A stretch of 64,000 nucleotides of DNA. Origin: Gloeomargarita sp. SRBZ-1_bins_9 (GTDB lineage Bacteria > Cyanobacteriota > Cyanobacteriia > Gloeomargaritales > Gloeomargaritaceae). This document shows positions 1 through 64,000 of this stretch, piece by piece. The translations under genes and the position numbers were made by a program. The stretch is taken from positions 1-64,000 of the forward strand of contig JAUQVX010000008.1 of NCBI GenBank assembly GCA_039794565.1, in the 5' to 3' direction. The notes beneath the pieces were generated by a model, which was not told the origin of the DNA, ran no database searches, and worked only from the letters and a program-made list of their open reading frames with translations. Within the stretch, counting starts at the first letter, position 1, and every line of letters starts with the position of its first letter.

Positions 1-467
1 TCTTTGATGGGGTTCCTGTTGATGCCCACAATCGCTACTGGTACCGGCAGCACTTTGCGGTGGTGTTTTCCGACTTTTATTTGTTTGATAGTTTGTTGGG
101 AATCAATGACGACCCGACCTTGGCCCAGCAATTGTTGCAGAAATTACAACTGGACCATAAGGTGCGGATTGAAAATGGCCGATTTTCCACCATTGCTCTT
201 TCCCCGGGGCAACGCAAGCGCCTGGCACTGCTGGTGGCCTATTTGGAAGACCGCCCCATCTACCTGTTTGACGAGTGGGCCGCCGACCAGGACCCCCGCT
301 TCAAAGACTTCTTCTATCGGGAATTTCTGCCCCAGTTGCGCGCTGAAGGTAAGACGGTTTTGGTGATCAGCCACGACGAACGCTATTTCGCCTGCGCCGA
401 CCGGTTGATCAAGCTGGACTACGGCCAGGTGGAATACGACAAATCCCTGAAATATCTGGGGCCCTAG
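1..467 (+). CDS. ABC transporter, C-terminal part of the ATPase (cyclic peptide export type), partial
   Basis: The open frame enters from the left edge (first full codon at base 3) and ends with TAG at 465-467; about 154 residues are visible. They carry an ABC signature LSPGQRKRLAL, a Walker B segment IYLFDEWAADQDPRFK and an H-loop VISHDERYF. The DEWAADQDP wording and the short tail after the H-loop are typical of the SyrD/PvdE-like family, where one chain has an N-terminal membrane domain and a C-terminal ATPase and exports cyclic or non-ribosomal peptides. The membrane half lies outside the window, so the substrate is unknown. The stop overlaps the end of the convergent Uma2 gene. Confidence 0.8.
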   Translation, partial: FDGVPVDAHNRYWYRQHFAVVFSDFYLFDSLLGINDDPTLAQQLLQKLQLDHKVRIENGRFSTIALSPGQRKRLALLVAYLEDRPIYLFDEWAADQDPRFKDFFYREFLPQLRAEGKTVLVISHDERYFACADRLIKLDYGQVEYDKSLKYLGP

Positions 468-1042
468 GGAATCCGCGCCTGGGCAAATAGTTCCTGGGGG
501 ATGACCGTTAAACCGGGGAGTCGTTCGTCCTGCAGGGGTTGGGAGCCGCGAACGGTGTGCGGAGGCCGGTCAGGATAAAACACCGTAATGGTTTTAGCCG
601 TTGGGTCTACTACCCATACTCGGTCCACCCCCGCTTGTAAGTAATCCACTGCCTTTTGGGCCATGTCGCCAAAGGTCTGGTTCGGCGAAAGCACCTCCAC
701 CACCAGCTCAGGTATCGCCCGGCAAGGCTCGTCCGTCATGGGGGCCACCGGCAATCGCTGGTCGGAGATGTAAAGAATATCTGGGACGGGAATCCAGGTC
801 TCCCCTTGCCGGTGCAGGACTACCGCCCATTCGGTGTAGGCAGCGCCCGGTTTAGGACAATCGGGAGCCGTACACCAGTTTTCCAGCAACTGCCACAACA
901 CCGGTTGCACCCGGGCGTGAAAACGTTTCGGCGACATGGGTGGGTCCTTGGGTACAGCTTGGCCCTCAACCAGCTCGTAGGTCGCATCCCCCTCCGGCAG
1001 GGCCAAAAATTCCGCCGCCGTTAGCTTCTGGGCCGTCCCCAT
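464..1042 (-). CDS. Uma2 family (DUF820) putative endonuclease
   Basis: A 192-residue protein of the Uma2 family, a restriction-endonuclease-like fold very abundant in cyanobacteria and of unproven cellular role. Visible family marks are an N-terminal YELVEG segment, PDILYISD, ELVVEVLSPNQT (the acidic core of the PD-(D/E)XK-like site) and DYLQAGVDRVWVVDP near the end. The ATG at 1042-1040 shares one base with the leuS stop (TGATG); a GTG one codon earlier is also possible. It is the last gene of the rpmH-rnpA-PH-leuS run, so translation is probably coupled to leuS. Not associated with any mobile element here. Confidence 0.85.
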   Translation of the reverse strand: MGTAQKLTAAEFLALPEGDATYELVEGQAVPKDPPMSPKRFHARVQPVLWQLLENWCTAPDCPKPGAAYTEWAVVLHRQGETWIPVPDILYISDQRLPVAPMTDEPCRAIPELVVEVLSPNQTFGDMAQKAVDYLQAGVDRVWVVDPTAKTITVFYPDRPPHTVRGSQPLQDERLPGLTVIPQELFAQARIP

Positions 1043-3606
1043 CACCCCAGCACAAAATTCAACAGTTTCCCCGGCACGTAAATCACCTTTTTGATGGGCT
1101 TGCCCTGGAGATAGCGCTGGCCAATCTCCGACGCCAAAGCCAACTGCTCCAAGGTCGTCTGGTCCGCCTGGGCCGGCACGCTAAGCGTACCCCGGGTCTT
1201 GCCCATCACCTGAATCACCAGGGGGATTTCCTCAACGACCAGGGCGCTGGGGTCCACCTGGGGCCAGGGCTGACGGTGAATGGACTCCTGATGCCCCAAC
1301 TGGTGCCAGAGTTCTTCGGTAATGTGCGGGGCAAAGGGGGCCAACAACACCAGCAACGTGCGGATGGCTTCGTCATACACGCCGGTATTGCTGCCCGCGT
1401 AATCCGTCAGGGCATTGGTCAGCTTCATCAGGGCCGCAATCGCCGTATTGAACTGGTACTCGCCCGTGACATCCGCCGTCACCTGCTGGATGGTCTGGTG
1501 GATGACGCGCCGCAGTTCTCGCTCCGCCGGCGTGACTGCCGTAGCGGCCGCTGGGGGATGCTCCCGATACTGCTGCACCAAACGCCAGACCCGTTGCAGG
1601 AAGCGGTACTGCCCCTCCACATCCGCCTCGTCCCACTCCAGGTCCTTTTCCGGCGGCGCCTTGAACAGAATAAACATACGGGCCGTATCGGCGCCATAAC
1701 GGGCCAGCACCTGTTCCGGGTCCACCCCGTTGTACTTGGACTTGGACATTTTTTCGTAAACCACCGTCACCGGCGCCCCTGTGGCCTTGTCCCGGTAGGT
1801 CCCGTTGTCCTGCACCACCTGTTCCGGCGGCAAATAACGCCCCGTTTGCGCATTTTTGTAGGTCAACCCCTGCACCATCCCCTGGGTCAACAGGCGGGTA
1901 AAGGGTTCATCAAAGGTAATCAGCCCCCGGTCCCGCAACACCTTGGTCACAAACCGAGCATACAGCAGGTGCAAGATGGCGTGTTCAATTCCCCCCACGT
2001 ACTGGTCCACCGGCAACCACTGGGCAATCACCTGGGGGTCAAAAATGGCCTGGTCGTTGTGGGGGTCAGCAAAGCGGAAAAAATACCAAGACGAATCAAT
2101 AAACGTATCCATCGTGTCGGTTTCCCGCCGCGCCGGTCGGCCACAGGTCGGACAGGGCACCCGAACCCAACTTTCCAATTGCGCCAGGGGAGACAACCCC
2201 CGCCCGGTAATCTGCACATCCCGGGGCAACACCACCGGCAAATCCTGCTCCGGCACCGGCACTACCCCGCAGTGGTCGCAATGAATGACCGGAATCGGCA
2301 CCCCCCAGTAGCGCTGGCGCGAGATCAACCAATCCCGCAGCCGGTACTGCACCCGCGCTTCCCCCCACCCCTGGGCCTGGGCCTTTTGCGTGATCTGCTC
2401 CTTGGCCGTTTCGTTGTCTAGCCCGTCGAATTCCCCCGACTGCACCAGCGTCCCCGGCCCCGTGTAGGCCCCTGTTAAAGGTCCAGGTCCCGGTTGGTCC
2501 ACCCCCGGCGGCAGGATGACTTGGGTCACCGGCAACCCATACTGCTGGGCAAAGGCAAAATCCCGTTCATCGTGGGCCGGCACCCCCATCACCGCCCCCG
2601 TCCCGTACTCATAGAGCACGTAATCGGCAATCCAGACCGGTACGGGCTGCTGATTAAAGGGGTTCAACGCCATAGCTCCGATGGGCACCCCCCGCTTAGG
2701 CCGGTCTGTGGCTGTGCGTTCCGCCGGGGACAGTTGCCCCAGCTCCGCCAGAAATTGCTCCACCACCGGGCGCTGCTCCGGCGTCGTCAGTTCCGTCACC
2801 AGGGGATGTTCCGGTGCCAGCACCACGTAAGACACCCCAAACACCGTATCCGGGCGGGTGGTAAATACCCCAATTTTTTCCGAGCGCCCCAGCACCGGGA
2901 ATTCCAGGTAAGCCCCCACCGAGCGCCCGATCCAGTTCGCCTGCATCGTTTTTACCCGCTCTGGCCAGCCCGGCAGTTGCTCCAAATCCCGCAGTAGTTC
3001 CTCCGCGTAGTGGGTAATTCGCAAAAACCACTGCTTGAGGTAGCGCTGTTCCACCTTGGCCCCCGAGCGCCAGGAGCGTCCTTCGCTATCCACCTGTTCA
3101 TTGGCCAGCACTGTTTGGTCCACCGGGTCCCAGTTCACCAGGGCCTCCTTCTGGTAGGCCAGCCCCAGGTGCCACATCTGCAAAAACAGCCATTGGGTCC
3201 AGCGGTAGTAGCGGGGGTCGCAGGTGGCCAGTTCCCGCTCCCAGTCATAGCTCAGCCCCAGAGCCTGCAACTGCCGCCGCATGTTGGCGATGTTGGCCTC
3301 CGTCCAGTCCGCCGGATGCACCCCCCGGTCAATCGCCGCATTCTCCGCCGGCAGGCCGAAGGCATCCCACCCCATGGGATGGAGCACCCGGTAGCCCTGC
3401 ATCCGCCGCACCCGGGCAATTACATCCGTAATCGTGTAGTTACGCACATGGCCCATGTGCAGGTTCCCGGAGGGGTAGGGGAACATCGACAAGGCGTAGT
3501 ATTTGGGGCGTTGGGGGTCAGTTTCCGTGCGGTACAGCCCCTGTTCCTGCCAAAGCCGTTGCCAGTGGGCCTCAATCGCCACCGGTTGATAACGCGCCGT
3601 CGTCAT
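1042..3606 (-). CDS. leuS: leucyl-tRNA synthetase
   Basis: Class I leucine-tRNA ligase of 854 residues, the usual bacterial size; it charges tRNA-Leu in the cytosol. Visible landmarks are the HIGH-type motif in [11 protein letters not shown], a CP1 editing domain in the middle, and the KMSKS loop in [11 protein letters not shown]. The frame stays open upstream, but the start ATG at 3606-3604 ([15 protein letters not shown]) matches the family N-terminus and overlaps the preceding PH-domain gene's stop by four bases (ATGA). The stop overlaps the next gene (TGATG). Both overlaps indicate a translationally coupled operon. Confidence 0.97.
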
Positions 3607-4013
3607 GTCATCTGCTGTGCCGCTTGACCAATCGGACCACTGACTCGCCGCGCCTCGGGACTGATGCGCTCGATGACATAAGCTGCCAATTCCCGAAACC
3701 GGGGCAAACACCGCAACTCCAGGCGGTTGCCATCCTTGAGCGTGATCACCATATCCCCCCACAGGCCGAATCCCCGGGGCACCGTCACCACCCGGGCAAT
3801 TTCGTTGTAGATGATGTCCGAGCGATGGCGGCCCATCCAACCGCCGATCACCGTCACCCGCCGGTTGGTGATCCGGTAGCGCAGCCACAGCGCCCGGGTA
3901 ATCGCCCCGATGGTCAAGGGCAGCCACACAATCGTCACCCCCAGGAGCAGATTCATGAGCAAATCGCCCCGGTGGGGTCCCCCCTCAAAGAACACCTCCT
4001 CCCGAATCCCCAT
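3603..4013 (-). CDS. PH domain-containing protein (bacterial PH, DUF304-like)
   Basis: A 136-residue protein with a hydrophobic segment around residues 20-40 ([17 protein letters not shown]) followed by a bacterial PH-like region ([34 protein letters not shown], then [11 protein letters not shown]). The family is small membrane-anchored proteins of unknown role. A gene of this kind behind rnpA is common in cyanobacteria. It starts inside the end of rnpA (29-base overlap) and ends in a four-base overlap with leuS, so it is part of the same transcript. Confidence 0.85.
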
Positions 4014-4356
4014 AGAGCACCCCCGCCTGTTGCAAAAGCTGTTCTAATTCTCGCAAAAAATCCGCGTATTGTCCGGTCAAGACGGGCGGTTGAGCCGAAA
4101 CGATGACCTGCCATCCTGGGCCACACCGGGGCAGCAACTGCCGCAACGCCGCGCGGATTTGCCGCTTGAGCCGGTTGCGCCGCACCGCCTTTTTGGCAAT
4201 TTTGCTACTTACGACCACCGCCATTTGCACTGGGGTTGTCTCATCCAACCGCCGGTAACGCAGCCGGAAAAAATGGCTCCGCAGTTGGTGCCCTTCGGCG
4301 TAGATTGCATCAAAGGTCCGGTATCCCCGTAGCCGGTGAATCCGGGGCAGACCCAC
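3985..4356 (-). CDS. rnpA: ribonuclease P protein component
   Basis: The protein subunit of RNase P, which helps the catalytic RNA trim tRNA 5' ends. The 123 residues contain the family's basic signature region VVVSSKIAKKAVRRNRLKRQIRAALR and the N-terminal LRGYRTFDAIYAEG. Translation most likely begins at GTG 4356-4354, which lies one base after the rpmH stop. The order rpmH-rnpA is nearly universal in bacteria. The 3' end overlaps the next gene by 29 bases. Confidence 0.95.
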   Translation of the reverse strand: MGLPRIHRLRGYRTFDAIYAEGHQLRSHFFRLRYRRLDETTPVQMAVVVSSKIAKKAVRRNRLKRQIRAALRQLLPRCGPGWQVIVSAQPPVLTGQYADFLRELEQLLQQAGVLYGDSGGGVL

Positions 4357-4357
4357 C

Positions 4358-4498
4358 CTACACGGGAGCTAGGCGTTTACGTCCTTTGGCCCGGCGCGCC
4401 TTGAGGACTCGGCGTCCCCCGGGAGTGGCCATGCGCGCCCGAAACCCCGACCGCCGGATGCGCTTGCGACAAGTCCCCTCCAACGTGCGTTTGGTCAT
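4358..4498 (-). CDS. rpmH: 50S ribosomal protein L34
   Basis: A short gene of 46 residues beginning [20 protein letters not shown] and ending KGRKRLAPV. The sequence has the strongly basic, nearly invariant L34 core ([33 protein letters not shown]). It reads away from dnaA, with 121 bases between the two starts, an arrangement widely seen at or near dnaA loci. It is followed after one base by rnpA. Confidence 0.97.
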
Positions 4499-4619
4499 AC
4501 GCCCTCCCGTGCTACGGATTCACAGAGTTTTATAAGCTATCACACAAATTTAACATCGTCAATGGTCCTGGGGACTAGGCAGGGAGAAAAAAATGGGCTA
4601 GGCTGTACCCTATCACCCC

Positions 4620-6005
4620 ATGCACACCATGAACGTTGCTGCCGTGACCGAATCGCTGGAACAACGGTGGGGTCAGGTTTTGGAGCAATTGCAACTGCGC
4701 CTGAGTCGCCCCACCTTTGAAACCTGGATCAAAACCATTCGCCCGGACGCCCTGACGGACAACCGGTTGCGCCTGCTGGCACCCAATCTTTTTGCCCGTA
4801 ACTGGCTGGTGAAGTCCTACCTCAAGACCATCAGCGCGGTCGTGGCCGAGGTGTGGGGAGAACCCATCCAGGTAGAAATTGACAGCCTGGAGAATGACCT
4901 GGTGCCGCTCACACCCGGTGCGCCGCCTCCCCCCCGCCTCACAACCCCATCCGACCCCGAACCGGCCCCCGCCAGTAATCTCAACGCCAAGTACACCTTC
5001 AGCCGGTTTGTGGTGGGCGCCAACAACCGCATGGCCCATGCTGCCGCCTTAGCCGTAGCCGAATCCCCCGGGCGGGAGTTCAACCCCCTGTTTTTGTGCG
5101 GTGGGGTGGGGCTGGGCAAAACCCACCTGATGCAGGCCATCGGCCACTACCGTCTGGAAATTGACCGCAACGCCCGGGTATTTTACGTCTCCACCGAGCA
5201 GTTCACCAATGACCTGATCGAGGCCATTCGCCGGGACAACATGCAGCAATTTCGAGAGAAATACCGAGCGGCGGATTTGTTGCTGGTGGATGACATTCAA
5301 TTCATCGAGGGCAAGGAGTACACCCAAGAGGAGTTTTTCCACACCTTCAACGCTCTGCATGAAGCGGGCAAACAGGTGGTGATTGCCTCGGACCGGCCCC
5401 CAACTTGCATCCCCCGCCTACAGGAGCGCCTGTGTTCCCGCTTTTCCATGGGGTTAATTGCCGACATCCAGCCCCCTGACCTGGAGACCCGCATGGCCAT
5501 CCTGCAGAAAAAAGCCGAGCAGGAGAACGTCTATCTGCCGGTGGAAGTAATCACCTACATTGCCACCCGCTACACCTCCAACATCCGGGAACTAGAAGGC
5601 GCCCTGATTCGCACCCTGGCCTACACGGCCATTTCCGGGGCGGCCATCACTGTGGAAAACGTAGCAGAGTTGCTCAACTCCCCCGTGCAGATGACCAAAA
5701 CCACCCCGGAACTGGTGGTGGACATTGTGGCTGCCACGTTTGAAGTGCCCGTACAGGCGTTGATGGTGCCCACGCGCCGGCGGCAGGTGAGTTTTCCCCG
5801 CCAGGTGGCCATGTACCTGGTTCGTCAGTACACCAACCTCAGCCTGCCCCAGATCGGTCAACTGTTTGGGGGCAAGGACCACACCACCGTGCTTTACGCC
5901 TGCGAAAAGATCGCCCAGAAACGGGACAGCGACCCCAAATTCGCCCAGTTACTGGCCCAAATCAAAGACCGCATTCACCGCTCCGCCCAGGAGCTAGGGG
6001 CCTAG
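4620..6005 (+). CDS. dnaA: chromosomal replication initiator protein DnaA
   Basis: A 461-residue AAA+ replication initiator that binds DnaA boxes and opens the origin. Domain I lies at the N-terminus ([23 protein letters not shown]), a proline-rich linker at about residues 95-120, Walker [11 protein letters not shown] near 160-170, Walker [10 protein letters not shown] near 220, and the domain IV DNA-binding signature [15 protein letters not shown] near 417-431. The ATG at 4620 and an in-frame ATG at 4629 are both possible; neither has a clear Shine-Dalgarno. No dnaN neighbour and no convincing DnaA-box cluster is visible, so an origin cannot be placed here. Confidence 0.97.
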
Positions 6006-7054
6006 ATCAGGGGCAATTGTTGTTCCGGGGGCGTGCGACCCAGATGCACCCAAGCCGGCGGCAGGGCCACCCGTCCTCGGGGCGTGCGCTGTAGGTAACC
6101 GATCTGCATCAGGTAGGGTTCATACACGTCTTCAATGGTTTGGGGGTCTTCCCCGGTCATGGCCGCCAACGTATCCAACCCCACCGGCCCTCCCTGAAAT
6201 TGCTCAATGATGACCTGCAGCAGCGTTCGGTCCACGCTGTCGAGGCCCCGAGGGTCCACCGCCAACTGCTCCAGCGCCTGAGCTGCAATCTCCGGCGTAA
6301 TCACCGTTGCCCCCTGCACCTGGGCATAGTCCCGCACCCGCTTGAGCAGGCGATTGGCAATGCGGGGCGTCCCCCGGGACCGCTGGGCAATGGTTTCTGC
6401 CCCCGCCGGCGTCATAGCCATCTGGAGCACCTGGGCCGTGCGAGTGAGGATCTGGGTGAGTTCCGCCACCGTGTAATAGCGCAGCCGTTGCACCAGGCCA
6501 AACCGGTCCCGCAGGGGCGCACTCAAAGCTGCCACCCGGGTGGTCGCCCCCACCAATGTAAATTTCGGCAACGGCAGGGAGCGGGTCCGGGCGCTGGCCC
6601 CCTTGCCCACCGTCACCTCCACCCGGAAATCCTCCATCGCCGTATAGAGCGTTTCCTCCGTCACCCGGGGTAAGCGATGGATTTCATCCACAAACAAAAT
6701 ATCCCCCGGTTCCAAATTCACCAACAACCCCACAATATCGCGGGGGCGTTCCAGCGCCGGGCCACTGGTCAGATGACAGCGTTTACCCATCTCCCGGGCC
6801 AACAACAGCGCCAGCGTCGTTTTCCCTAACCCCGGCGGCCCGTACAGCAATAGATGATCGAGCGGCTCCCCCCGTCCCTGGGCTGCCCTAATGGCCACCG
6901 TGAGCACCTGCTTCAATTCCGTTTGCCCCAGGTAATCCGCCAGGGATGTCGGGCGCAAGGAATCCTCAGCTAGCCCCTGGTGGTCCTGCGCTGTTGCCTG
7001 GGGCCTTAGTAAGGGTTGGCGCTCCCCCTCGCCCTGGGAGGAGACAATTGCCAT
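6002..7054 (-). CDS. ruvB: Holliday junction branch-migration ATPase RuvB
   Basis: Hexameric AAA+ motor that works with RuvA and RuvC on Holliday junctions. The 350 residues contain Walker [10 protein letters not shown] (72-80), Walker [13 protein letters not shown], the sensor segment [19 protein letters not shown] and a C-terminal winged helix ([27 protein letters not shown]). Start ATG 7054 is two bases after the rpsJ stop, so the gene is read as the last member of the str operon. Its TAG overlaps the convergent dnaA stop by four bases. ruvA and ruvC are not in the window. Confidence 0.97.
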
Positions 7055-7056
7055 GA

Positions 7057-7380
7057 CTAGGTGGGCAACTTCACTTCAATGTCCACCCCCGCCGGCAGGT
7101 CGAGCTTCATCAGCGCATCAATTGTCTTGGCCTGGGGCTGGTAGATATCAATAATCCGGCGATGGGTGCGACTCTCGAAATGCTCCCGCGAGTCCTTGTC
7201 AATATGGGGTGAACGCAACACACAGTAAATCCGCCGCTTAGTGGGCAAGGGGATAGGTCCTACCGCATGGGCCTGCGTCCGGTTCACCGTATCCATAATC
7301 TTTTCGCAGGAGGCATCCAACAGCCGGTGGTCATAGGCCTGCAAGCGAATGCGAATCTTCTGCTTCGTCAACGGGGCCAT
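7057..7380 (-). CDS. rpsJ: 30S ribosomal protein S10
   Basis: S10 (107 residues, [22 protein letters not shown]...) of the small subunit head, also a partner of NusB/NusG in antitermination. The frame is open further upstream, but the ATG at 7380 matches the family N-terminus. It follows tuf at 77 bases, as is usual in cyanobacteria, where S10 has moved from the head of the S10 operon to the tail of the str operon. ruvB follows at two bases. Confidence 0.97.
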
Positions 7381-7457
7381 CGTCTGTCCTCCCAAAACAG
7401 GAGGGAACCCCCTGGCTCCCCCCATACCAACTAACTCAGCGTGCTAAACCATTCGGA

Positions 7458-8687
7458 CTACTTGATGATCTTGGTCACCACACCCGCGCCGATGGTGCGA
7501 CCACCCTCCCGGATAGCAAATCGCATCCCCTGTTCGATAGCAATCGGGTGGATCAATTCCACGGTCATCCTTACCCGGTCCCCTGGCATGACCATCTCCA
7601 CGTTCTTGCCATCGTCGCTGGTGTAGGCCTTGATCGTCCCAGTCACATCCGTCGTCCGTACATAGAACTGGGGCTTATAGCCGGCAAAAAATGGCGTGTG
7701 GCGACCCCCCTCCTCCTTGGTCAGGACGTACACCTCCGCCTCGAACTCCGTGTGGGGCGTAATACTGCCGGGTTTAGCAATCACCATCCCCCGCTCAATG
7801 TCGGTCTTTTGCATCCCCCGCAGCAACATCCCCACGTTATCCCCAGCGATCCCCTCGTCCAGGGTCTTTTGGAACATCTCCAAACCCGTCACAGTCGTGG
7901 TGCGGGTCTCCCGTAGGCCCACAATTTCCACCGTGTCGCCCACCTTAACCCGACCCCGTTCAATCCGACCGGTGGCAACCGTCCCCCGACCAGTGATGGA
8001 GAACACATCCTCCACCGCCATCAGCAGAGGCTTATCCACCTCCCGCTCCGGCGTCTTGATGTACTCGTCCACCGCATCCATCAATTCGTAAATCTTATCC
8101 ACCCAGGGGTCCTCACCCCGTTGGGTATTGGGGTGCGCCTGCATCCGCTCCAACGCCTTCAAGGCCGACCCGCGGATGATGGGAATCTCATCCCCCGGGA
8201 AATCATACTTACTCAGGAGTTCCCGCAACTCCAACTCCACCAGCTCCAGGAGTTCCTCATCGTCCGCCATGTCGCACTTATTCAAAAAGACCACGATGCT
8301 GGGCACCCCCACCTGTTTCGCCAATAGGATATGCTCCCGCGTCTGGGGCATGGGACCGTCCGTGGCCGCCACCACCAGAATTGCCCCATCCATCTGGGCC
8401 GCCCCCGTGATCATGTTCTTCACATAGTCCGCATGACCTGGGCAGTCCACGTGGGCATAGTGGCGCTTGTCCGTCTCATACTCCACGTGCGCTGTATTGA
8501 TGGTAATCCCCCGAGCCTTTTCTTCGGGGGCCGCATCAATCTCATCGTACTTCTTGGCCTTGGCCTTCCCCTGGGCCGCCAGGGTCATGGTAATGGCAGC
8601 CGTCAGGGTGGTCTTGCCGTGGTCCACGTGGCCAATGGTGCCGATGTTCACGTGGGGTTTGGTCCGTTCAAATTTCGCGCGTGCCAT
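7458..8687 (-). CDS. tuf: elongation factor Tu
   Basis: GTPase that delivers aminoacyl-tRNA to the ribosome; 409 residues, the cyanobacterial length. Visible are G1 [10 protein letters not shown]2 region [18 protein letters not shown]3 [13 protein letters not shown]4 NKCD and the domain 2 and 3 regions up to GVVTKIIK. It lies 21 bases after fusA on the same strand. Confidence 0.98.
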
Positions 8688-8708
8688 GGATGTTCTTCCC
8701 TCTATTAA

Positions 8709-10826
8709 CTAAGCGTTCCCTTTTGCTTTGATGATGGTTTCGGCCACGTTACGCGGCACTTCTTCGTAGTGACTGAACTCCATCGTAAAGACACCCCGCC
8801 CCTGGGTCATGGACCGGATGTCCGTTGCGTAGCCAAACATCTCCGCCAGGGGAACTTTGGCCGTCACCTTCGCCACCCCGGCTTCCGAGGACATACCCTC
8901 GATTTGACCACGGCGGGAGTTCAGATTACCCATAATATCACCTAAAAAGTTTTCTGGCACCTCCACCTCCACCTTCATCACCGGCTCCAGCAGCACCGGC
9001 GCACACTTCATCACCCCCTCCTTCATAGCAATGGAGGCGGCGAACTTAAAGGCCATTTCCGAGGAGTCCACCTCGTGGTAGGAACCATCAATTAGGGTCA
9101 CCCGCAGGTCAATCACTGGATACCCGGCCAAAATCCCCCCTTCGCAGGCTTCCCGAACCCCCTGCTCCACTGCCGGCACATACTCCTTAGGCACCACGCC
9201 ACCCACAATCTTGGAAACGAATTCCAATCCCGAACCCGGTTCCGCTGGCTCGATCTCCAGCACCACGTGGCCGTACTGCCCCCGTCCACCACTCTGGCGG
9301 ATGTATTTGCCCTCCTGCACCGTCTTTTTGCGGATCGTCTCCCGGTAGGCCACCTGGGGATTGCCCACGTTGGCTTCCACCCCGAATTCCCGCAGCATCC
9401 GGTCCACCAGGATTTCCAGGTGCAGTTCCCCCATCCCGGAAATAATCGTCTGGTTGGTCTCCGGATCAATTGCCACCCGGAAGGTGGGGTCCTCCTTAGC
9501 CAGCGCCTGCAACGCCTTGGAGAGCTTGTCAATATCCGCCTTGGTCTTGGGTTCAATCGCCACCGAAATCACCGGCTCCGGAATGTACAGCGTCTCCAGG
9601 ATCACCGGGTGATTTTCGTCGCACAGGGTATCCCCCGTAATCGTGTCCTTTAGACCCACCACGGCCCCCAAATCCCCAGCCCGCAGCTCCTCCACCTCAA
9701 TGCGCTCGTCCGCCTTGAGCACCACCAACCGGGACAACCGCTCCTTCTTACGCTTGGTGGCGTTAAGCACATAGGTGCCCCGCTGCATCACCCCCGAGTA
9801 CACCCGCACAAAAGTCAGGTCGCCGAACTTATCCGCCATGATCTTAAAAGCCAGGGCCGCCATCGGCTCGTTATCGTCCGCATGCCGTTCCACCTCCTCC
9901 CCGCTGGGCAACCGACCCTTGATCGCCGGAATATCCACCGGTGACGGCAAATAATCCACCACCGCATCCAGAAGCAACTGCACCCCCTTATTTTTAAACG
10001 CCGACCCGCACAGCATGGGCACCACCTTCCCGGCAATCGTAGCCTTGCGGATGGCCGTGCGAATTTCCTCCTCCGTTAACTCTTCACCCTCTAGATACTT
10101 CTCCGTCAGGACATCGTCCGTTTCTGCCGCCGCTTCCACCAGTTGGGCGCGAAACTGCTGGACCTTCTCCATCAAGTCTGCGGGGATGGGCACCTTACGA
10201 ATATCCTTGCCAATGTCATCGAAATACTCGAAGGCGCACAGGCGCACCAGGTCCACCACCCCCCGAAAGCCGTCTTCGGCCCCGATCGGCAGTTGAATCG
10301 GTACCGCATTGGCCCGCAACCGGTCCCGCACCTGGTCGTAAACCTTGTAGAAATTGGCCCCCGAGCGGTCCATTTTGTTCACAAAAATAATCCGGGGCAC
10401 CTTGTAGCGGTCCGCCTGGCGCCACACGGTCTCCGTTTGGGGCTGCACCCCCCCTACCGAACACAGCACCGTAATCACCCCGTCGAGTACCCGCATCGAG
10501 CGCTCCACCTCGATGGTGAAATCCACGTGCCCGGGTGTGTCAATGATGTTGACAGCATACTCCGGCTCCCCTGGCATGGGTTGGGATGGGTCTTCTGGGT
10601 TGCGCTTCGTCCAGCGAGTGCTAATGGCCGCTGCCGTAATCGTAATCCCCCGTTCCCGCTCCTGGGCCATCCAGTCGGTCACCGACGTCCCCTCGTGGAC
10701 TTCCCCCATTTTGTGGATCAAGCCGGAGTAGAACAAAATCCGCTCCGTCGTCGTGGTCTTGCCGGCGTCAATGTGGGCGGCAATCCCGATATTGCGCACA
10801 CGTTCGATTGGGGTCGTTCGAGCCAC
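8709..10826 (-). CDS. fusA: elongation factor G
   Basis: Translocase GTPase of 705 residues. The N-terminus [35 protein letters not shown] carries G1, followed by [11 protein letters not shown] (G2), [12 protein letters not shown] (G3) and NKMD (G4); the C-terminal domains include [16 protein letters not shown] and the domain V stretch [14 protein letters not shown]. It lies between rpsG (74 bases upstream) and tuf. Confidence 0.98.
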
Positions 10827-10900
10827 GGCTTCCTCCTGGATGACCTGGAATCAACATCCGTTACAAATTTTATCCCTATTCGTGCAATTGTGACAGTGAC

Positions 10901-11371
10901 CTAGTAACGGTAGTGGGCAAAGGCTTTGTTCGCCTCGGCCATGCGGTGGGTTTCCTCCCGTTTTTTAATGGTCGCCCCCGTTTCATTGGCCGCATCCATC
11001 AACTCGTTGGCCAGCTTAATCGCCATGGTCTTACCGTTGCGCTGCCGGGCGTAGGTGGTCAACCAGCGCAAAGCCAAAGATGTTCCCCGTTCCGGTCGCA
11101 CCTCCACCGGCACCTGATAGGTCGCCCCCCCCACCCGCCGGGCCTTCACCTCCACCAGGGGTGTGGCATTGCGCACGGCTTTCTCCAAGGTTTCCAGGGG
11201 GTCGCCGTTCGTCCGTTCCCGCACCAGGTCCAACGCCTGATACACCAGCCGGTAGGCCAGATGCTTTTTCCCCTCCCGCAGCACATGGCTGACCAGCATA
11301 TTCACCAAGCGGCTGTTGTATTTGGGGTCAGCCTCGATAGGACGGGGTTTAATACGACGACGACGGGGCAT
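10901..11371 (-). CDS. rpsG: 30S ribosomal protein S7
   Basis: S7, 156 residues, the primary organiser of the 3' domain of 16S rRNA. It begins [20 protein letters not shown] and contains the family stretch [28 protein letters not shown]. Second gene of the str operon, 29 bases after rpsL. Confidence 0.97.
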
Positions 11372-11400
11372 AGACCAACTCAGCTCCTAAAAGCCACTTC

Positions 11401-11829
11401 CTATTTCTTCTTACCGGCCGGGGCTGCTGCCTGTTGACCGGGCTTGGGCCGCTTGACGCCATATTTAGAACGTCCTTGATTGCGCGGCGGTAAAGACCCT
11501 GGGTGCTTAACTCCTGCCGCATCCAGCGTCCCCCGAATGATGTGATAGCGTACCCCCGGCAGGTCCTTTACCCGACCCCCCCGAATCAGCACCACCGAGT
11601 GCTCCTGCAAGTTGTGACCAATACCGGGAATGTAGGCCGTCACCTCAAAACCCGATGTCAGCCGTACCCGCGCCACCTTCCGCAACGCCGAATTAGGCTT
11701 TTTCGGTGTAGTAGTGTAAACTCGGGTGCATACCCCCCGCCGTTGAGGACAACCCTTGAGCGCCGGCGACTTGGTTTTTCGCTTGACACTCCGCCGTTCG
11801 GAGCGGACTAACTGTTGGATTGTGGGCAT
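11401..11829 (-). CDS. rpsL: 30S ribosomal protein S12
   Basis: S12, 142 residues, in the decoding centre. The conserved loops [19 protein letters not shown] (streptomycin-related lysine) and [19 protein letters not shown] are intact, so no rpsL resistance substitution is evident at the usual Lys in PKKPNS. An alanine/lysine-rich tail (AAAPAGKKK) extends the C-terminus. First gene of the str operon, behind a consensus promoter at 11857-11885. Confidence 0.97.
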
Positions 11830-11856
11830 GCAAAGGCATCTTTACGACAATCAACA

Positions 11857-11885
11857 ATTATGCCAAAGGGGACTTTGCTTGTCAA
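11857..11885 (-). promoter_or_regulatory. sigma-70-type promoter of the str operon
   Basis: On the minus strand TTGACA (plus-strand tgtcaa, 11880-11885), a 17-base spacer and CATAAT (plus-strand attatg, 11857-11862). The -10 box is 28 bases ahead of the rpsL start. The -35 box abuts the first base of the divergent aldolase gene. Confidence 0.75.
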
Positions 11886-12572
11886 ATGTCCGCCACAATA
11901 GAAACTATGGGGGGGACAAACGAGTGGTTAGCTTATTTACAACGCCACCGGGTCATCGGCGTGGTCCGGGCCGGGGAACCCGAACTGGCCTATCAGATGG
12001 GGGCCACCCTAGCCCAGGCGGGCTTGCGTTTGATCGAAATTACTTGGGATTGCCCCGACGCCGTTCAGGTGATTCCCCGCTTGCAGATTGCCTATCCCCA
12101 TTGCCGGGTAGGCACCGGTACGATTCGGCAGACGGCGGAGCTAGAGGCAGCGCTAGGTTTAGGGGTGGACTTTATCTTAACCCCCCACACCCGACGCGAG
12201 TGGTTGGGTTTAGCCCAGATGGCCGGTGTGCCCCTGATGCCCGGCGCGTTAACGCCTACGGAAATCCTCCAGGCCCACTCCTGGGGCGCTCCGGCGGTCA
12301 AGGTGTTTCCGATTGCAGCTGTCGGCGGTGCCCATTACCTGCGCCATCTGCGGGAACCCCTGGGAGCGATCCCCCTGATTCCCACCGGCGGTATCACCCG
12401 AGGAGATGTACCGGCCCTGTTGCGGGCGGGAGCCATCGCCGTGGGAGTGGGCCGTGACCTGTTCCCTGAACCTTATTACTCCCGGCGGGATTGGGCAGGC
12501 CTGTGCCAGGAACTGCAACGCTGGCTGGGGGAACTGGGACTTACAGGGGACGCAGCAAGGGATTCGCCGTAA
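11886..12572 (+). CDS. eda: KDPG/KHG aldolase family protein
   Basis: Class I aldolase of about 228 residues that splits 2-keto-3-deoxy-6-phosphogluconate (Entner-Doudoroff) or 4-hydroxy-2-oxoglutarate. The catalytic pattern is visible: GVVR near the start, the active-site glutamate in LIEITWD, VGTGTI for phosphate, and the Schiff-base lysine in AVKVFPIAAVGG, followed by IPTGGI. The ATG at 11886 gives the family N-terminus; the frame is open upstream to 11820, across the divergent str promoter. It converges with the DUF1517 gene, overlapping by 32 bases. Substrate choice cannot be told from the sequence. Confidence 0.9.
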   Translation: MSATIETMGGTNEWLAYLQRHRVIGVVRAGEPELAYQMGATLAQAGLRLIEITWDCPDAVQVIPRLQIAYPHCRVGTGTIRQTAELEAALGLGVDFILTPHTRREWLGLAQMAGVPLMPGALTPTEILQAHSWGAPAVKVFPIAAVGGAHYLRHLREPLGAIPLIPTGGITRGDVPALLRAGAIAVGVGRDLFPEPYYSRRDWAGLCQELQRWLGELGLTGDAARDSP

Positions 12573-13437
12573 CCAACTCCTCCCGGGTCAGGGTATCCCC
12601 CTCCGCCTGGGGCGCCCAGAGAATCTCCAATGCCAGCAGGTCATCGGCGCCAATACTGCCCAGAGTCGTCAAGGCCTTTTGCACATCCGTCAGGGTGTGG
12701 ATCACCGGCAGTTTTATCGGTACCGTCGTGGCCACCAGCAGCGTCACCAGGATATATTCCCCAGGCTGTTCGGCCGTGACCGTCACCGGTGTACTCACCC
12801 CGTTGACCAGGGTTTCCTGCTTAACCTGAGCGCGCACCCGCAGGGCCAAGCGGTTGAATTCCGACTCCGCCTGGCTAAAAGGCACCTTGTCGGTGGTGGC
12901 GTAACCGTAGCCCCAGTATTCCGGGTGCCGCAGAAGGGCCAAGGTTAACTCCTGCACCAGTTGCACCCGCCCCTGGGGCGTATCAGGACGGGCCGTCTGG
13001 GCCAAACGATTTAACTCCTGCTGGAGGGACCGGGCCTGGGCCAGCAATGCCAACTGCACCTGGGCGATGCTCACCGTCGGGTTCAACAGGGCTTCTTCCT
13101 GCCGTTGTTCCCGGAACCGTTGCACCGTCTGGGCGATCAACCCCGCCACCCCCAGCAGTAACACCACCGACAGCAAACCACCGCCCCCCACAAAAAAGAA
13201 CGGGAAAGGGGAAAACAGGGGAAAGCCCAAGCCACCGCCGTAATAGCCCCGCTGGTAACTATAGCCAGGTTGCACCGAACGGCTGGGCATCCGGTAGGTG
13301 GTCACCGGCCTACGGAAGGAACCGCCACCAATACGTCCCCCCGTTTGGGCTGCCCATGCCGGGGAAACGGCGCTCAAGGTCAACAGGATGGCCAACGCCC
13401 CGGCCCACAACACCTTTAGCCACTTGCGCTTCACCAT
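12541..13437 (-). CDS. DUF1517 membrane protein
   Basis: A cyanobacterial/plastid family of unknown function. The 298 residues start with a cleavable-looking signal (LKVLWAGALAILLTLSAVSPAWAAQ), then a glycine/tyrosine/arginine-rich stretch (GGRIGGGSFRRP...YQRGYYGGGLGFP), one membrane segment (GGGGLLSVVLLLGVAGLIAQTV) and a soluble domain with a coiled segment. The ATG at 13437 is preceded by GAGG at a good distance; another ATG lies four codons earlier at 13449. No close neighbour suggests a role. Confidence 0.85.
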   Translation of the reverse strand: MVKRKWLKVLWAGALAILLTLSAVSPAWAAQTGGRIGGGSFRRPVTTYRMPSRSVQPGYSYQRGYYGGGLGFPLFSPFPFFFVGGGGLLSVVLLLGVAGLIAQTVQRFREQRQEEALLNPTVSIAQVQLALLAQARSLQQELNRLAQTARPDTPQGRVQLVQELTLALLRHPEYWGYGYATTDKVPFSQAESEFNRLALRVRAQVKQETLVNGVSTPVTVTAEQPGEYILVTLLVATTVPIKLPVIHTLTDVQKALTTLGSIGADDLLALEILWAPQAEGDTLTREELVTANPLLRPL

Positions 13438-13492
13438 GACCCGCCTCATCCAGGGAATATCGCTATTTGGGAAATCCCATAGAGACCTATTG

Positions 13493-14443
13493 CTATTGTA
13501 ACGGGTTAAGCGGTTGGGGGTTTTCCGCCGTCCAAGCCCTCAGGTCCCGGCGTATCTCTTCCGTCAGTCTGAATAACTTGCCGAGATTCCGGATCAGGTT
13601 TTTGATGTCCTCCCGGATTTGCGGGTCGCCGGTGATTTGGTCCACATCGGTTGCCACCTTGCGAAAGGCCGCAAACGCCGCTTGGGCCGTATCTAATGTG
13701 CGATTCAACCGGGCCAGGCTGGTGCGCAATGCCACCCGATTTTCCCGTAGGATGGCAGTTGTGGTATCGGCGGTGACCCCCACTTTGGCCCCAGCCTGCT
13801 CCACCGTTTGGGCCGCTGCTTGCATCTGTTGCAGGGTCGTGCGGGCATCCGTTGTCAGCCGGCGAATATCGTTATTCAAATCCACCAAACTCTGGGTCAA
13901 CTTGGCCATATTGTCCACCAGTTCCGAGTTGTCCAACTGGTTGACCAGCCGGGTTGCCGACCGAATCAAGTCATCAAAGGTGGGACTGTTCTGGCCCGCC
14001 ACCAACATCCCCTGACAGATGATGGTTTCTCCATCACAATCGGCGCTGCGGGGACCGCCCCGCAATTCCGACAAATTCACCTCGGCGCGGGGAGTAATCG
14101 CTAGAAACGCCTGACCCACCAATCCTCCCGTCTGGGCGCGAAAGTCACTGTTTTTGGGAATTAAAATCCCCTGGTGATTGATTTCAACCGTAACCAGCAC
14201 CTGGTTGACATCCGGTTCAACCGCCACCACCCGACCCACCTCAACGCCCCGCAGGCGGACGGTTGCGCCCACACCCAGCCCCCCCGCATCCCCAAAAGCC
14301 ACCCGAAAGCGATAGCGATTGGCCTCAAACCCCAGGTTTTCTACCCAAACCCAAACCCCCGCCGTTAACAGCACCGTCATGACGATAAACAACCCCAAAA
14401 ATCCCTCCTGTTGACGGCGCGAAGGTTTTACGGCAGTGGTCAT
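13493..14443 (-). CDS. MlaD/MCE domain lipid-transport protein
   Basis: A 316-residue MCE-family protein. One N-terminal membrane anchor (GLFIVMTVLLTAGVWVWVENLGF) is followed by an MCE domain at about 40-120 (YRFRVAFGDAGGLGVGATVRLRGVEVGRVV...TGGLVGQAFLAI) and a long helical C-terminal region (NQLDNSELVDNMAKLTQSLVDLNNDIRRL...). In this family the protein is the periplasmic substrate-binding part of an Mla/TGD-type lipid ABC transporter acting at the outer membrane (or chloroplast envelope). The ATPase and permease genes are not adjacent, which is common in cyanobacteria. Confidence 0.88.
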   Translation of the reverse strand: MTTAVKPSRRQQEGFLGLFIVMTVLLTAGVWVWVENLGFEANRYRFRVAFGDAGGLGVGATVRLRGVEVGRVVAVEPDVNQVLVTVEINHQGILIPKNSDFRAQTGGLVGQAFLAITPRAEVNLSELRGGPRSADCDGETIICQGMLVAGQNSPTFDDLIRSATRLVNQLDNSELVDNMAKLTQSLVDLNNDIRRLTTDARTTLQQMQAAAQTVEQAGAKVGVTADTTTAILRENRVALRTSLARLNRTLDTAQAAFAAFRKVATDVDQITGDPQIREDIKNLIRNLGKLFRLTEEIRRDLRAWTAENPQPLNPLQ

Positions 14444-14516
14444 GGCCCTCTTGCCTAGGGAACCCCATTAACTTCTGAGTATAGCAGTCGGTGGGAACCT
14501 GGGCGGCCGAGGAACG

Positions 14517-14825
14517 TCAGGGTTTAGTTTGGACGGCGACCGGCCCATAGACCAGGGTTTGGCAGGCCAGCCGGCAATGGGGTTTATGGCGCAGCCGCCG
14601 CTGTTCTACATCCGTGGGGGGAGAAAGGTGCTCCATCCCCTCGACGATGGCGACCACACAGGTGCCGCATTGGCCTACCCCGCCGCAGTTCATCAACTTG
14701 CCCCGCCAGGTGTATAGGTCAATGCCATTGGCCAGGGCTTGCTGCCGTAGATTCGCCCCGTTGGCCACAATAACCTCTTTGCCCTCTTTCACAAAACGAA
14801 TGCTCGCCGTCGTCATGGTGACCAT
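14517..14825 (-). CDS. [2Fe-2S] ferredoxin family protein
   Basis: About 100 residues with a beta-grasp ferredoxin pattern. The cluster cysteines are in [11 protein letters not shown], spaced C-x5-C-x2-C, with the fourth in the CRLAC segment near the end. Classic photosynthetic PetF has C-x4-C-x2-C, so this is not the main PSI acceptor but one of the minor ferredoxins. Two ATGs (14825 and 14816) are possible starts. It stands alone, with no identifiable electron-transfer partner next to it. Confidence 0.85.
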
Positions 14826-15165
14826 GGCCCAACTCCCAGTGCCGTTCCCTAAAAATCTGCAACAATTCTACACACTGCTTCATAATTAAGGCCAGGGTGC
14901 CCGGTGATGGGGATCAGCGGCAGGGGGTGACCGACATGGCGGTTGAAAGAGGGCCATGGGAGCGATGGCACCGGACAACCCAAAGGAAATTGGTTATGGA
15001 AGCCGCTTTTTACTAGGGGCTCAAGCAAATCACGGCCCATTTCCCCCGGCGCCACTCCTAAACCACCGACCCCCCTACTGGCCCAGGACACCCCCTTGAC
15101 ATTGATTAGATGAGTATATGGATATATAATTGCATATTTGAAATGGGACCGAGTCAGTATGGCCT
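14826..15165. other. intergenic region without a supported gene
   Basis: This 340-base gap separates the ferredoxin gene from the glycosyltransferase. The last 65 bases are AT-rich and hold the promoter at 15102-15130. Short frames here (for example 14849-15091, minus) have no family resemblance and no ribosome-binding site. No RNA gene was recognised. Confidence 0.6.
15102..15130 (+). promoter_or_regulatory. consensus promoter ahead of the GT39-type gene
   Basis: TTGATT at 15102-15107, 17-base spacer, TATAAT at 15125-15130, in an AT-rich tract. The predicted transcript starts about 28 bases ahead of the ATG at 15166. A TTGACA at 15096-15101 is too far from the TATAAT to pair with it. Confidence 0.7.
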
Positions 15166-16419
15166 ATGGCGGGCAAGGGACGCCAGGTGGTGGGATGGGT
15201 CATCCTCAGCTTTATCTTTTTCCTCCTGGGCAATGGGACGCTGAGTTTTACCTCCCTGGATGAGGGCAGGAACATGGATGCGGTCCAAAACATGTTAAAA
15301 ACGCTGGATTTTATCTCACCGGTGTACAACTGCCAACCCAGGTTTGAAAAACCACCCTTGCTTTATTGGCTGGTGGCTCTCAGTTCCCTGGTGTTTGGTC
15401 TGAACGAATTCGCAGCCCGGTTGGTTTCCGGTCTGGCTGCCACAGGTGTCTCCCTAGTGACCTATTTCATCGCCGAGGGCCTCTATGGAGAAAAAATAGC
15501 GACAAAAAGTCTCGTTATTTTAATGACAATTCCCCACCTATGGATCCTATCCCGGTCCGTCATTCCAGAAATGTTAAATACTTTCTTTGCCCTACTAGGA
15601 CTCTATTTGTTTTTACAGGAGCAATTTGTTGGGGGATGGATCAGTTTGGCGCTGGCATTTCTAACCAAAGGACCCGTGGGTGTTATCCTTGTACTTGGCA
15701 TTTACTGGCTTTGGCAAAGGGATAGGCGCATCTTAAATCCTACCGGCCTATTGGCCTTTTGTGTACTGGGTTTGCCCTGGTATTTAGCTATGGTTTACCG
15801 CCACGGTTACGGATACCTTTACCAATTTTTTATTTATGAAAATTTTATGCGATACACGGGCCAATGGCAAGTTTTCTCTTTCCCCTTCTACTATTACTTC
15901 ATTATCGTTCTACTAGCCACCATCTTTTACTGGCCCCTTTACCCTAAATTGGTCCATCACTTCCGCAGGGAATGGTTCCCTTTGGTCCTGTGGGCGGGGC
16001 TGGTCATTGGATTCTTTAGCCTCTCCAGGAATAAGGTCCACCACTATATTCTCCTGGCCTACCCACCCCTGGCCATATTACTAGCTCAGGTAGCTGGTAG
16101 AGTCTATCTCAGAATTGCAGTCACTTTAGCTGTTTCACTGGTGATTTTTTCGCAACCAATTCTCCATTGGTACGAGCAGGAAAGATTGGTACCAAGGGCC
16201 TACCCCATCCTTGCTGACTATCCGGGCCAGGTCAGTTTTTACAAAGCGGAAGATTCGGCGCTGGTTTTTTATTCCCAAAGGTGTATTCCCAAGGTGAACC
16301 GAGCCGAGGAAGCGGCGGGTTTGGTCATCACCAAGGAAAAACATCTCCCGGACTTGCATTGCCAGCCCCTACTCAAAGGAAAGGAATACGATACAACCTA
16401 TGTACTCTGCGCAAAATAG
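15166..16419 (+). CDS. GT39/ArnT-like membrane glycosyltransferase
   Basis: A 417-residue polytopic membrane protein of the dolichyl-phosphate-mannose mannosyltransferase/ArnT superfamily, which moves sugars from lipid carriers. The N-terminal loop carries the acidic pair and conserved motif region (FTSLDEGRNMDAVQNM...RFEKPPLLYWL), followed by about nine hydrophobic segments. The DNA is visibly poorer in GC than the flanking genes (many TTT, AAA, ATT and TTA codons), and the gene has its own consensus promoter, so recent acquisition is plausible. Acceptor unknown. It converges with cheA. Confidence 0.85.
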   Translation: MAGKGRQVVGWVILSFIFFLLGNGTLSFTSLDEGRNMDAVQNMLKTLDFISPVYNCQPRFEKPPLLYWLVALSSLVFGLNEFAARLVSGLAATGVSLVTYFIAEGLYGEKIATKSLVILMTIPHLWILSRSVIPEMLNTFFALLGLYLFLQEQFVGGWISLALAFLTKGPVGVILVLGIYWLWQRDRRILNPTGLLAFCVLGLPWYLAMVYRHGYGYLYQFFIYENFMRYTGQWQVFSFPFYYYFIIVLLATIFYWPLYPKLVHHFRREWFPLVLWAGLVIGFFSLSRNKVHHYILLAYPPLAILLAQVAGRVYLRIAVTLAVSLVIFSQPILHWYEQERLVPRAYPILADYPGQVSFYKAEDSALVFYSQRCIPKVNRAEEAAGLVITKEKHLPDLHCQPLLKGKEYDTTYVLCAK

Positions 16420-16497
16420 AGACCCTAATCATCAGAAATCAATCAGGGGATAACCCTCAACGGATCAACTTCCCAAAATCGCCATAGCGTACTTACA

Positions 16498-19400
16498 TTA
16501 AGCCAAAAACTGTTTCAGGGTTTGTAATAAATCAGGCTCCAAATAGGGCTTAGTCAGGTAGGCATTGCACCCCAATTGCTTGGCCAGTTGTTGATGTTTT
16601 TCCCCCGCCCGCGACGTCAACATAATAATTGGCAAATTGGGATAACGTCCCTCCTGTCGGCAAACACTCAAAAACTCAAATCCATCCATGCGGGGCATTT
16701 CCACATCACAAAACACGGCCTTAATGCCGGGATGGTGGGCCAGGATTTCCAAGGCCTCCCGCCCATCGGCTGCCGTGTACACCTGGTAACCGTGTTTACT
16801 CAAGGTCTTGCTCAACATCCCCCGCATGGTCAATGAGTCATCCACCACCAGGATTTCCGTTGGGCTGACGGTGCGGACAGGGGCTGGAGGGGCCACCACG
16901 CCCACCTCCGGCGTGTGCAACCATCGCTGGACCAGGGCGGCGGCCTCCAAAACCGGCACCAGGCGTCCATCCCCTAAAATCGTGCATCCGTAGACATAGG
17001 CGGGCGGCGCAAATATCCCACCCAACGGCTTGATCACCAGGTCCTGCTCCAACAAAATCTGGTCAATTTCTAACCCGTACACGGCGTCTCCTACCCCAAG
17101 CAGCAACAGGGGTTGTCCCTGCCCCCCGGTCAGTGTGGCTGCCTGGGTCGCCCCCCACCGCACCGGATAACGATATTCCCAAACCGATGGGGGAATGATG
17201 GGCACCAGTCGCTCCTGCCACCGGTACAACCGCCGCCCCTGGACGGTCACCCCCGTTTCCTCGGTCACCCTGACAATGCCCACCAGGCTATCTACCGCTA
17301 AGGCCCACAACCGCTGTTCCACCCGGAAAACCAACAATTTGTTAATGGTTAACGTTAGGGGTAACCGGATGGTGAAGGTTGTCCCCTGGCCCGGTTCACT
17401 GCGGACTTGAATGGAACCCTTCAGTTCTTGAATCTGCAAACGTACCACATCTAAGCCCACCCCCCGCCCCGATAAGTCGCTCACCGTCGTTGCCGTGGAA
17501 AAACCCGGTGCAAATAAACAATTGAATAGTTCAGATGTGGTCGCTTGAGCCGCCTGCTCAGGGGTAAAAATCCCCCTTTCTATCGCCTTCTGCCGCACCC
17601 TTTCTAGATCAATGCCGCGCCCGTCATCCCGCACCACAATGTAGGTTTGATTGCCCCGATAATAGGCCTGAATCTCAATGGTCCCTTCTGGTTTTTTCCC
17701 CTGCTGGATGCGGACATCGGGCGGTTCAATCCCGTGGTCGAAGGCATTGCGCACCAGATGCACAAGTGGGTCGCTTAACTTTTCTAAAACCGCTTTGTCC
17801 ACCAGGGTATTGGCCCCCACCAGCCGCACCTGGACCTGCTTGCCGTAGCGGATACACAGATCCCTCACCATGCGGGGAAACCGTTGCAGGATTTCCCGGA
17901 GGGGCACCATGCGCATCCAGAGCAAATCCCCCCGAATTTGTTTGAGGGTTTGTTGTTTCCTGCGCCAGTTCTCCTGGGATTGCTGGGTCAACAGGCTCAC
18001 ATCCCGCATCACCTCCGCCACCTGGGCAATTTCTTCAATCACCGTTTGCACCAAGGTGTAGAGTTGGTTGTAGGAGTCCATTTGCAGGGGGTCAAAGGTC
18101 TGGGTGTTGCTGCCGGTGGGCGAAGCTAGCAGGGTTAGTGGGTCGGCGGCATCCTGGAGGGTTCGGCTGAGGAGTTCTAACTTGTGGAGTCGTTGCCCAA
18201 ATTGTTGTACCAGTTGCTGAATCTGTTGCTGATACAACAATGAACCGTTCTCTTGAATCACCAGTTCGCCTATCAGATTGTTCAACCGTTCCAAGCGCTG
18301 GACGTCCACCCGCACACTACGACTGGCCGGCGCCGGAGCCGAGGGCATCTCTTCGACCACCGGCGTTTCCACCGGGGGCGATGTGGGGGCGGTCGGAGTC
18401 AGGTTCAAAAACGCCTGCAACTCGGGACTCACCGTACCGCCATACTCCCGTTCCCCGGCCATGACCTGGTCGTATCCCCGGCGCAAATCCCGCACCACCA
18501 CCTCAACAATGGCCTGGGCCTGGTCGGGACGCTGGTCCAAAGCCGCAAGGCCCGTTTGGCAAATCGCGCACCAGCCGGACAGGTTCAGCAGTTCGCCGAT
18601 ACTCGCCAAAACCTGCAAGTGGTTTTTGACCGCCGCCAATCCGGCATCCGTGGGTTGGGCCAGCCAGGCTTCTAATTGGGCCAATCCCTGCTGGACATCG
18701 CCGCTGAAAATGGTGGCCGTCATGTCCACCCCCAAATCCTGGGAGGAGGGGATGTACGCTTCCGTTGGGGCAGAGGCCGTTGGACCGAGGAGAGCCTCTA
18801 AAGGCTGAAATGCCTGTTCTGCCTGTTGTAGCGCTGTATGGCTATCCATGCCCGCACCCTGTAGGCAGGCTTCCAGAGGCTGGCGCAGGCTATCAAAAGC
18901 CCGCAGGAGAGCCTCCTCCAGGGCCACATCCACCTCCCCCGACCACCGGTAGAGGGCTTGCAGGGCGTTTTCCAGCCGGTGGGCAATGACCTGGATGACC
19001 CCCCACCCCACGGTTGCCGCTCCCCCCTTGAGGGAATGGGCCGCCCGCATCAAGGCGTGAATGTGGGGAATGTCGGGGTGCTGCCGTAAAGTCAGTAATC
19101 CCGTTTCCAACTCCTGGAGTAACTCCTGGGCTTCCTGGGCAAAAAATTCCAGCGCCTCCCTGTTGGTCTCGGTCAGGGGCGGTAGGGGGGGACCCGTCCA
19201 AACTGGCTCCGTTGCAGGTTGCGGCGTTGCATCCCCGGAGGAACGCTCCGTGATGGGGGTCTCCGGCAGGGTGATGTCTTCCCAAAACGACGGGGATGCG
19301 AGGCTACCTAGAGAACCAGGTTCTTGGCAAGGGCTGACTTGCTCCCCAGGGGGACTTGGCTCAGTCACGCCGGCTTGGGTTTCGCTGATATGTTCCGGGT

Positions 19401-20505
19401 CAGCAATGGTTTCCCAAAAGGAGGCCTCTGGCTGTTCTGTCCCTGTTTGCTGGGGGGATGCCATATTTTCTTTTGGGGGAGACCGTTCTGCTGACAATTC
19501 ATCGGTTGGACTATCTTTGCCGAGGCCCCAGTCCTCTACCTGGTCAGTAGGGGATGGGGCATGATTGGCTCCATCATCTGAGGTCCCAGAAACAGGCGCC
19601 GGTTCCTGAGCCAGGGTTGCTAGTTCTTCCCACAGAGTGGATAGGGCAGCGGTTTCCGACTCCGTTTCCTCCCCAAGGGATGGCAGTTCTGACAAGGCCG
19701 GAGATGCCCAGTCAGGGCTGGCCCTCGGTTCGTTGGCTAGGGTTCCCCCTTGACCCGCTGCTTCACTCAGGGCCACCAGGGTGGGATGGGGTTCTGGATG
19801 CTGATCGAGGCGCTCCAAATCCCCCAGGGCCAATTCCCCAATCGTCGCCGCCTGGTCCGGATGGTGGGCCAGGGCAGATAGGGCCAAGCGACAAATGCGC
19901 ACCAAGTCCCCTAAATTGAGCATTTCCCCCAACCCGGCCAGGACATCGAATTGCGCCCGCAATTCACCTAGTAAAACGGGAGAGTAGGGCTGGGCCAGCG
20001 TGGTGCGTATCTCGGCAATTTTGGGGGCAATGTCTGTCTCCCAAATGGTACGAGCCAGGTCAACCGGACCCTGGGCGGCCGTCAGGGGTTCCACCGTCGG
20101 CGGCCCTGGCCCCAAAATGTCCTTAAGTTGGCGATAGACTACCTTGGCCCGCTCGAGGCTGATCTCCGCATCGGCCACCCCCGTTTTGATCCACTGAGCG
20201 AGGGGCAACCGCAGACAGTCAAATCCCTGCAACAGTAAATCCTCAATCCGATCGATGTCCGTATCGGGACGGGCCGTGAGGGTCTGTAGAACATCCTCTA
20301 AACATTGCGCCAGGGTCTGGATACTGTGCATGCCCAAACTGGCAGCACCCCCCTTGAGGGAATGGGCCGCCCGCACCAAGCGATAGTAGGCCCCTGCCGA
20401 ATGGTCCCGCCGTAAATTCAGCAAGCCAGTTTCCAGTTCGGCCAACAACTGGGTCGCTTCGGCCCGGAAACAGGTCACAAGGTCGTCGGCGGGCAAGTCG
20501 GCCAT
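16498..20505 (-). CDS. hybrid CheA-type histidine kinase with two Hpt domains and a receiver
   Basis: A 1335-residue chemotaxis/phototaxis-type kinase. In order: Hpt domain 1 with phospho-accepting His48 in RAAHSLKGGA; a linker; an acidic, proline/serine-rich stretch (about 235-430); Hpt domain 2 with a second RAAHSLKGGA near 489; kinase dimerisation region near 728 (VDVQRLERLNNLIGELV); ATP-binding N box LVHLVRNAFDHGIE near 920 and DDGRGIDL; CheW-like domain about 1060-1190; receiver domain 1215-1335 with acceptor Asp in FCDVEMPRMDG. This plan matches cyanobacterial PilL/TaxAY/Hik36-like kinases of type IV pilus motility systems. No cheW, cheY, pilG/H/I/J gene is adjacent; the upstream gene, 14 bases away, is petM-like. 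Confidence 0.93.
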   Translation of the reverse strand: MADLPADDLVTCFRAEATQLLAELETGLLNLRRDHSAGAYYRLVRAAHSLKGGAASLGMHSIQTLAQCLEDVLQTLTARPDTDIDRIEDLLLQGFDCLRLPLAQWIKTGVADAEISLERAKVVYRQLKDILGPGPPTVEPLTAAQGPVDLARTIWETDIAPKIAEIRTTLAQPYSPVLLGELRAQFDVLAGLGEMLNLGDLVRICRLALSALAHHPDQAATIGELALGDLERLDQHPEPHPTLVALSEAAGQGGTLANEPRASPDWASPALSELPSLGEETESETAALSTLWEELATLAQEPAPVSGTSDDGANHAPSPTDQVEDWGLGKDSPTDELSAERSPPKENMASPQQTGTEQPEASFWETIADPEHISETQAGVTEPSPPGEQVSPCQEPGSLGSLASPSFWEDITLPETPITERSSGDATPQPATEPVWTGPPLPPLTETNREALEFFAQEAQELLQELETGLLTLRQHPDIPHIHALMRAAHSLKGGAATVGWGVIQVIAHRLENALQALYRWSGEVDVALEEALLRAFDSLRQPLEACLQGAGMDSHTALQQAEQAFQPLEALLGPTASAPTEAYIPSSQDLGVDMTATIFSGDVQQGLAQLEAWLAQPTDAGLAAVKNHLQVLASIGELLNLSGWCAICQTGLAALDQRPDQAQAIVEVVVRDLRRGYDQVMAGEREYGGTVSPELQAFLNLTPTAPTSPPVETPVVEEMPSAPAPASRSVRVDVQRLERLNNLIGELVIQENGSLLYQQQIQQLVQQFGQRLHKLELLSRTLQDAADPLTLLASPTGSNTQTFDPLQMDSYNQLYTLVQTVIEEIAQVAEVMRDVSLLTQQSQENWRRKQQTLKQIRGDLLWMRMVPLREILQRFPRMVRDLCIRYGKQVQVRLVGANTLVDKAVLEKLSDPLVHLVRNAFDHGIEPPDVRIQQGKKPEGTIEIQAYYRGNQTYIVVRDDGRGIDLERVRQKAIERGIFTPEQAAQATTSELFNCLFAPGFSTATTVSDLSGRGVGLDVVRLQIQELKGSIQVRSEPGQGTTFTIRLPLTLTINKLLVFRVEQRLWALAVDSLVGIVRVTEETGVTVQGRRLYRWQERLVPIIPPSVWEYRYPVRWGATQAATLTGGQGQPLLLLGVGDAVYGLEIDQILLEQDLVIKPLGGIFAPPAYVYGCTILGDGRLVPVLEAAALVQRWLHTPEVGVVAPPAPVRTVSPTEILVVDDSLTMRGMLSKTLSKHGYQVYTAADGREALEILAHHPGIKAVFCDVEMPRMDGFEFLSVCRQEGRYPNLPIIMLTSRAGEKHQQLAKQLGCNAYLTKPYLEPDLLQTLKQFLA

Positions 20506-20519
20506 GGGGGTAACTGGTT

Positions 20520-20660
20520 TTATTCTTCCCGGCCGGTAATCTTAAACAAGCGCCCTGCGGAGGATTCCCCCGTCAGTTTGATGATCACAAACCCCGTAGC
20601 CACCCCCACCAACACCATGGCACTAATCATGGCGGCATGACTAAAAATTTCCGCGGCCAT
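20520..20660 (-). CDS. petM: PetM-like cytochrome b6f small subunit
   Basis: A 46-residue reading frame, MAAEIFSHAAMISAMVLVGV followed by ATGFVIIKLTGES and a basic tail. One membrane helix with the pattern LVLVGxxxGFxxxKLxG resembles PetM, subunit VII of the cytochrome b6f complex, normally 34-36 residues. The last 11 residues (GRLFKITGREE) are an extension relative to that family. Start ATG 20660, stop TAA 20520-20522. It sits 14 bases ahead of the CheA gene on the same strand. Identification rests on a short motif, so it is good but not certain. Confidence 0.7.
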   Translation of the reverse strand: MAAEIFSHAAMISAMVLVGVATGFVIIKLTGESSAGRLFKITGREE

Positions 20661-20718
20661 CGGTCCTACCCCATCTTTGATTGCACGATTTGTTTATCAA
20701 TCATAGCCGAAAGGTGGT

Positions 20719-21510
20719 CTAATACCCCTGAATACGCCCCAGGCGGGTTCCTGGATAGAAATAGGCCAGGATTTGCAGGTAGTTGTACTGCTGTTTAGCC
20801 AGTTCATAGGCCCGCTGTTGACTCATACCCCGTCCCCCAAACACCTCCCGGACGATGTTGTCGCTGGCGGCGTACTGGGTGAGGACGACCCCCCCCCGGT
20901 AGGTGAGGATTTGACCACGGGTGGCATCCACGGCGGCCCGTGTGTTCGGATGTTCAGACCGCAGGCCCTTGTATACCTGGTGACGCTCGGTGGTGCCCAG
21001 GTCGTAGTACCGGTCCACCGGTCGGAGGCGTTTGGTGACGGCGTAGGAACGGGCGGCCACCGCTTGGGCTTGCAAGGCGGCTGGGGGCCAGTGGGCATAC
21101 ATTTCCGCGCCGACGACGCTGTAGAGATATTCCTCCAGGTCCACGTAGTTAATCAGACTCAAACCGTGGCGGGCCAGCACCAGTAACCGTCCCCGGTACC
21201 AGCCATCCCCGGCGTAAACGTACCCGCCCCCGCTCGGTTGCAACCAGAAAAACGGCGCCTGCCGTCCCGCAAGGGTTACCAATCCCTGGCGCGCTTGGGC
21301 TTCGATGCGTCCCAGAGGTGGAGTTACGGTCACCAACTGACCATAGGCGTCAATCACCTGCCCCGGCGTCGAGGTGCCTAAAGCCACAGGGGCCTGGGTT
21401 TGCCTGAGAAAAACCCGCATAGTTACGGCCGCATCCCCAGGCAGGCCCCAGCCGATACCCACCACCAACACCGCCAGTAGCCAGCTCCCCGTGCGACCCA
21501 CCAGCTTCAC
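20719..21510 (-). CDS. SpoIID/LytB domain protein
   Basis: A secreted or membrane-anchored 263-residue protein: signal-like segment (SWLLAVLVVGIGWGLPGDAA), then a SpoIID domain with NYVDLEEYLYSVVGAEMYAHWPPAALQAQAVAARSYA, the catalytic-type glutamate in VVGAEM, and the GRGMSQQRAYELA close. SpoIID is a lytic transglycosylase acting on denuded peptidoglycan; in non-sporulating cyanobacteria the family probably remodels the wall. The Q-A-x-A-A-R-x-Y-A stretch is intact. Confidence 0.88.
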   Translation of the reverse strand: MKLVGRTGSWLLAVLVVGIGWGLPGDAAVTMRVFLRQTQAPVALGTSTPGQVIDAYGQLVTVTPPLGRIEAQARQGLVTLAGRQAPFFWLQPSGGGYVYAGDGWYRGRLLVLARHGLSLINYVDLEEYLYSVVGAEMYAHWPPAALQAQAVAARSYAVTKRLRPVDRYYDLGTTERHQVYKGLRSEHPNTRAAVDATRGQILTYRGGVVLTQYAASDNIVREVFGGRGMSQQRAYELAKQQYNYLQILAYFYPGTRLGRIQGY

Positions 21511-21670
21511 CTCACACCTTGACTGATCCCCACTATACGCTGCCTACCCCAGGGCCAGCATCCCCACAGCAAAAGGTGGTCATTCCCGGCAAGGAGCGAT
21601 ACCCTGGAAGGGGGGAGCCGCTTTATTGTTAAGATTGGGTTAAAATGTAAGATATACTACAGTAACGCCC

Positions 21671-23089
21671 ATGGAAAACCTGCGCGATAAGCCGGAAGAA
21701 GCCTGCGGTGTGTTTGGGGTGTATGCACCGGGGGAAGAGGTCGCCAAGTTGACGTATTTTGGGTTGTATGCGCTGCAGCACCGGGGGCAAGAATCAGCAG
21801 GTATCGCTACCTTTGACCGGGGGCAGGTGCATTGTTACAAACAGATGGGGCTGGTGTCCCAGGTGTTTCGGGAGGATATCCTGCGGGCGTTACCGGGGCA
21901 GTGGGCAGTCGGGCACAACCGCTATTCCACAACGGGCAGTAGTCGGGTGGTGAATGCCCAACCGGTGGTGGTTTCCAGCCGCCTGGGGGATTTGGCCCTG
22001 GCCCACAACGGCAATTTGATCAACACCCTGGAGTTACGGCAATCGCTGCCCCCTGACCGCTATCCCCTCCAGGCCACCACGGACTCGGAAATCATGGCCC
22101 AGTTGCTGGCGCAGGCGGTGGACGCCGGGGCGGATTGGGTAACAGGTGCCATTGAGATGGCCCAGCAGTGCCAGGGGGCGTTTAGTGTGGTAATTGGGAC
22201 GCCGGCGGGGATTTTGGGATTGCGGGATAGCTATGGGGTGCGGCCCTTGGTGCTGGGGACCCTGGGGGAAAGGGGTTTAGTGTTAGCTTCAGAAACCTGC
22301 GCCCTGGACATCATCGGGGCAGACTACCTGCGGGAGGTGGAGCCGGGGGAATGGGTCTGGATCACGCCGGAGGGATTGACCTCTGGTCAATGGCATCCCC
22401 CCCAACGGAAATTATGTGTATTTGAAATGATCTACTTTGCCCGCCCCGACAGCGTGATGGAAGGCCAAAGTCTCTATGCCTACCGCCGGCGACTCGGGGA
22501 AATCCTAGCGCAAGAGGCCCCAGCGGATGCCGACCTGGTGATCCCGGTGCCCGATTCGGGGGTGCCCGCCGCCATTGGTTATGCCCACGCCAGCAGCATT
22601 CCCTACGCCGAAGGGTTAATTAAAAACCGCTATGTGGGGCGCACCTTCATCCAACCCACCCAGACCATGCGGGAAACCGGCATTCGCATGAAACTCAATC
22701 CCCTGCGGGATGTCCTGCAATCCCAGCGGGTGGTCGTAGTGGACGATTCCATCGTGCGGGGAACCACCAGTCGCAAGCTAGTACGGGCGCTGCGGGAAGC
22801 GGGGGTCCGGGAAGTCCACATGCGGATTTCGTCACCGCCGGTGACCCACCCCTGTTTCTACGGCATTGACACAGATAACCAAGACCAATTGATCGCTGCC
22901 CGCCAGTCCGTTAGGGAAATTGCGGCCCACCTGGAGGTGGATTCCCTGGCCTACCTGAGCTGGGAAGGGATGTTTGCCGCTGCCGGTCAATCACCCCAGC
23001 GGTTTTGCTCCGCCTGTTTTACCGGTGATTACCCCATTCCCGTCCCCGATGCCCTCAAGCGGTCCAAATTTATGCTGGAGCGGGTCTAG
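21671..23089 (+). CDS. purF: amidophosphoribosyltransferase
   Basis: First committed enzyme of purine synthesis: PRPP + glutamine gives phosphoribosylamine. The 472 residues start with an 11-residue propeptide ahead of the nucleophile Cys12 (EEACGVFGVYA), as in the Bacillus-type enzyme. The glutaminase domain continues with GHNRYSTTG and AHNGNL; the phosphoribosyltransferase domain has the PRPP loop VVVVDDSIVRGTTSRKLV near 354-371. Cysteines in LCVFEMIYFARPDS and CSACFTGDYP fit the [4Fe-4S] form. Start ATG 21671. An AT-rich tract with TATACT at 21653-21658 is the probable promoter region. Confidence 0.97.
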   Translation: MENLRDKPEEACGVFGVYAPGEEVAKLTYFGLYALQHRGQESAGIATFDRGQVHCYKQMGLVSQVFREDILRALPGQWAVGHNRYSTTGSSRVVNAQPVVVSSRLGDLALAHNGNLINTLELRQSLPPDRYPLQATTDSEIMAQLLAQAVDAGADWVTGAIEMAQQCQGAFSVVIGTPAGILGLRDSYGVRPLVLGTLGERGLVLASETCALDIIGADYLREVEPGEWVWITPEGLTSGQWHPPQRKLCVFEMIYFARPDSVMEGQSLYAYRRRLGEILAQEAPADADLVIPVPDSGVPAAIGYAHASSIPYAEGLIKNRYVGRTFIQPTQTMRETGIRMKLNPLRDVLQSQRVVVVDDSIVRGTTSRKLVRALREAGVREVHMRISSPPVTHPCFYGIDTDNQDQLIAARQSVREIAAHLEVDSLAYLSWEGMFAAAGQSPQRFCSACFTGDYPIPVPDALKRSKFMLERV

Positions 23090-23142
23090 AACGTTCAAAT
23101 AATCCACCAATTGTTGGCTGATACCCATTCCGACCAGCCGTC

Positions 23143-23841
23143 TCATGGGGCCAAGTCCATCAAGCGGTTGAGGTTATCGTTACTACCGATGACCCACATC
23201 ATCATCCCCTCTTCTAAGGGCGCCGTCGGGTTGGGATTAATTTCAAAGTGCGACCCCGGGCGACCCACGGCAATCACGCTGATGCCGTACTCATTGCGCA
23301 ACTTCAAATCCACAATGCTTTTCCCCACAAAGGCCGGCGGCACCTTCACCTCCACAATACTGTTTTCCGGGTCCACTTCCAAACGCTCAATGATGTTGGG
23401 GCGGACCAGGGACCGGGCCAGTTGTTCCCCCATTTGTTTTTCCGGATAGACCACCCGGGTCGCCCCCACCTTTTCCAGCAACCGCCCGTGAATATCCGAC
23501 GACGCCTTGGCAATGATATTGGGCACATTCCCCTCCCGCAAATTCAGGGTCGTAATCACACTTTGTTCGATGTAATTACCAATGGCCACAATCACCGTTT
23601 CAAACTCCAAAAAACCGGCTTCCCGGAGGGCGGCAGGGTCCGTAGTATCCAGTTCCACCGCATGGTCCACAAAGCCTTCCTCCAGAATGGCGGCGACCAA
23701 ATCTTCTCGTTTATCGGCCCCTAGCACTTCACAGCCCATGCTTTTAAGGGTGCGGCATACTGACCGCCCAAACCGTCCCAGGCCAATCACACCAAACTGT
23801 CGCCCGTGCCCCTGCCGACGACGTTGCCAGAAAGCTTGCAT
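23143..23841 (-). CDS. TrkA/KtrA family potassium-uptake regulatory subunit
   Basis: A 232-residue cytosolic RCK protein: Rossmann core with FGVIGLGRFGRSVCRTL, the acidic ADKRED strand end, and a C-terminal RCK-C domain (VKVPPAFVGKSIVDLKLRNEYGISVIAVGR). It gates the membrane subunit encoded just upstream (22-base gap). Single RCK length matches KtrA rather than the double-length E. coli TrkA. In cyanobacteria Ktr is needed for osmotic and high-salt adaptation. Confidence 0.93.
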   Translation of the reverse strand: MQAFWQRRRQGHGRQFGVIGLGRFGRSVCRTLKSMGCEVLGADKREDLVAAILEEGFVDHAVELDTTDPAALREAGFLEFETVIVAIGNYIEQSVITTLNLREGNVPNIIAKASSDIHGRLLEKVGATRVVYPEKQMGEQLARSLVRPNIIERLEVDPENSIVEVKVPPAFVGKSIVDLKLRNEYGISVIAVGRPGSHFEINPNPTAPLEEGMMMWVIGSNDNLNRLMDLAP

Positions 23842-23863
23842 GGCGCTTCCCTGGTCGCTAGCT

Positions 23864-25183
23864 CTACCCTACCAAAAAAGTCTCCTCCGGGTAATGGGTG
23901 CGCATCGGTCGCGGTTCACTCACCAGGGCAGCCATCAGCAAAAGCACCCCAATCCGGCCCACATACATCGTCAAGACAATAAACAACTTACCCGACACCG
24001 TGAGTTGACCAGTAATGCCCGTAGATAACCCCACCGTCCCAAAGGCCGAAACCACCTCAAACAACAGGGCTAAAAATCCGTGGTCCTGATTGGCCTCCGT
24101 CAGGGACAAACAGGTCACCATGAACATCACCACCCCCAGGGAGCCAATCAAGACGGCAATGGCCTTGTAAATCAGCACGGGTGGAATTTCCCGCTCATAG
24201 ATAATCACCTCATCGTGTCCCCGCAAAAAGGCCCGCGTCGCCCGCACCAGCACCCGCACCGTTGTGGTTTTAATCCCACCCCCTGTGCCCCCTGGGCTAG
24301 CCCCAATAAACATGAGGATCATAGTGATCATCAACCCCGTGACCGTCATCTTGCCCGTATCAATGGTGTTAAAGCCCGCCGTTCGGCTGGTGACCGACTG
24401 AAACCAGGCCGCCCAGAGTTGTCCAGACAGGGGAAGTTGTCCCAGCGTCGCCGGATTGCGCAGTTCCACCAGCCAGAACAGCACCCACCCCAGCAGCCAC
24501 AAAAACAGACTCGTTGTCACCACCACCTTGGTATTCAGACTCACCGCCTTGCGCCGCCGCAACCAGTGCCATACATCCGACAGCACCGGATAGCCAATTC
24601 CCCCCAGCATAATCAGCAGCGACACTACCCCCACCACCGGCCCCGACTGCTGGTAACGCATCAAACTATCGGGGAACAAACTAAACCCAGCATTGTTAAA
24701 AGCACTGACGCTGTGGAAAATGGCCAGCCAAAGACCGCGACCCCAGCCGTACTCCCGACGAAAAACCGACCACAGCAACAAAGCCCCCACGGTTTCCATC
24801 AGCGCCGTCGCCGTCAGAATCAACCGCAACAACCCCTGAATTCCCCCAATCCCGCTCTGGTCCAGGGCGTGCCGAATGGCCAACTTATCCTTCAGGCGAA
24901 ACCGCCGCCCCAGGGCCATAAACAACAGGGTCATGGAGGTCATATAGCCCAAACCACCGATCTGTACTAATAAAAGCAGTATAATTTGTCCAAAAAGTGA
25001 GTAATATGTACCAATATCAACCACCGACAGTCCCGTAACACAGACGGCGGAAGTAGCGGTAAACAGGGCAGTTACTGGATCGCTCCACTGGTGGCTCTGG
25101 GTGGCCCAAGGGCCGAGCAGCAGCAGCATCCCCACGCCAATCACCAGCAGAAAACCGAGACAAATCGTACGGGCTGGGGTCAT
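23864..25183 (-). CDS. TrkH/KtrB family potassium transporter, membrane subunit
   Basis: A 439-residue ion transporter with four repeated M1-P-M2 units. Selectivity-filter-like segments are visible as ATSAVCVTGLSVVD, VSAFNNAGFSLFPD, TSRTAGFNTID and VSAFGTVGLSTGIT. It conducts potassium together with the RCK protein encoded downstream. Start ATG 25183; the divergent CNNM-family gene starts only 36 bases away, so the two promoters must overlap. Confidence 0.94.
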   Translation of the reverse strand: MTPARTICLGFLLVIGVGMLLLLGPWATQSHQWSDPVTALFTATSAVCVTGLSVVDIGTYYSLFGQIILLLLVQIGGLGYMTSMTLLFMALGRRFRLKDKLAIRHALDQSGIGGIQGLLRLILTATALMETVGALLLWSVFRREYGWGRGLWLAIFHSVSAFNNAGFSLFPDSLMRYQQSGPVVGVVSLLIMLGGIGYPVLSDVWHWLRRRKAVSLNTKVVVTTSLFLWLLGWVLFWLVELRNPATLGQLPLSGQLWAAWFQSVTSRTAGFNTIDTGKMTVTGLMITMILMFIGASPGGTGGGIKTTTVRVLVRATRAFLRGHDEVIIYEREIPPVLIYKAIAVLIGSLGVVMFMVTCLSLTEANQDHGFLALLFEVVSAFGTVGLSTGITGQLTVSGKLFIVLTMYVGRIGVLLLMAALVSEPRPMRTHYPEETFLVG

Positions 25184-25219
25184 AATGGGGTACTAGGGTG
25201 GCTTCCTAAGCCTTTATAC

Positions 25220-26518
25220 ATGAACAGTTGGTCTGCGCTTGGCCTGATCCTGGTTCTGACGCTCATTAACGGTGTGTTTGCCATGTCAGAGCTGGCGATC
25301 ATCTCGGCGCGCAAAACCCGTCTGCAACAACGGGCCCAGGAAGGAAACCGCCGGGCGCAACTGGTCCTGGAACTGGCCGGCCACCCCACCCGCATGCTCT
25401 CAACTATCCAGATTGTGATTACTCTGGTGGGCATTTTGATTGGGGCGTTTGGGGAAGCCACCCTGGGCAGTCACCTGCAGGCCAGTTTAGCCCAAATCCC
25501 CCTGATGCGGCCCTATGCCAACGTACTTTCTACCCTGTTGGTGGCCATTGGTAGTACCTATATCGCCCTGGTCTTTGGCGAGCTAGTGCCCAAACAAGTG
25601 GGACTGAGCTATCCCGAACCGATTGCCTTGTTGGTGGCCCGACCCCTGGCGGGATTATCCCGATTCATGGCGCCCCTGGTGGCCGTGCTCAGTTGGTCGG
25701 CGCAGGCCATTTTGACCCTGATGGGGATTCAGCCAGTGCAGGAACCCCAGGTTTCTGAGGAGGAGATCAGGCTGCTGCTGCAGCAGGGAACCAAAGCGGG
25801 GACCTTTGCCGAGTCGGAGCAGGACCTGGTGGAACGGGTGTTTCGGTTAGATGACCTGCGCATTAGTGCGTTGATGACCCCGCGCCCGGATATTGTCTGG
25901 CTCGACCTGGAGGACCCCCCCAGCAAAAACCAGGAAGAAATTTGCAACCACCCCTACTCCCGCTTTCCCGTCTGCCAGGGGGACTTGGACCATGTGGTGG
26001 GAATTGTATCTACCCAGGACTTGTTGACCCAGGCCCTGCGAGGGGAACCTTTTGACCTGACGCAGCATCTCAGCCCCCCCCTGTACGTCCCGGAAAATAC
26101 CCATGTCCTGAAGGTGCTAGAGTTGCTCAAACAGTCCGGTTCCCCTATGGCCCTGGTGGTGGACGAATACGGTGTGATCCAGGGACTGGTGACTTTCAAA
26201 GACATTCTGGAGGCCATTATCGGCGAAATTCCCTCCACGGATGACGAGGACGAACCGACGGCCATTCAGCGGGAAGATGGGTCCTGGTTAGTTGACGGCC
26301 TCATCGGCATCGAGAAGTTTCAAGAACTCTTTAACATCCCCGAACTCCCCGAAAATCGCTCCTATCACACTCTGGCAGGTCTAATCATTGACCATTTGGG
26401 GCACATTCCCCGGGTGGCCGAGCACTTTGAATGGGCCGGTCTGGAATTTGAAATCGTAGACATGGATGGCAACCGGGTGGACAAAGTGTTAATCACTTGC
26501 CCCCAACTTTCCAAGTAA
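25220..26518 (+). CDS. CNNM/CorC-HlyC family transporter (hemolysin-family protein)
   Basis: A 432-residue membrane protein: DUF21/CNNM domain with four hydrophobic segments (about 1-190), a tandem CBS pair (about 210-335, LMTPRPDIVWLDL ... MALVVDEYGVIQGLVTFKDILEAIIGEI) and a C-terminal CorC_HlyC domain (about 345-430). Members export or sense Mg or Co and resemble the MpfA magnesium exporter; 'hemolysin' is a historical name. The ATG at 25220 starts directly before the first hydrophobic segment; the frame is open further upstream inside trkH, which is not coding on this strand. Confidence 0.9.
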   Translation: MNSWSALGLILVLTLINGVFAMSELAIISARKTRLQQRAQEGNRRAQLVLELAGHPTRMLSTIQIVITLVGILIGAFGEATLGSHLQASLAQIPLMRPYANVLSTLLVAIGSTYIALVFGELVPKQVGLSYPEPIALLVARPLAGLSRFMAPLVAVLSWSAQAILTLMGIQPVQEPQVSEEEIRLLLQQGTKAGTFAESEQDLVERVFRLDDLRISALMTPRPDIVWLDLEDPPSKNQEEICNHPYSRFPVCQGDLDHVVGIVSTQDLLTQALRGEPFDLTQHLSPPLYVPENTHVLKVLELLKQSGSPMALVVDEYGVIQGLVTFKDILEAIIGEIPSTDDEDEPTAIQREDGSWLVDGLIGIEKFQELFNIPELPENRSYHTLAGLIIDHLGHIPRVAEHFEWAGLEFEIVDMDGNRVDKVLITCPQLSK

Positions 26519-26540
26519 CGTGCTAATATCGACTAGCACT

Positions 26541-26612
26541 GCGGGCGTAATTCAGTGGTAGAATGTCAGCTTCCCAAGCTGAACGTCGTGGGTTCGAGTC
26601 CCATCGCCCGCT
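26541..26612 (+). tRNA. tRNA-Gly (anticodon CCC)
   Basis: A 72-base cloverleaf. Acceptor arms GCGGGCG and CGCCCGC pair fully; the D loop contains AGTGGTAGA, the anticodon stem TCAGC/GCTGA encloses TTCCCAA (anticodon CCC, reading GGG), and the T arm is GTGGG TTCGAGT CCCAT. The 3' CCA is not encoded. GGG glycine codons are frequent in the neighbouring genes. Confidence 0.95.
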
Positions 26613-26614
26613 TT

Positions 26615-27292
26615 CTAGCGTTGCCCGGTAACGATAAAAGCCACCCGTTGGCCGATGTTGGTGGCATGGTCGGCCATGCGTTCCAGGTGACGGACGGCCA
26701 GGGCCAGGAGGAGATAGGGTTCCAACCGCGAGGAATACTGGGCCGCTAGTTCCGTCAGGGAGGTTTCCGCCAATTGCCGATAGACCCTAGTGTAGAGGTG
26801 GTCAACGATTTCGTCCATTTCCTTGACCTGCTGGCCGACGGTGGCATCCAGATCCGCCAGGGCCACTAGACTGGTGGCCAGCATCCGCTGGGTCTGGTGG
26901 GACATCTGGTGAATATCCTCCATACAAGGATGCACCGGGTAGGGAAACAGTCGGATGGCAATGCTCCCTAAATCCTCAGCATAGTCACCGATGCGCTCTA
27001 GGTCCCGCACCAACTGCATAAACGCCCCCAGCATCCGCAGGTCCTGGGCCAAGGGCGGGGGAGCGGTCATCATGTGCAGGCAATCCACCTCAATCTGCCG
27101 GTAAAACCGGTCTATCTGCTGATCGAGCAAGGGAATTTCCTCCACTGCCGCCAGATTGCGTCCTACCAATGCCTGGTGACAAAGGCGCAACGAATGCTCG
27201 ACCAGTGCCCCCATGCGCAGGACGTTTTGTTCCAAATGCCGCACCTGCCGCCGAAACGGGAGATGATCAGGGGAAAAGGGCACACGGGTCAC
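26615..27292 (-). CDS. phoU: PhoU-like phosphate-transport regulator
   Basis: A 225-residue all-helical protein with two PhoU three-helix repeats; the metal-binding-type stretches LERIGDYAEDLGSIAIRL and LERMADHATNIGQRVAF are visible. PhoU links the Pst transporter with the histidine kinase of the Pho regulon. No pst or pho genes are adjacent. The GTG at 27292 gives MTRVPFSPDHLPF; a second GTG three codons later is also possible. It ends two bases from the convergent tRNA. Confidence 0.9.
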   Translation of the reverse strand: MTRVPFSPDHLPFRRQVRHLEQNVLRMGALVEHSLRLCHQALVGRNLAAVEEIPLLDQQIDRFYRQIEVDCLHMMTAPPPLAQDLRMLGAFMQLVRDLERIGDYAEDLGSIAIRLFPYPVHPCMEDIHQMSHQTQRMLATSLVALADLDATVGQQVKEMDEIVDHLYTRVYRQLAETSLTELAAQYSSRLEPYLLLALAVRHLERMADHATNIGQRVAFIVTGQR

Positions 27293-27454
27293 GTGTCCAT
27301 CCCGGAAATGGTCGTTCTTCTAGCGTAGGTGTTTTGCGTAAAGACTGTGTTAAAGTGCCCCGGCTGCTCCGGAAATATCACAAAACATTACATGGTCGGC
27401 GTCACCAGGGACGGGATGGTCTAAAGTGGCAAGTGTCCGCGTTGTGGAGTGGCT

Positions 27455-27565
27455 ATGGCAGCGTCGTTCTTACCGCCTATCCTGGTGCCCTTGGTGGGGA
27501 TTGTCTTCCCGGCCGTGGCAATGGCCTTTTTGTTTGTGTACATCGAAAAAGAGGACATTGCCTAA
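27455..27565 (+). CDS. psaI: photosystem I subunit VIII
   Basis: A 36-residue protein, [20 protein letters not shown] followed by [16 protein letters not shown]. One membrane helix and the closing FxYIE motif identify PsaI, which lies at the PSI trimer interface close to PsaL. GGAG at 27446-27449 lies five bases ahead of the ATG. psaL is not adjacent here. Confidence 0.93.
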
Positions 27566-27595
27566 AATAGGGGCTAACGGTGGTACGGGGTAGGG

Positions 27596-28165
27596 ATGAA
27601 CGCGCGGGATTTTTTTGCTCGCAACGGTGGCTTGTGGTACTCCCAGCGGGTGACGCATCACCTGGCCTTTCGACAAACGGAATGGGGCCAGTCCCGAATC
27701 TGGGTGACAGACCTAGCCCTGGATGACCCGGCGGTACTGGCCGTTTGTGCCCAACACCAGTGTTCCCCTACCCAAGCCGGCTGTGCCTCCCGAGTGGAAT
27801 GGCAGGGCGTGATGGGCTGGGACCGGGAGGGGGATCAACAAAATGGCAGTACCGTGATGGTGCTGATCCCCCGCGATGAACGGTCGGGACACCTGTTACG
27901 GGAAGTGGGATACGCGGAAAAAAGCCCAGTGGCCGGTTGGTATGACCTCGACGAAACGGGGGCCTTAACCCTGACCACGGAGTACGCCACGTTGCGCTCC
28001 CGAGAACGAATTTGGTTTGAGGGGGACCAGGTGCGTCTGCGTACGAGTACGGTGGGGTACGGGTTTGGTGGCATGACCATGGCGACGTTTGCGGTGGAAA
28101 CCCGCACCCCCTGGCCAAAAACATCGGCCCCTCCTTCCCCGGCGCCCACCATCTTGGGCTGGTAG
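27596..28165 (+). CDS. CpcS/CpeS-type phycobiliprotein lyase
   Basis: A 189-residue lipocalin-like lyase that attaches bilins (phycocyanobilin) to cysteines of phycobiliproteins. Family marks are the N-terminal helix FFARNGGLWYSQRVTHHLAFRQTE, the strand SRVEWQG, and the RSRERIWFEGDQVRLRTS segment with its conserved tryptophan. It follows psaI after 30 bases on the same strand, so the two may share a transcript. Which of the CpcS, CpcU or CpeS subtypes it is cannot be told here. Confidence 0.88.
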   Translation: MNARDFFARNGGLWYSQRVTHHLAFRQTEWGQSRIWVTDLALDDPAVLAVCAQHQCSPTQAGCASRVEWQGVMGWDREGDQQNGSTVMVLIPRDERSGHLLREVGYAEKSPVAGWYDLDETGALTLTTEYATLRSRERIWFEGDQVRLRTSTVGYGFGGMTMATFAVETRTPWPKTSAPPSPAPTILGW

Positions 28166-28279
28166 AACGGCCCGGCTTCTGACCAGAGCCTGGTCCTATA
28201 GCTTTAGATAGCCCTGGCCTTTCCCTGAGGTTTTCCGCAAAGCTGTGCTATATTAGAGCGTTTCCAATCTGCCTATGCT

Positions 28280-28738
28280 ATGGCTGCCGTGAAAGTTGTC
28301 AGTGAAAACCGGGAGGCCCGCCATCGCTATGACATCCTGGAAACCTACGAGTGCGGCATCGAACTCAAGGGGACGGAAGTGAAGTCGGTACGGGCGGGTA
28401 AGGTCAATTTGCGGGATGGCTTTGCCCGGTTCAAGGACGGGGAGCTGTATTTAATGAATGTGCATATTTCACCCCACGAGACGGCCAGCGCCTACTTTAA
28501 CCATGACCCCCGGCGGACCCGAAAATTGCTCATGCACCGGGCGGAACTGCGCAAACTGATCGGCAAGGTGGAACAAAAAGGACTAACCCTGGTGCCCCTG
28601 AAAATGTACTTCAAAGGGGATTGGGTCAAGGTGCTGCTGGGATTGGCCCGGGGTCGCAAGCTACACGATAAGCGCCAGGCCCTCAAGGAACGCGAGCAAA
28701 AGCGGGAAATCGAACGCGCCCTCAAACAGTGGGACTAA
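28280..28738 (+). CDS. smpB: SsrA-binding protein SmpB
   Basis: The 152-residue partner of tmRNA in trans-translation rescue of stalled ribosomes. It has the OB-fold core HRYDILETYECGIELKGTEVKSVRAGKVNLRDGFARFKDGELYLMNVHI and the basic tail KLHDKRQALKEREQKREIERALKQW. No ssrA gene was seen nearby. TATATT about 30 bases ahead of the ATG is the probable -10 box. Confidence 0.97.
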   Translation: MAAVKVVSENREARHRYDILETYECGIELKGTEVKSVRAGKVNLRDGFARFKDGELYLMNVHISPHETASAYFNHDPRRTRKLLMHRAELRKLIGKVEQKGLTLVPLKMYFKGDWVKVLLGLARGRKLHDKRQALKEREQKREIERALKQWD

Positions 28739-28742
28739 AAAT

Positions 28743-28787
28743 GTTACTTCTGATACAAATACTCAGGGGCCATCTGCTCCCTAATAA
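28743..28787 (+). promoter_or_regulatory. candidate NtcA-activated promoter of amt
   Basis: GTT-N8-TAC at 28743-28756 is one base off the NtcA consensus GTA-N8-TAC. A weak -10 (TAATAA, 28782-28787) follows about 25 bases later, close to the class II spacing of 22-23. NtcA control of ammonium transporters is established in cyanobacteria; use of this site is inferred. Confidence 0.45.
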
Positions 28788-28824
28788 AGGGATGACGCCA
28801 TGACGTGAACCGGTGTTCCGCAGT

Positions 28825-28908
28825 CAGATTGCGACCAGGCGCGAGGATTACCCATTCTGGCGCCCGGTCACGGGGGTCTGATCGCTTAGACCGGATGTTG
28901 TTTTTTTT
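28825..28908 (+). promoter_or_regulatory. structured amt leader with terminator-like hairpin
   Basis: Two hairpins precede amt. The first pairs GACCAGGCGC (28833-28842) with GCGCCCGGTC (28860-28869), with one A-C mismatch. The second pairs GGTCT (28875-28879) with AGACC (28888-28892) and is followed by eight T residues at 28901-28908, three bases before the ribosome-binding site. The GGTC and GACC arms are interchangeable between the two, so alternative folding is possible. It does not match the glnA-type RNA motif I know. Confidence 0.5.
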
Positions 28909-28925
28909 CGAGAGGAGTGTGACCC

Positions 28926-30473
28926 ATGCCAAGTGTTCGTTGGAAGCCTCGTCGCTTTCGCCTTAGTCCGCGTAAGTTGCGGTTTAGGCAGTTTTCTATT
29001 CCCCAGGGTTGGTTGGCCCTATTGGGGTATTTCTACTTGCCGCTCCTGATTCTAGGGGTGGTGGCCTGGGGAACCATGGTGGCTGCACAGACGCCCACAG
29101 CCCCTGCTGCGCCGATGGTTGATTTAAGCGGGGTGGAAAAGGACCTCAAGGAGTTGACAGACCAAGCCGGTAGCCTGAAAGTCGCTGTGGACACGGTCTG
29201 GGTGCTACTGTGCGCCTTCCTGGTGATTTTTATGAACGCCGGGTTTGCCATGGTGGAATCGGGTTTTTGCCGCCAGAAAAATGCCGTTAACATCCTGTCC
29301 AAAAACCTAATCGTCTTTGCCGTTAGCACCCTGGCGTTTTGGATTTTTGGGTTCGCCTTCATGTTCGGCGACGGCAACGAGTTCATGGGCCTGAACGGCT
29401 TTTTCTTGGCTGGTCCCGATAACAGTCCGGCAACTGGGGATGACTACCAAGGAATATTTAGCGCCTTGAACTGGACGGGGGTGCCCCTGTCGGCTAAGTT
29501 CCTTTTCCAAGTGGCCTTTGCGGGGACGGCAGCCACGATTGTTTCCGGGGCCGTGGCCGAGCGCATTAAGTACATTGACTTCCTATTTTTCAGTTTCATC
29601 CTGGTGGGGTTTATCTACTCCATCGGCGGTCACTGGGTCTGGGGCGGCGGTTTCCTAGCGGACTTGGGGTTCTGGGATTTCGCCGGTTCTACGGTGGTGC
29701 ACTCGGTAGGGGGCTGGGCGGCTTTGATGGGGGCCGCGCTCCTGGGGCCTCGCATCGGCAAGTATAGCGAAGCGGGGGTGAATGCGATTCCCGGCCACAA
29801 TCTAGGGTTTGCCACGTTGGGTTGCTTGATCCTGTGGTTGGGCTGGTTTGGGTTTAACCCCGGTTCGACCATGGCAGCGGACCCGGCGGCGATTGGTCAT
29901 ATTTGTCTCACAACCAACCTGGCAGCGGCTACAGGGGGCTTGGCAGCAACAGCCACCTCCTGGGCGCGGTTCGGTAAACCGGATTTGTCCATGACCATCA
30001 ACGGTATCCTGGCCGGTTTGGTGGGAATCACCGCCGGTTGCGCCTTTGTAAATGCGGCCTCGGCGGTCATCATCGGTCTGATCGCCGGGATCATTGTGGT
30101 GTTTTCCGTGTCCTTCCTGGATCAGATCAAGATTGATGACCCGGTGGGGGCGATTTCCGTCCACCTGGTATGTGGCGCCTGGGGGACGTTGGCCGTCGGT
30201 TTGTTTGCTCTGGGTCCCACCGGAGAACTCTACGGTGAAGATGCCGGTCCCGCGGCCGGTCTGTTCTTTGGTGGCGGCATTACCCAGCTCTGGCATCAGT
30301 TCCTGGGGGTGATCATTGTCGGCGGCTGGGTGGTGGTTACGGCGACGGTGGCCTGGCTAGTGCTCAAGGCCATCTTTGGCCTGCGGGTGCCGCCGGAGGA
30401 GGAGATCAAGGGCCTGGATGTGGGCGAGCACGCCATGGAGGCCTACGCCGGTTTTGTCAAGGAAGAACTGTAA
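28926..30473 (+). CDS. amt: ammonium transporter (Amt family)
   Basis: A 515-residue Amt channel with about 11 membrane helices. The family region [18 protein letters not shown], the phenylalanine gate and pore histidine region ([20 protein letters not shown]) and a conserved C-terminal tail are visible. The N-terminus has an unusually long arginine-rich start (about 25 residues) before a hydrophobic signal-like segment that ends near MVAAQT. AGAGGAG at 28911-28917 lies eight bases ahead of the ATG and decides the start. A rho-independent terminator follows. No glnB gene is adjacent. Confidence 0.95.
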
Positions 30474-30500
30474 CTGACCCGGTTAGGCAACGGCTTAGGG

Positions 30501-30529
30501 GAGGTGTCGCAAGGCACCTCGTTTTTTTT
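30501..30529 (+). terminator. rho-independent terminator after amt
   Basis: GAGGTG (30501-30506) pairs with CACCTC (30515-30520) across a short loop and is followed by G and eight T residues. It lies 28 bases after the amt stop and separates amt from psbD. Confidence 0.85.
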
Positions 30530-30575
30530 GGGGGGAAGGCCAGTGCACTGACCCCCACTTGCCGGTATTACCCCC

Positions 30576-30714
30576 TATAATTTAAGACAAACCGTGAAGA
30601 AACGTAAATTTCCTTATAGGGACGCTGTGGCCGGCAGAAGGCTACAGTGGAAACGAGCGGGAAATTTACCTTCCGGTTGACGGTCTCTATACATCTCGGT
30701 TTGGGAGAACGACG
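30576..30714 (+). promoter_or_regulatory. psbD promoter -10 box and structured 5' leader
   Basis: TATAAT at 30576-30581 without a good -35 box implies a start near 30588 and a leader of about 127 bases. Within it GTAAATTTCC (30604-30613) pairs perfectly with GGAAATTTAC (30660-30669), and inside that loop CTGTGGCC (30625-30632) pairs with GGCTACAG (30640-30647) with one G-U pair. GGGAG at 30703-30707 is the ribosome-binding site. Confidence 0.6.
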
Positions 30715-31770
30715 ATGACCATTGCGATTGGACGGGCCCAGGAGCGGGGATGGTTTGACGTCCTCGATGACTGGCTGAAACGGGATCGATTTGTCTTCGT
30801 AGGCTGGTCGGGTCTGTTGCTGTTCCCCTGTGCTTACCTGGCTTTGGGGGGCTGGTTAACAGGCACGACGTTTGTGACGTCTTGGTACACCCATGGGTTG
30901 GCCTCGTCCTACCTGGAGGGGTGCAACTTTTTGACGGCGGCGGTGTCCACGCCAGCGGATGCTTTCGGCCATTCTTTGCTGTTTTTGTGGGGGCCAGAGG
31001 CCAATTGGGATTTCACCCGCTGGTGCCAAATTGGTGGCCTGTGGACCTTCGTGGCGCTGCATGGGGCTTTCGGGTTGATCGGGTTCTGCCTGCGCCAGTT
31101 GGAAATTGCCCGGCTGGTGGGGGTGCGGCCCTATAACGCCATTGCCTTCACGGCGCCGATTGCGGTGTTCGTGTCGGTGTTTTTGATTTACCCCCTGGGG
31201 CAATCGAGCTGGTTTTTCGCCCCGAGCTTTGGTGTGGCGGGGATTTTCCGGTTCATCCTGTTCTTCCAAGGGTTCCATAACTGGACGCTAAACCCCTTCC
31301 ACATGATGGGTGTAGCCGGTGTGCTGGGGGGTGCGCTGCTGTGTGCCATCCACGGGGCGACGGTGGAAAACACCCTGTACCAAGACAGTGACTCCCCTAA
31401 CACCTTCCGGGGCTTCCAGCCGACCCAGTCGGAAGAAACCTACTCCATGGTGACGGCCAACCGGTTCTGGAGCCAGATTTTTGGGATTGCCTTTAGCAAC
31501 AAGCGCTGGCTGCACTTCTTCATGCTGTTTGTGCCGGTGACGGGTCTGTGGATGTCCTCCATCGGCGTGGTGGGTCTGGCGTTGAACCTGCGGGCCTACG
31601 ACTTCATTTCCCAGGAGTTGCGGGCCGCCGAAGACCCGGAGTTTGAAACCTTCTATACCAAGAACATCCTGTTGAACGAAGGCATCCGGGCTTGGATGGC
31701 GCCCATGGACCAACCTCACGAAAACTTTGTGTTCCCCGAGGAGGTATTGCCCCGTGGAAACGCTCTATAG
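30715..31770 (+). CDS. psbD: photosystem II D2 protein
   Basis: D2, 351 residues, binds with D1 the P680 chlorophylls, the pheophytins, QA and the non-haem iron. The sequence starts [20 protein letters not shown] and has five membrane helices. Iron and QA-region stretches are visible as [34 protein letters not shown] and the closing [11 protein letters not shown]. It carries its own leader and a promoter at 30576. Its last 17 bases are also the start of psbC. Confidence 0.98.
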
Positions 31771-33139
31771 TCCTGGTTTTGTGGTTGGTGGCCGGGACCA
31801 GGATTCCACCGGTTACGCCTGGTGGGCTGGCAACGCCCGGCTGATCGAACTCTCCGGTAAGCTGTTGGGGGCGCACGTGGCCCATGCGGGGTTGATCGTC
31901 TTCTGGACGGGGGCGATGACCCTGTTTGAACTGGCCCACTTTAACCCCAACCAGCCCATGTACGAGCAGGGATTGATCCTGTTGCCTCACCTGGCGACGT
32001 TGGGGTACGGGGTCGGCCCGGGGGGAGAAGTGGTGGATACCACCCCCTACTTTGTCACTGGGGTGCTGCACCTGGTGTCGTCGGCGGTGCTGGGCTTTGG
32101 TGGCCTGTACCATGCCCTGATCGGCCCGGACACCCTGGAGCAGTCTTTCCCCTTCTTCGGTTACGACTGGCGCGACAAGAACAAGATGACCACCATCCTG
32201 GGGATTCACCTGATCCTGTTGGGGTTGGGTGCCCTGCTGTTGGTGGTCAAGGCTATGTTCCTGGGGGGCGTGTACGACACCTGGGCGCCCGGGGGCGGTG
32301 ATGTGCGGGTGATTACCAACCCCACCCTGGACCCACGGGTGATTTTCGGCTACGTGTTGAATTCCCCCTTTGGCGGCGCCGGTTCGATTGCCAGTGTGGA
32401 CAACATGGAGGATGTGATCGGTGGCCACATCTGGGTGGGCTTCCTGTGCATTGCCGGCGGGATTTGGCACATCCTGACCACCCCCTTTGGTTGGGCGCGG
32501 CGGGCCTTGATCTGGTCGGGTGAGGCCTACCTGTCCTACAGCCTGGGCGCCCTGTCCTTGATGGGCTTTATCGCCTCCTTCATGGTCTGGTACAACAACA
32601 CGGTCTATCCCAGTGAGTTCTATGGGCCGACGGGGGCAGAGGCGTCCCAGGCCCAGGCCCTGACCTTCTTGATTCGGGACCAGAAGCTAGGGGCGAACAT
32701 TGCTTCGGCGCAAGGGCCAACAGGTCTCGGGAAGTACCTGATGCGCTCGCCCACTGGGGAAATCATCTTCGGGGGTGAGACCATGCGTTTCTGGGATTTC
32801 CGGGGACCCTGGCTGGAACCCCTGCGCGGGCCGAATGGTCTGGACCTGAACAAGCTGAAAAACGACATCCAGCCCTGGCAGGAACGGCGGGCGGCGGAAT
32901 ACATGACCCATGCGCCCCTGGGGTCCATTAACTCCGTGGGCGGTGTGGCCACCGAAATCAACTCGGTGAACTATGTGTCGCCTCGGGCCTGGTTGGCGGC
33001 GTCCCACTTCATCCTGGCCTTCTTTATGCTGATTGGCCACCTATGGCACGCGGGCCGGGCGCGGGCGGCTGCCGCCGGTTTTGAAAAGGGCATTGACCGT
33101 AAGGCCGAGCCGGTCTTCTCCATGAAGCCCTTGGATTAA
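31754..33139 (+). CDS. psbC: photosystem II CP43 antenna protein
   Basis: CP43, 461 residues, an inner antenna with six helices that also helps ligate the Mn4CaO5 cluster through its large lumenal loop. Translation starts at GTG 31754-31756 ([20 protein letters not shown]), overlapping psbD by 17 bases, the same overlap known for chloroplast psbD-psbC with GTG starts. A strong GAGGAGG at 31738-31744 inside psbD supports it. The lumenal-loop segment around [23 protein letters not shown] is intact. Confidence 0.98.
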
Positions 33140-33165
33140 GCCATCAACGGCTTAGATTCGGACGA

Positions 33166-33197
33166 CCCCTGGGTGCATTGACCTAGGGGTTTTTTAT
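33166..33197 (+). terminator. rho-independent terminator after psbC
   Basis: CCCCTGGGT (33166-33174) pairs with ACCTAGGGG (33181-33189), with one mismatch, and is followed by a T-rich tail (33190-33197). It lies 26 bases after the psbC stop and touches the end of the convergent reductase gene. Confidence 0.8.
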
Positions 33198-34202
33198 TTA
33201 GGGACTGGCGGCGGGTTGGAGATGCTCCACCCAGACGCGGGGAGGACGGGAGCGCCGGATGTTGCGCCAGATTTTCGTTGCTGCCAGGCAGCCATCGGCT
33301 ACAGCAATCGCCACCTGATTCAGGCCCCTTTTCAGGTCGCCCACGGCAAAGATGCGGGGGTGGGTGGTCTGGCAGAACTCGTCGGTGACTAGGTTTTCCC
33401 CGTCCCAGGTCAGCTCGGGAATGGGTTTCAGGTAGTGGTTGTAGTACTTGGCGCCCATGTTGATAAGACCGGTGGTGCATTCGATGCGGGTGCCATCGAC
33501 AAATTCCACCCCCTGCAATTGGTGGTTTTCCCCCAGAAAGCGGGCAATGGGCGTTTCGATCAAGGGATAACCGCAGGCCTTGAGGCGGGCTTTCATCTCG
33601 TCGCTGACGGGGAACAAACCGTGGGTGAGGACGGTGATGTAGGGGGTAAACCAGCTCAGGACAAAGGCCGCCTCGATTTGGGACTCCTTACCGGCAATCA
33701 AGATCGCCTTTTGGTCCCACATGTCAAACCCGTCGCAAATCATGCACACGTGCAGGCTATAGCCGGCAAATTCGTACACATTTTGCATGTCCTCCAGTTG
33801 GGGTAGGATGTCCATGATGCCGGTGGCCGCTACCAGATATTGCCCCTTGAAGGTGACAGAAGTGGGGTTGGTCTTGCCGATTTTCACCTGCACTTCTAAG
33901 TAATCGCCCCGGTCGGTCACCCCGTCCACAAATCCCCGCAGGTAATCCGCTCCCCAGTGGAGAGCCATATCGGTGGCATGGCGTAGGATTTCCCGCCCGG
34001 GGGTAGTGGGGTCCAGGCCCACATAGTTGCGCAACTCCTGCATCCACAGGGAACGGCCCTTGCCCTTTTCGATCACCAGGCACTTCAACCCATAGCGGGC
34101 TAGATAAATGGCCGCCGACAGGCCCCCCATGCCGCCCCCCGCCACAATGGCGTCGTAAAGGGTATCCAACCGTTGGTGCAGGTTTTGGCTGTTGAGTTTC
34201 AT
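33198..34202 (-). CDS. thioredoxin-reductase-like FAD flavoprotein
   Basis: A 334-residue two-domain flavoprotein of the NTR-like class. It has the FAD fold IVAGGGMGGLSAAIYLARYG, a redox CxxC in HVCMICDGFD at the thioredoxin-reductase position, and a second FAD motif PRIFAVGDLKRG. The region that binds NADPH in true thioredoxin reductase reads AILIAGKESQIEAAFVLSWF and lacks the usual GxGxxA. That fits the cyanobacterial DDOR-type diflavin-linked reductases rather than an NADPH enzyme. Start MKLNSQ at 34202; an ATG at 34229 is also open. It converges with psbC and ends at its terminator. Confidence 0.8.
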   Translation of the reverse strand: MKLNSQNLHQRLDTLYDAIVAGGGMGGLSAAIYLARYGLKCLVIEKGKGRSLWMQELRNYVGLDPTTPGREILRHATDMALHWGADYLRGFVDGVTDRGDYLEVQVKIGKTNPTSVTFKGQYLVAATGIMDILPQLEDMQNVYEFAGYSLHVCMICDGFDMWDQKAILIAGKESQIEAAFVLSWFTPYITVLTHGLFPVSDEMKARLKACGYPLIETPIARFLGENHQLQGVEFVDGTRIECTTGLINMGAKYYNHYLKPIPELTWDGENLVTDEFCQTTHPRIFAVGDLKRGLNQVAIAVADGCLAATKIWRNIRRSRPPRVWVEHLQPAASP

Positions 34203-34230
34203 GGCCCTGGTCTGCTCGGACACTCCCACT

Positions 34231-35276
<1,046 letters not shown>

Positions 35277-35309
35277 AGAGTGCTTAACACCCCGCAATAA
35301 AGGCCGCCC

Positions 35310-35957
35310 ATGTCCGGTTTGCGCGAACTGCCCGTGTTTCCTTTGCCAGAGGTGGTCTTGTTTCCTGGCTGTCCTCTGCCTTTGCATATCTTCGAGTACC
35401 GTTATCGCATGATGATGGCCACCATCCTGGAGACGGACAAGCGCTTTGGCGTGCTGATGTGGGACCCCCAGGAGGGCCGCCCGGTCTCGGTGGGGTGCTG
35501 CGCCGAAATCCTGCGCTACGAGCGGCTGCCGGACGACCGGATGCTCATTCTCACCCTGGGCCAACAGCGGTTCCAGGTGCTGCGCTATGTGCGGGAGAAA
35601 CCCTTTCGCGTCGCCCTGGTGGAGTGGATCGAAGACCAGCCCCCCAGCGAGGATTTACAACCCCTCGCGGATGAAGTGCGCCAACTACTGTATGATGTGG
35701 TGCAACTCTCGGCCAAGTTAACCGACCAGGAGGTAACCTTGCCGGAGCGCTACCCTACCCTACCCCGGGAGTTTTCCTACTGGGTGGCCAGCAATTTCCA
35801 GGGAGCGCCCCTGGAGCAGCAGGCCCTGTTGGAAATGCAGGACACCGCCAGCCGCCTGCGCCGAGAGTCGGAAATTTTGGCTTCGACCCGTAGCCACTTG
35901 GCCGCCCGTACCGCCTTGAAAGAGGTGTTCAAAGACAAAATGGAACCCAATCTCTAG
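35310..35957 (+). CDS. LON substrate-binding domain protein
   Basis: A 215-residue protein made of only the N-terminal substrate-binding domain of Lon protease (LPVFPLPEVVLFPGCPLPLHIFEYRYRMMMATIL... FGVLMWD), without AAA+ or protease domains. Such stand-alone proteins are common in cyanobacteria and have no established role; binding of unfolded protein or partners is assumed from the fold. A helical C-terminus (LLEMQDTASRLRRESEIL) follows. Confidence 0.88.
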   Translation: MSGLRELPVFPLPEVVLFPGCPLPLHIFEYRYRMMMATILETDKRFGVLMWDPQEGRPVSVGCCAEILRYERLPDDRMLILTLGQQRFQVLRYVREKPFRVALVEWIEDQPPSEDLQPLADEVRQLLYDVVQLSAKLTDQEVTLPERYPTLPREFSYWVASNFQGAPLEQQALLEMQDTASRLRRESEILASTRSHLAARTALKEVFKDKMEPNL

Positions 35958-36051
35958 GTTCGGTTTTGCCCACTGAAGCCGGCGGTGGGGGTTTGTTAAG
36001 GTGATTAGTAGATACAAAAACCATCGACCAGGAGAGTAAAGCGTCGAAGCA

Positions 36052-36357
36052 ATGCCTATGCCCGACTTGACTGAACCGCGCGCCAATGGCCTGTGGGAGT
36101 ATGTGCAATCCCTGTCGCCCGAGGTGGTGGAGCAACTCTCCCGCCCGAGCAGCCCGGAAGCGCGCCAGGTGATGGAACGCAACATTATTGGTTTGCTGGG
36201 GCAACTGCCGGCGGAGCATTTCCACGTGCAGATTACCGTGGACCGGGAGAGCTTGGGGCGGTTGCTGGCCTCGGCCATGATCAGCGGCTATTTCCTGCGC
36301 AACGTGGAGCAACGGTACGCCCTGGACCACTGCCTTCAAGAGTCCAACCCCTCCTGA
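36052..36357 (+). CDS. DUF760 domain protein
   Basis: A 101-residue cyanobacterial/plastid family protein of unknown function. Visible family pattern: LWEYVQSLSPEVVEQLSRPSSPEARQVMERNIIGLLGQLP, then HVQITVDRESLGRLLASAMISGYFLRN. A helical, soluble protein; AGGAG at 36030-36034 and a second ATG at 36058 give two close starts. It converges with the next gene, overlapping by 22 bases. Confidence 0.85.
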   Translation: MPMPDLTEPRANGLWEYVQSLSPEVVEQLSRPSSPEARQVMERNIIGLLGQLPAEHFHVQITVDRESLGRLLASAMISGYFLRNVEQRYALDHCLQESNPS

Positions 36358-36929
36358 GAGGTCAATTCCCGGAGCACCCTCACCAACTCACCGTAGGCGC
36401 TAGGAGATAGGCGCTCCGCTAACAGCGTCATCAGCGGAAAGAGGGGTGGTTGCGGTTCCCCCAGCACCTGGCGTCCTACCTCCCTCAGCAATCGTACCAG
36501 TTGGGTCACGTCCCCCAGAGTCCAATTCAGGGGTTCAATGATCACCGTCTTGCCGTTGTGGGTGGTGCGCTGGCGGGTCACCGGCAGACTGAGCAGGGCA
36601 TCCACCTTCCGTTGCAACGCCCGCACATAGTCCCATTCCATTTCCCGCCACTGTTCCCGTCGTTGCCGCCACACCTCCTGTTGATATTGTTGCCGCTGCT
36701 GGACGTGCCGCTGCCAGAGCATGGCCAAATACTGGTCCCAAGCCGCCGACCGCTCCGCCCACTGCCAGCGACTGTACCAACGTTGTAAACGCCGTAGTCC
36801 ATAGGCCGGCAGCAGGAGTTCCAATCGCCGTTGTCCCCCCATTTCCCGGTAGCGACAAAAGGCGTCATAGGCGATCTTGGGTTCCCGAGGCTGCCGTTCC
36901 CAAACCGGTTCTTGCAATACAGGTGTCAT
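36336..36929 (-). CDS. unrecognised 197-residue protein with an HTH-like N-terminus
   Basis: Not confidently recognised. The start (PKIAYDAFCRYREMGGQRRL...RRLQRWYSRWQWAERSAAWDQYL) resembles the helix-turn-helix leader of phage terminase small-subunit-like proteins, which carry the pattern A-F-x-x-Y-R-D-M-G...W-S-x-x-W-x-W-x-x-R. The middle is a very basic, glutamine/arginine-rich helix (QRHVQQRQQYQQEVWRQRREQWREMEWDYVRALQRK), the end a leucine-rich helix. There is no phage neighbourhood, so it may be a domesticated gene. Start ATG 36929. Confidence 0.6.
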   Translation of the reverse strand: MTPVLQEPVWERQPREPKIAYDAFCRYREMGGQRRLELLLPAYGLRRLQRWYSRWQWAERSAAWDQYLAMLWQRHVQQRQQYQQEVWRQRREQWREMEWDYVRALQRKVDALLSLPVTRQRTTHNGKTVIIEPLNWTLGDVTQLVRLLREVGRQVLGEPQPPLFPLMTLLAERLSPSAYGELVRVLRELTSQEGLDS

Positions 36930-37038
36930 AGTTTTCAGTGTAATGCGGCCTGTCAGCCGGCCCCAACGGGTACTTCTACTCAACCGTCGATAAGGCCCAC
37001 ATGAACCGGGGACTCCCGGTAGCGCGTTGACTGCGTGA

Positions 37039-38196
37039 CTAATCCAGCCCATCCTGGGGCAAAAACGTCCGATCCTGGGGCAAAGGCGCTACCGGCTCCG
37101 TGAGGGTAAATTGCCCCTGCTCAATCCAGTGCTTGAGAATCTCTGCCACCTCCAACGACCAGGAAAGACTCACCAAAGGCGCCGTCCGCACCGACGTTCC
37201 ATTAATGGTGATGCGCCCGGATTTGAGTTGGGCGTAGGTCACCAGGCCAAAGGTGGGCCGCACCCGCCGGGGAATGGCAAAGTCCACCACCGGTGCCACA
37301 ATATCCTCATCCTGCACGGCGCAGGCTGCGATGACCTGCTCATCCAGCACCGGAAAGGGCACCCCCACCCCCAGGTACAAGGATGGACCGTAGTGCTTGA
37401 AGAAACAACCCCGCACCCACCGGGCGTCCATCTGCCGAGCATCCCCAATCAAGGCCACTGTCGCAGCCGGGCCGATGGGCACGCGATTGGGCAGTCGCTT
37501 CTGTAAGGAGAAATGCTGCGTGCCTTCCCAAGCGATATATCCCACCCCGCCCCCTAAGAAAATCCGGGTGCCGATGCCCACACACTGCAAATCTGGGTCA
37601 TTCAACAGGGGAGACAGCGCCCCGCCGCAGGCATAAACGGCATTGCCCAGCTGGGGTAACAGCGGCCCCAGGTAGGTATACAGCGTCCGATCACCCCCGT
37701 TGACCCCCACGATGAAGTTCTGGTATAGGTTGCGGGGGTTATACAGATAAAACTGGTTGATGGTGTCCTTGCGGATGCGGGTCTCCAGGGTAGCCCGGGG
37801 GTAACAGTCGGTGGCATAACCCGTGGCTTTGAGGGTCACCGCCCGCCCGGCAATCAAATCGGCAATGACATGACCGCCCCCCCGCTCGCTGCCTTCTACC
37901 TCCGACGGCTGAGACGCCCCGATGACCACATCCACCGCCCCAAACCCCGTGTAGGCCGGTACCCCGTCCAACCAGCAGCGTTGGAGTTTGATGGGGGGGT
38001 CCGTCTGGCCCAGGTTCAAAATCGCCCCTGAGGCCTCCATTGGCTCAAAGGTCCCGGTGGTAATAACATCCACCTCCCGGGCGCAACGGCTTACTCCCCA
38101 CTCCTTGACCCGGGCCTTGAGTTCCGCCGCCGTCCAGACAACCGCTCGCCGCTCCTGGATTTTGGCGTTGATCTCCGCCAGGGTACGCCGGGTCAT
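37039..38196 (-). CDS. homocysteine biosynthesis (DUF39/HcyBio) family protein
   Basis: A 385-residue protein of the HcyBio family, whose archaeal member turns aspartate semialdehyde and sulfide-carrying partners into homocysteine. Family-like stretches: EVDVITTGTFEPMEASGAILNLGQTDPPIKL, GASQPSE, GGGHVIADLIAGRAVTLKATGYATDCYP, IGTRIFLGGGVGYIAWEGTQH and GDARQMD. The archaeal form is usually fused or paired with CBS and ferredoxin domains; neither is present. The ATG overlaps the heme oxygenase stop by four bases (ATGA). The function in cyanobacteria is not established. Confidence 0.8.
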   Translation of the reverse strand: MTRRTLAEINAKIQERRAVVWTAAELKARVKEWGVSRCAREVDVITTGTFEPMEASGAILNLGQTDPPIKLQRCWLDGVPAYTGFGAVDVVIGASQPSEVEGSERGGGHVIADLIAGRAVTLKATGYATDCYPRATLETRIRKDTINQFYLYNPRNLYQNFIVGVNGGDRTLYTYLGPLLPQLGNAVYACGGALSPLLNDPDLQCVGIGTRIFLGGGVGYIAWEGTQHFSLQKRLPNRVPIGPAATVALIGDARQMDARWVRGCFFKHYGPSLYLGVGVPFPVLDEQVIAACAVQDEDIVAPVVDFAIPRRVRPTFGLVTYAQLKSGRITINGTSVRTAPLVSLSWSLEVAEILKHWIEQGQFTLTEPVAPLPQDRTFLPQDGLD

Positions 38197-38915
38197 TCGG
38201 TGGCCGGTGCCAGGTCGTCCTCCGTACTTCCCCGTTGTCGTCCCCGCGTCAGGGCGTTGTACAGCATGATGCCGATCGCCTTGATGAGATTCCCCTCCAG
38301 CTCCCGGAACATCTGCATGTTCAGGCCAAAGGCATGGTTCGCCTCCTGGACGATGGCGTTCACCGTCTCGGCATCCACCGGCAGGCTGTCTAAGGTGCGG
38401 CGGTAGTGGGCTTTGAATGCTTTTTCGTCAGGGATTTGCTCAAACCGGTAGAAGGCCACCCCTTCTTCCCCCAAGTTCATAGCGTTTTGGGCGATTTTCT
38501 TCAAAAGCTGGCCGCCTGACAAATCCCCCAAGTAGCGGGTGTAGGCATGGGCCACCAGCAGCTCTGGCTGGGTTTGCGCCACCTCCTCAATCCGCTGCAC
38601 GTAGGTCCGACCGGCTGGGGAGAGTTGAATTTCCTCGCGCCACTGGGGGCCATAGTAGAAAGCCAAGTCCTTCTCCAGGGCCGGTTGACGCACCAGTTCC
38701 GGGAAGTATATAGGGCCAACGACGGGGTGATCCCGGTGCCGGGCCATCGCCGCCTCCAGCGCCCCATAGACAAAATAGAAATTCGCCACCAGCTTGCGAT
38801 AGGACTGTTTTTCTACTACCCCTTTGAGAAAACACCGGACGAAGCCGACGTTCTCCGCCATGGTGTGGGCTTTTTTCGTACCTTCCCGTAGGGCCAACGC
38901 CAATTGACTACCCAT
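38193..38915 (-). CDS. ho1: heme oxygenase (biliverdin-producing)
   Basis: Opens haem to biliverdin IXa, the precursor of phycocyanobilin, with ferredoxin as donor. The 240 residues have the proximal histidine in REGTKKAHTMAENVGFVRCFLKG and the distal helix YTRYLGDLSGGQLLKKIAQ. A second ATG two codons earlier (38921) is possible. It is translationally coupled to the HcyBio-family gene. The spacer to def contains a 17-base imperfect palindrome (38955-38971). Confidence 0.96.
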   Translation of the reverse strand: MGSQLALALREGTKKAHTMAENVGFVRCFLKGVVEKQSYRKLVANFYFVYGALEAAMARHRDHPVVGPIYFPELVRQPALEKDLAFYYGPQWREEIQLSPAGRTYVQRIEEVAQTQPELLVAHAYTRYLGDLSGGQLLKKIAQNAMNLGEEGVAFYRFEQIPDEKAFKAHYRRTLDSLPVDAETVNAIVQEANHAFGLNMQMFRELEGNLIKAIGIMLYNALTRGRQRGSTEDDLAPATE

Positions 38916-38954
38916 AATCAAACGTCCGTCTTATGATGTGAACAAGGACCAGCC

Positions 38955-38971
38955 CTGGACCTAGGTTCCAG
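38955..38971. repeat. imperfect palindrome between ho1 and def
   Basis: CTGGACCTAGGTTCCAG reads nearly the same on both strands, centred on CCTAGG, in the divergent spacer of ho1 and def. Possibly an operator; no factor is indicated. Confidence 0.35.
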
Positions 38972-39041
38972 TCGCCCCCCATTAACTAAACATAAAGCCT
39001 GGATTTCCCCCTTACCATTACAAATCATTAAGGAACCCAGG

Positions 39042-39563
39042 ATGGCGACTCGCACCATTCTCCAGTGTGGACATCCTCTACTGCACCAGCCGGCGCAACC
39101 GGTACTGGCGGTGGACGCGGCAGAGGTACAAGCCCTGGCCCAGGAACTGGTGCAGGTGTGTCTGGAGGCCCAGGGGGTCGGGTTGGCTGCACCCCAGATC
39201 GGCGTGCCTTGGCAAATCCTGGTGGTGGCCTCTCGTCCCAATCCCCGTTACCCCACCGCGCCGACGATGGCCCCCCTAGTGATGATCAACCCGGAGATCA
39301 CGGCCACCGCTGGCGAACCGGTCTGGGGCTGGGAGGGCTGCCTGAGTGTTCCTAACCGCCGGGGGTTGGTGGCCCGGGCGCCCTGGATACAGGTGCGTTA
39401 TCTGGATCTCCAAGGTCGGGAAATGACCCAGGAATTCACGGATTTTGTGGCCCGCATCGTCCAGCACGAATACGACCATTTACAGGGTCGGTTGTTTCTC
39501 GACCGCCGGCCCCAACGACTGTTGAGCGAAGCCGAATACCGAGCGCAGGTCCTCAGGGCCTGA
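39042..39563 (+). CDS. def: peptide deformylase
   Basis: Removes the formyl group from new proteins. The 173 residues have all three motifs of the metalloenzyme: GVGLAAPQIG, EGCLSVPN (metal cysteine) and QHEYDHLQG (two metal histidines and catalytic glutamate). AAGGA at 39029-39033 precedes the ATG. Divergent from ho1. Confidence 0.96.
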   Translation: MATRTILQCGHPLLHQPAQPVLAVDAAEVQALAQELVQVCLEAQGVGLAAPQIGVPWQILVVASRPNPRYPTAPTMAPLVMINPEITATAGEPVWGWEGCLSVPNRRGLVARAPWIQVRYLDLQGREMTQEFTDFVARIVQHEYDHLQGRLFLDRRPQRLLSEAEYRAQVLRA

Positions 39564-39652
39564 TCCCAAAAAATTTCTGTGGTTTTGTCCCCAACCGAAG
39601 CGGTTGTGCGATAGTAGCAGGCAGCCCATAGGTGCAATGCCCATTGACAACG

Positions 39653-39931
39653 ATGGTTTCCCCCCTGGTTTCGGCAGTGTTTGTGTTTGTCCTGGCGGCG
39701 TTTGCCGGGTTTGAGGTGATCAACAAGGTGCCGCCGACATTGCATACCCCCTTGATGTCAGGGTCGAATGCCATTTCGGGCATTGCGGTGGTGGGGGCGA
39801 TTTTGTTGGCGGGTCATGGGGATGACGTCCTGAGTCAGGCCCTGGGGGTGTTGGCCATTGCCCTAGCCACGGTCAATGTGGTGGGGGGCTTTCTGGTGAC
39901 GGACCGCATGTTGCAGATGTTCAAAAAGTAG
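39653..39931 (+). CDS. pntA2: NAD(P) transhydrogenase, short alpha (membrane) subunit
   Basis: About 92 residues, or 99 from a GTG at 39632. Three hydrophobic segments with VFVFVLAAFAGFEVINKVPPTLHTPLMSGSNAISGI and the closing VTDRMLQMF are the membrane part (dII) of the proton-pumping transhydrogenase alpha chain when it is split. pntB follows three bases on. The NAD-binding alpha-1 gene, which often precedes it, is not here; def precedes. Confidence 0.9.
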   Translation: MVSPLVSAVFVFVLAAFAGFEVINKVPPTLHTPLMSGSNAISGIAVVGAILLAGHGDDVLSQALGVLAIALATVNVVGGFLVTDRMLQMFKK

Positions 39932-39934
39932 GCC

Positions 39935-41335
39935 ATGGACCTAGCCAGTACGCCGACTGCCATTGAATTGCTTTACCTGGCGGCGGTTTCCCTGTTCATC
40001 GTTGGGATTAAACAATTAGGTTCACCGGCGACGGCGCGACGGGGCAATCGCTGGGCGGCACTGGGAATGCTGCTGGCGGTCGTCGGCACCCTAGGGCAAC
40101 AGGGGGTCTTGCATTATGGCTCTATCGTGCTGGGGTTACTGGTGGGGGCGGGGGTAGGTGCCTGGCTGGCTTACCGGGTGGAGATGACGGCCATGCCCCA
40201 GATGGTGGGTCTGCTCAATGGCCTGGGGGGCGCAGCGTCGCTGTTGATTGCCACGGGGGAATTTTGGCGCAGCGTCCTGGGGGGAGTGCCCTTACCCTAT
40301 GGGGCTTTGGTTTCTACGGTGCTGGGGGTGATCATCGGCGGGGTGACCTTTACCGGTAGCCTGGTGGCCTTTGCCAAGTTGCAGGGCTGGATGACGGGTC
40401 AACCAGTGGTGTTGCCGGGACAACAGTGGCTGGCACTGACGCTGGCGGTCGCAACCCTGACAGCAGGGGGTCTCCTGGGGTGGTTGCCCCTAGCGGTGCC
40501 GGTTTTGGGCTGGTTGCTGGTCTTATCGTTGGTGCTGGGAGTGCTCTTTGTCCTGCCGGTTGGGGGTGCTGATATGCCGGTGGTGATCTCCCTGTTGAAT
40601 GCCTTTTCGGGACTGGCGGCCGCGGCGACCGGCTTTATCCTGCTCAACGATGCCCTGGTGGTGTCAGGGGCGTTGGTGGGGGCCTCCGGCCTGATCTTGA
40701 CCCAGATCATGTGCAAGGCCATGAACCGCTCCCTGACGAACGTATTGTTTGGGGCCTTCACGGCTAAACAGGCAGGGGTAGCTGGGGCCGATATTCGGGG
40801 GACCATCCGGCGCACCGATGTGGAAGAAACGGCCATGATGCTGGCCTACGCGCGTTCAGTGGTCATCGTGCCAGGATACGGGATGGCGGTGGCCCAGGCG
40901 CAGCATGCCCTCCGGGAGTTGGCCGATGCCCTCCAGCGGCGAGGGGTGGATGTCAAATACGCCATTCATCCGGTAGCAGGACGGATGCCGGGCCACATGA
41001 ACGTTTTGCTGGCAGAGGCCAACGTCCCCTACACGCAGCTCTACGATATGGATGCGATTAATCCCGAATTTGCCCATACGGACGTGGTGCTGGTGGTGGG
41101 GGCCAACGATGTGGTCAATCCCGCTGCCCGTCATGACCGACACAGTCCTATCTACGGCATGCCCATTTTGGAGGTGGACAAAGCCAAGCACACCATTGTC
41201 ATCAAACGCAGTATGAATCCGGGGTATTCCGGTGTGGAGAATGAATTGTTTTACCAGGAACGCACCGCCATGTTGTTTGGCAACGCCCGGGATGTGTTGA
41301 CCCAGTTGCTCAATGAAGTCAAACAATTAGCCTAG
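39935..41335 (+). CDS. pntB: NAD(P) transhydrogenase beta subunit
   Basis: 466 residues: eight or nine membrane helices followed by the soluble NADP-binding domain III. Domain III starts near residue 295 (VVIVPGYGMAVAQAQHALRELADAL), continues HPVAGRMPGHMNVLLAEANVPY, VVGANDVVNPAARHD and KRSMNPGYSGVEN. It couples hydride transfer between NAD(H) and NADP(H) to proton flow. Starts three bases after the short alpha gene. A small hairpin (GATGCC 41351-41356 / GGCATC 41371-41376) follows without a T run. Confidence 0.96.
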   Translation: MDLASTPTAIELLYLAAVSLFIVGIKQLGSPATARRGNRWAALGMLLAVVGTLGQQGVLHYGSIVLGLLVGAGVGAWLAYRVEMTAMPQMVGLLNGLGGAASLLIATGEFWRSVLGGVPLPYGALVSTVLGVIIGGVTFTGSLVAFAKLQGWMTGQPVVLPGQQWLALTLAVATLTAGGLLGWLPLAVPVLGWLLVLSLVLGVLFVLPVGGADMPVVISLLNAFSGLAAAATGFILLNDALVVSGALVGASGLILTQIMCKAMNRSLTNVLFGAFTAKQAGVAGADIRGTIRRTDVEETAMMLAYARSVVIVPGYGMAVAQAQHALRELADALQRRGVDVKYAIHPVAGRMPGHMNVLLAEANVPYTQLYDMDAINPEFAHTDVVLVVGANDVVNPAARHDRHSPIYGMPILEVDKAKHTIVIKRSMNPGYSGVENELFYQERTAMLFGNARDVLTQLLNEVKQLA

Positions 41336-41680
41336 ACGCCCCCAAGGCCAGATGCCGAGTAATTGGGCAGGGCATCTCTAATAGTTGAGTCCGGATAAAG
41401 GGCAAAGCGACACCCTTGACCCCTAAGCCGGTTAACTTTACAGCTATCAACAAATACCAGCCTCCCTACCTGGTCAACCCTACCCCATTGACCCTGACCA
41501 GCCTTTGACTCCCCCAGGACCCTATCAGTAGATACACGGAGAAGGAAGGGGGGGCTTTAACGCCTTATTAACCAACTGCTAACCCAATTTATATCTAGCC
41601 CATCCCGATTTGGGGTTAAGATTTTAAGCAGGATTGACTGCTAAGCCAGCGTTACTTTGAAGGGGTCAAGGGGCAGTGAC
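41336..41680. other. intergenic region, regulatory only
   Basis: This 345-base AT-richer stretch lies between pntB and the MCP-like gene. It has the small hairpin at 41351-41376 and several TTGAC-like words, but no promoter with a well-spaced -10 box could be fixed. No gene or RNA was recognised. Confidence 0.5.
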
Positions 41681-42931
41681 ATGGAAGAAATAACCCAACA
41701 AACAGCAGTGATGGATTACCGGGTGAGTGACCTGCCGTACACGGACTATTGTGTGGACCCCAGCACCATCGGTAAGGAAGTGTGGACGCGCTTGCATGAG
41801 GATGTGGAGGTGTCAGGGGTGATCCTCCTGCGGGAAGACCAGTTGGTGGGGGTGATTTCCCGGCGACGGTTTCTTGAGCGGATGAGTCGGCCCTACAGTT
41901 TGGAGATCTATCTCAAGCGCCCTATCGAGGCCCTGTTAGAGGTGGAAAATGTCCCGGTATTAGAGGTGCCAGGGGATGCTCGGATTGATGAAGTGGTGAC
42001 GGCGGCCCTCAATCGTCCCCTAGAGTTGGTTTATGAACCGGTGGTGGTGATTATTCCCGGTGAAAGGCCCCGCCTGGTGGAATTACATGTTCTCCTGTTA
42101 GCCCAGTCACAGATGCTCGCCGCCGCCAATGCCATCATTCAGCAGAAGACGGTGGAATTGCAGCAGAGCCTAGACCGCTTGACGCAAGAGCAAAATCGGG
42201 TGCGGGAATATACGCGCTTGTTGGAAATCAAGCAAATAGAGAGCAAACAGCGCAATGACCTGCTCCAGGCCCAGCAGGAGGAATTGACCCATAAAACTAG
42301 GGAGATTGAAGCACTCAACGAACGGTTTGTGCGTATCGGCCAGTTGCTGTCTTTAGAGGGCAAAAAAGCGTTCCAGGCTACCTTTGCCGGAGTCAATAAC
42401 ATTTGCAACACCACCGATCAGATCATCAGTGTGGGGCAGGCCCTGGAAAAAGAACTAGAGGCGGTGGATAATGCCACCAAGATCATTGAAGACGTGAGTA
42501 AGCAGGTGCGTCACCTGGCGGTGCAGGCGGCGGTGATTGCCAATCAGTCAGGGGGACAGTTGGCCGGTTTTGGTTACATTACCTCGGAAATCGGCAAGCT
42601 GGTGAGCCAGACCTTTGAGGCCAGTAGCCAGGTGAACCGCATCGCCAGCCGGTTCCGCACCAAGATTCAGGAAAACAGTGAGGCTGCCCGGTCCACCGCC
42701 GAAACGGCCCGCTCCTTGATTCAAAAAATCCAGCGGGCAGAAATGGCCCTGAACGAATTGGAGCAGTTGGTGGGCACGGCGGTCAGCCCGACCGGTTCGC
42801 CGGAGCAGGTCCAGCAACTGATCCGCAGCGATACCACGCCCGGTACGGCCACCCGCCTACAACTGGTGGAGGAGAGCACCACCTTCCAGCCGGAACCCTT
42901 GGCAGAACAGGACGTGGCTAACGGCCTCTGA
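41681..42931 (+). CDS. soluble MCP-like signalling protein with CBS-like N-terminus
   Basis: A 416-residue cytosolic protein with no membrane segment. Residues 1-150 resemble a CBS-type sensor (SGVILLREDQLVGVISRRRFLERMSRPYSLEIYLKRPIEALLE), as seen ahead of GGDEF or kinase modules. Then a coiled coil (about 150-215) and an MCP-like signalling helix pair (about 230-380). The hairpin tip reads IEDVSKQVRHLAVQAAVIANQSGG and lacks the canonical QTNLLALNAAIEAARAGE core. CheA/CheW contact is therefore uncertain. No che gene is nearby; the CheA at 16498-20505 is far away. Confidence 0.75.
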   Translation: MEEITQQTAVMDYRVSDLPYTDYCVDPSTIGKEVWTRLHEDVEVSGVILLREDQLVGVISRRRFLERMSRPYSLEIYLKRPIEALLEVENVPVLEVPGDARIDEVVTAALNRPLELVYEPVVVIIPGERPRLVELHVLLLAQSQMLAAANAIIQQKTVELQQSLDRLTQEQNRVREYTRLLEIKQIESKQRNDLLQAQQEELTHKTREIEALNERFVRIGQLLSLEGKKAFQATFAGVNNICNTTDQIISVGQALEKELEAVDNATKIIEDVSKQVRHLAVQAAVIANQSGGQLAGFGYITSEIGKLVSQTFEASSQVNRIASRFRTKIQENSEAARSTAETARSLIQKIQRAEMALNELEQLVGTAVSPTGSPEQVQQLIRSDTTPGTATRLQLVEESTTFQPEPLAEQDVANGL

Positions 42932-43083
42932 AGCCAGCACCTGTTTGGATAAGCGGCAAAGGGGAAGCGTCCTAGGGCTGGGGGGATGGTCAAGTCGTGT
43001 AAGCAGTGTTTCAGTGATGACGGGCGATCAGGGGGTATTCACGTCGAGGAAGCGGCTGGTCCCCCGTGTCTAGGGTTTTTCTG

Positions 43084-43100
43084 CCCCCTACAATAGGGGG
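43084..43100. repeat. perfect palindrome just upstream of ndhM
   Basis: CCCCCTA (43084-43090) and TAGGGGG (43094-43100) are separated by CAA. The loop contains TACAAT, a plausible -10 box, 20 bases before the ndhM start, so the hairpin could sit on the promoter or leader. Confidence 0.45.
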
Positions 43101-43119
43101 AAAGGGTGGAGAATTGGCT

Positions 43120-43464
43120 ATGTTACTGAAAAGTACGACCCGGCATGTGCGGATTTTTGCTGCCACCGTCCAAGACGGGGTGCTGGTGCCCAGTGAAACG
43201 GAATTGACGGTGGATGTGGACCCGGACAACGAATTCAATTGGACAGAGGAAACCGTTGCCAAGGTGCACCAAAAATTCGCTGAGCTGGTGCAAGCCTACC
43301 GGGGTTCTGACCTGACGGACTATACCCTGCGCCGGATTGGGTCGGATTTGGAACATTTCATCCGGGGCATGTTGCAGCGCGGCGAAATTTCCTACAACCT
43401 CAACAGCCGCGTGTTGAACTACAGCATGGGCCGCCCCCGCCTGGATAGCCCGTCCGGTTCCTAA
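43120..43464 (+). CDS. ndhM: NAD(P)H-quinone oxidoreductase subunit M
   Basis: 114 residues, a cyanobacterial/plastid-specific subunit of the hydrophilic arm of NDH-1. The sequence [20 protein letters not shown] continues with VDPDNEFNW, the conserved [35 protein letters not shown] and matches NdhM closely. ATG 43120 gives the family N-terminus; the frame is open further upstream. It converges with the next gene, the stops overlapping by three bases. Confidence 0.93.
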
Positions 43465-43667
43465 CCGTACAACCGCTGGGCGGCATCGCTCAACAACCAC
43501 CGTGCTACTTGGGCATCTCCCTCCTCCCAGGCCAGGCGTTCGGCGGCGGCAAGAATGTGCTGGATGATCTGGCGGGGCGTCATGACTCGGGACATCTCGG
43601 TGACAACGGCAGTGGCGGCCTGCATATCCCGTTGGCGTAGAGCGCTGGTTAACCGCTGGTGCAGCAT
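43461..43667 (-). CDS. small unrecognised protein (68 residues)
   Basis: Helical 68-residue protein, [20 protein letters not shown] through [22 protein letters not shown]. No family recognised. The amphipathic pattern and gap-free placement against the convergent ndhM stop make it a plausible gene; a start seven codons earlier (43688) is open too. Function unknown. Confidence 0.45.
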
Positions 43668-43857
43668 AAACCCCCCTCTTCCAATCACAAGCGCTGATGA
43701 GTGGGATTAGTAATTTTTATATATAGCCGGGATGGCGGGGCGCTGGGGCCGTCTTTATCGGGCCATTTGTGTTTTTTCAGGTCCGTTGACAAATGCTTGA
43801 TATTTCTTAAACCGGAATCGGCTAGGCTGGGGAGTGGTGTCAAGGACGCTGGTTGTC

Positions 43858-45438
43858 ATGAAGCCATCCCTGGCCCGCATTGCCGGTTTGGTTGCGATTG
43901 CTACCCTGGTGAGCAAGGTGCTGGGGTTGGTGCGGGAACAGGCCATTGCGGCGACGTTTGGAGTGGGGGTGGTCGCCGACGCCTACAGCTATGCCTATGT
44001 AATTCCCGGGTTTTTGCTCATCCTGCTGGGGGGAATCAACGGGCCGTTCCACAGCGCCATCGTCAGCGTGGTCAGCAAGCACGACGAGCAGGAGGCGGCC
44101 GTCATTGTGGAAACGGTGATGACCTGGGTGACGGTGGTGTTGCTGGCGCTAGCGGGGTTAATGTTCCTGGGGGCGGAACCCCTGTTGCGACTGGTGGCAC
44201 CGGGATTGACGGCGACGCCCACCGGACAAATCACCCAAGCCATTGCCCTGGCCCAATTGCGCATTATGGCGCCCCTGGCGGTCCTGGCGGGTTGGATCGG
44301 CATTGGGTTTGGGGTGTTGACGGCGCGGGACCAGTACTGGCTGCCGGCCATTAGCCCCCTATTTTCCAGCCTGAGTGTGCTGGTGGGATTGGCGGGACTG
44401 TGGCTGGGGTTGCGGGAACGGCTCTGGCAACCAGAAACGGCCCTGTTGGGGGGACAGGTGCTGGCCGCCAGTGTCTTGGCTGGGGGGGTGTTGCAATGGC
44501 TGGTACAGTTACCGCCGCAAATGCGTCTGGGGATTCGCTGGGGGCGCTGGCGCTGGCAGTGGCGACATCCGGGGGTGCAAGCGGTCTTGAAGGTGTTGTT
44601 GCCGGCGACCTTTGCCTCGGGGATGCTCCACATCAATGTCTATGTGGATTTGCAATTTGCGTCCTACATTCCGGCGGCGGCGGCGGCCCTGGGCTATGCC
44701 AATTTGCTGGTGCAGGCGCCCTTGGGGATTCTCTCCAATATGATCCTGGTGCCCTATCTGCCCCTGTTTGCCCGGTTGAGCGACCCCCAGGACTGGCCGG
44801 AATTGCGCCAGCGCCTGCGCCAGAGTTTGGTGCTGGTGGCCCTGGTGATGGTGCCCCTGGGGATACTGCTGGCGGTGTTGGCCCTGCCTTTGGTGCGGGT
44901 GATCTACGAGCGCTACGCCTTTGATGCCCAGGCGTCCCGGTTGGTGAGCAGCATCCTGACGGCCTACGGGGTGGGGATGTTTGTTTATCTGGCCCGGGAT
45001 GTGCTGGTGCGGGTGTTTTATGCCCTGGGGGATGGGGAGACCCCCTTTCGCCTGAGTTTGGTGGGCATTGGCCTGAACGCGCTGTTGGATTGGGGACTGG
45101 TGCAGGTTATGGGGGCACCAGGCCTGGCCTTGGCCACCGCTGGGGTGAACCTGGTGACATTTTTGGGCCTGTTTGTCCTGCTGCACCGGCGACTGGGGGG
45201 ATTGCCCTGGCGGGCCTGGCTGGGAGTGCTCCTGCAAATCACGGCGGTAAGTGGGCTTGGGGGAGCGGTCGCCGGTATACTGTGGCGCTGGAGTTACCCC
45301 TGGTTGGGGACACTGGGAGGATTGGGGCTGGCGGCTACAGCCGGGGTGCTGGTGATAGTTGCCGCTCTGGCCTATGCCCCTGTCCCGGAGACGCAATTGC
45401 TATGGGCTAAAATAACGGCCCGGCTGCCTAAGGCTTAA
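43858..45438 (+). CDS. murJ: lipid II flippase MurJ
   Basis: 526 residues with about 14 membrane helices; it flips the peptidoglycan precursor lipid II across the membrane. It has the MOP-superfamily starts LVAIATLVSKVLGLVREQAIAATFG and ADAYSYAYVIPGFLL and the conserved central RVIYERYAF. Start MKPSLARIAG at 43858 was chosen for the family N-terminus. TTGACA at 43788-43793 lies in the upstream region but has no well-spaced -10 box. Confidence 0.92.
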   Translation: MKPSLARIAGLVAIATLVSKVLGLVREQAIAATFGVGVVADAYSYAYVIPGFLLILLGGINGPFHSAIVSVVSKHDEQEAAVIVETVMTWVTVVLLALAGLMFLGAEPLLRLVAPGLTATPTGQITQAIALAQLRIMAPLAVLAGWIGIGFGVLTARDQYWLPAISPLFSSLSVLVGLAGLWLGLRERLWQPETALLGGQVLAASVLAGGVLQWLVQLPPQMRLGIRWGRWRWQWRHPGVQAVLKVLLPATFASGMLHINVYVDLQFASYIPAAAAALGYANLLVQAPLGILSNMILVPYLPLFARLSDPQDWPELRQRLRQSLVLVALVMVPLGILLAVLALPLVRVIYERYAFDAQASRLVSSILTAYGVGMFVYLARDVLVRVFYALGDGETPFRLSLVGIGLNALLDWGLVQVMGAPGLALATAGVNLVTFLGLFVLLHRRLGGLPWRAWLGVLLQITAVSGLGGAVAGILWRWSYPWLGTLGGLGLAATAGVLVIVAALAYAPVPETQLLWAKITARLPKA

Positions 45439-45456
45439 AAAGTCAAGCACAACCCC

Positions 45457-45674
45457 TGGACAAATCACCAAAGCCGATTTATGATTTTAGATTGTGTCAC
45501 TAATCCACCGTCTCCGGTGGGGGATACTGGCGGGATGGAGTTGGTCCATGCCGTTAAGTCCTGAAGGTGGCAGGTTCTGAGCTTGAGCGGTAGCCAAAGT
45601 TCATAACCCGGATCAGGTCGCCAGTGGCGGGTGACCATGTTGTTGTGAATGGGTGAGCGTTAGGAGTCCGAGCG
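45457..45674 (+). promoter_or_regulatory. promoter and long leader of the S10/spc ribosomal operon
   Basis: TGGACA (45457-45462), a 17-base spacer and TATGAT (45480-45485) form a good promoter, giving a leader of about 180 bases to the rplC GTG at 45675. A hairpin CCACCG (45505-45510) / CGGTGG (45515-45520) lies near the 5' end. Long leaders of r-protein operons often carry autoregulatory sites; which protein would bind this one is not visible. Confidence 0.6.
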
Positions 45675-46319
45675 GTGGCACTGGGAATCCTAGGGACCAA
45701 GTTGGGGATGACCCAGCTTTTTGATGAGACGGGCAAGGCGGTGCCGGTGACGGTGGTGCAGGCAGGACCCTGTACCGTGACCCAGGTGAAAACGGTGGCG
45801 ACGGATGGGTACAACGCCGTGCAACTGGGTTATGGGGTGACGCGGGAAAAGCGCCTGACCAAGCCGGAACGGGGCCATCTGCAAAAGGCGGGTGCTCCCT
45901 GGTTGAAGCACCTGCGGGAGTACCGGCTGGACAATCCCACCCAATATCAATTGGGGCAACAAATTACGGTGGACATTTTCCAACCAGGGCAAAAGGTGGA
46001 CGTGACGGGCACCAGTATTGGCCGGGGGTTTGCCGGTTATCAAAAGCGGCACCACTTTGGTCGGGGACCCATGGCGCACGGTTCCAAGAACCACCGCCAG
46101 CCCGGTTCCATTGGGCCAGGGACGACGCCGGGGCGGGTTTATCCGGGAAAACGCATGGCCGGTCACATGGGCAACGCGCGGGTGACAATTAAGGACCTGC
46201 GTATCTTTAAGGTGGATGCGGAACGTCACCTGCTGGTTATCCAGGGGTCGGTGCCGGGCAAACCGGGGTCGTTGCTGAGCATTCAGCCGGCCAAGTACGT
46301 GGGGGCGCAAAAGGGGTAA
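45675..46319 (+). CDS. rplC: 50S ribosomal protein L3
   Basis: 214 residues; L3 nucleates 50S assembly and reaches to the peptidyl-transferase centre. It starts at GTG 45675 behind TAGGAG (45661-45666). Conserved [47 protein letters not shown] and [10 protein letters not shown] are visible. First gene of the operon, as expected when S10 has moved. Confidence 0.97.
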
Positions 46320-46324
46320 AGCCT

Positions 46325-46990
46325 ATGGTGGCGCTGGTGGTTAAAGATTGGCAGGGGGGAACCAAGGGGGAAGCGACCTTGGAGCTACAGGTGGCCCGTC
46401 CGGAAACGGCCAACCATATCCTGCATCGGGCGCTCGTGCGGCAGCTGGCCCATGCCCGTCAGGGAACCGCTTGCACCAAAACCCGGGCGGAAGTGAGCGG
46501 CGGTGGGCGTAAACCCTGGCGGCAAAAGGGCACTGGTCGGGCGCGGGCGGGTTCGATCCGGTCTCCCCTGTGGCGGGGGGGTGGGGTGGTCTTTGGCCCG
46601 AAGCCCCGGGATTACGAACTGAAGATGAATCGCAAGGAGCGGCGCTTGGCCCTGCGGACTGCCCTGATGAGTCGGGTGGATCAGACGATTGTGGTGGAGG
46701 ACTTTGCCGACCAACTACCCCGCCCCAAAACCAAGGAGATAGTGCAGGCCCTGGGACGCTGGGGGGTGCAACCGGAGCAGAAGGTTCTGCTGATCGTCCC
46801 GGAGATTACCGAGACGGTGGGGTTATCGGTGCGCAATGTGCCCTGGATTACCTTGCTGCGAGCGGACCAGCTCAATGTGTGGGATATTCTCCATGCGGAC
46901 ACCCTGGTGGTGACGGTGGGGGCGTTACACAAAATTCAGGAGGTGTACAGCGATGGGTCGCACAACGACGCTCAAACCCCAGCAGCATGA
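46325..46990 (+). CDS. rplD: 50S ribosomal protein L4
   Basis: 221 residues; lines the exit tunnel. The extended loop [59 protein letters not shown] is complete, so no macrolide-type change at the usual loop position is evident. Overlaps the start of rplW by 38 bases. Confidence 0.97.
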
Positions 46991-47279
46991 CCCCCGTCGC
47001 CTGGTGGACTGTATTCTCCGCCCGCTGGTGACGGAGAAGGCTACCACATTGCTGGAACAAAACCAGTACACCTTTGCTGTGGACCCCAAGGCCACCAAGC
47101 CGGAAATCAAGGCGGCGATCGAAATGCTCTTTAACGTCAAAGTGGTGGGGGTGAACACCTTGCACCCGGCGGAGAAAAAGCGGCGGGTGGGTCGCCTGGT
47201 GGGCCGCAAACCTCACTACAAAAAGGCGATTGTCACCCTGGCGCCCGGTGACAAGATCGTCCTGTTCCCGGAAGTTTAG
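46953..47279 (+). CDS. rplW: 50S ribosomal protein L23
   Basis: 108 residues at the tunnel exit, a docking site for SRP and trigger factor. Core: [57 protein letters not shown]. The first 16 residues start inside the end of rplD, an overlap of 38 bases. Confidence 0.96.
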
Positions 47280-47289
47280 GAGGTGGTTT

Positions 47290-48117
47290 ATGCCGTTACG
47301 TGTTTATCGCCCATTGACGCCAGGTACCCGGGGACGGTCGGTCTCGGATTTTGCGGAAATCACCAAGACGGAGCCGGAAAAATCCCTGGTGCGGTTTCAC
47401 CACTCCGCCAAGGGGCGCAACAACCGGGGGGTAATTACCACGCGGCACCGGGGGGGTGGCCACAAGCGGCTTTACCGGATCGTTGATTTTCGTCGGGATA
47501 AGCGGGGGATCCCGGCCAAGGTGGCGGCCATCGAATACGACCCCAACCGCAATGCCCGTATTGCTCTGCTGCATTACCGGGACGGGGAAAAGCGCTATAT
47601 TTTGCATCCCCGGGGTCTGGAGGTGGGGGCGACGGTGATGGCCGGTCCAGAGGCGCCTATTGAGGTGGGGAATGCTTTGCCCCTGAGCCATATCCCCCTG
47701 GGGACAGAGGTCCATAACGTGGAACTGACGCCCGGCAAGGGGGGGCAAATCGTGCGGGCAGCCGGCACCAGCGCCCAAGTGGTGGCCAAGGAGGGGGACT
47801 ACGTAGCCCTACGACTGCCCTCGGGGGAGGTGCGCCTGTTCCGCAAGGAGGCCTACGCCACCATTGGCCAGGTGGGGAATGTGGACAGCAACAACATCAC
47901 CCTAGGCAAGGCGGGGCGCAAGCGGTGGCTGGGGCGGAGGCCGGAAGTGCGGGGAGCGGCTATGAACCCGGTGGACCACCCCCACGGTGGTGGAGAGGGC
48001 AAGGCACCCGTTGGTCGTCCGGGTCCGGTCACCCCCTGGGGGAAACCGGCTCTGGGGCACAAGACCCGCAAGCCCCGCAAGGCCAGCGATAAGTTGATCC
48101 TGCGTCGTCGTAAGTAG
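47290..48117 (+). CDS. rplB: 50S ribosomal protein L2
   Basis: 275 residues; L2 is needed for subunit joining and peptide transfer. [21 protein letters not shown] opens it, [20 protein letters not shown] and the conserved [31 protein letters not shown] are intact. ATG 47290 follows an AGGAGG-type site (47279-47283). Confidence 0.97.
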
Positions 48118-48129
48118 GGGGAGGAGGCT

Positions 48130-48408
48130 ATGCCACGGTCGTTGAAAAAAGGCCCCTTTGTGGCGGACCACCTGCTGCGTAAGATCGAGAAGCTCAACCA
48201 GCGCAACGAAAAGCAGGTGATCAAAACTTGGTCCCGGGCGTCCACCATCGTCCCGGCGATGATCGGCCACACGATTGCGGTGTATAACGGCAAGCAGCAT
48301 GTGCCGGTCTATATCACCGACCAGATGGTGGGGCACAAGCTGGGGGAATTTGCGCCAACCCGTACGTTCCGGGGGCACACCAAGAGTGATAAAAAAGCGA
48401 AGCGCTAG
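48130..48408 (+). CDS. rpsS: 30S ribosomal protein S19
   Basis: 92 residues, 30S head. [20 protein letters not shown] and [48 protein letters not shown] are the family sequence. Follows rplB at 12 bases behind GGGGGAGGAGG. Confidence 0.97.
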
Positions 48409-48417
48409 GAGGGGGTT

Positions 48418-48801
48418 ATGGCGATAGCAACGGAGGGGCCAGAGGTGCGGGCGGTACTGCGCTATGCCCGGTTGTCACCCCATAAGGTGCGGCGGGTGTT
48501 GGACCAGATCCGGGGGCGCACCTACCGGGAGGCCCTGATGATCCTGGAGTTTATGCCCTATCGTCCCTGCCAACCGGTGATGAAGCTCTTGCGTTCGGCG
48601 GCGGCCAATGCGGAGCACAACAACGGTCTAGACCGGACCAAATTGGTGATTACCCGGGCAACGGCGGATGCAGGACCGATGCTCAAGCGTTACCAACCCC
48701 GGGCGCGGGGTCAAGCCTATGCCATCCACAAACCCACCTGTCACATCGTGATCGGGGTGCGGCAGCAAGCCGAGCAGCCAACGCCAAAGGAGGACCGGTG
48801 A
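48418..48801 (+). CDS. rplV: 50S ribosomal protein L22
   Basis: 127 residues, binds all domains of 23S rRNA and reaches into the tunnel. [32 protein letters not shown] and the hairpin [38 protein letters not shown] are present. Charged C-terminal tail ([12 protein letters not shown]). Confidence 0.96.
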
Positions 48802-48802
48802 A

Positions 48803-49537
48803 ATGGGGCAAAAGACACATCCGGTAGGATTTCGGTTAGGGATTACCCGGGAGCATCTCTCGCGCTGGTTTGCGCCGCATCGGCAGTACCCAGAGCTGTT
48901 GCAGGAGGATTTTCGCATTCGTCAGTTCGTTGCGCAGAGGCTGGCCAAGGCGGCCATTGCCCGGGTACATATTCAGCGTAAGGCCGACCAGATTGAGTTG
49001 GTGCTCCACACGGGCCGACCGGGGGTGGTGGTGGGCCAGCGGGGGGCCGGTATTGAAGCCCTACGTAAGGAAATCGAGCAATTGTTGGGGCGCCAGCAGG
49101 TGAAGATTCGGGTGGTGGAGATCAACAAGGTGGATGCGGAGGCCCCCTTGCTAGCGGATTACATCGTTGAGCAACTGGAGAAACGGGTGGCGTTCCGGCG
49201 GGCGATTAAACAGGCGGTGCAACGGGCGCAACGGGCGGAAGTGCCGGGCATCAAGGTGATGGTCTCCGGGCGGCTCAACGGCGCGGAGATTGCTCGTAGC
49301 GAGTGGGTGCGGGAAGGACGGGTGCCCCTACAAACCCTGCGGGCGGACATTGACTACGCCTACCGCACGGCCAAGACCGTCTATGGGATTCTGGGGGTGA
49401 AGGTGTGGGTATTTCGGGGGGAAGTCGTGCCCAAACCCCAACAGGAGGCCCTGCCGGCCCGGCTTGGTAAACCAGTGCGTCCCCCCCGGCGGCGTCAGCA
49501 GTTTGAAGACCGTTCCGAGGCCGACGTGCAGGAGTAG
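48803..49537 (+). CDS. rpsC: 30S ribosomal protein S3
   Basis: 244 residues at the mRNA entry. KH domain with [22 protein letters not shown], then [58 protein letters not shown]. Starts one base after rplV stops. Confidence 0.97.
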
Positions 49538-49543
49538 TGGCTT

Positions 49544-49993
49544 ATGTTGCAACCCAAGCGCACCAAATTCCGCAAGCAGCAGCGGGGCACCATGAAGGGG
49601 GTAGCCACCCGGGGCAATACCCTGGTGTTCGGGGACTACGGACTCCAGGCACTAGCACCCGCTTGGATTACGGCGCGGCAAATCGAGGCCTGTCGGCGGG
49701 CCATGAACCGTTGTATCAAGCGGGTGGGCAAAATTTGGATTCGCATTTTCCCCGATAAGCCCGTGACCATGCGCCCGGCGGAAACCCGAATGGGGTCCGG
49801 CAAGGGGTCGCCGGAGTACTGGGTGGCGGTGGTCAAACCCGGCACGGTCCTGTTTGAGATGGGCAACGGTGTGCCGGAGGCGGTGGCCCGGGAGGCGATG
49901 CGCTTGGCAGCCTACAAATTGCCCATCAAGACAAAATTCATTACACGGGCGGAACAGGAGGTGACCCAACATGGCGTTTCCCAAGATGGATGA
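49544..49993 (+). CDS. rplP: 50S ribosomal protein L16
   Basis: 149 residues, near the A site and 5S RNA. Family sequence [55 protein letters not shown] and the arginine-hydroxylation-type region [23 protein letters not shown]. The C-terminus runs on about ten residues longer than common ([11 protein letters not shown]) and overlaps rpmC by 23 bases. Confidence 0.96.
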
Positions 49994-50183
49994 GATACGG
50001 GACTGGGACGATGCCCGTATTGCCGAGGAGATCGTGGCGCTCAAAAAACGGCTGTTTGAACTGCGGTTTCGCCAGGCCACTCGCCAGCCGGTCAAACCCC
50101 ACGAATTCCGCCACGCCCGGCATCGGTTGGCTCAACTTTTAACCCTGGAGCACGAACGCAGGAGGCAGGCCCATGGCGGTTAA
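49971..50183 (+). CDS. rpmC: 50S ribosomal protein L29
   Basis: 70 residues, two-helix protein at the tunnel exit: [45 protein letters not shown]. Overlaps rplP in front and rpsQ behind (11 bases). Confidence 0.93.
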
Positions 50184-50430
50184 GGAGTTTGTCGGCGTGG
50201 TGGTCAGTAACAAGATGGACAAGACGGTGGTGGTGGCGGTAGAAAGCCGGGTGGCCCATCCCCGCTACGGCAAGATCGTGGTGCGCACTAAGAAATACAA
50301 AGCCCACGATGAGGACAATCGCTGCCAAGAAGGGGACCGGGTGCGCATCCAGGAAACCCGTCCCCTCAGTCGGACCAAACGCTGGCGGGTGGTGGAGATT
50401 CTCAGCAGTAAGGCAGGAGGTGGGTCATGA
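50173..50430 (+). CDS. rpsQ: 30S ribosomal protein S17
   Basis: 85 residues, OB-fold primary binder of 16S r[64 protein letters not shown]. Overlaps both neighbours by a few bases. Confidence 0.96.
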
Positions 50431-50831
50431 TCCAACCGCAAACCTATTTGAACGTGGCCGACAACAGTGGCGCCCGCCGGCTGATGTGCATCCGGGTACT
50501 GGGTTCGACAGTGGGCAGCAAGGGCCTCACCAAGGGGGGTGGGGGCAATAAGCGGGCCGCCGGTATCGGCGATGTGATCGTGGCGGTGGTGAAGGACGCT
50601 GCCCCCAACATGCCGGTGAAAAAATCGGACGTGGTGCGGGCGGTGATCGTGCGAACCCGCAAGAACCTGCGCCGGGAAAGCGGTATGAGTATTCGCTTTG
50701 ACGACAACGCCGCCGTGATCATCAACAAAGACGGCAACCCCCGGGGGACGCGGGTGTTTGGGCCGGTGGCGCGGGAGCTACGGGACCGCAACTTTACCAA
50801 AATCATTTCACTGGCGCCGGAGGTGTTGTGA
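50427..50831 (+). CDS. rplN: 50S ribosomal protein L14 with a 12-residue insertion
   Basis: 134 residues; most bacterial L14 proteins have 122-123. The family sequence is continuous ([20 protein letters not shown]...[70 protein letters not shown]) except residues 27-38, [12 protein letters not shown], inserted between VLG and [11 protein letters not shown]. The insertion is in frame (bases 50505-50540), glycine/lysine-rich, and in a loop next to the 16S/L19 contact surface. No sign of a sequencing error such as a frameshift. Confidence 0.95.
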
Positions 50832-51253
50832 TGGTGAAGCGCTTGCAACCGGGGTTGGTCAAAAAGCTGGTCAAGCAGGTGGGGGTGCGTAAACACCGCA
50901 GCGGCCTGCGTTACAAGATGCATGTGCGGCAGGGGGATTTGGTGCAGGTGATCAGCGGCGATGACAAGGGCAAGGTGGGGGAAGTGCTCAAGGTGATCCC
51001 AGAGACCAGCCAGGTGATCGTCGCCGGGGTGAACATCCGCACCAAGCACGTCAAGCCCCAGCGGGAGGGGGAAAAGGGGCGCATTGTGCGCCAGGAGGCC
51101 CCCATCCACAGCAGTAAGGTCATGCTCTATTCCAAGGAAAAGGAGGTGGCCAGCCGCATCTGCTACACCTACACCGAGGATGGGCAGAAGGTGCGGATGC
51201 TGAAGAAAACCGGTGAAATTCTCTTACCCAAGGTGCCGAAGAAAGGGACGTAA
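50831..51253 (+). CDS. rplX: 50S ribosomal protein L24 with a basic N-terminal extension
   Basis: 140 residues from ATG 50831, overlapping the rplN stop by one base and preceded by GGAGG at 50819-50823. The L24 core (KOW) starts only at M30: [28 protein letters not shown], and ends like the family. Residues 1-29 ([20 protein letters not shown]...) are extra and strongly basic. The internal ATG at 50918 would give the usual length but has no ribosome-binding site, so the extension is probably translated. Confidence 0.93.
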
Positions 51254-51255
51254 CC

Positions 51256-51801
51256 ATGGCGCAGCGACTCAAGACCTACTACCAGGAAACGGTGGTGCCC
51301 CGCCTGATGCAGGAGTTTAATTACACCAACGTGCATCAGGTACCCAAGCTGGTGAAGGTGACTATTAACCGGGGGCTGGGGGAGGCCTCCCAAAACGCCA
51401 AGGCCCTGGAGTCCTCCATCCAGGAAATCAGTCTGATTACGGGGCAGCGGCCGGTGGTCACCCGGGCCAAAAAGGCCATTGCCGGGTTTAAGATTCGCAA
51501 GGGGATGCCGGTGGGCCTGATGGTGACCCTGCGGGGGGACCGGATGTACAGCTTTTTGGAGCGGTTGATTCACCTGGCCCTGCCCCGGATTCGGGATTTT
51601 CGCGGTATCAGCCCCAAGAGTTTCGATGGGCGCGGTAACTATACCCTGGGGATCAAAGAGCAGTTGATTTTCCCGGAGATTGACTATGACAAGATTGACA
51701 AGATTCGGGGCATGGACATTTCCATCATCACCACCGCCCGCACGGACCGGGAGGGGTTGGCCTTGCTCAAAGCCTTGGGTATGCCGTTTCGGGAGAACTA
51801 A
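51256..51801 (+). CDS. rplE: 50S ribosomal protein L5
   Basis: 181 residues; binds 5S rRNA and contacts P-site tRNA. Landmarks [66 protein letters not shown] and the closing [22 protein letters not shown]. Starts two bases after rplX. Confidence 0.97.
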
Positions 51802-51803
51802 CG

Positions 51804-52205
51804 ATGGTTAACGACACCATTGCCGATATGCTCACCCGGATTCGCAACGCCGGCATGGCCCGCCACCGCACGGTAGAGGTACCGGCCACCCGCATGACCC
51901 GCAGCATTGCCCAGGTGCTCAAAAACGAAGGGTTCATCCAGGATTTCACCGAGCAGGGGGAAGGGGTGAAGCGGTCGCTGGTGATTACGCTCAAATACAC
52001 GGGCAAGCGCCAGCGGCAACCGGTGATTCGGGCTCTGAAGCGGGTGAGTCGCCCGGGTTTGCGGGTGTATGCTGGTTATCGGGACTTACCCCGGGTGATG
52101 GGGGGCATCGGTATCGCCGTACTTTCTACGTCCCGGGGGATTATGACCGACCGGGAGGCCCGCAAAAACGGCGTCGGTGGGGAAGTGTTGTGTTACATCT
52201 GGTAG
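51804..52205 (+). CDS. rpsH: 30S ribosomal protein S8
   Basis: 133 residues; binds the central domain of 16S rRNA and in other bacteria represses the spc operon. [20 protein letters not shown] opens it; the RNA-binding [27 protein letters not shown] closes it. Starts two bases after rplE. Confidence 0.97.
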
Positions 52206-52213
52206 GAGCAGCC

Positions 52214-52783
52214 ATGTCCCGGATTGGTAAACGACCGATTCCTATCCCGGCCAAGGTGACGGTGGCCTTGGATGGGCAACGGGTGACGGTCAAAGGTCCC
52301 AAGGGGGAATTGCAGCGGGAGTTGCCCAGCGGGGTGACGGTACAGCAGCAGGATAACCTACTGGTGGTGCAGCGGGCGGATGACTCCCGGCGTAACCGGC
52401 AGTTGCATGGTCTGTGCCGGACGCTGGTGGCCAATATGGTGGAGGGGGTGGCCAATGCCTTTGAGCGCAAGTTAGAGATTCAGGGGGTGGGCTACCGGGC
52501 GCAAATGTCCGGTTCTAAGCTGGTGTTGACGGTGGGCTACAGTCACCCGGTGGAAATTACGCCGCCGCCGGGGATTACCCTGAGTGTAGAAGATGCCAGC
52601 GGCAAGCCCGTCAATCAGGGAACCATTGTGGCGGTGCGGGGCATTGACAAGGAACTGGTGGGCAACGTGGCGGCCCAGATCCGGTTTGTCCGCCCGCCGG
52701 AACCCTACAAGGGCAAAGGCATTCGCTACCTTGGCGAAGTAGTGCGTCGCAAGGAAGGGAAAACCGGTGGGAAGAAGAAGTAG
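52214..52783 (+). CDS. rplF: 50S ribosomal protein L6
   Basis: 189 residues near the factor-binding site. [20 protein letters not shown] and the closing [25 protein letters not shown] are the family ends. ATG 52214 follows AGGAG at 52204-52208; the frame is open further upstream. Confidence 0.97.
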
Positions 52784-52791
52784 GTGATGCT

Positions 52792-53157
52792 ATGAAACTG
52801 AGCCGTATTGAAGCCATCAAGCGCCGCCATCGGCGTATCCGCAAGCGGGTCTTTGGGACACCGGAGCGCCCCCGTTTGGCCGTATTTCGCTCACACCAGC
52901 ACATTTACGCCCAGGTGATTGACGACACCCGCCATCACACCCTAGCGGCGGCCTCTTCCCTGGAGCCGGCCCTGCGCCAGGAACTGGACAATAACGGCGC
53001 CACCTGTGCGGCCTCTACCCGGGTGGGGCAGTTGATTGCCGAGCGGGCCTTGGCCCAGGGCATCCGCAGGGTGGTGTTTGACCGGGGGGGTTACCTGTAC
53101 CACGGACGGGTGAAGGCTCTGGCAGAGGCAGCCCGAGCAGCGGGATTGGAGTTCTAG
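52792..53157 (+). CDS. rplR: 50S ribosomal protein L18
   Basis: 121 residues; binds 5S r[48 protein letters not shown] and [28 protein letters not shown] are typical. Eight bases after rplF. Confidence 0.96.
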
Positions 53158-53174
53158 TCAAGGAGTGGTGAGCT

Positions 53175-53726
53175 ATGGCCAAAGAGCGTCGCAGTAAAGC
53201 AGCCCGCACCCCCGAAAAGGAACCGGAATGGCAGGAACGGGTGGTGCAGACCCGGCGGGTGACCAAGGTGGTCAAGGGGGGTAAAAAACTCAGCTTCCGG
53301 GCAATTGTGGTGGTGGGCAACGAGAAGGGTCAGGTGGGCGTCGGGGTCGGCAAGGCCAATGACGTCAGCAGCGCCGTGCGTAAGGGGGTGGCCGATGGCA
53401 AGAAACATCTGATCACAGTGCCTTTGACCCGGACTAACTCGATTCCCCATCCTACTCAGGCCAGCGCCGGGGCAGCGACCGTATTTATGCGACCGGCAGC
53501 ACCAGGAACGGGAGTGATCGCCGGGGGAGCGGTGCGTACGGTGCTAGAGCTAGCGGGGGTGAAAAACGTTCTGGCCAAGCAGTTGGGGTCCAGCAATCCT
53601 TTGAACAATGCACGGGCAACGATTGCCGCCTTGGCCAGTCTGCGCACCTTTTCCCAGGTGGCCAAAGAGCGCGGGATTCCTGTGGAACAGTTGTACGACG
53701 TAGGTGAGCGCCATGAAACTGCATGA
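53175..53726 (+). CDS. rpsE: 30S ribosomal protein S5
   Basis: 183 residues; decoding fidelity. [45 protein letters not shown] is the RNA-binding domain, [45 protein letters not shown] the C-terminal part. Overlaps the start of rplO by 14 bases. Confidence 0.97.
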
Positions 53727-54162
53727 ACTCCGTCCCCAACCGGGTTCCCGCAAACGGCGGCGGCGGGTCGGTCGTGGGATTAGCGCCGGGCAAGGGGCCA
53801 GTTGTGGTTTTGGCATGCGGGGGCAAAAATCCCGTTCGGGCCGGGGGACGCGCCCAGGCTTTGAGGGGGGGCAAAACCCGCTGTATCGCCGCATTCCCAA
53901 ATTGCATGGGTTTACGCCCGTCCATCCCAAGCGCTATACGGTGATCAATGTGGGGCGGTTGGTGGCTTGGGATGGCCCGCAACCCATTACCCTGGAGGCT
54001 TTGCAGGCAGCCGGTTGGGTCAAGCAACCCCAGGGGCCGCTAAAGGTGCTGGGGGATGGGGAAATTGACCGGCCTATTACGGTGGTGGCAGCGGCTTTTA
54101 GCGCGTCGGCTGAGCAAAAAATCACGGCGGCGGGGGGGACCTGTCAAATCGCTGGGTCATGA
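53713..54162 (+). CDS. rplO: 50S ribosomal protein L15
   Basis: 149 residues; late 50S assembly. [63 protein letters not shown] are typical. It is the last gene of the operon here; the usual next gene, secY, is replaced by the PAP/fibrillin gene 56 bases later. Confidence 0.96.
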
Positions 54163-54218
54163 CCGGCTTGTGTGGACCTGAAAAACCTACTTTAATAGCG
54201 GTGGGGTGTTAGGGCACC

Positions 54219-54809
54219 ATGCAGGAGAAGTTAAAACTGTTACAGGCCGTGGCGGCGACCAATCGGGGATTGTTGGTGACCCCCCAGCTGCAGGCGGAGA
54301 TTGACCAACTGGTGCGCCGGTTAGAAGCCCAAAATCCCACGCTCAACCCGGTGCAGGCCACGGAACTCCTGAGCGGGTGTTGGCAGTTGCTCTACACCAC
54401 TAGCCGGGATGTGCTGAGTTTGGGGCGCTTGCCGGTGGTCACCCTGGGCCAGATCTACCAGGTGATCCAAGCCGACCGCAATCGGGTGTACAACGTTGCT
54501 GAGGTGCAGGGGTTGCCGGGGTTGGAGGGGTTGGTAACGGTCAAGGCCCGGTTTGAGGTGGTTAGTCCCAGCCGGATTGCCATTTACTTTGAACAGAGTC
54601 TGGTGGGGTTGCAGGCGCTGGTGGGCTACCAACAAAATCCCACCCGTTGGCTAAGTCGCCTGGAGCAGGAGGACAACCTGCCTTTGGTGCGCATCCCCCT
54701 GGACAGCAACCGGTCCCAGGGCTGGCTGGACATCACCTATCTGGACATTGACCTGCGCATTAGCCGGGGGGATAAGGGGAATCTGTTTGTGCTGGGGCGG
54801 GCCGGTTAA
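54219..54809 (+). CDS. PAP/fibrillin family protein
   Basis: 196 residues of the plastid-lipid-associated protein family, lipocalin-like proteins of thylakoids and plastoglobules. Family segments: [57 protein letters not shown] and the closing [25 protein letters not shown]. Same strand as the ribosomal operon and only 56 bases after it, so possibly read through. Its stop overlaps the convergent typA by four bases. Confidence 0.88.
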
Positions 54810-56596
54810 CGGCGGGCCAATTTTTTGTTCACCTTGCGCAGGCGAATGGATTTAGGGGTCACTTCCACCAGCTCATCGGGACCGATGTATTCCAGTGCCC
54901 GTTCCAGGGTCATTTCCACCGGTGGTTGGAGTTGGGTGAGTTCCTCGGCTCCGGCTGCGCGCATGTTGGTCAGGTGCTTGGTTTTGCAGACGTTGAGTTC
55001 CAGGTCTTGGGGCCGGTTGTGCTCCCCCACGATCATGCCCCTATAGACGCGGGTGCCCGGCGTGATGAAAAACACCCCCCGGTCTTCGGCGTTTTTCAGG
55101 GCGTAAAAGGTGGCTTCCCCCTCTTCGAGGGCGATGAGCACCCCGTTGCGGCGGGTTTCGATGGGGCCGGCCAGGGGGCGATAGTCTAGGAAACTGTGGC
55201 TCAGAATGCCCTCGCCCCGGGTCAGACGCAAAAACTCGCTGCGAAAGCCTACCAACCCCCGCGCCGGGATGATGAATTCCAATTGGGTACGCCCGTTGCC
55301 CCCTACCTGCATGTCCTGCATTTCTCCCCGCCGGGGACCGAGGGCCTCAATGCAACTGCCTACGGCCTCGTCCGGCACATCCAGCACCAGGTACTCATAG
55401 GGTTCGCAGGGTTGGCCGTCAATTTGCCGGTAAATCACCTGGGGCTGGGACACTTGAAACTCGTAGCCCTCCCGGCGCATGGTTTCGATGAGAATACCCA
55501 GGTGCAATTCGCCACGCCCCGATACCAAGAAGCGGTCCGTGTCTTCCGTCTCCTCCACTCGCAGAGCCACGTTGGTTTCCAGCTCCCGGAATAGGCGCTC
55601 CCGCAACTGCCGCGACGTGACGAATTTGCCCTCTTGGCCGGCGAAGGGGGAATCGTTGACGGAAAAGGTCATCTGTAGGGTTGGCTCGTCCACCTTGATC
55701 AGGGGCAGGGCCAGGGGGTTGTCCGGGCAGGTGATGGTTTCGCCGATGTTGGCCTCGTTGAACCCGGCTACCGCCACGATGTGACCAGCGCCTGCCGATT
55801 CCAGCTCCACCCGCTCCAGGCCCTCAAAGCCGAACAGCTTGGTGACCTTGCCGCGAATAATTTTACCCTCCGCCGTAACCAGGGCCGCCGTTTGCCCAGT
55901 GGTAATCCGCCCGTTGTGAATCTTGCCGATGACAATCCGCCCCAGGTAGTCCGAGTAATCCAGGGTGGTGACTTGCAGTTGCAAAGGCTTGCTGTCATCC
56001 CCCGCTGGGGGCGGCACATAGCGAATGAGGGCTTCAAACAGGGGTTGCATATCCACCGGTTCATCTTCCCACCGCCAGCGGGCATGGCCGGCCATTCCTG
56101 AGGCGAACAAATAGGGGAACTCGCACTGGTCGTCGTCCGCCCCCAGCTCCAGAAACAAATCCAGCACCTTGTTTAGGGCCACGAACGGGTCGCCCCGCAA
56201 CCGGTCCACCTTGTTTAACACCACAATCGGCCGCAGCCCCTTTTCCAAGGCCTTGCGCAGCACAAACCGCGTCTGGGGCATGGGGCCTTCATTGACATCT
56301 ACGATGAGCAGGCAGCCCTCGACCATCCCCAGCACCCGTTCCACTTCGCCCCCAAAATCCGCGTGCCCTGGCGTATCCACGATATTGATGAGGTAATCCT
56401 TGTAACGCACGGCGGTATTTTTAGCCAGGATGGTAATGCCCCGCTCCCGCTCTAGGTCATTGGAGTCCAGCACACAGGTCGGCACCTTTTCCCCCTGGCG
56501 AAAGGCCCCCGCCTGCTGCAGTAGGGCATCCACCAGCGTGGTCTTGCCGTGGTCCACGTGCGCGATAATAGCCACATTGCGAATAAGCGCTGTCAT
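54806..56596 (-). CDS. typA: ribosome-associated GTPase TypA/BipA
   Basis: 596 residues of the translational GTPase family: G1 [53 protein letters not shown], then elongation-factor-type domains and the BipA C-terminal domain ([47 protein letters not shown]). It binds ribosomes under stress and cold and assists 50S assembly. Divergent from tgt with 78 bases between starts. Confidence 0.96.
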
Positions 56597-56674
56597 AGGG
56601 GCAACAGGAATAGGTGGCTGAAACGTTAAATCTTGTTAATTAAAACTCTAGCAGAGGTAAGGACTAACCAGCCC

Positions 56675-57796
56675 GTGAGCGCCTTTCGGTTTGTGATCGA
56701 GCAGACCTGTTCCCAGACCCACGCCCGGGCCGGTCAGTTGGAGACCCCCCATGGGGTGGTGTTGACGCCGACTTTTATGCCGGTGGGCACCCTGGCGACG
56801 GTCAAAGGTGTCGCCCCCGACCAATTGGCCCGCACCGGCGCCCAGATGATCCTCAGCAACACCTACCACCTGCACCTGCAACCGGGGGAAGACATCGTAG
56901 CCCACTGCGGCGGGTTACATCGGTTTATGCAGTGGCCGGGACCCATCCTCACCGATTCCGGGGGATTTCAGGTGTTCAGCCTGAGCGCCCTACGCCAGAT
57001 TAGCGACGAAGGTGTGGTCTTTCGTTCCCCCCGCAGCGGCGATTGGGTCGAATTCACGCCGGAGAAAGCCATCGCTATCCAAAACGCCCTAGGGGCGGAC
57101 GTGATCATGGCCTTTGACGAATGCCCCCCCTATCCGGCCAGCTATGACGAGGTCAAACAGGCGGTGGAACGGACCTACCGGTGGTTAGGGCGCTGTGTAC
57201 GGGCGCATCAACGGGCGGACCAGGCGTTATTTGGGATTGTCCAGGGGGGCATTTATCCCGACTTGCGGCAGCTTTCCCTGCAATACACCCTGGAGTACGA
57301 CTTGCCCGGCTACGCCATTGGCGGTGTGAGCGTGGGCGAACCCGTGCCCCACATCCATGCCATCGTGCAGCAGGTAGCGCCGCAGTTGCCCCCCGACCGG
57401 CCCCGCTACTTGATGGGGGTGGGCACCTACCGAGAAATGGCCCTAGCCATTGCCGCCGGCGTGGATTTATTCGACTGTGTGATGCCCACCCGCTTGGCGC
57501 GGCATGGCGCGGTCCTGGTGCAGGGGGAACGGTGGAACCTGAAAAACCGAGCCTTTCAGCGGGACGAACGGCCTTTAGACCCCACTTGCCCCTGCTACAC
57601 CTGCCAACACTTCAGCCGGGCCTATTTAAGTCACCTGTTTCGCGCCCGAGAGTTGCTGGCCTATACCCTGCTTTCCATTCACAACATCACCGAACTGATG
57701 CGCTTTACCGCCGGTTTGCGCCAGGCCATTCTTGCCGGTCGTTTCCCGGAAAAATTGACCTTCTGGCAGCAGCGGGTCACCAACAGTGATGATTAA
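56675..57796 (+). CDS. tgt: tRNA-guanine transglycosylase
   Basis: 373 residues; exchanges the wobble guanine of GUN-anticodon tRNAs for preQ1. GTG 56675 behind GAGGTAAGGA gives the family N-terminus ([12 protein letters not shown]). Catalytic aspartates are in [12 protein letters not shown] (near 93) and [12 protein letters not shown] (near 266); zinc ligands CPCYTCQHF near 305. The frame is open upstream to 56633 without a usable start. queC/D/E/F genes are not adjacent. Confidence 0.96.
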
Positions 57797-58025
57797 GCGT
57801 GCCGCTGTCCCCCATTACCCCTGTTTCGGGATGGATAACCGATGCGTCAATTTGTAAAGATTTGTGTCTGCCAACCATACGACCAGCGCTGGAAAGTCCC
57901 GTAGTTGCGTCGAATCGTTGACAACTGACGTTGACGCGTCAAACGCAAACAAATCTTGCCCGGCTGTCCCCATCGGTTTTTATAGAAGCTTTCCTCACTC
58001 GCTGGGGAAGTCTATCAATTGGAAA
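57797..58025. repeat. convergent spacer with inverted repeats
   Basis: This 229-base spacer between the ends of tgt and the oxidase gene has AAGATTTGT (57857-57865) mirrored exactly by ACAAATCTT (57949-57957), and within it the perfect 12-base palindrome TTGACGCGTCAA (57931-57942). No T-run terminator, gene or RNA was recognised. Confidence 0.45.
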
Positions 58026-59042
58026 CTAAGTGCTGATCATCTGCCGCACCTGTTGGGCTGTCCAGGGGGCCAAAAGGACGCCATTGCGGTAGTGGCCTGT
58101 GGCCCAAATCACCTGGGGACATTGGGGATCGCGCTGCACGATGGGTGCGGTCTGCTCGACCGGGTGTGGGCGCAAACCATGCCATTGCCGTTGCCAGGGT
58201 CGCCCCCCCAGGACCGGACACATGGCCACCGCTCCTTGCCAGAGCTGTTCCCACGCCTGCGGGTCCGGCGTTGTCCTGGTTTCCACCGTCGCCCCCACCC
58301 ACACCTGGCCGGACGCCTGGGGCACGATGGCAACGTCCTGGCCGTAGAGGACCGGATAATCCGCCAATTCTGGACAAAACACCTCCACCGCCTGCCCCAA
58401 CACCGGCTCCAGGCGAAAGGGGGCCGTCAACCCCGGAATCTGAGTCGAACCCAGACCCGCACTCACCACCAGCACATCACACGTTTGTTCACCCCCCGGT
58501 ATCTGCAATCGCAGGGGTTGTTCAGGAATCACCCGCAACACCGGCGTTTGATAATGCACCTGCACCCCCCGCGCCTGGGCTGCCGTTAACCAGTAGCGGG
58601 TTAAAAGCACGGGATGGAATTGCCATTCCTGGGGAGAAAAAACCGCCCCTACCCACCCTTGGGCAGCGATGGCCGGAAAACGCGCCCGTATCTCCACAGG
58701 GCTCAGCAGCTCCAGCGACCATCCCTGCGCCCGTCGCCGTGCCACTAGCTTGTCCACCTTCAGCCAGGCACTTGCATCGGCATACAAGCGCAACAGTCCC
58801 CGCCGGTTACCGGGCACATCCGCATCCGCCAAGATTTCGTGGTAACGCTGCAGACTGGCTAACCGTTTCGCCGTCCCCCGGTCGCTCAACACCGCCATCA
58901 CCAACCCCAGGGCCGCCGAGGTCACCCCTTGTGCCGGTTCGGCTTGGGCTTCATAAACCGAGACCTCCCACTCCGGGACACCTGCTAACTCCCAGGCAAT
59001 GGCCGCCCCCACCACCCCTGCACCTACAATGGCAATCCGCAT
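58026..59042 (-). CDS. FAD-dependent amino-acid oxidase, glycine oxidase (ThiO)-like
   Basis: 338-residue D-amino-acid-oxidase fold protein. GxGxxG motif IAIVGAGVVGAAIAWEL, VVSAGLGS and the C-terminal ATGHYRNGVLLAPWTA are typical of glycine oxidase, ThiO, which makes iminoglycine for the thiazole of thiamine. In several cyanobacteria ThiO is fused to ThiG; here it stands alone. ATG 59042 shares one base with the sbcC stop (TGATG), so translation is coupled. Confidence 0.82.
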   Translation of the reverse strand: MRIAIVGAGVVGAAIAWELAGVPEWEVSVYEAQAEPAQGVTSAALGLVMAVLSDRGTAKRLASLQRYHEILADADVPGNRRGLLRLYADASAWLKVDKLVARRRAQGWSLELLSPVEIRARFPAIAAQGWVGAVFSPQEWQFHPVLLTRYWLTAAQARGVQVHYQTPVLRVIPEQPLRLQIPGGEQTCDVLVVSAGLGSTQIPGLTAPFRLEPVLGQAVEVFCPELADYPVLYGQDVAIVPQASGQVWVGATVETRTTPDPQAWEQLWQGAVAMCPVLGGRPWQRQWHGLRPHPVEQTAPIVQRDPQCPQVIWATGHYRNGVLLAPWTAQQVRQMIST

Positions 59043-62000
59043 CACACCACCAACTGCACCTGGGAACCCGCCTCCGTTTTGGTCACCTCGATGCGGGCAG
59101 GAAACGCCTCCTTCAGACTAGGAATGTGCGTCACCACCAAAATACAAGCATACTCATCGGCGATGGCACTAATAGCCGCCAACAAACGGTCACACCCCTG
59201 GGCGTCCTGCGTCCCAAACCCCTCGTCAATAATTAACATCTGTAGGGTTGCGCCGGCCCGCTGGGTCAACAGCCGTGCCAAGGCCAGGCGAATGGCAAAG
59301 TTCACCCGAAACGCCTCACCTCCGGAGTAGGTCTCGTAGGGACGGGTGCCCTGGGCATCGCCGATAACAATGTCCAATGTTTCAATCATCTGGTTCCGGT
59401 GGTTGCCACTTCTTTTCGGTTTTTGGGTCACAAAGCTGACGTGTAACTGGTTGTTGGTCAAGCGTCCCAGGATGTGATTGGCCGTCGCTTCGAGCTGGGG
59501 CAACACCTGCTCAATCATCAACGCCTGGATGCCGTTTTTCCCAAAGGCTTGGGTCAGCGCCTGATATACCTGATAGTGATGCTCGTGCTGGGCCAACTCC
59601 TGTTGTAGTTGCTGGTGCTTCTCTTGCAGTTGCACCAGTTGATGTAACTGCTCTTGCAATTTGCCGCTTTCGATGTACTGGGCCTGGAGACGTTGCCACT
59701 GCTGCTGCATTTCTGTCTCCAACCCTTGGAGGCGCTCACTCAGGTCGGGGAAATCCGCCAGGGTCTGCTCCAGCAGCGCCAGTTGCTCGTCCAACTGCTG
59801 CAATTGCCGAGCCTGTTCTGCCTCTGCCGCCGTCAACGCTGCCAGTTCCGTCTGTAGGCGGGGGTATTCCTGCTGAGCGTTTTGCAGCTCTTGGTAATAC
59901 AAGGGTGCTTGTTCGTACTGCTTGAGTTGTTGGCGTAGGGCCTGATGGGCAGCCGGGTCATAGGCCAGCTCCGCCAGTTGTTTCCGGCACTGTTCGAGGG
60001 CATAGCACAGGGGTGAGTGCTGGGTAAAATGAGCCATCTCTTCCTCTAGGGCCTGCTGCCTTTGAGTCAGATTGGCCAGTTGTTGGGCTAAGTTGGCATA
60101 CATCCGTTCGGCATTCTCGATTTCTGCCTGTTTGATTTCCACCCACCGCCACTTTTCGACCTCCGCTCGGGCGCAGGTATGTTCCTTTTCGTCATAGCCG
60201 ATGGCCGCCATCTGGGCACAGAGTTGCTCCATTTCCGGATCGACCACCGGTTGAGCTAAAGCCTGCTCCAGGGCCTGTAACCGGGCTTCCAGGTCGGTAA
60301 TTTGCGCTTGCAGGTCTTGTCGGTGCTGGATTTGTTGGAGCAATTGCCCCTGTTTCTGGTGCAGGCGTTCCCTGGCTTTCAACTGGTTGCTGACCTCCCG
60401 GTACTCCTGACGCAGGACCTCAATCTCCCGCTCAGTAACCGTTATTTGCTCCTGGGTCAGCCAGATGGCCTCCTCCAATTCCCGTTGCTCGAGTTGCTGT
60501 TTTTGGTGAACCAGTTGCCAGTGTTGGGCATCCAGGGGCCGGGCACATAGGGGACAAACCGCCTCCGGTTCCCGTAAAAGGGCCATTTTTTGCTGGAGCT
60601 GGGCCATTTGTGCTTGGTAATTCTGCAGGCGGGCCTTGAGCTGGTCCTGAAAGCTCTTGCGCTCTTTGCCCTTTTCCTCCACGTGCTTGAGATAGATTTC
60701 TTTCTTGTCCAGTTCCCCCAATTGCTGCTGGAGCGCGGCCAGTTCCTGGTCGAGGTGGGCGAGGGATGGCCACTGGTGCCGCAGGCGTTGCAGTTGCTGT
60801 TGTAGTTCGTGGCGCTGGGCCTCTTGACGGGCGCGCTGCTGCTCCTGCTGCTGGTTCAGCTGTTGATAGCGGTCGTAGAGGGGACGGTACTGGTCGGCGC
60901 GCCGGTCCAGCTCCTGGAGGTAACGCCGGGCAGTTTCCAATTGGACGAACGCATGGGCTAGCCGTTCCCTTTCTCGACAAACCGCCAGGCATTGTTGTTG
61001 ATTCGCCTGTAGATTTTTGATTTCCGTTTCCAGTTGCCGCTTTTGCAGCTCCAGCTCATGTAGGGCCTGTTGATAGTCCTTCTCCAGCCGGTTGTATTCT
61101 GCTTGGAGTTGCCGGTGCTGCTGGGCTTTTTGGGTGAGTTGTTCCTCTTGCTTTTGCAGTTCGTAGTAGGTCTGATACCACTGGGTTCTGGTGTCGGCTT
61201 GGGCCAGGATATGGGCCAATTCCTGCTGCCGTTGCTCTAATTGCTGACGCCGCTGCTGGGACTGCCGTCGCCCACTAGCGAGTTGTGCCCGTTGTTGTTG
61301 TAGCCAGGTGTACTGCTGAAGCCACTGCTGCCTTTGTTGTTGGCGCTGCTGGTAGTGTTGGTACTCCTGTTGGCAACGGTCGTAGGCCGCCTGTTGGGCT
61401 TGAATCTGTTGCTGGAGTTGCTGAAAATGCTCCCGGACGACCACCTCTTGGGCCAAGGTTTGGACCTGTTGATTGAGGGTTTGCCGCAGATGCCTAATGT
61501 GGGATTCATGGTCGCTGGCGCGCTTTTTCGCTTCTTCAGCCAGGGTGTCGTAGTGCTCCAGTTGCAACAAACTGGCCAGGACCTCCTTGCGCTTGCTGGG
61601 GGTTTTCAGCATGAATTCATCGGCCCGCCCCTGGCGCAAATAGGCCGAGTGAATGAAGGTGTGGTAATCCAGTTTCAGTTCCCGGTTGATGTATTCTTGG
61701 GTTTCTGTCAGGCTGCGCTGGGTCAGGGGTTGCCAGCGGTCATTCGCCCAGATTTGAAACTCTAAAGTTGTCGTGTGTCCCCGCCGTCGCACCCGAATCA
61801 CCCGATAGGTCTGCCCGCCACTGGAAAAACTAAAATCCACCCGCGCTTCCGTACAACCACTGCGAATCACATCATCGGCCTCCGGTGCCCGGCACTTGCC
61901 CCAAAGCGCCCAGGTCATGGCCTCCAAAAGGGAGGATTTACCAGCACCGTTGGGGCCACAGATACAAGCGGTGTGCAGACCGCGAAAATCTAAAGTAGCC

Positions 62001-62047
62001 TGACGATAACTCAGAAAGTTTTTGAGGGTTAATTGATGAGGAATCAC
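59042..62047 (-). CDS. sbcC: SbcC-type DNA repair ATPase
   Basis: 1001 residues of the Rad50/SbcC family. Walker A ICGPNGAGKSS (about 30-40), a long coiled coil broken by a zinc hook CPLC near 497, ABC signature YSGGEAFRVNFAIRLALAR near 904 and Walker B MLIIDEGFGTQD near 938. With nuclease SbcD it cuts DNA hairpins and double-strand ends. The coiled coil is extremely glutamine-rich (about 190-310, QQRQQQRQQWLQQ). sbcD is not adjacent; a ThiO-like oxidase is coupled behind it. Confidence 0.94.
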   Translation of the reverse strand: MIPHQLTLKNFLSYRQATLDFRGLHTACICGPNGAGKSSLLEAMTWALWGKCRAPEADDVIRSGCTEARVDFSFSSGGQTYRVIRVRRRGHTTTLEFQIWANDRWQPLTQRSLTETQEYINRELKLDYHTFIHSAYLRQGRADEFMLKTPSKRKEVLASLLQLEHYDTLAEEAKKRASDHESHIRHLRQTLNQQVQTLAQEVVVREHFQQLQQQIQAQQAAYDRCQQEYQHYQQRQQQRQQWLQQYTWLQQQRAQLASGRRQSQQRRQQLEQRQQELAHILAQADTRTQWYQTYYELQKQEEQLTQKAQQHRQLQAEYNRLEKDYQQALHELELQKRQLETEIKNLQANQQQCLAVCRERERLAHAFVQLETARRYLQELDRRADQYRPLYDRYQQLNQQQEQQRARQEAQRHELQQQLQRLRHQWPSLAHLDQELAALQQQLGELDKKEIYLKHVEEKGKERKSFQDQLKARLQNYQAQMAQLQQKMALLREPEAVCPLCARPLDAQHWQLVHQKQQLEQRELEEAIWLTQEQITVTEREIEVLRQEYREVSNQLKARERLHQKQGQLLQQIQHRQDLQAQITDLEARLQALEQALAQPVVDPEMEQLCAQMAAIGYDEKEHTCARAEVEKWRWVEIKQAEIENAERMYANLAQQLANLTQRQQALEEEMAHFTQHSPLCYALEQCRKQLAELAYDPAAHQALRQQLKQYEQAPLYYQELQNAQQEYPRLQTELAALTAAEAEQARQLQQLDEQLALLEQTLADFPDLSERLQGLETEMQQQWQRLQAQYIESGKLQEQLHQLVQLQEKHQQLQQELAQHEHHYQVYQALTQAFGKNGIQALMIEQVLPQLEATANHILGRLTNNQLHVSFVTQKPKRSGNHRNQMIETLDIVIGDAQGTRPYETYSGGEAFRVNFAIRLALARLLTQRAGATLQMLIIDEGFGTQDAQGCDRLLAAISAIADEYACILVVTHIPSLKEAFPARIEVTKTEAGSQVQLVV

Positions 62048-62151
62048 AGGCCATCCGGTGCGGTTCTGACCCCATCATAGCGTAGATTCTCCAGGTGTTC
62101 CAAGGGGGGCGGCCCACCACTGGAAAAGATTTGTAATCGGCAAAAAAACCT

Positions 62152-63354
62152 CTAAAAACCGGGCAACAACCCGAGGGTTTGTAACTCCTGTTGCAGTTGT
62201 TGACCGGCGGGGGAACCCTGTTGTTGATATAACGCAATGGCCTGCTGCCAGTGCCGCTGGGCAGTTCGCAAATCCCCCAACTTACACCAAACCACGCCGA
62301 TATTTTGGTGGGCCGGTGCCAAATTGGGGTCCAGTTCCAGGGCCTTTTGGTAAGCCGCCAGCGCTTCTGGTAAACGATTTAACCCCCGCAGGGCCAATCC
62401 CAGATGGTAATAACCCCAAGCCCACGTGGGCGCAATTTCCGTCACTTGCCGGAATAACTCATGGGCTTGGGCCGATTTACCCTGCTCCTGATAGAGACTG
62501 CCCAGGTTGGTGTAGGCCCCCAGTTTGGCCCGCGCCGGGCAGGGAACCCCCAGGGCCATTTGGTAATGGGTCTCTGCCAGCTCCACCTGTCCTTGGCGTT
62601 GGTAGAGCAACCCTAGGTGAAAGTAAATTTCGTACTGCACCATGGGTTCTGGGGGCTGCGCGGCTAACGCCCGTTGCAACAACGCCAGCGCCTGCTCGTT
62701 TTCACCCTCGGCCAAATAAACGGCAGCCAGCTTGGTGCATCGATAGGCATCCTGAGGATTTTGCGCTAGGGCCTGAGCCAGCAACCGTCGGGCGCGCGCC
62801 TCCTTGTCCTGGGCCTGGACCACCTCCGGCACATAACCCCAGTGCCGCAGGGCAATCGTCTCCAGGGTCGCTACCTGCCAGTGGGGTTCCCGCCGGCAAA
62901 TCTCAACCACACTGTCGTCAATCAATTCGTGGTAGGCCCCGCGAAAACCAATATCCGGGTGACGGCGAAACAGACGCGACACCAGGGAATAGGGCGTCTG
63001 CCGAGCACCCACTTCCTGCCGCCATAGGTTCACCACCAGCACCCGAGCGTCCGCCATAGCCTCCTGCAATCCTGGGATGGCCTCCGGCAGCAACTCCTCG
63101 TCCGCATCCAGCACCAAAATCCACGGCTGCCGGGCCAAAGACAGGGCATAGTTGCGGGCGGCGGCAAAATCCTCTTGCCAGGTAAACCCATGCACCCGGG
63201 CGCCATAACGGCGGGCAATGGCCACCGTGTCGTCCGTGGAACCCGTATCCACCACCACAATTTCCGCGGCCACCGGCTGCACACTGGCTAGGCACCTGGG
63301 CAAAAACGGCGCCGCATCCCGCACGATCAGGCATACGCTCACCGGCAACGGCAT
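62152..63354 (-). CDS. family 2 glycosyltransferase with C-terminal TPR repeats
   Basis: 400-residue cytosolic protein. Residues 1-200 form a GT-A fold glycosyltransferase: VSVCLIVRDAAPFLPRCLASV, VVDTGSTDDTVAIA, and DxD in LVLDADEELLPEA. From about 200 the chain has five or six TPR units (for example AWGYYHLGLALRGLNRLPEALAAYQKALELDPN). The plan resembles SunS-like or family 2 transferases with TPR tails that act on peptides or glycans. It starts three bases after the pyrE stop. Confidence 0.88.
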   Translation of the reverse strand: MPLPVSVCLIVRDAAPFLPRCLASVQPVAAEIVVVDTGSTDDTVAIARRYGARVHGFTWQEDFAAARNYALSLARQPWILVLDADEELLPEAIPGLQEAMADARVLVVNLWRQEVGARQTPYSLVSRLFRRHPDIGFRGAYHELIDDSVVEICRREPHWQVATLETIALRHWGYVPEVVQAQDKEARARRLLAQALAQNPQDAYRCTKLAAVYLAEGENEQALALLQRALAAQPPEPMVQYEIYFHLGLLYQRQGQVELAETHYQMALGVPCPARAKLGAYTNLGSLYQEQGKSAQAHELFRQVTEIAPTWAWGYYHLGLALRGLNRLPEALAAYQKALELDPNLAPAHQNIGVVWCKLGDLRTAQRHWQQAIALYQQQGSPAGQQLQQELQTLGLLPGF

Positions 63355-63357
63355 GGT

Positions 63358-63939
63358 TCACCCCCCCGTCGCCTGGGATTGCCGTTGGACATACAGGGCT
63401 TGCACCTCCGCCAGGGTAAACAGGGCCGTTAGCGTCACCCCCTTTTGCGCCAAATAGTCGCTGCCCCCCTGCTGCCGGTCCACCAGAGCGATCCCCTGAC
63501 CCACCCGATAGCCCGCCGTCCGCAGCACCTCCACTGCCAGCCCCAACGATTGCCCCGTCGTCACCACATCCTCCACCACCGTCACCCAACTCCCCGGCGG
63601 CGGCAACGGTCCTTCGATTTGACTACAGGCGCCATGGCCCTTGGGTTCCTTGCGAATGATTAAAGCGCTCACGGGATGGTTTGTCTGGGCCGAAACCAGG
63701 CTAATCGCCGTCACCATCGGGTCCGCTCCCAAGGTCAAACCGGCAACAGCAACGGTTTCCGGCGATAACAGGGCTTGGCACAACTGCCCCACTAAGTAAG
63801 CCCCCCGGGGGTGCAACGTCACCGTCTTGCAATTGATGTAGTAGGGACTCTTCGCCCCCGAACTAAGCAAAAAGTCCCCCTCCCGGTAAGCCAACTGAGC
63901 GATCAACCCCAAGAGTTCCTGGCGGCTAACGGCTGACAT
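63358..63939 (-). CDS. pyrE: orotate phosphoribosyltransferase
   Basis: 193 residues; makes orotidine 5'-phosphate from orotate and PRPP in pyrimidine synthesis. PRPP loop VTVVEDVVTTGQSLGLAVEVL and the opening MSAVSRQELLGLIAQLAY, GAKSPYYINCKTV are typical. ATG 63939 chosen; an upstream start at 63957 is open. A tandem 10-base repeat, AACGTTCTTA twice (63956-63975), lies just ahead of it. pyrF is not next to it. Confidence 0.95.
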   Translation of the reverse strand: MSAVSRQELLGLIAQLAYREGDFLLSSGAKSPYYINCKTVTLHPRGAYLVGQLCQALLSPETVAVAGLTLGADPMVTAISLVSAQTNHPVSALIIRKEPKGHGACSQIEGPLPPPGSWVTVVEDVVTTGQSLGLAVEVLRTAGYRVGQGIALVDRQQGGSDYLAQKGVTLTALFTLAEVQALYVQRQSQATGG

Positions 63940-63955
63940 TCCCCTGCGACCGGTC

Positions 63956-63975
63956 AACGTTCTTAAACGTTCTTA
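63956..63975. repeat. tandem 10-base repeat upstream of pyrE
   Basis: AACGTTCTTA occurs twice in a row, 16 bases ahead of the pyrE ATG at 63939. Ten-base spacing equals one helical turn, which is compatible with a regulator site, but this is only a pattern. Confidence 0.4.
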
Positions 63976-64000
63976 ATTTTAAAGCCACAAAAAAGCCCCC

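Follow-up and report, generated by a model that had tools for sequence, protein, structure and literature searches.

The amt locus and its upstream region

The DNA analysed here is a window of 64,000 nucleotides from a genome of Gloeomargarita, an early-branching cyanobacterial lineage that is of interest for this reason. The region under study is the gap of 187 nucleotides between smpB and the ATG of amt at position 28926, with both genes on the same strand (Table 1). For comparison we used seven species of the genus (G000, the species considered here, to G006) and one species of a sister genus (G007). By leader sequence the seven fall into two subclades, A (G000, G001 and G006) and B (G002 to G005). 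The elements of the leader follow the same order in all seven species: a GT-N10-AC motif in the context GATACAAAT, a spacer of fixed length and unconserved sequence, then CCTAATA and a near-invariant block, next a hairpin and RCCGG, and finally a T-rich stretch and AGGAG. The amt leader of G007 is unrelated to that of the genus.

Table 1. Features of the smpB-amt region (positions within the window).
Feature	Positions	Strand	Remarks
smpB	28280-28738	+	same strand as amt
NtcA-like operator GTT-N8-TAC (28743-28756) plus AAAT	28743-28760	+	GT-N10-AC and GATACAAAT identical in all seven species of the genus
CCTAATA, presumed -10 region of the amt promoter	28780-28786	+	invariant in 7/7, fixed spacing from operator
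5' block ATGACGYNAYGACGYRARCCGGTGTTCCG, presumed mRNA start	28792-28820	+	22/29 positions invariant in seven species
Long conserved hairpin, predicted, closed by CCGGU (28810-28814) with ACCGG (28890-28894)	28810-28894	+	folding z, covariation, covariance model R1
Upper arm of the long hairpin (10-bp stem of the first-pass annotation)	28833-28869	+	-21.7 kcal/mol, z -4.75; pairing kept as sequence changes
GGTCT/AGACC alternative hairpin, not conserved	28875-28892	+	59% of pair cells kept across the seven leaders; -7.0 kcal/mol
T8 run in linker before ribosome-binding site	28901-28908	+	T-rich in relatives; only T4 in G006, T5 in G001
Ribosome-binding site AGGAG	28913-28917	+	invariant in 7/7 genus species
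amt, ammonium transporter	28926-30473	+	TIGR00836, 436.8 bits, above cut-off

Two further observations concern amt itself. Besides the first copy, the species of subclade B harbor another amt paralogue with about 64% identity (loci L119 to L122), which is absent from G000. Downstream of amt, an intrinsic terminator is found on the plus strand at 30501-30528, consisting of GAGGTGTC, a GCAA loop and GGCACCTC, followed after one base by T8. With eight pairs and -12.8 kcal/mol it is the textbook example in this neighbourhood.

A probable NtcA-type promoter

The first group of features would correspond to a promoter. The GTT-N8-TAC site that the first-pass annotation had described as NtcA-like is present, and within it the GT and AC of GT-N10-AC are invariant in all seven species at a fixed spacing, the half site being GTT, not GTA. 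NtcA class II promoters are characterized by the consensus GTAN8TAC near -41.5 together with a -10 box of the form TAN3T, and NtcA is known to target amt genes (PMC3898017). The region upstream of amt resembles the canonical arrangement in that GT-N10-AC is found at a fixed spacing from a -10-like sequence before amt; it differs in the half site and in the putative -10 sequence TAATAA, which lacks the final T of TAN3T. The sequence fits an NtcA-type promoter for amt, with putative control by NtcA. This fit would place the putative start site of the amt mRNA at about 28791-28794, so that the invariant block would be the very 5' end of the transcript.

A near-invariant block at the presumed 5' end

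The block comprises 29 nt with the consensus, written as RNA, AUGACGYNAYGACGYRARCCGGUGUUCCG. Across the seven species 22 of these 29 positions are invariant, compared to 19% of the third codon positions of smpB, 16% of the promoter spacer between the operator and CCTAATA, and 6% of the hairpin arm. The 41-nt pattern that runs from CCTAATA to CCGGTGTTCCG is found exactly once in each of the seven genus genomes; the 187 others of the class that were searched lack it. We note that in G002 to G005, with their two amt copies, the single occurrence per genome is located at the first copy.

The main rival to an RNA-level reading is a role of the block in DNA, either as the initially transcribed region of the promoter or as the operator of a regulator, in which case the hairpin would merely protect or space the mRNA and no switch would be involved. 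The block follows straight on from CCTAATA, which is invariant and -10-like, and an 8-bp direct repeat (ATGACGYN-AYGACGYR) that might serve as such an operator is visible in all seven sequences. The failure to find an expression platform, described below, points the same way. Against this, the block ends within the 5' strand of the closing stem, the two elements share CCGGTGTTCCG, and both hairpin ends retain CCGG, as fits pairing in RNA. A period of 8 bp is also unusual for a DNA operator. We consider a DNA element rather unlikely on balance, while giving it more weight than any of the other alternatives.

A long predicted hairpin whose pairing outlasts its sequence

The first-pass annotation had reported a 10-bp stem with one mismatch at 28833-28869. 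The stem is there, with nine of ten pairs formed between GACCAGGCGC (28833-28842) and GCGCCCGGTC (28860-28869) and a single A/C mismatch, and turns out to form just the upper arm of a more extended predicted hairpin at 28810-28894. The latter folds with -43.2 kcal/mol (z between -4.1 and -4.6); within the 64 kb, a z of -4 is attained by about 0.35% of 85-mers, so that this hairpin ranks among the top 0.35%. The entire amt leader folds only moderately better than its shuffled counterparts (z -1.9). Folded singly, all seven leaders adopt the same architecture, a hairpin of 71 to 85 nt closed by CCGGU and RCCGG. Relative to dinucleotide shuffles, the segment from CCGGU to RCCGG has z values of -4.1 in this species, -2.7 in both G001 and G006, -5.9 in G002, -7.2 in G003, -5.5 in G004, and -5.0 in G005. 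Once the fold of G001 is extended by 30 nt into the coding sequence, its closing stem does not dominate (probability 0.07). The conserved fold has no hairpin adjoining the T run, and the ribosome-binding region, itself conserved, is located 18 nt below the base of the hairpin.

Between the two subclades the sequence of the arm is almost wholly replaced, to the point of being hardly alignable, and its pairing is retained. In the alignment of the seven sequences, 90% of the pair cells are standard. Pair cells in which both partners have changed number 18, against 8.3±2.3 in shuffled alignments (none of 500 as high) and at most 9 with slid partners, for a structure that was derived from the same seven sequences; the invariant closing pairs are by themselves no proof of pairing. 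With only seven species in two subclades, the covariation mostly reflects one split and hence few independent events. Covariation within the subclades is weak, with 35 of 500 shuffles as high for the three sequences of one and about chance level for the four of the other, and we did not use this signal as an argument on its own. Conserved structure and compensatory changes, the marks of a structured cis-regulatory leader, are thus both found, in seven sequences with essentially one deep split. The first-pass annotation had named a lack of covariation among relatives as grounds for refutation. This outcome was not observed: covariation exists, in a hairpin (28810-28894) that is longer than and different from the one proposed.

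A covariance model (R1) built from the seven genus leaders matches once in each of the seven genus genomes, all of which were used in the model, each time immediately ahead of amt. It has no match in 383 further genomes of the class. Comparison thus shows a predicted hairpin that is conserved, restricted to the genus, and fixed in its place before amt. The earlier suggestion of a structured and probably regulatory leader gains support from this hairpin.

An ordinary structured leader, devoid of specific function and conserved because of the short evolutionary distance, appears very improbable to us. Its occurrence in one genus only and the fact that many leaders fold would suit such a leader, but conservation of the block greatly exceeds that of the third positions of smpB and of its own flanks, and the arm has kept its pairing despite replacement of its sequence.

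The small hairpin and the T run

The first-pass annotation interpreted the leader as an attenuator, in which the small GGTCT/AGACC hairpin (GGTCTGATCGCTTAGACC, 28875-28892) followed by T8 terminates transcription. All elements of this description are present ahead of AGGAG, although T8 begins only 8 nt after the hairpin (gap GGATGTTG, 28893-28900) and does not follow it directly, as the U run of a G+C-rich intrinsic terminator would. In the surrounding 4 kb there are 8 terminator-like sites, compared to 6.9±3.0 in shuffled sequence, hence the combination of hairpin and T run is at chance level. The small hairpin is also poorly conserved: five of the seven species have lost three of its seven pairs, and it fails in the sister subclade. 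The T run is reduced to TTTTGC in G006 and TTTTTC in G001, and comprises 7 to 8 T in G002 to G005.

In subclade A the small and the long hairpin are mutually exclusive since both use UCUGAU, which is paired with GUCAGA in the long fold. In the three species able to form it, the small hairpin is less stable than the best fold, which is the conserved one, by 3.3, 4.3 and 7.2 kcal/mol. The GGTC and GACC arms, said to be able to swap partners, could indeed do so in this sequence; the full set of four words is found in this species only. An antiterminator that excludes a terminator and is kept in the relatives was not found among the seven leaders, and we rejected the terminator/antiterminator switch on grounds of conservation and energy.

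Like intrinsic-terminator attenuators, the leader has hairpins and a T run ahead of its gene; it differs from them in that the terminator hairpin is unconserved, the T run is not adjacent, and no conserved antiterminator exists. Attenuation in the wider sense, with either the small hairpin or the whole 85-nt hairpin and the T run ending transcription under some conditions, could invoke the T8 of this species, the T runs of subclade B, and the mutual exclusion of the two hairpins in subclade A. Given the 8-nt gap, the chance-level frequency, the unconserved hairpin, the T run broken in G006 and the energetic cost, we regard it as highly unlikely.

Relation to known RNA families

Glutamine riboswitches control cyanobacterial nitrogen genes (PMC6316151), and glnA RNAs have been reported before cyanobacterial ammonium transporters (PMC2864571). 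An Rfam scan of the leader, at gathering as well as permissive thresholds, returned nothing relevant. Specifically, neither the type 1 glutamine riboswitch (glnA RNA, RF01739) nor type 2 (Downstream-peptide, RF01704) matches this leader at E values up to 10, or the seven leaders at E values up to 1, which agrees with the earlier remark that the leader differs from the glnA RNA motif. The amt leader is like both types in being a structured 5' leader of a cyanobacterial nitrogen gene, and unlike them in that their covariance models match neither this leader nor its six relatives. A search across the taxonomic family found RF01739 in G007 only and in none of the seven genus genomes; RF01704 gave no match in the family, and none in the control genomes either. 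The RF01739 copy of G007 (locus L141, contig 193; 56 bits) is followed by a small ORF that, judged by eye, is DUF4278/gifB-like.

Other counterparts are the cyanobacterial psaA, psbNH and PhotoRC leader motifs (Weinberg et al. 2010; PMC2864571), which are likewise lineage-restricted candidate cis-regulatory structures whose mechanism is unexplained; they precede other genes, and no Rfam family matches the amt leader. A search of the open-access literature found no paper on this leader. We therefore describe it as a new lineage-specific candidate, judged by sequence comparison, in a field where RNA control of cyanobacterial nitrogen genes is already known.

It is conceivable that the leader is itself a riboswitch or nitrogen sensor, with glutamine, 2-oxoglutarate or a nitrogen-signalling protein binding the block and the hairpin base and thereby altering amt translation. 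The unchanging core, the drifting scaffold and the place before a nitrogen gene would be in line with this, as would the fact that glutamine riboswitches are known to precede ammonium transporters in cyanobacteria (PMC2864571) while RF01739 was not found in the genus. Since there is no Rfam match, only one locus per genome, no switch geometry, and a single simple hairpin that would make a poor metabolite pocket, we consider a sensor of this kind unlikely. Similarly doubtful is the more far-reaching proposal that the leader represents a new class of nitrogen-responsive RNA sensor, bound by a metabolite or protein, that replaces the glutamine riboswitch in the genus for control of ammonium uptake after initiation of transcription.

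A putative post-initiation role of the leader

Several candidates for an expression platform were considered. In one of them, GGUGUUCC would sequester the ribosome-binding site through up to 8 pairs and a bulge, at a cost of 0.7 to 13 kcal/mol relative to the closed hairpin. Pairing of the 5' segment GGGAUGAC with GUCACCC beside the start codon is plausible in subclade B, but G000 and G001 have lost it with no compensating change, and the 5' partner is located partly upstream of the expected start site. A mini-ORF in the block was discarded because G001 has no AUG there. Likewise, no second site complementary to the block, as expected for a trans-acting antisense RNA, is common to the genomes. 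As the block does not stably sequester the ribosome-binding site, no expression platform was identified; together with the terminator, none of these candidates is convincing as a built-in platform.

The explanation that we favor, with confidence about evenly divided between its being right and wrong, is a genus-specific, structured, cis-acting leader that acts after initiation on amt translation or mRNA stability, with NtcA activating transcription. The NtcA-type promoter would start the mRNA at the position given above, and the transcript would open with the 29-nt block running into the single hairpin of about 85 nt, after which would come a U-rich linker and then the ribosome-binding site. 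The hairpin would serve as a scaffold whose arm is free to drift in sequence, and the block together with the hairpin base would constitute the part recognized by a factor, be it a protein, the ribosome or a metabolite. Such a recognition element on a scaffold would be expected to show just this combination, a core that stays constant and an arm that drifts. The output would most likely be control of amt translation or mRNA decay, rather than intrinsic termination. We infer the start site, function and mechanism of the leader from these patterns; as to its partner, the direction of control and a response of the leader to nitrogen, we can only offer guesses.

In cyanobacteria, nitrogen control by NtcA is supplemented by glutamine riboswitches and small RNAs. 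If the amt leader acts as an RNA control element, RNA-level control of ammonium uptake would have evolved more than once. Being short, located before a single gene and equipped with a near-invariant core, the leader is directly testable.

Other RNA-like signals in the neighbourhood

Two additional signals were observed downstream of amt. The Rfam model of IsrR, the antisense RNA to isiA, matches with 153 bits at 32168-32354 on the minus strand, antisense to psbC (ORF 31727-33139). This match is probably a false call driven by homology, psbC being a homologue of isiA. The psbD leader (30595-30714, plus strand) is strongly folded: its 85-mer at 30601 has a z of -5.0, a lower value than that of any other among the 1421 sampled across the window, and GTAAATTTCC is complementary to GGAAATTTAC. 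The psbD leader could itself be a regulatory leader.
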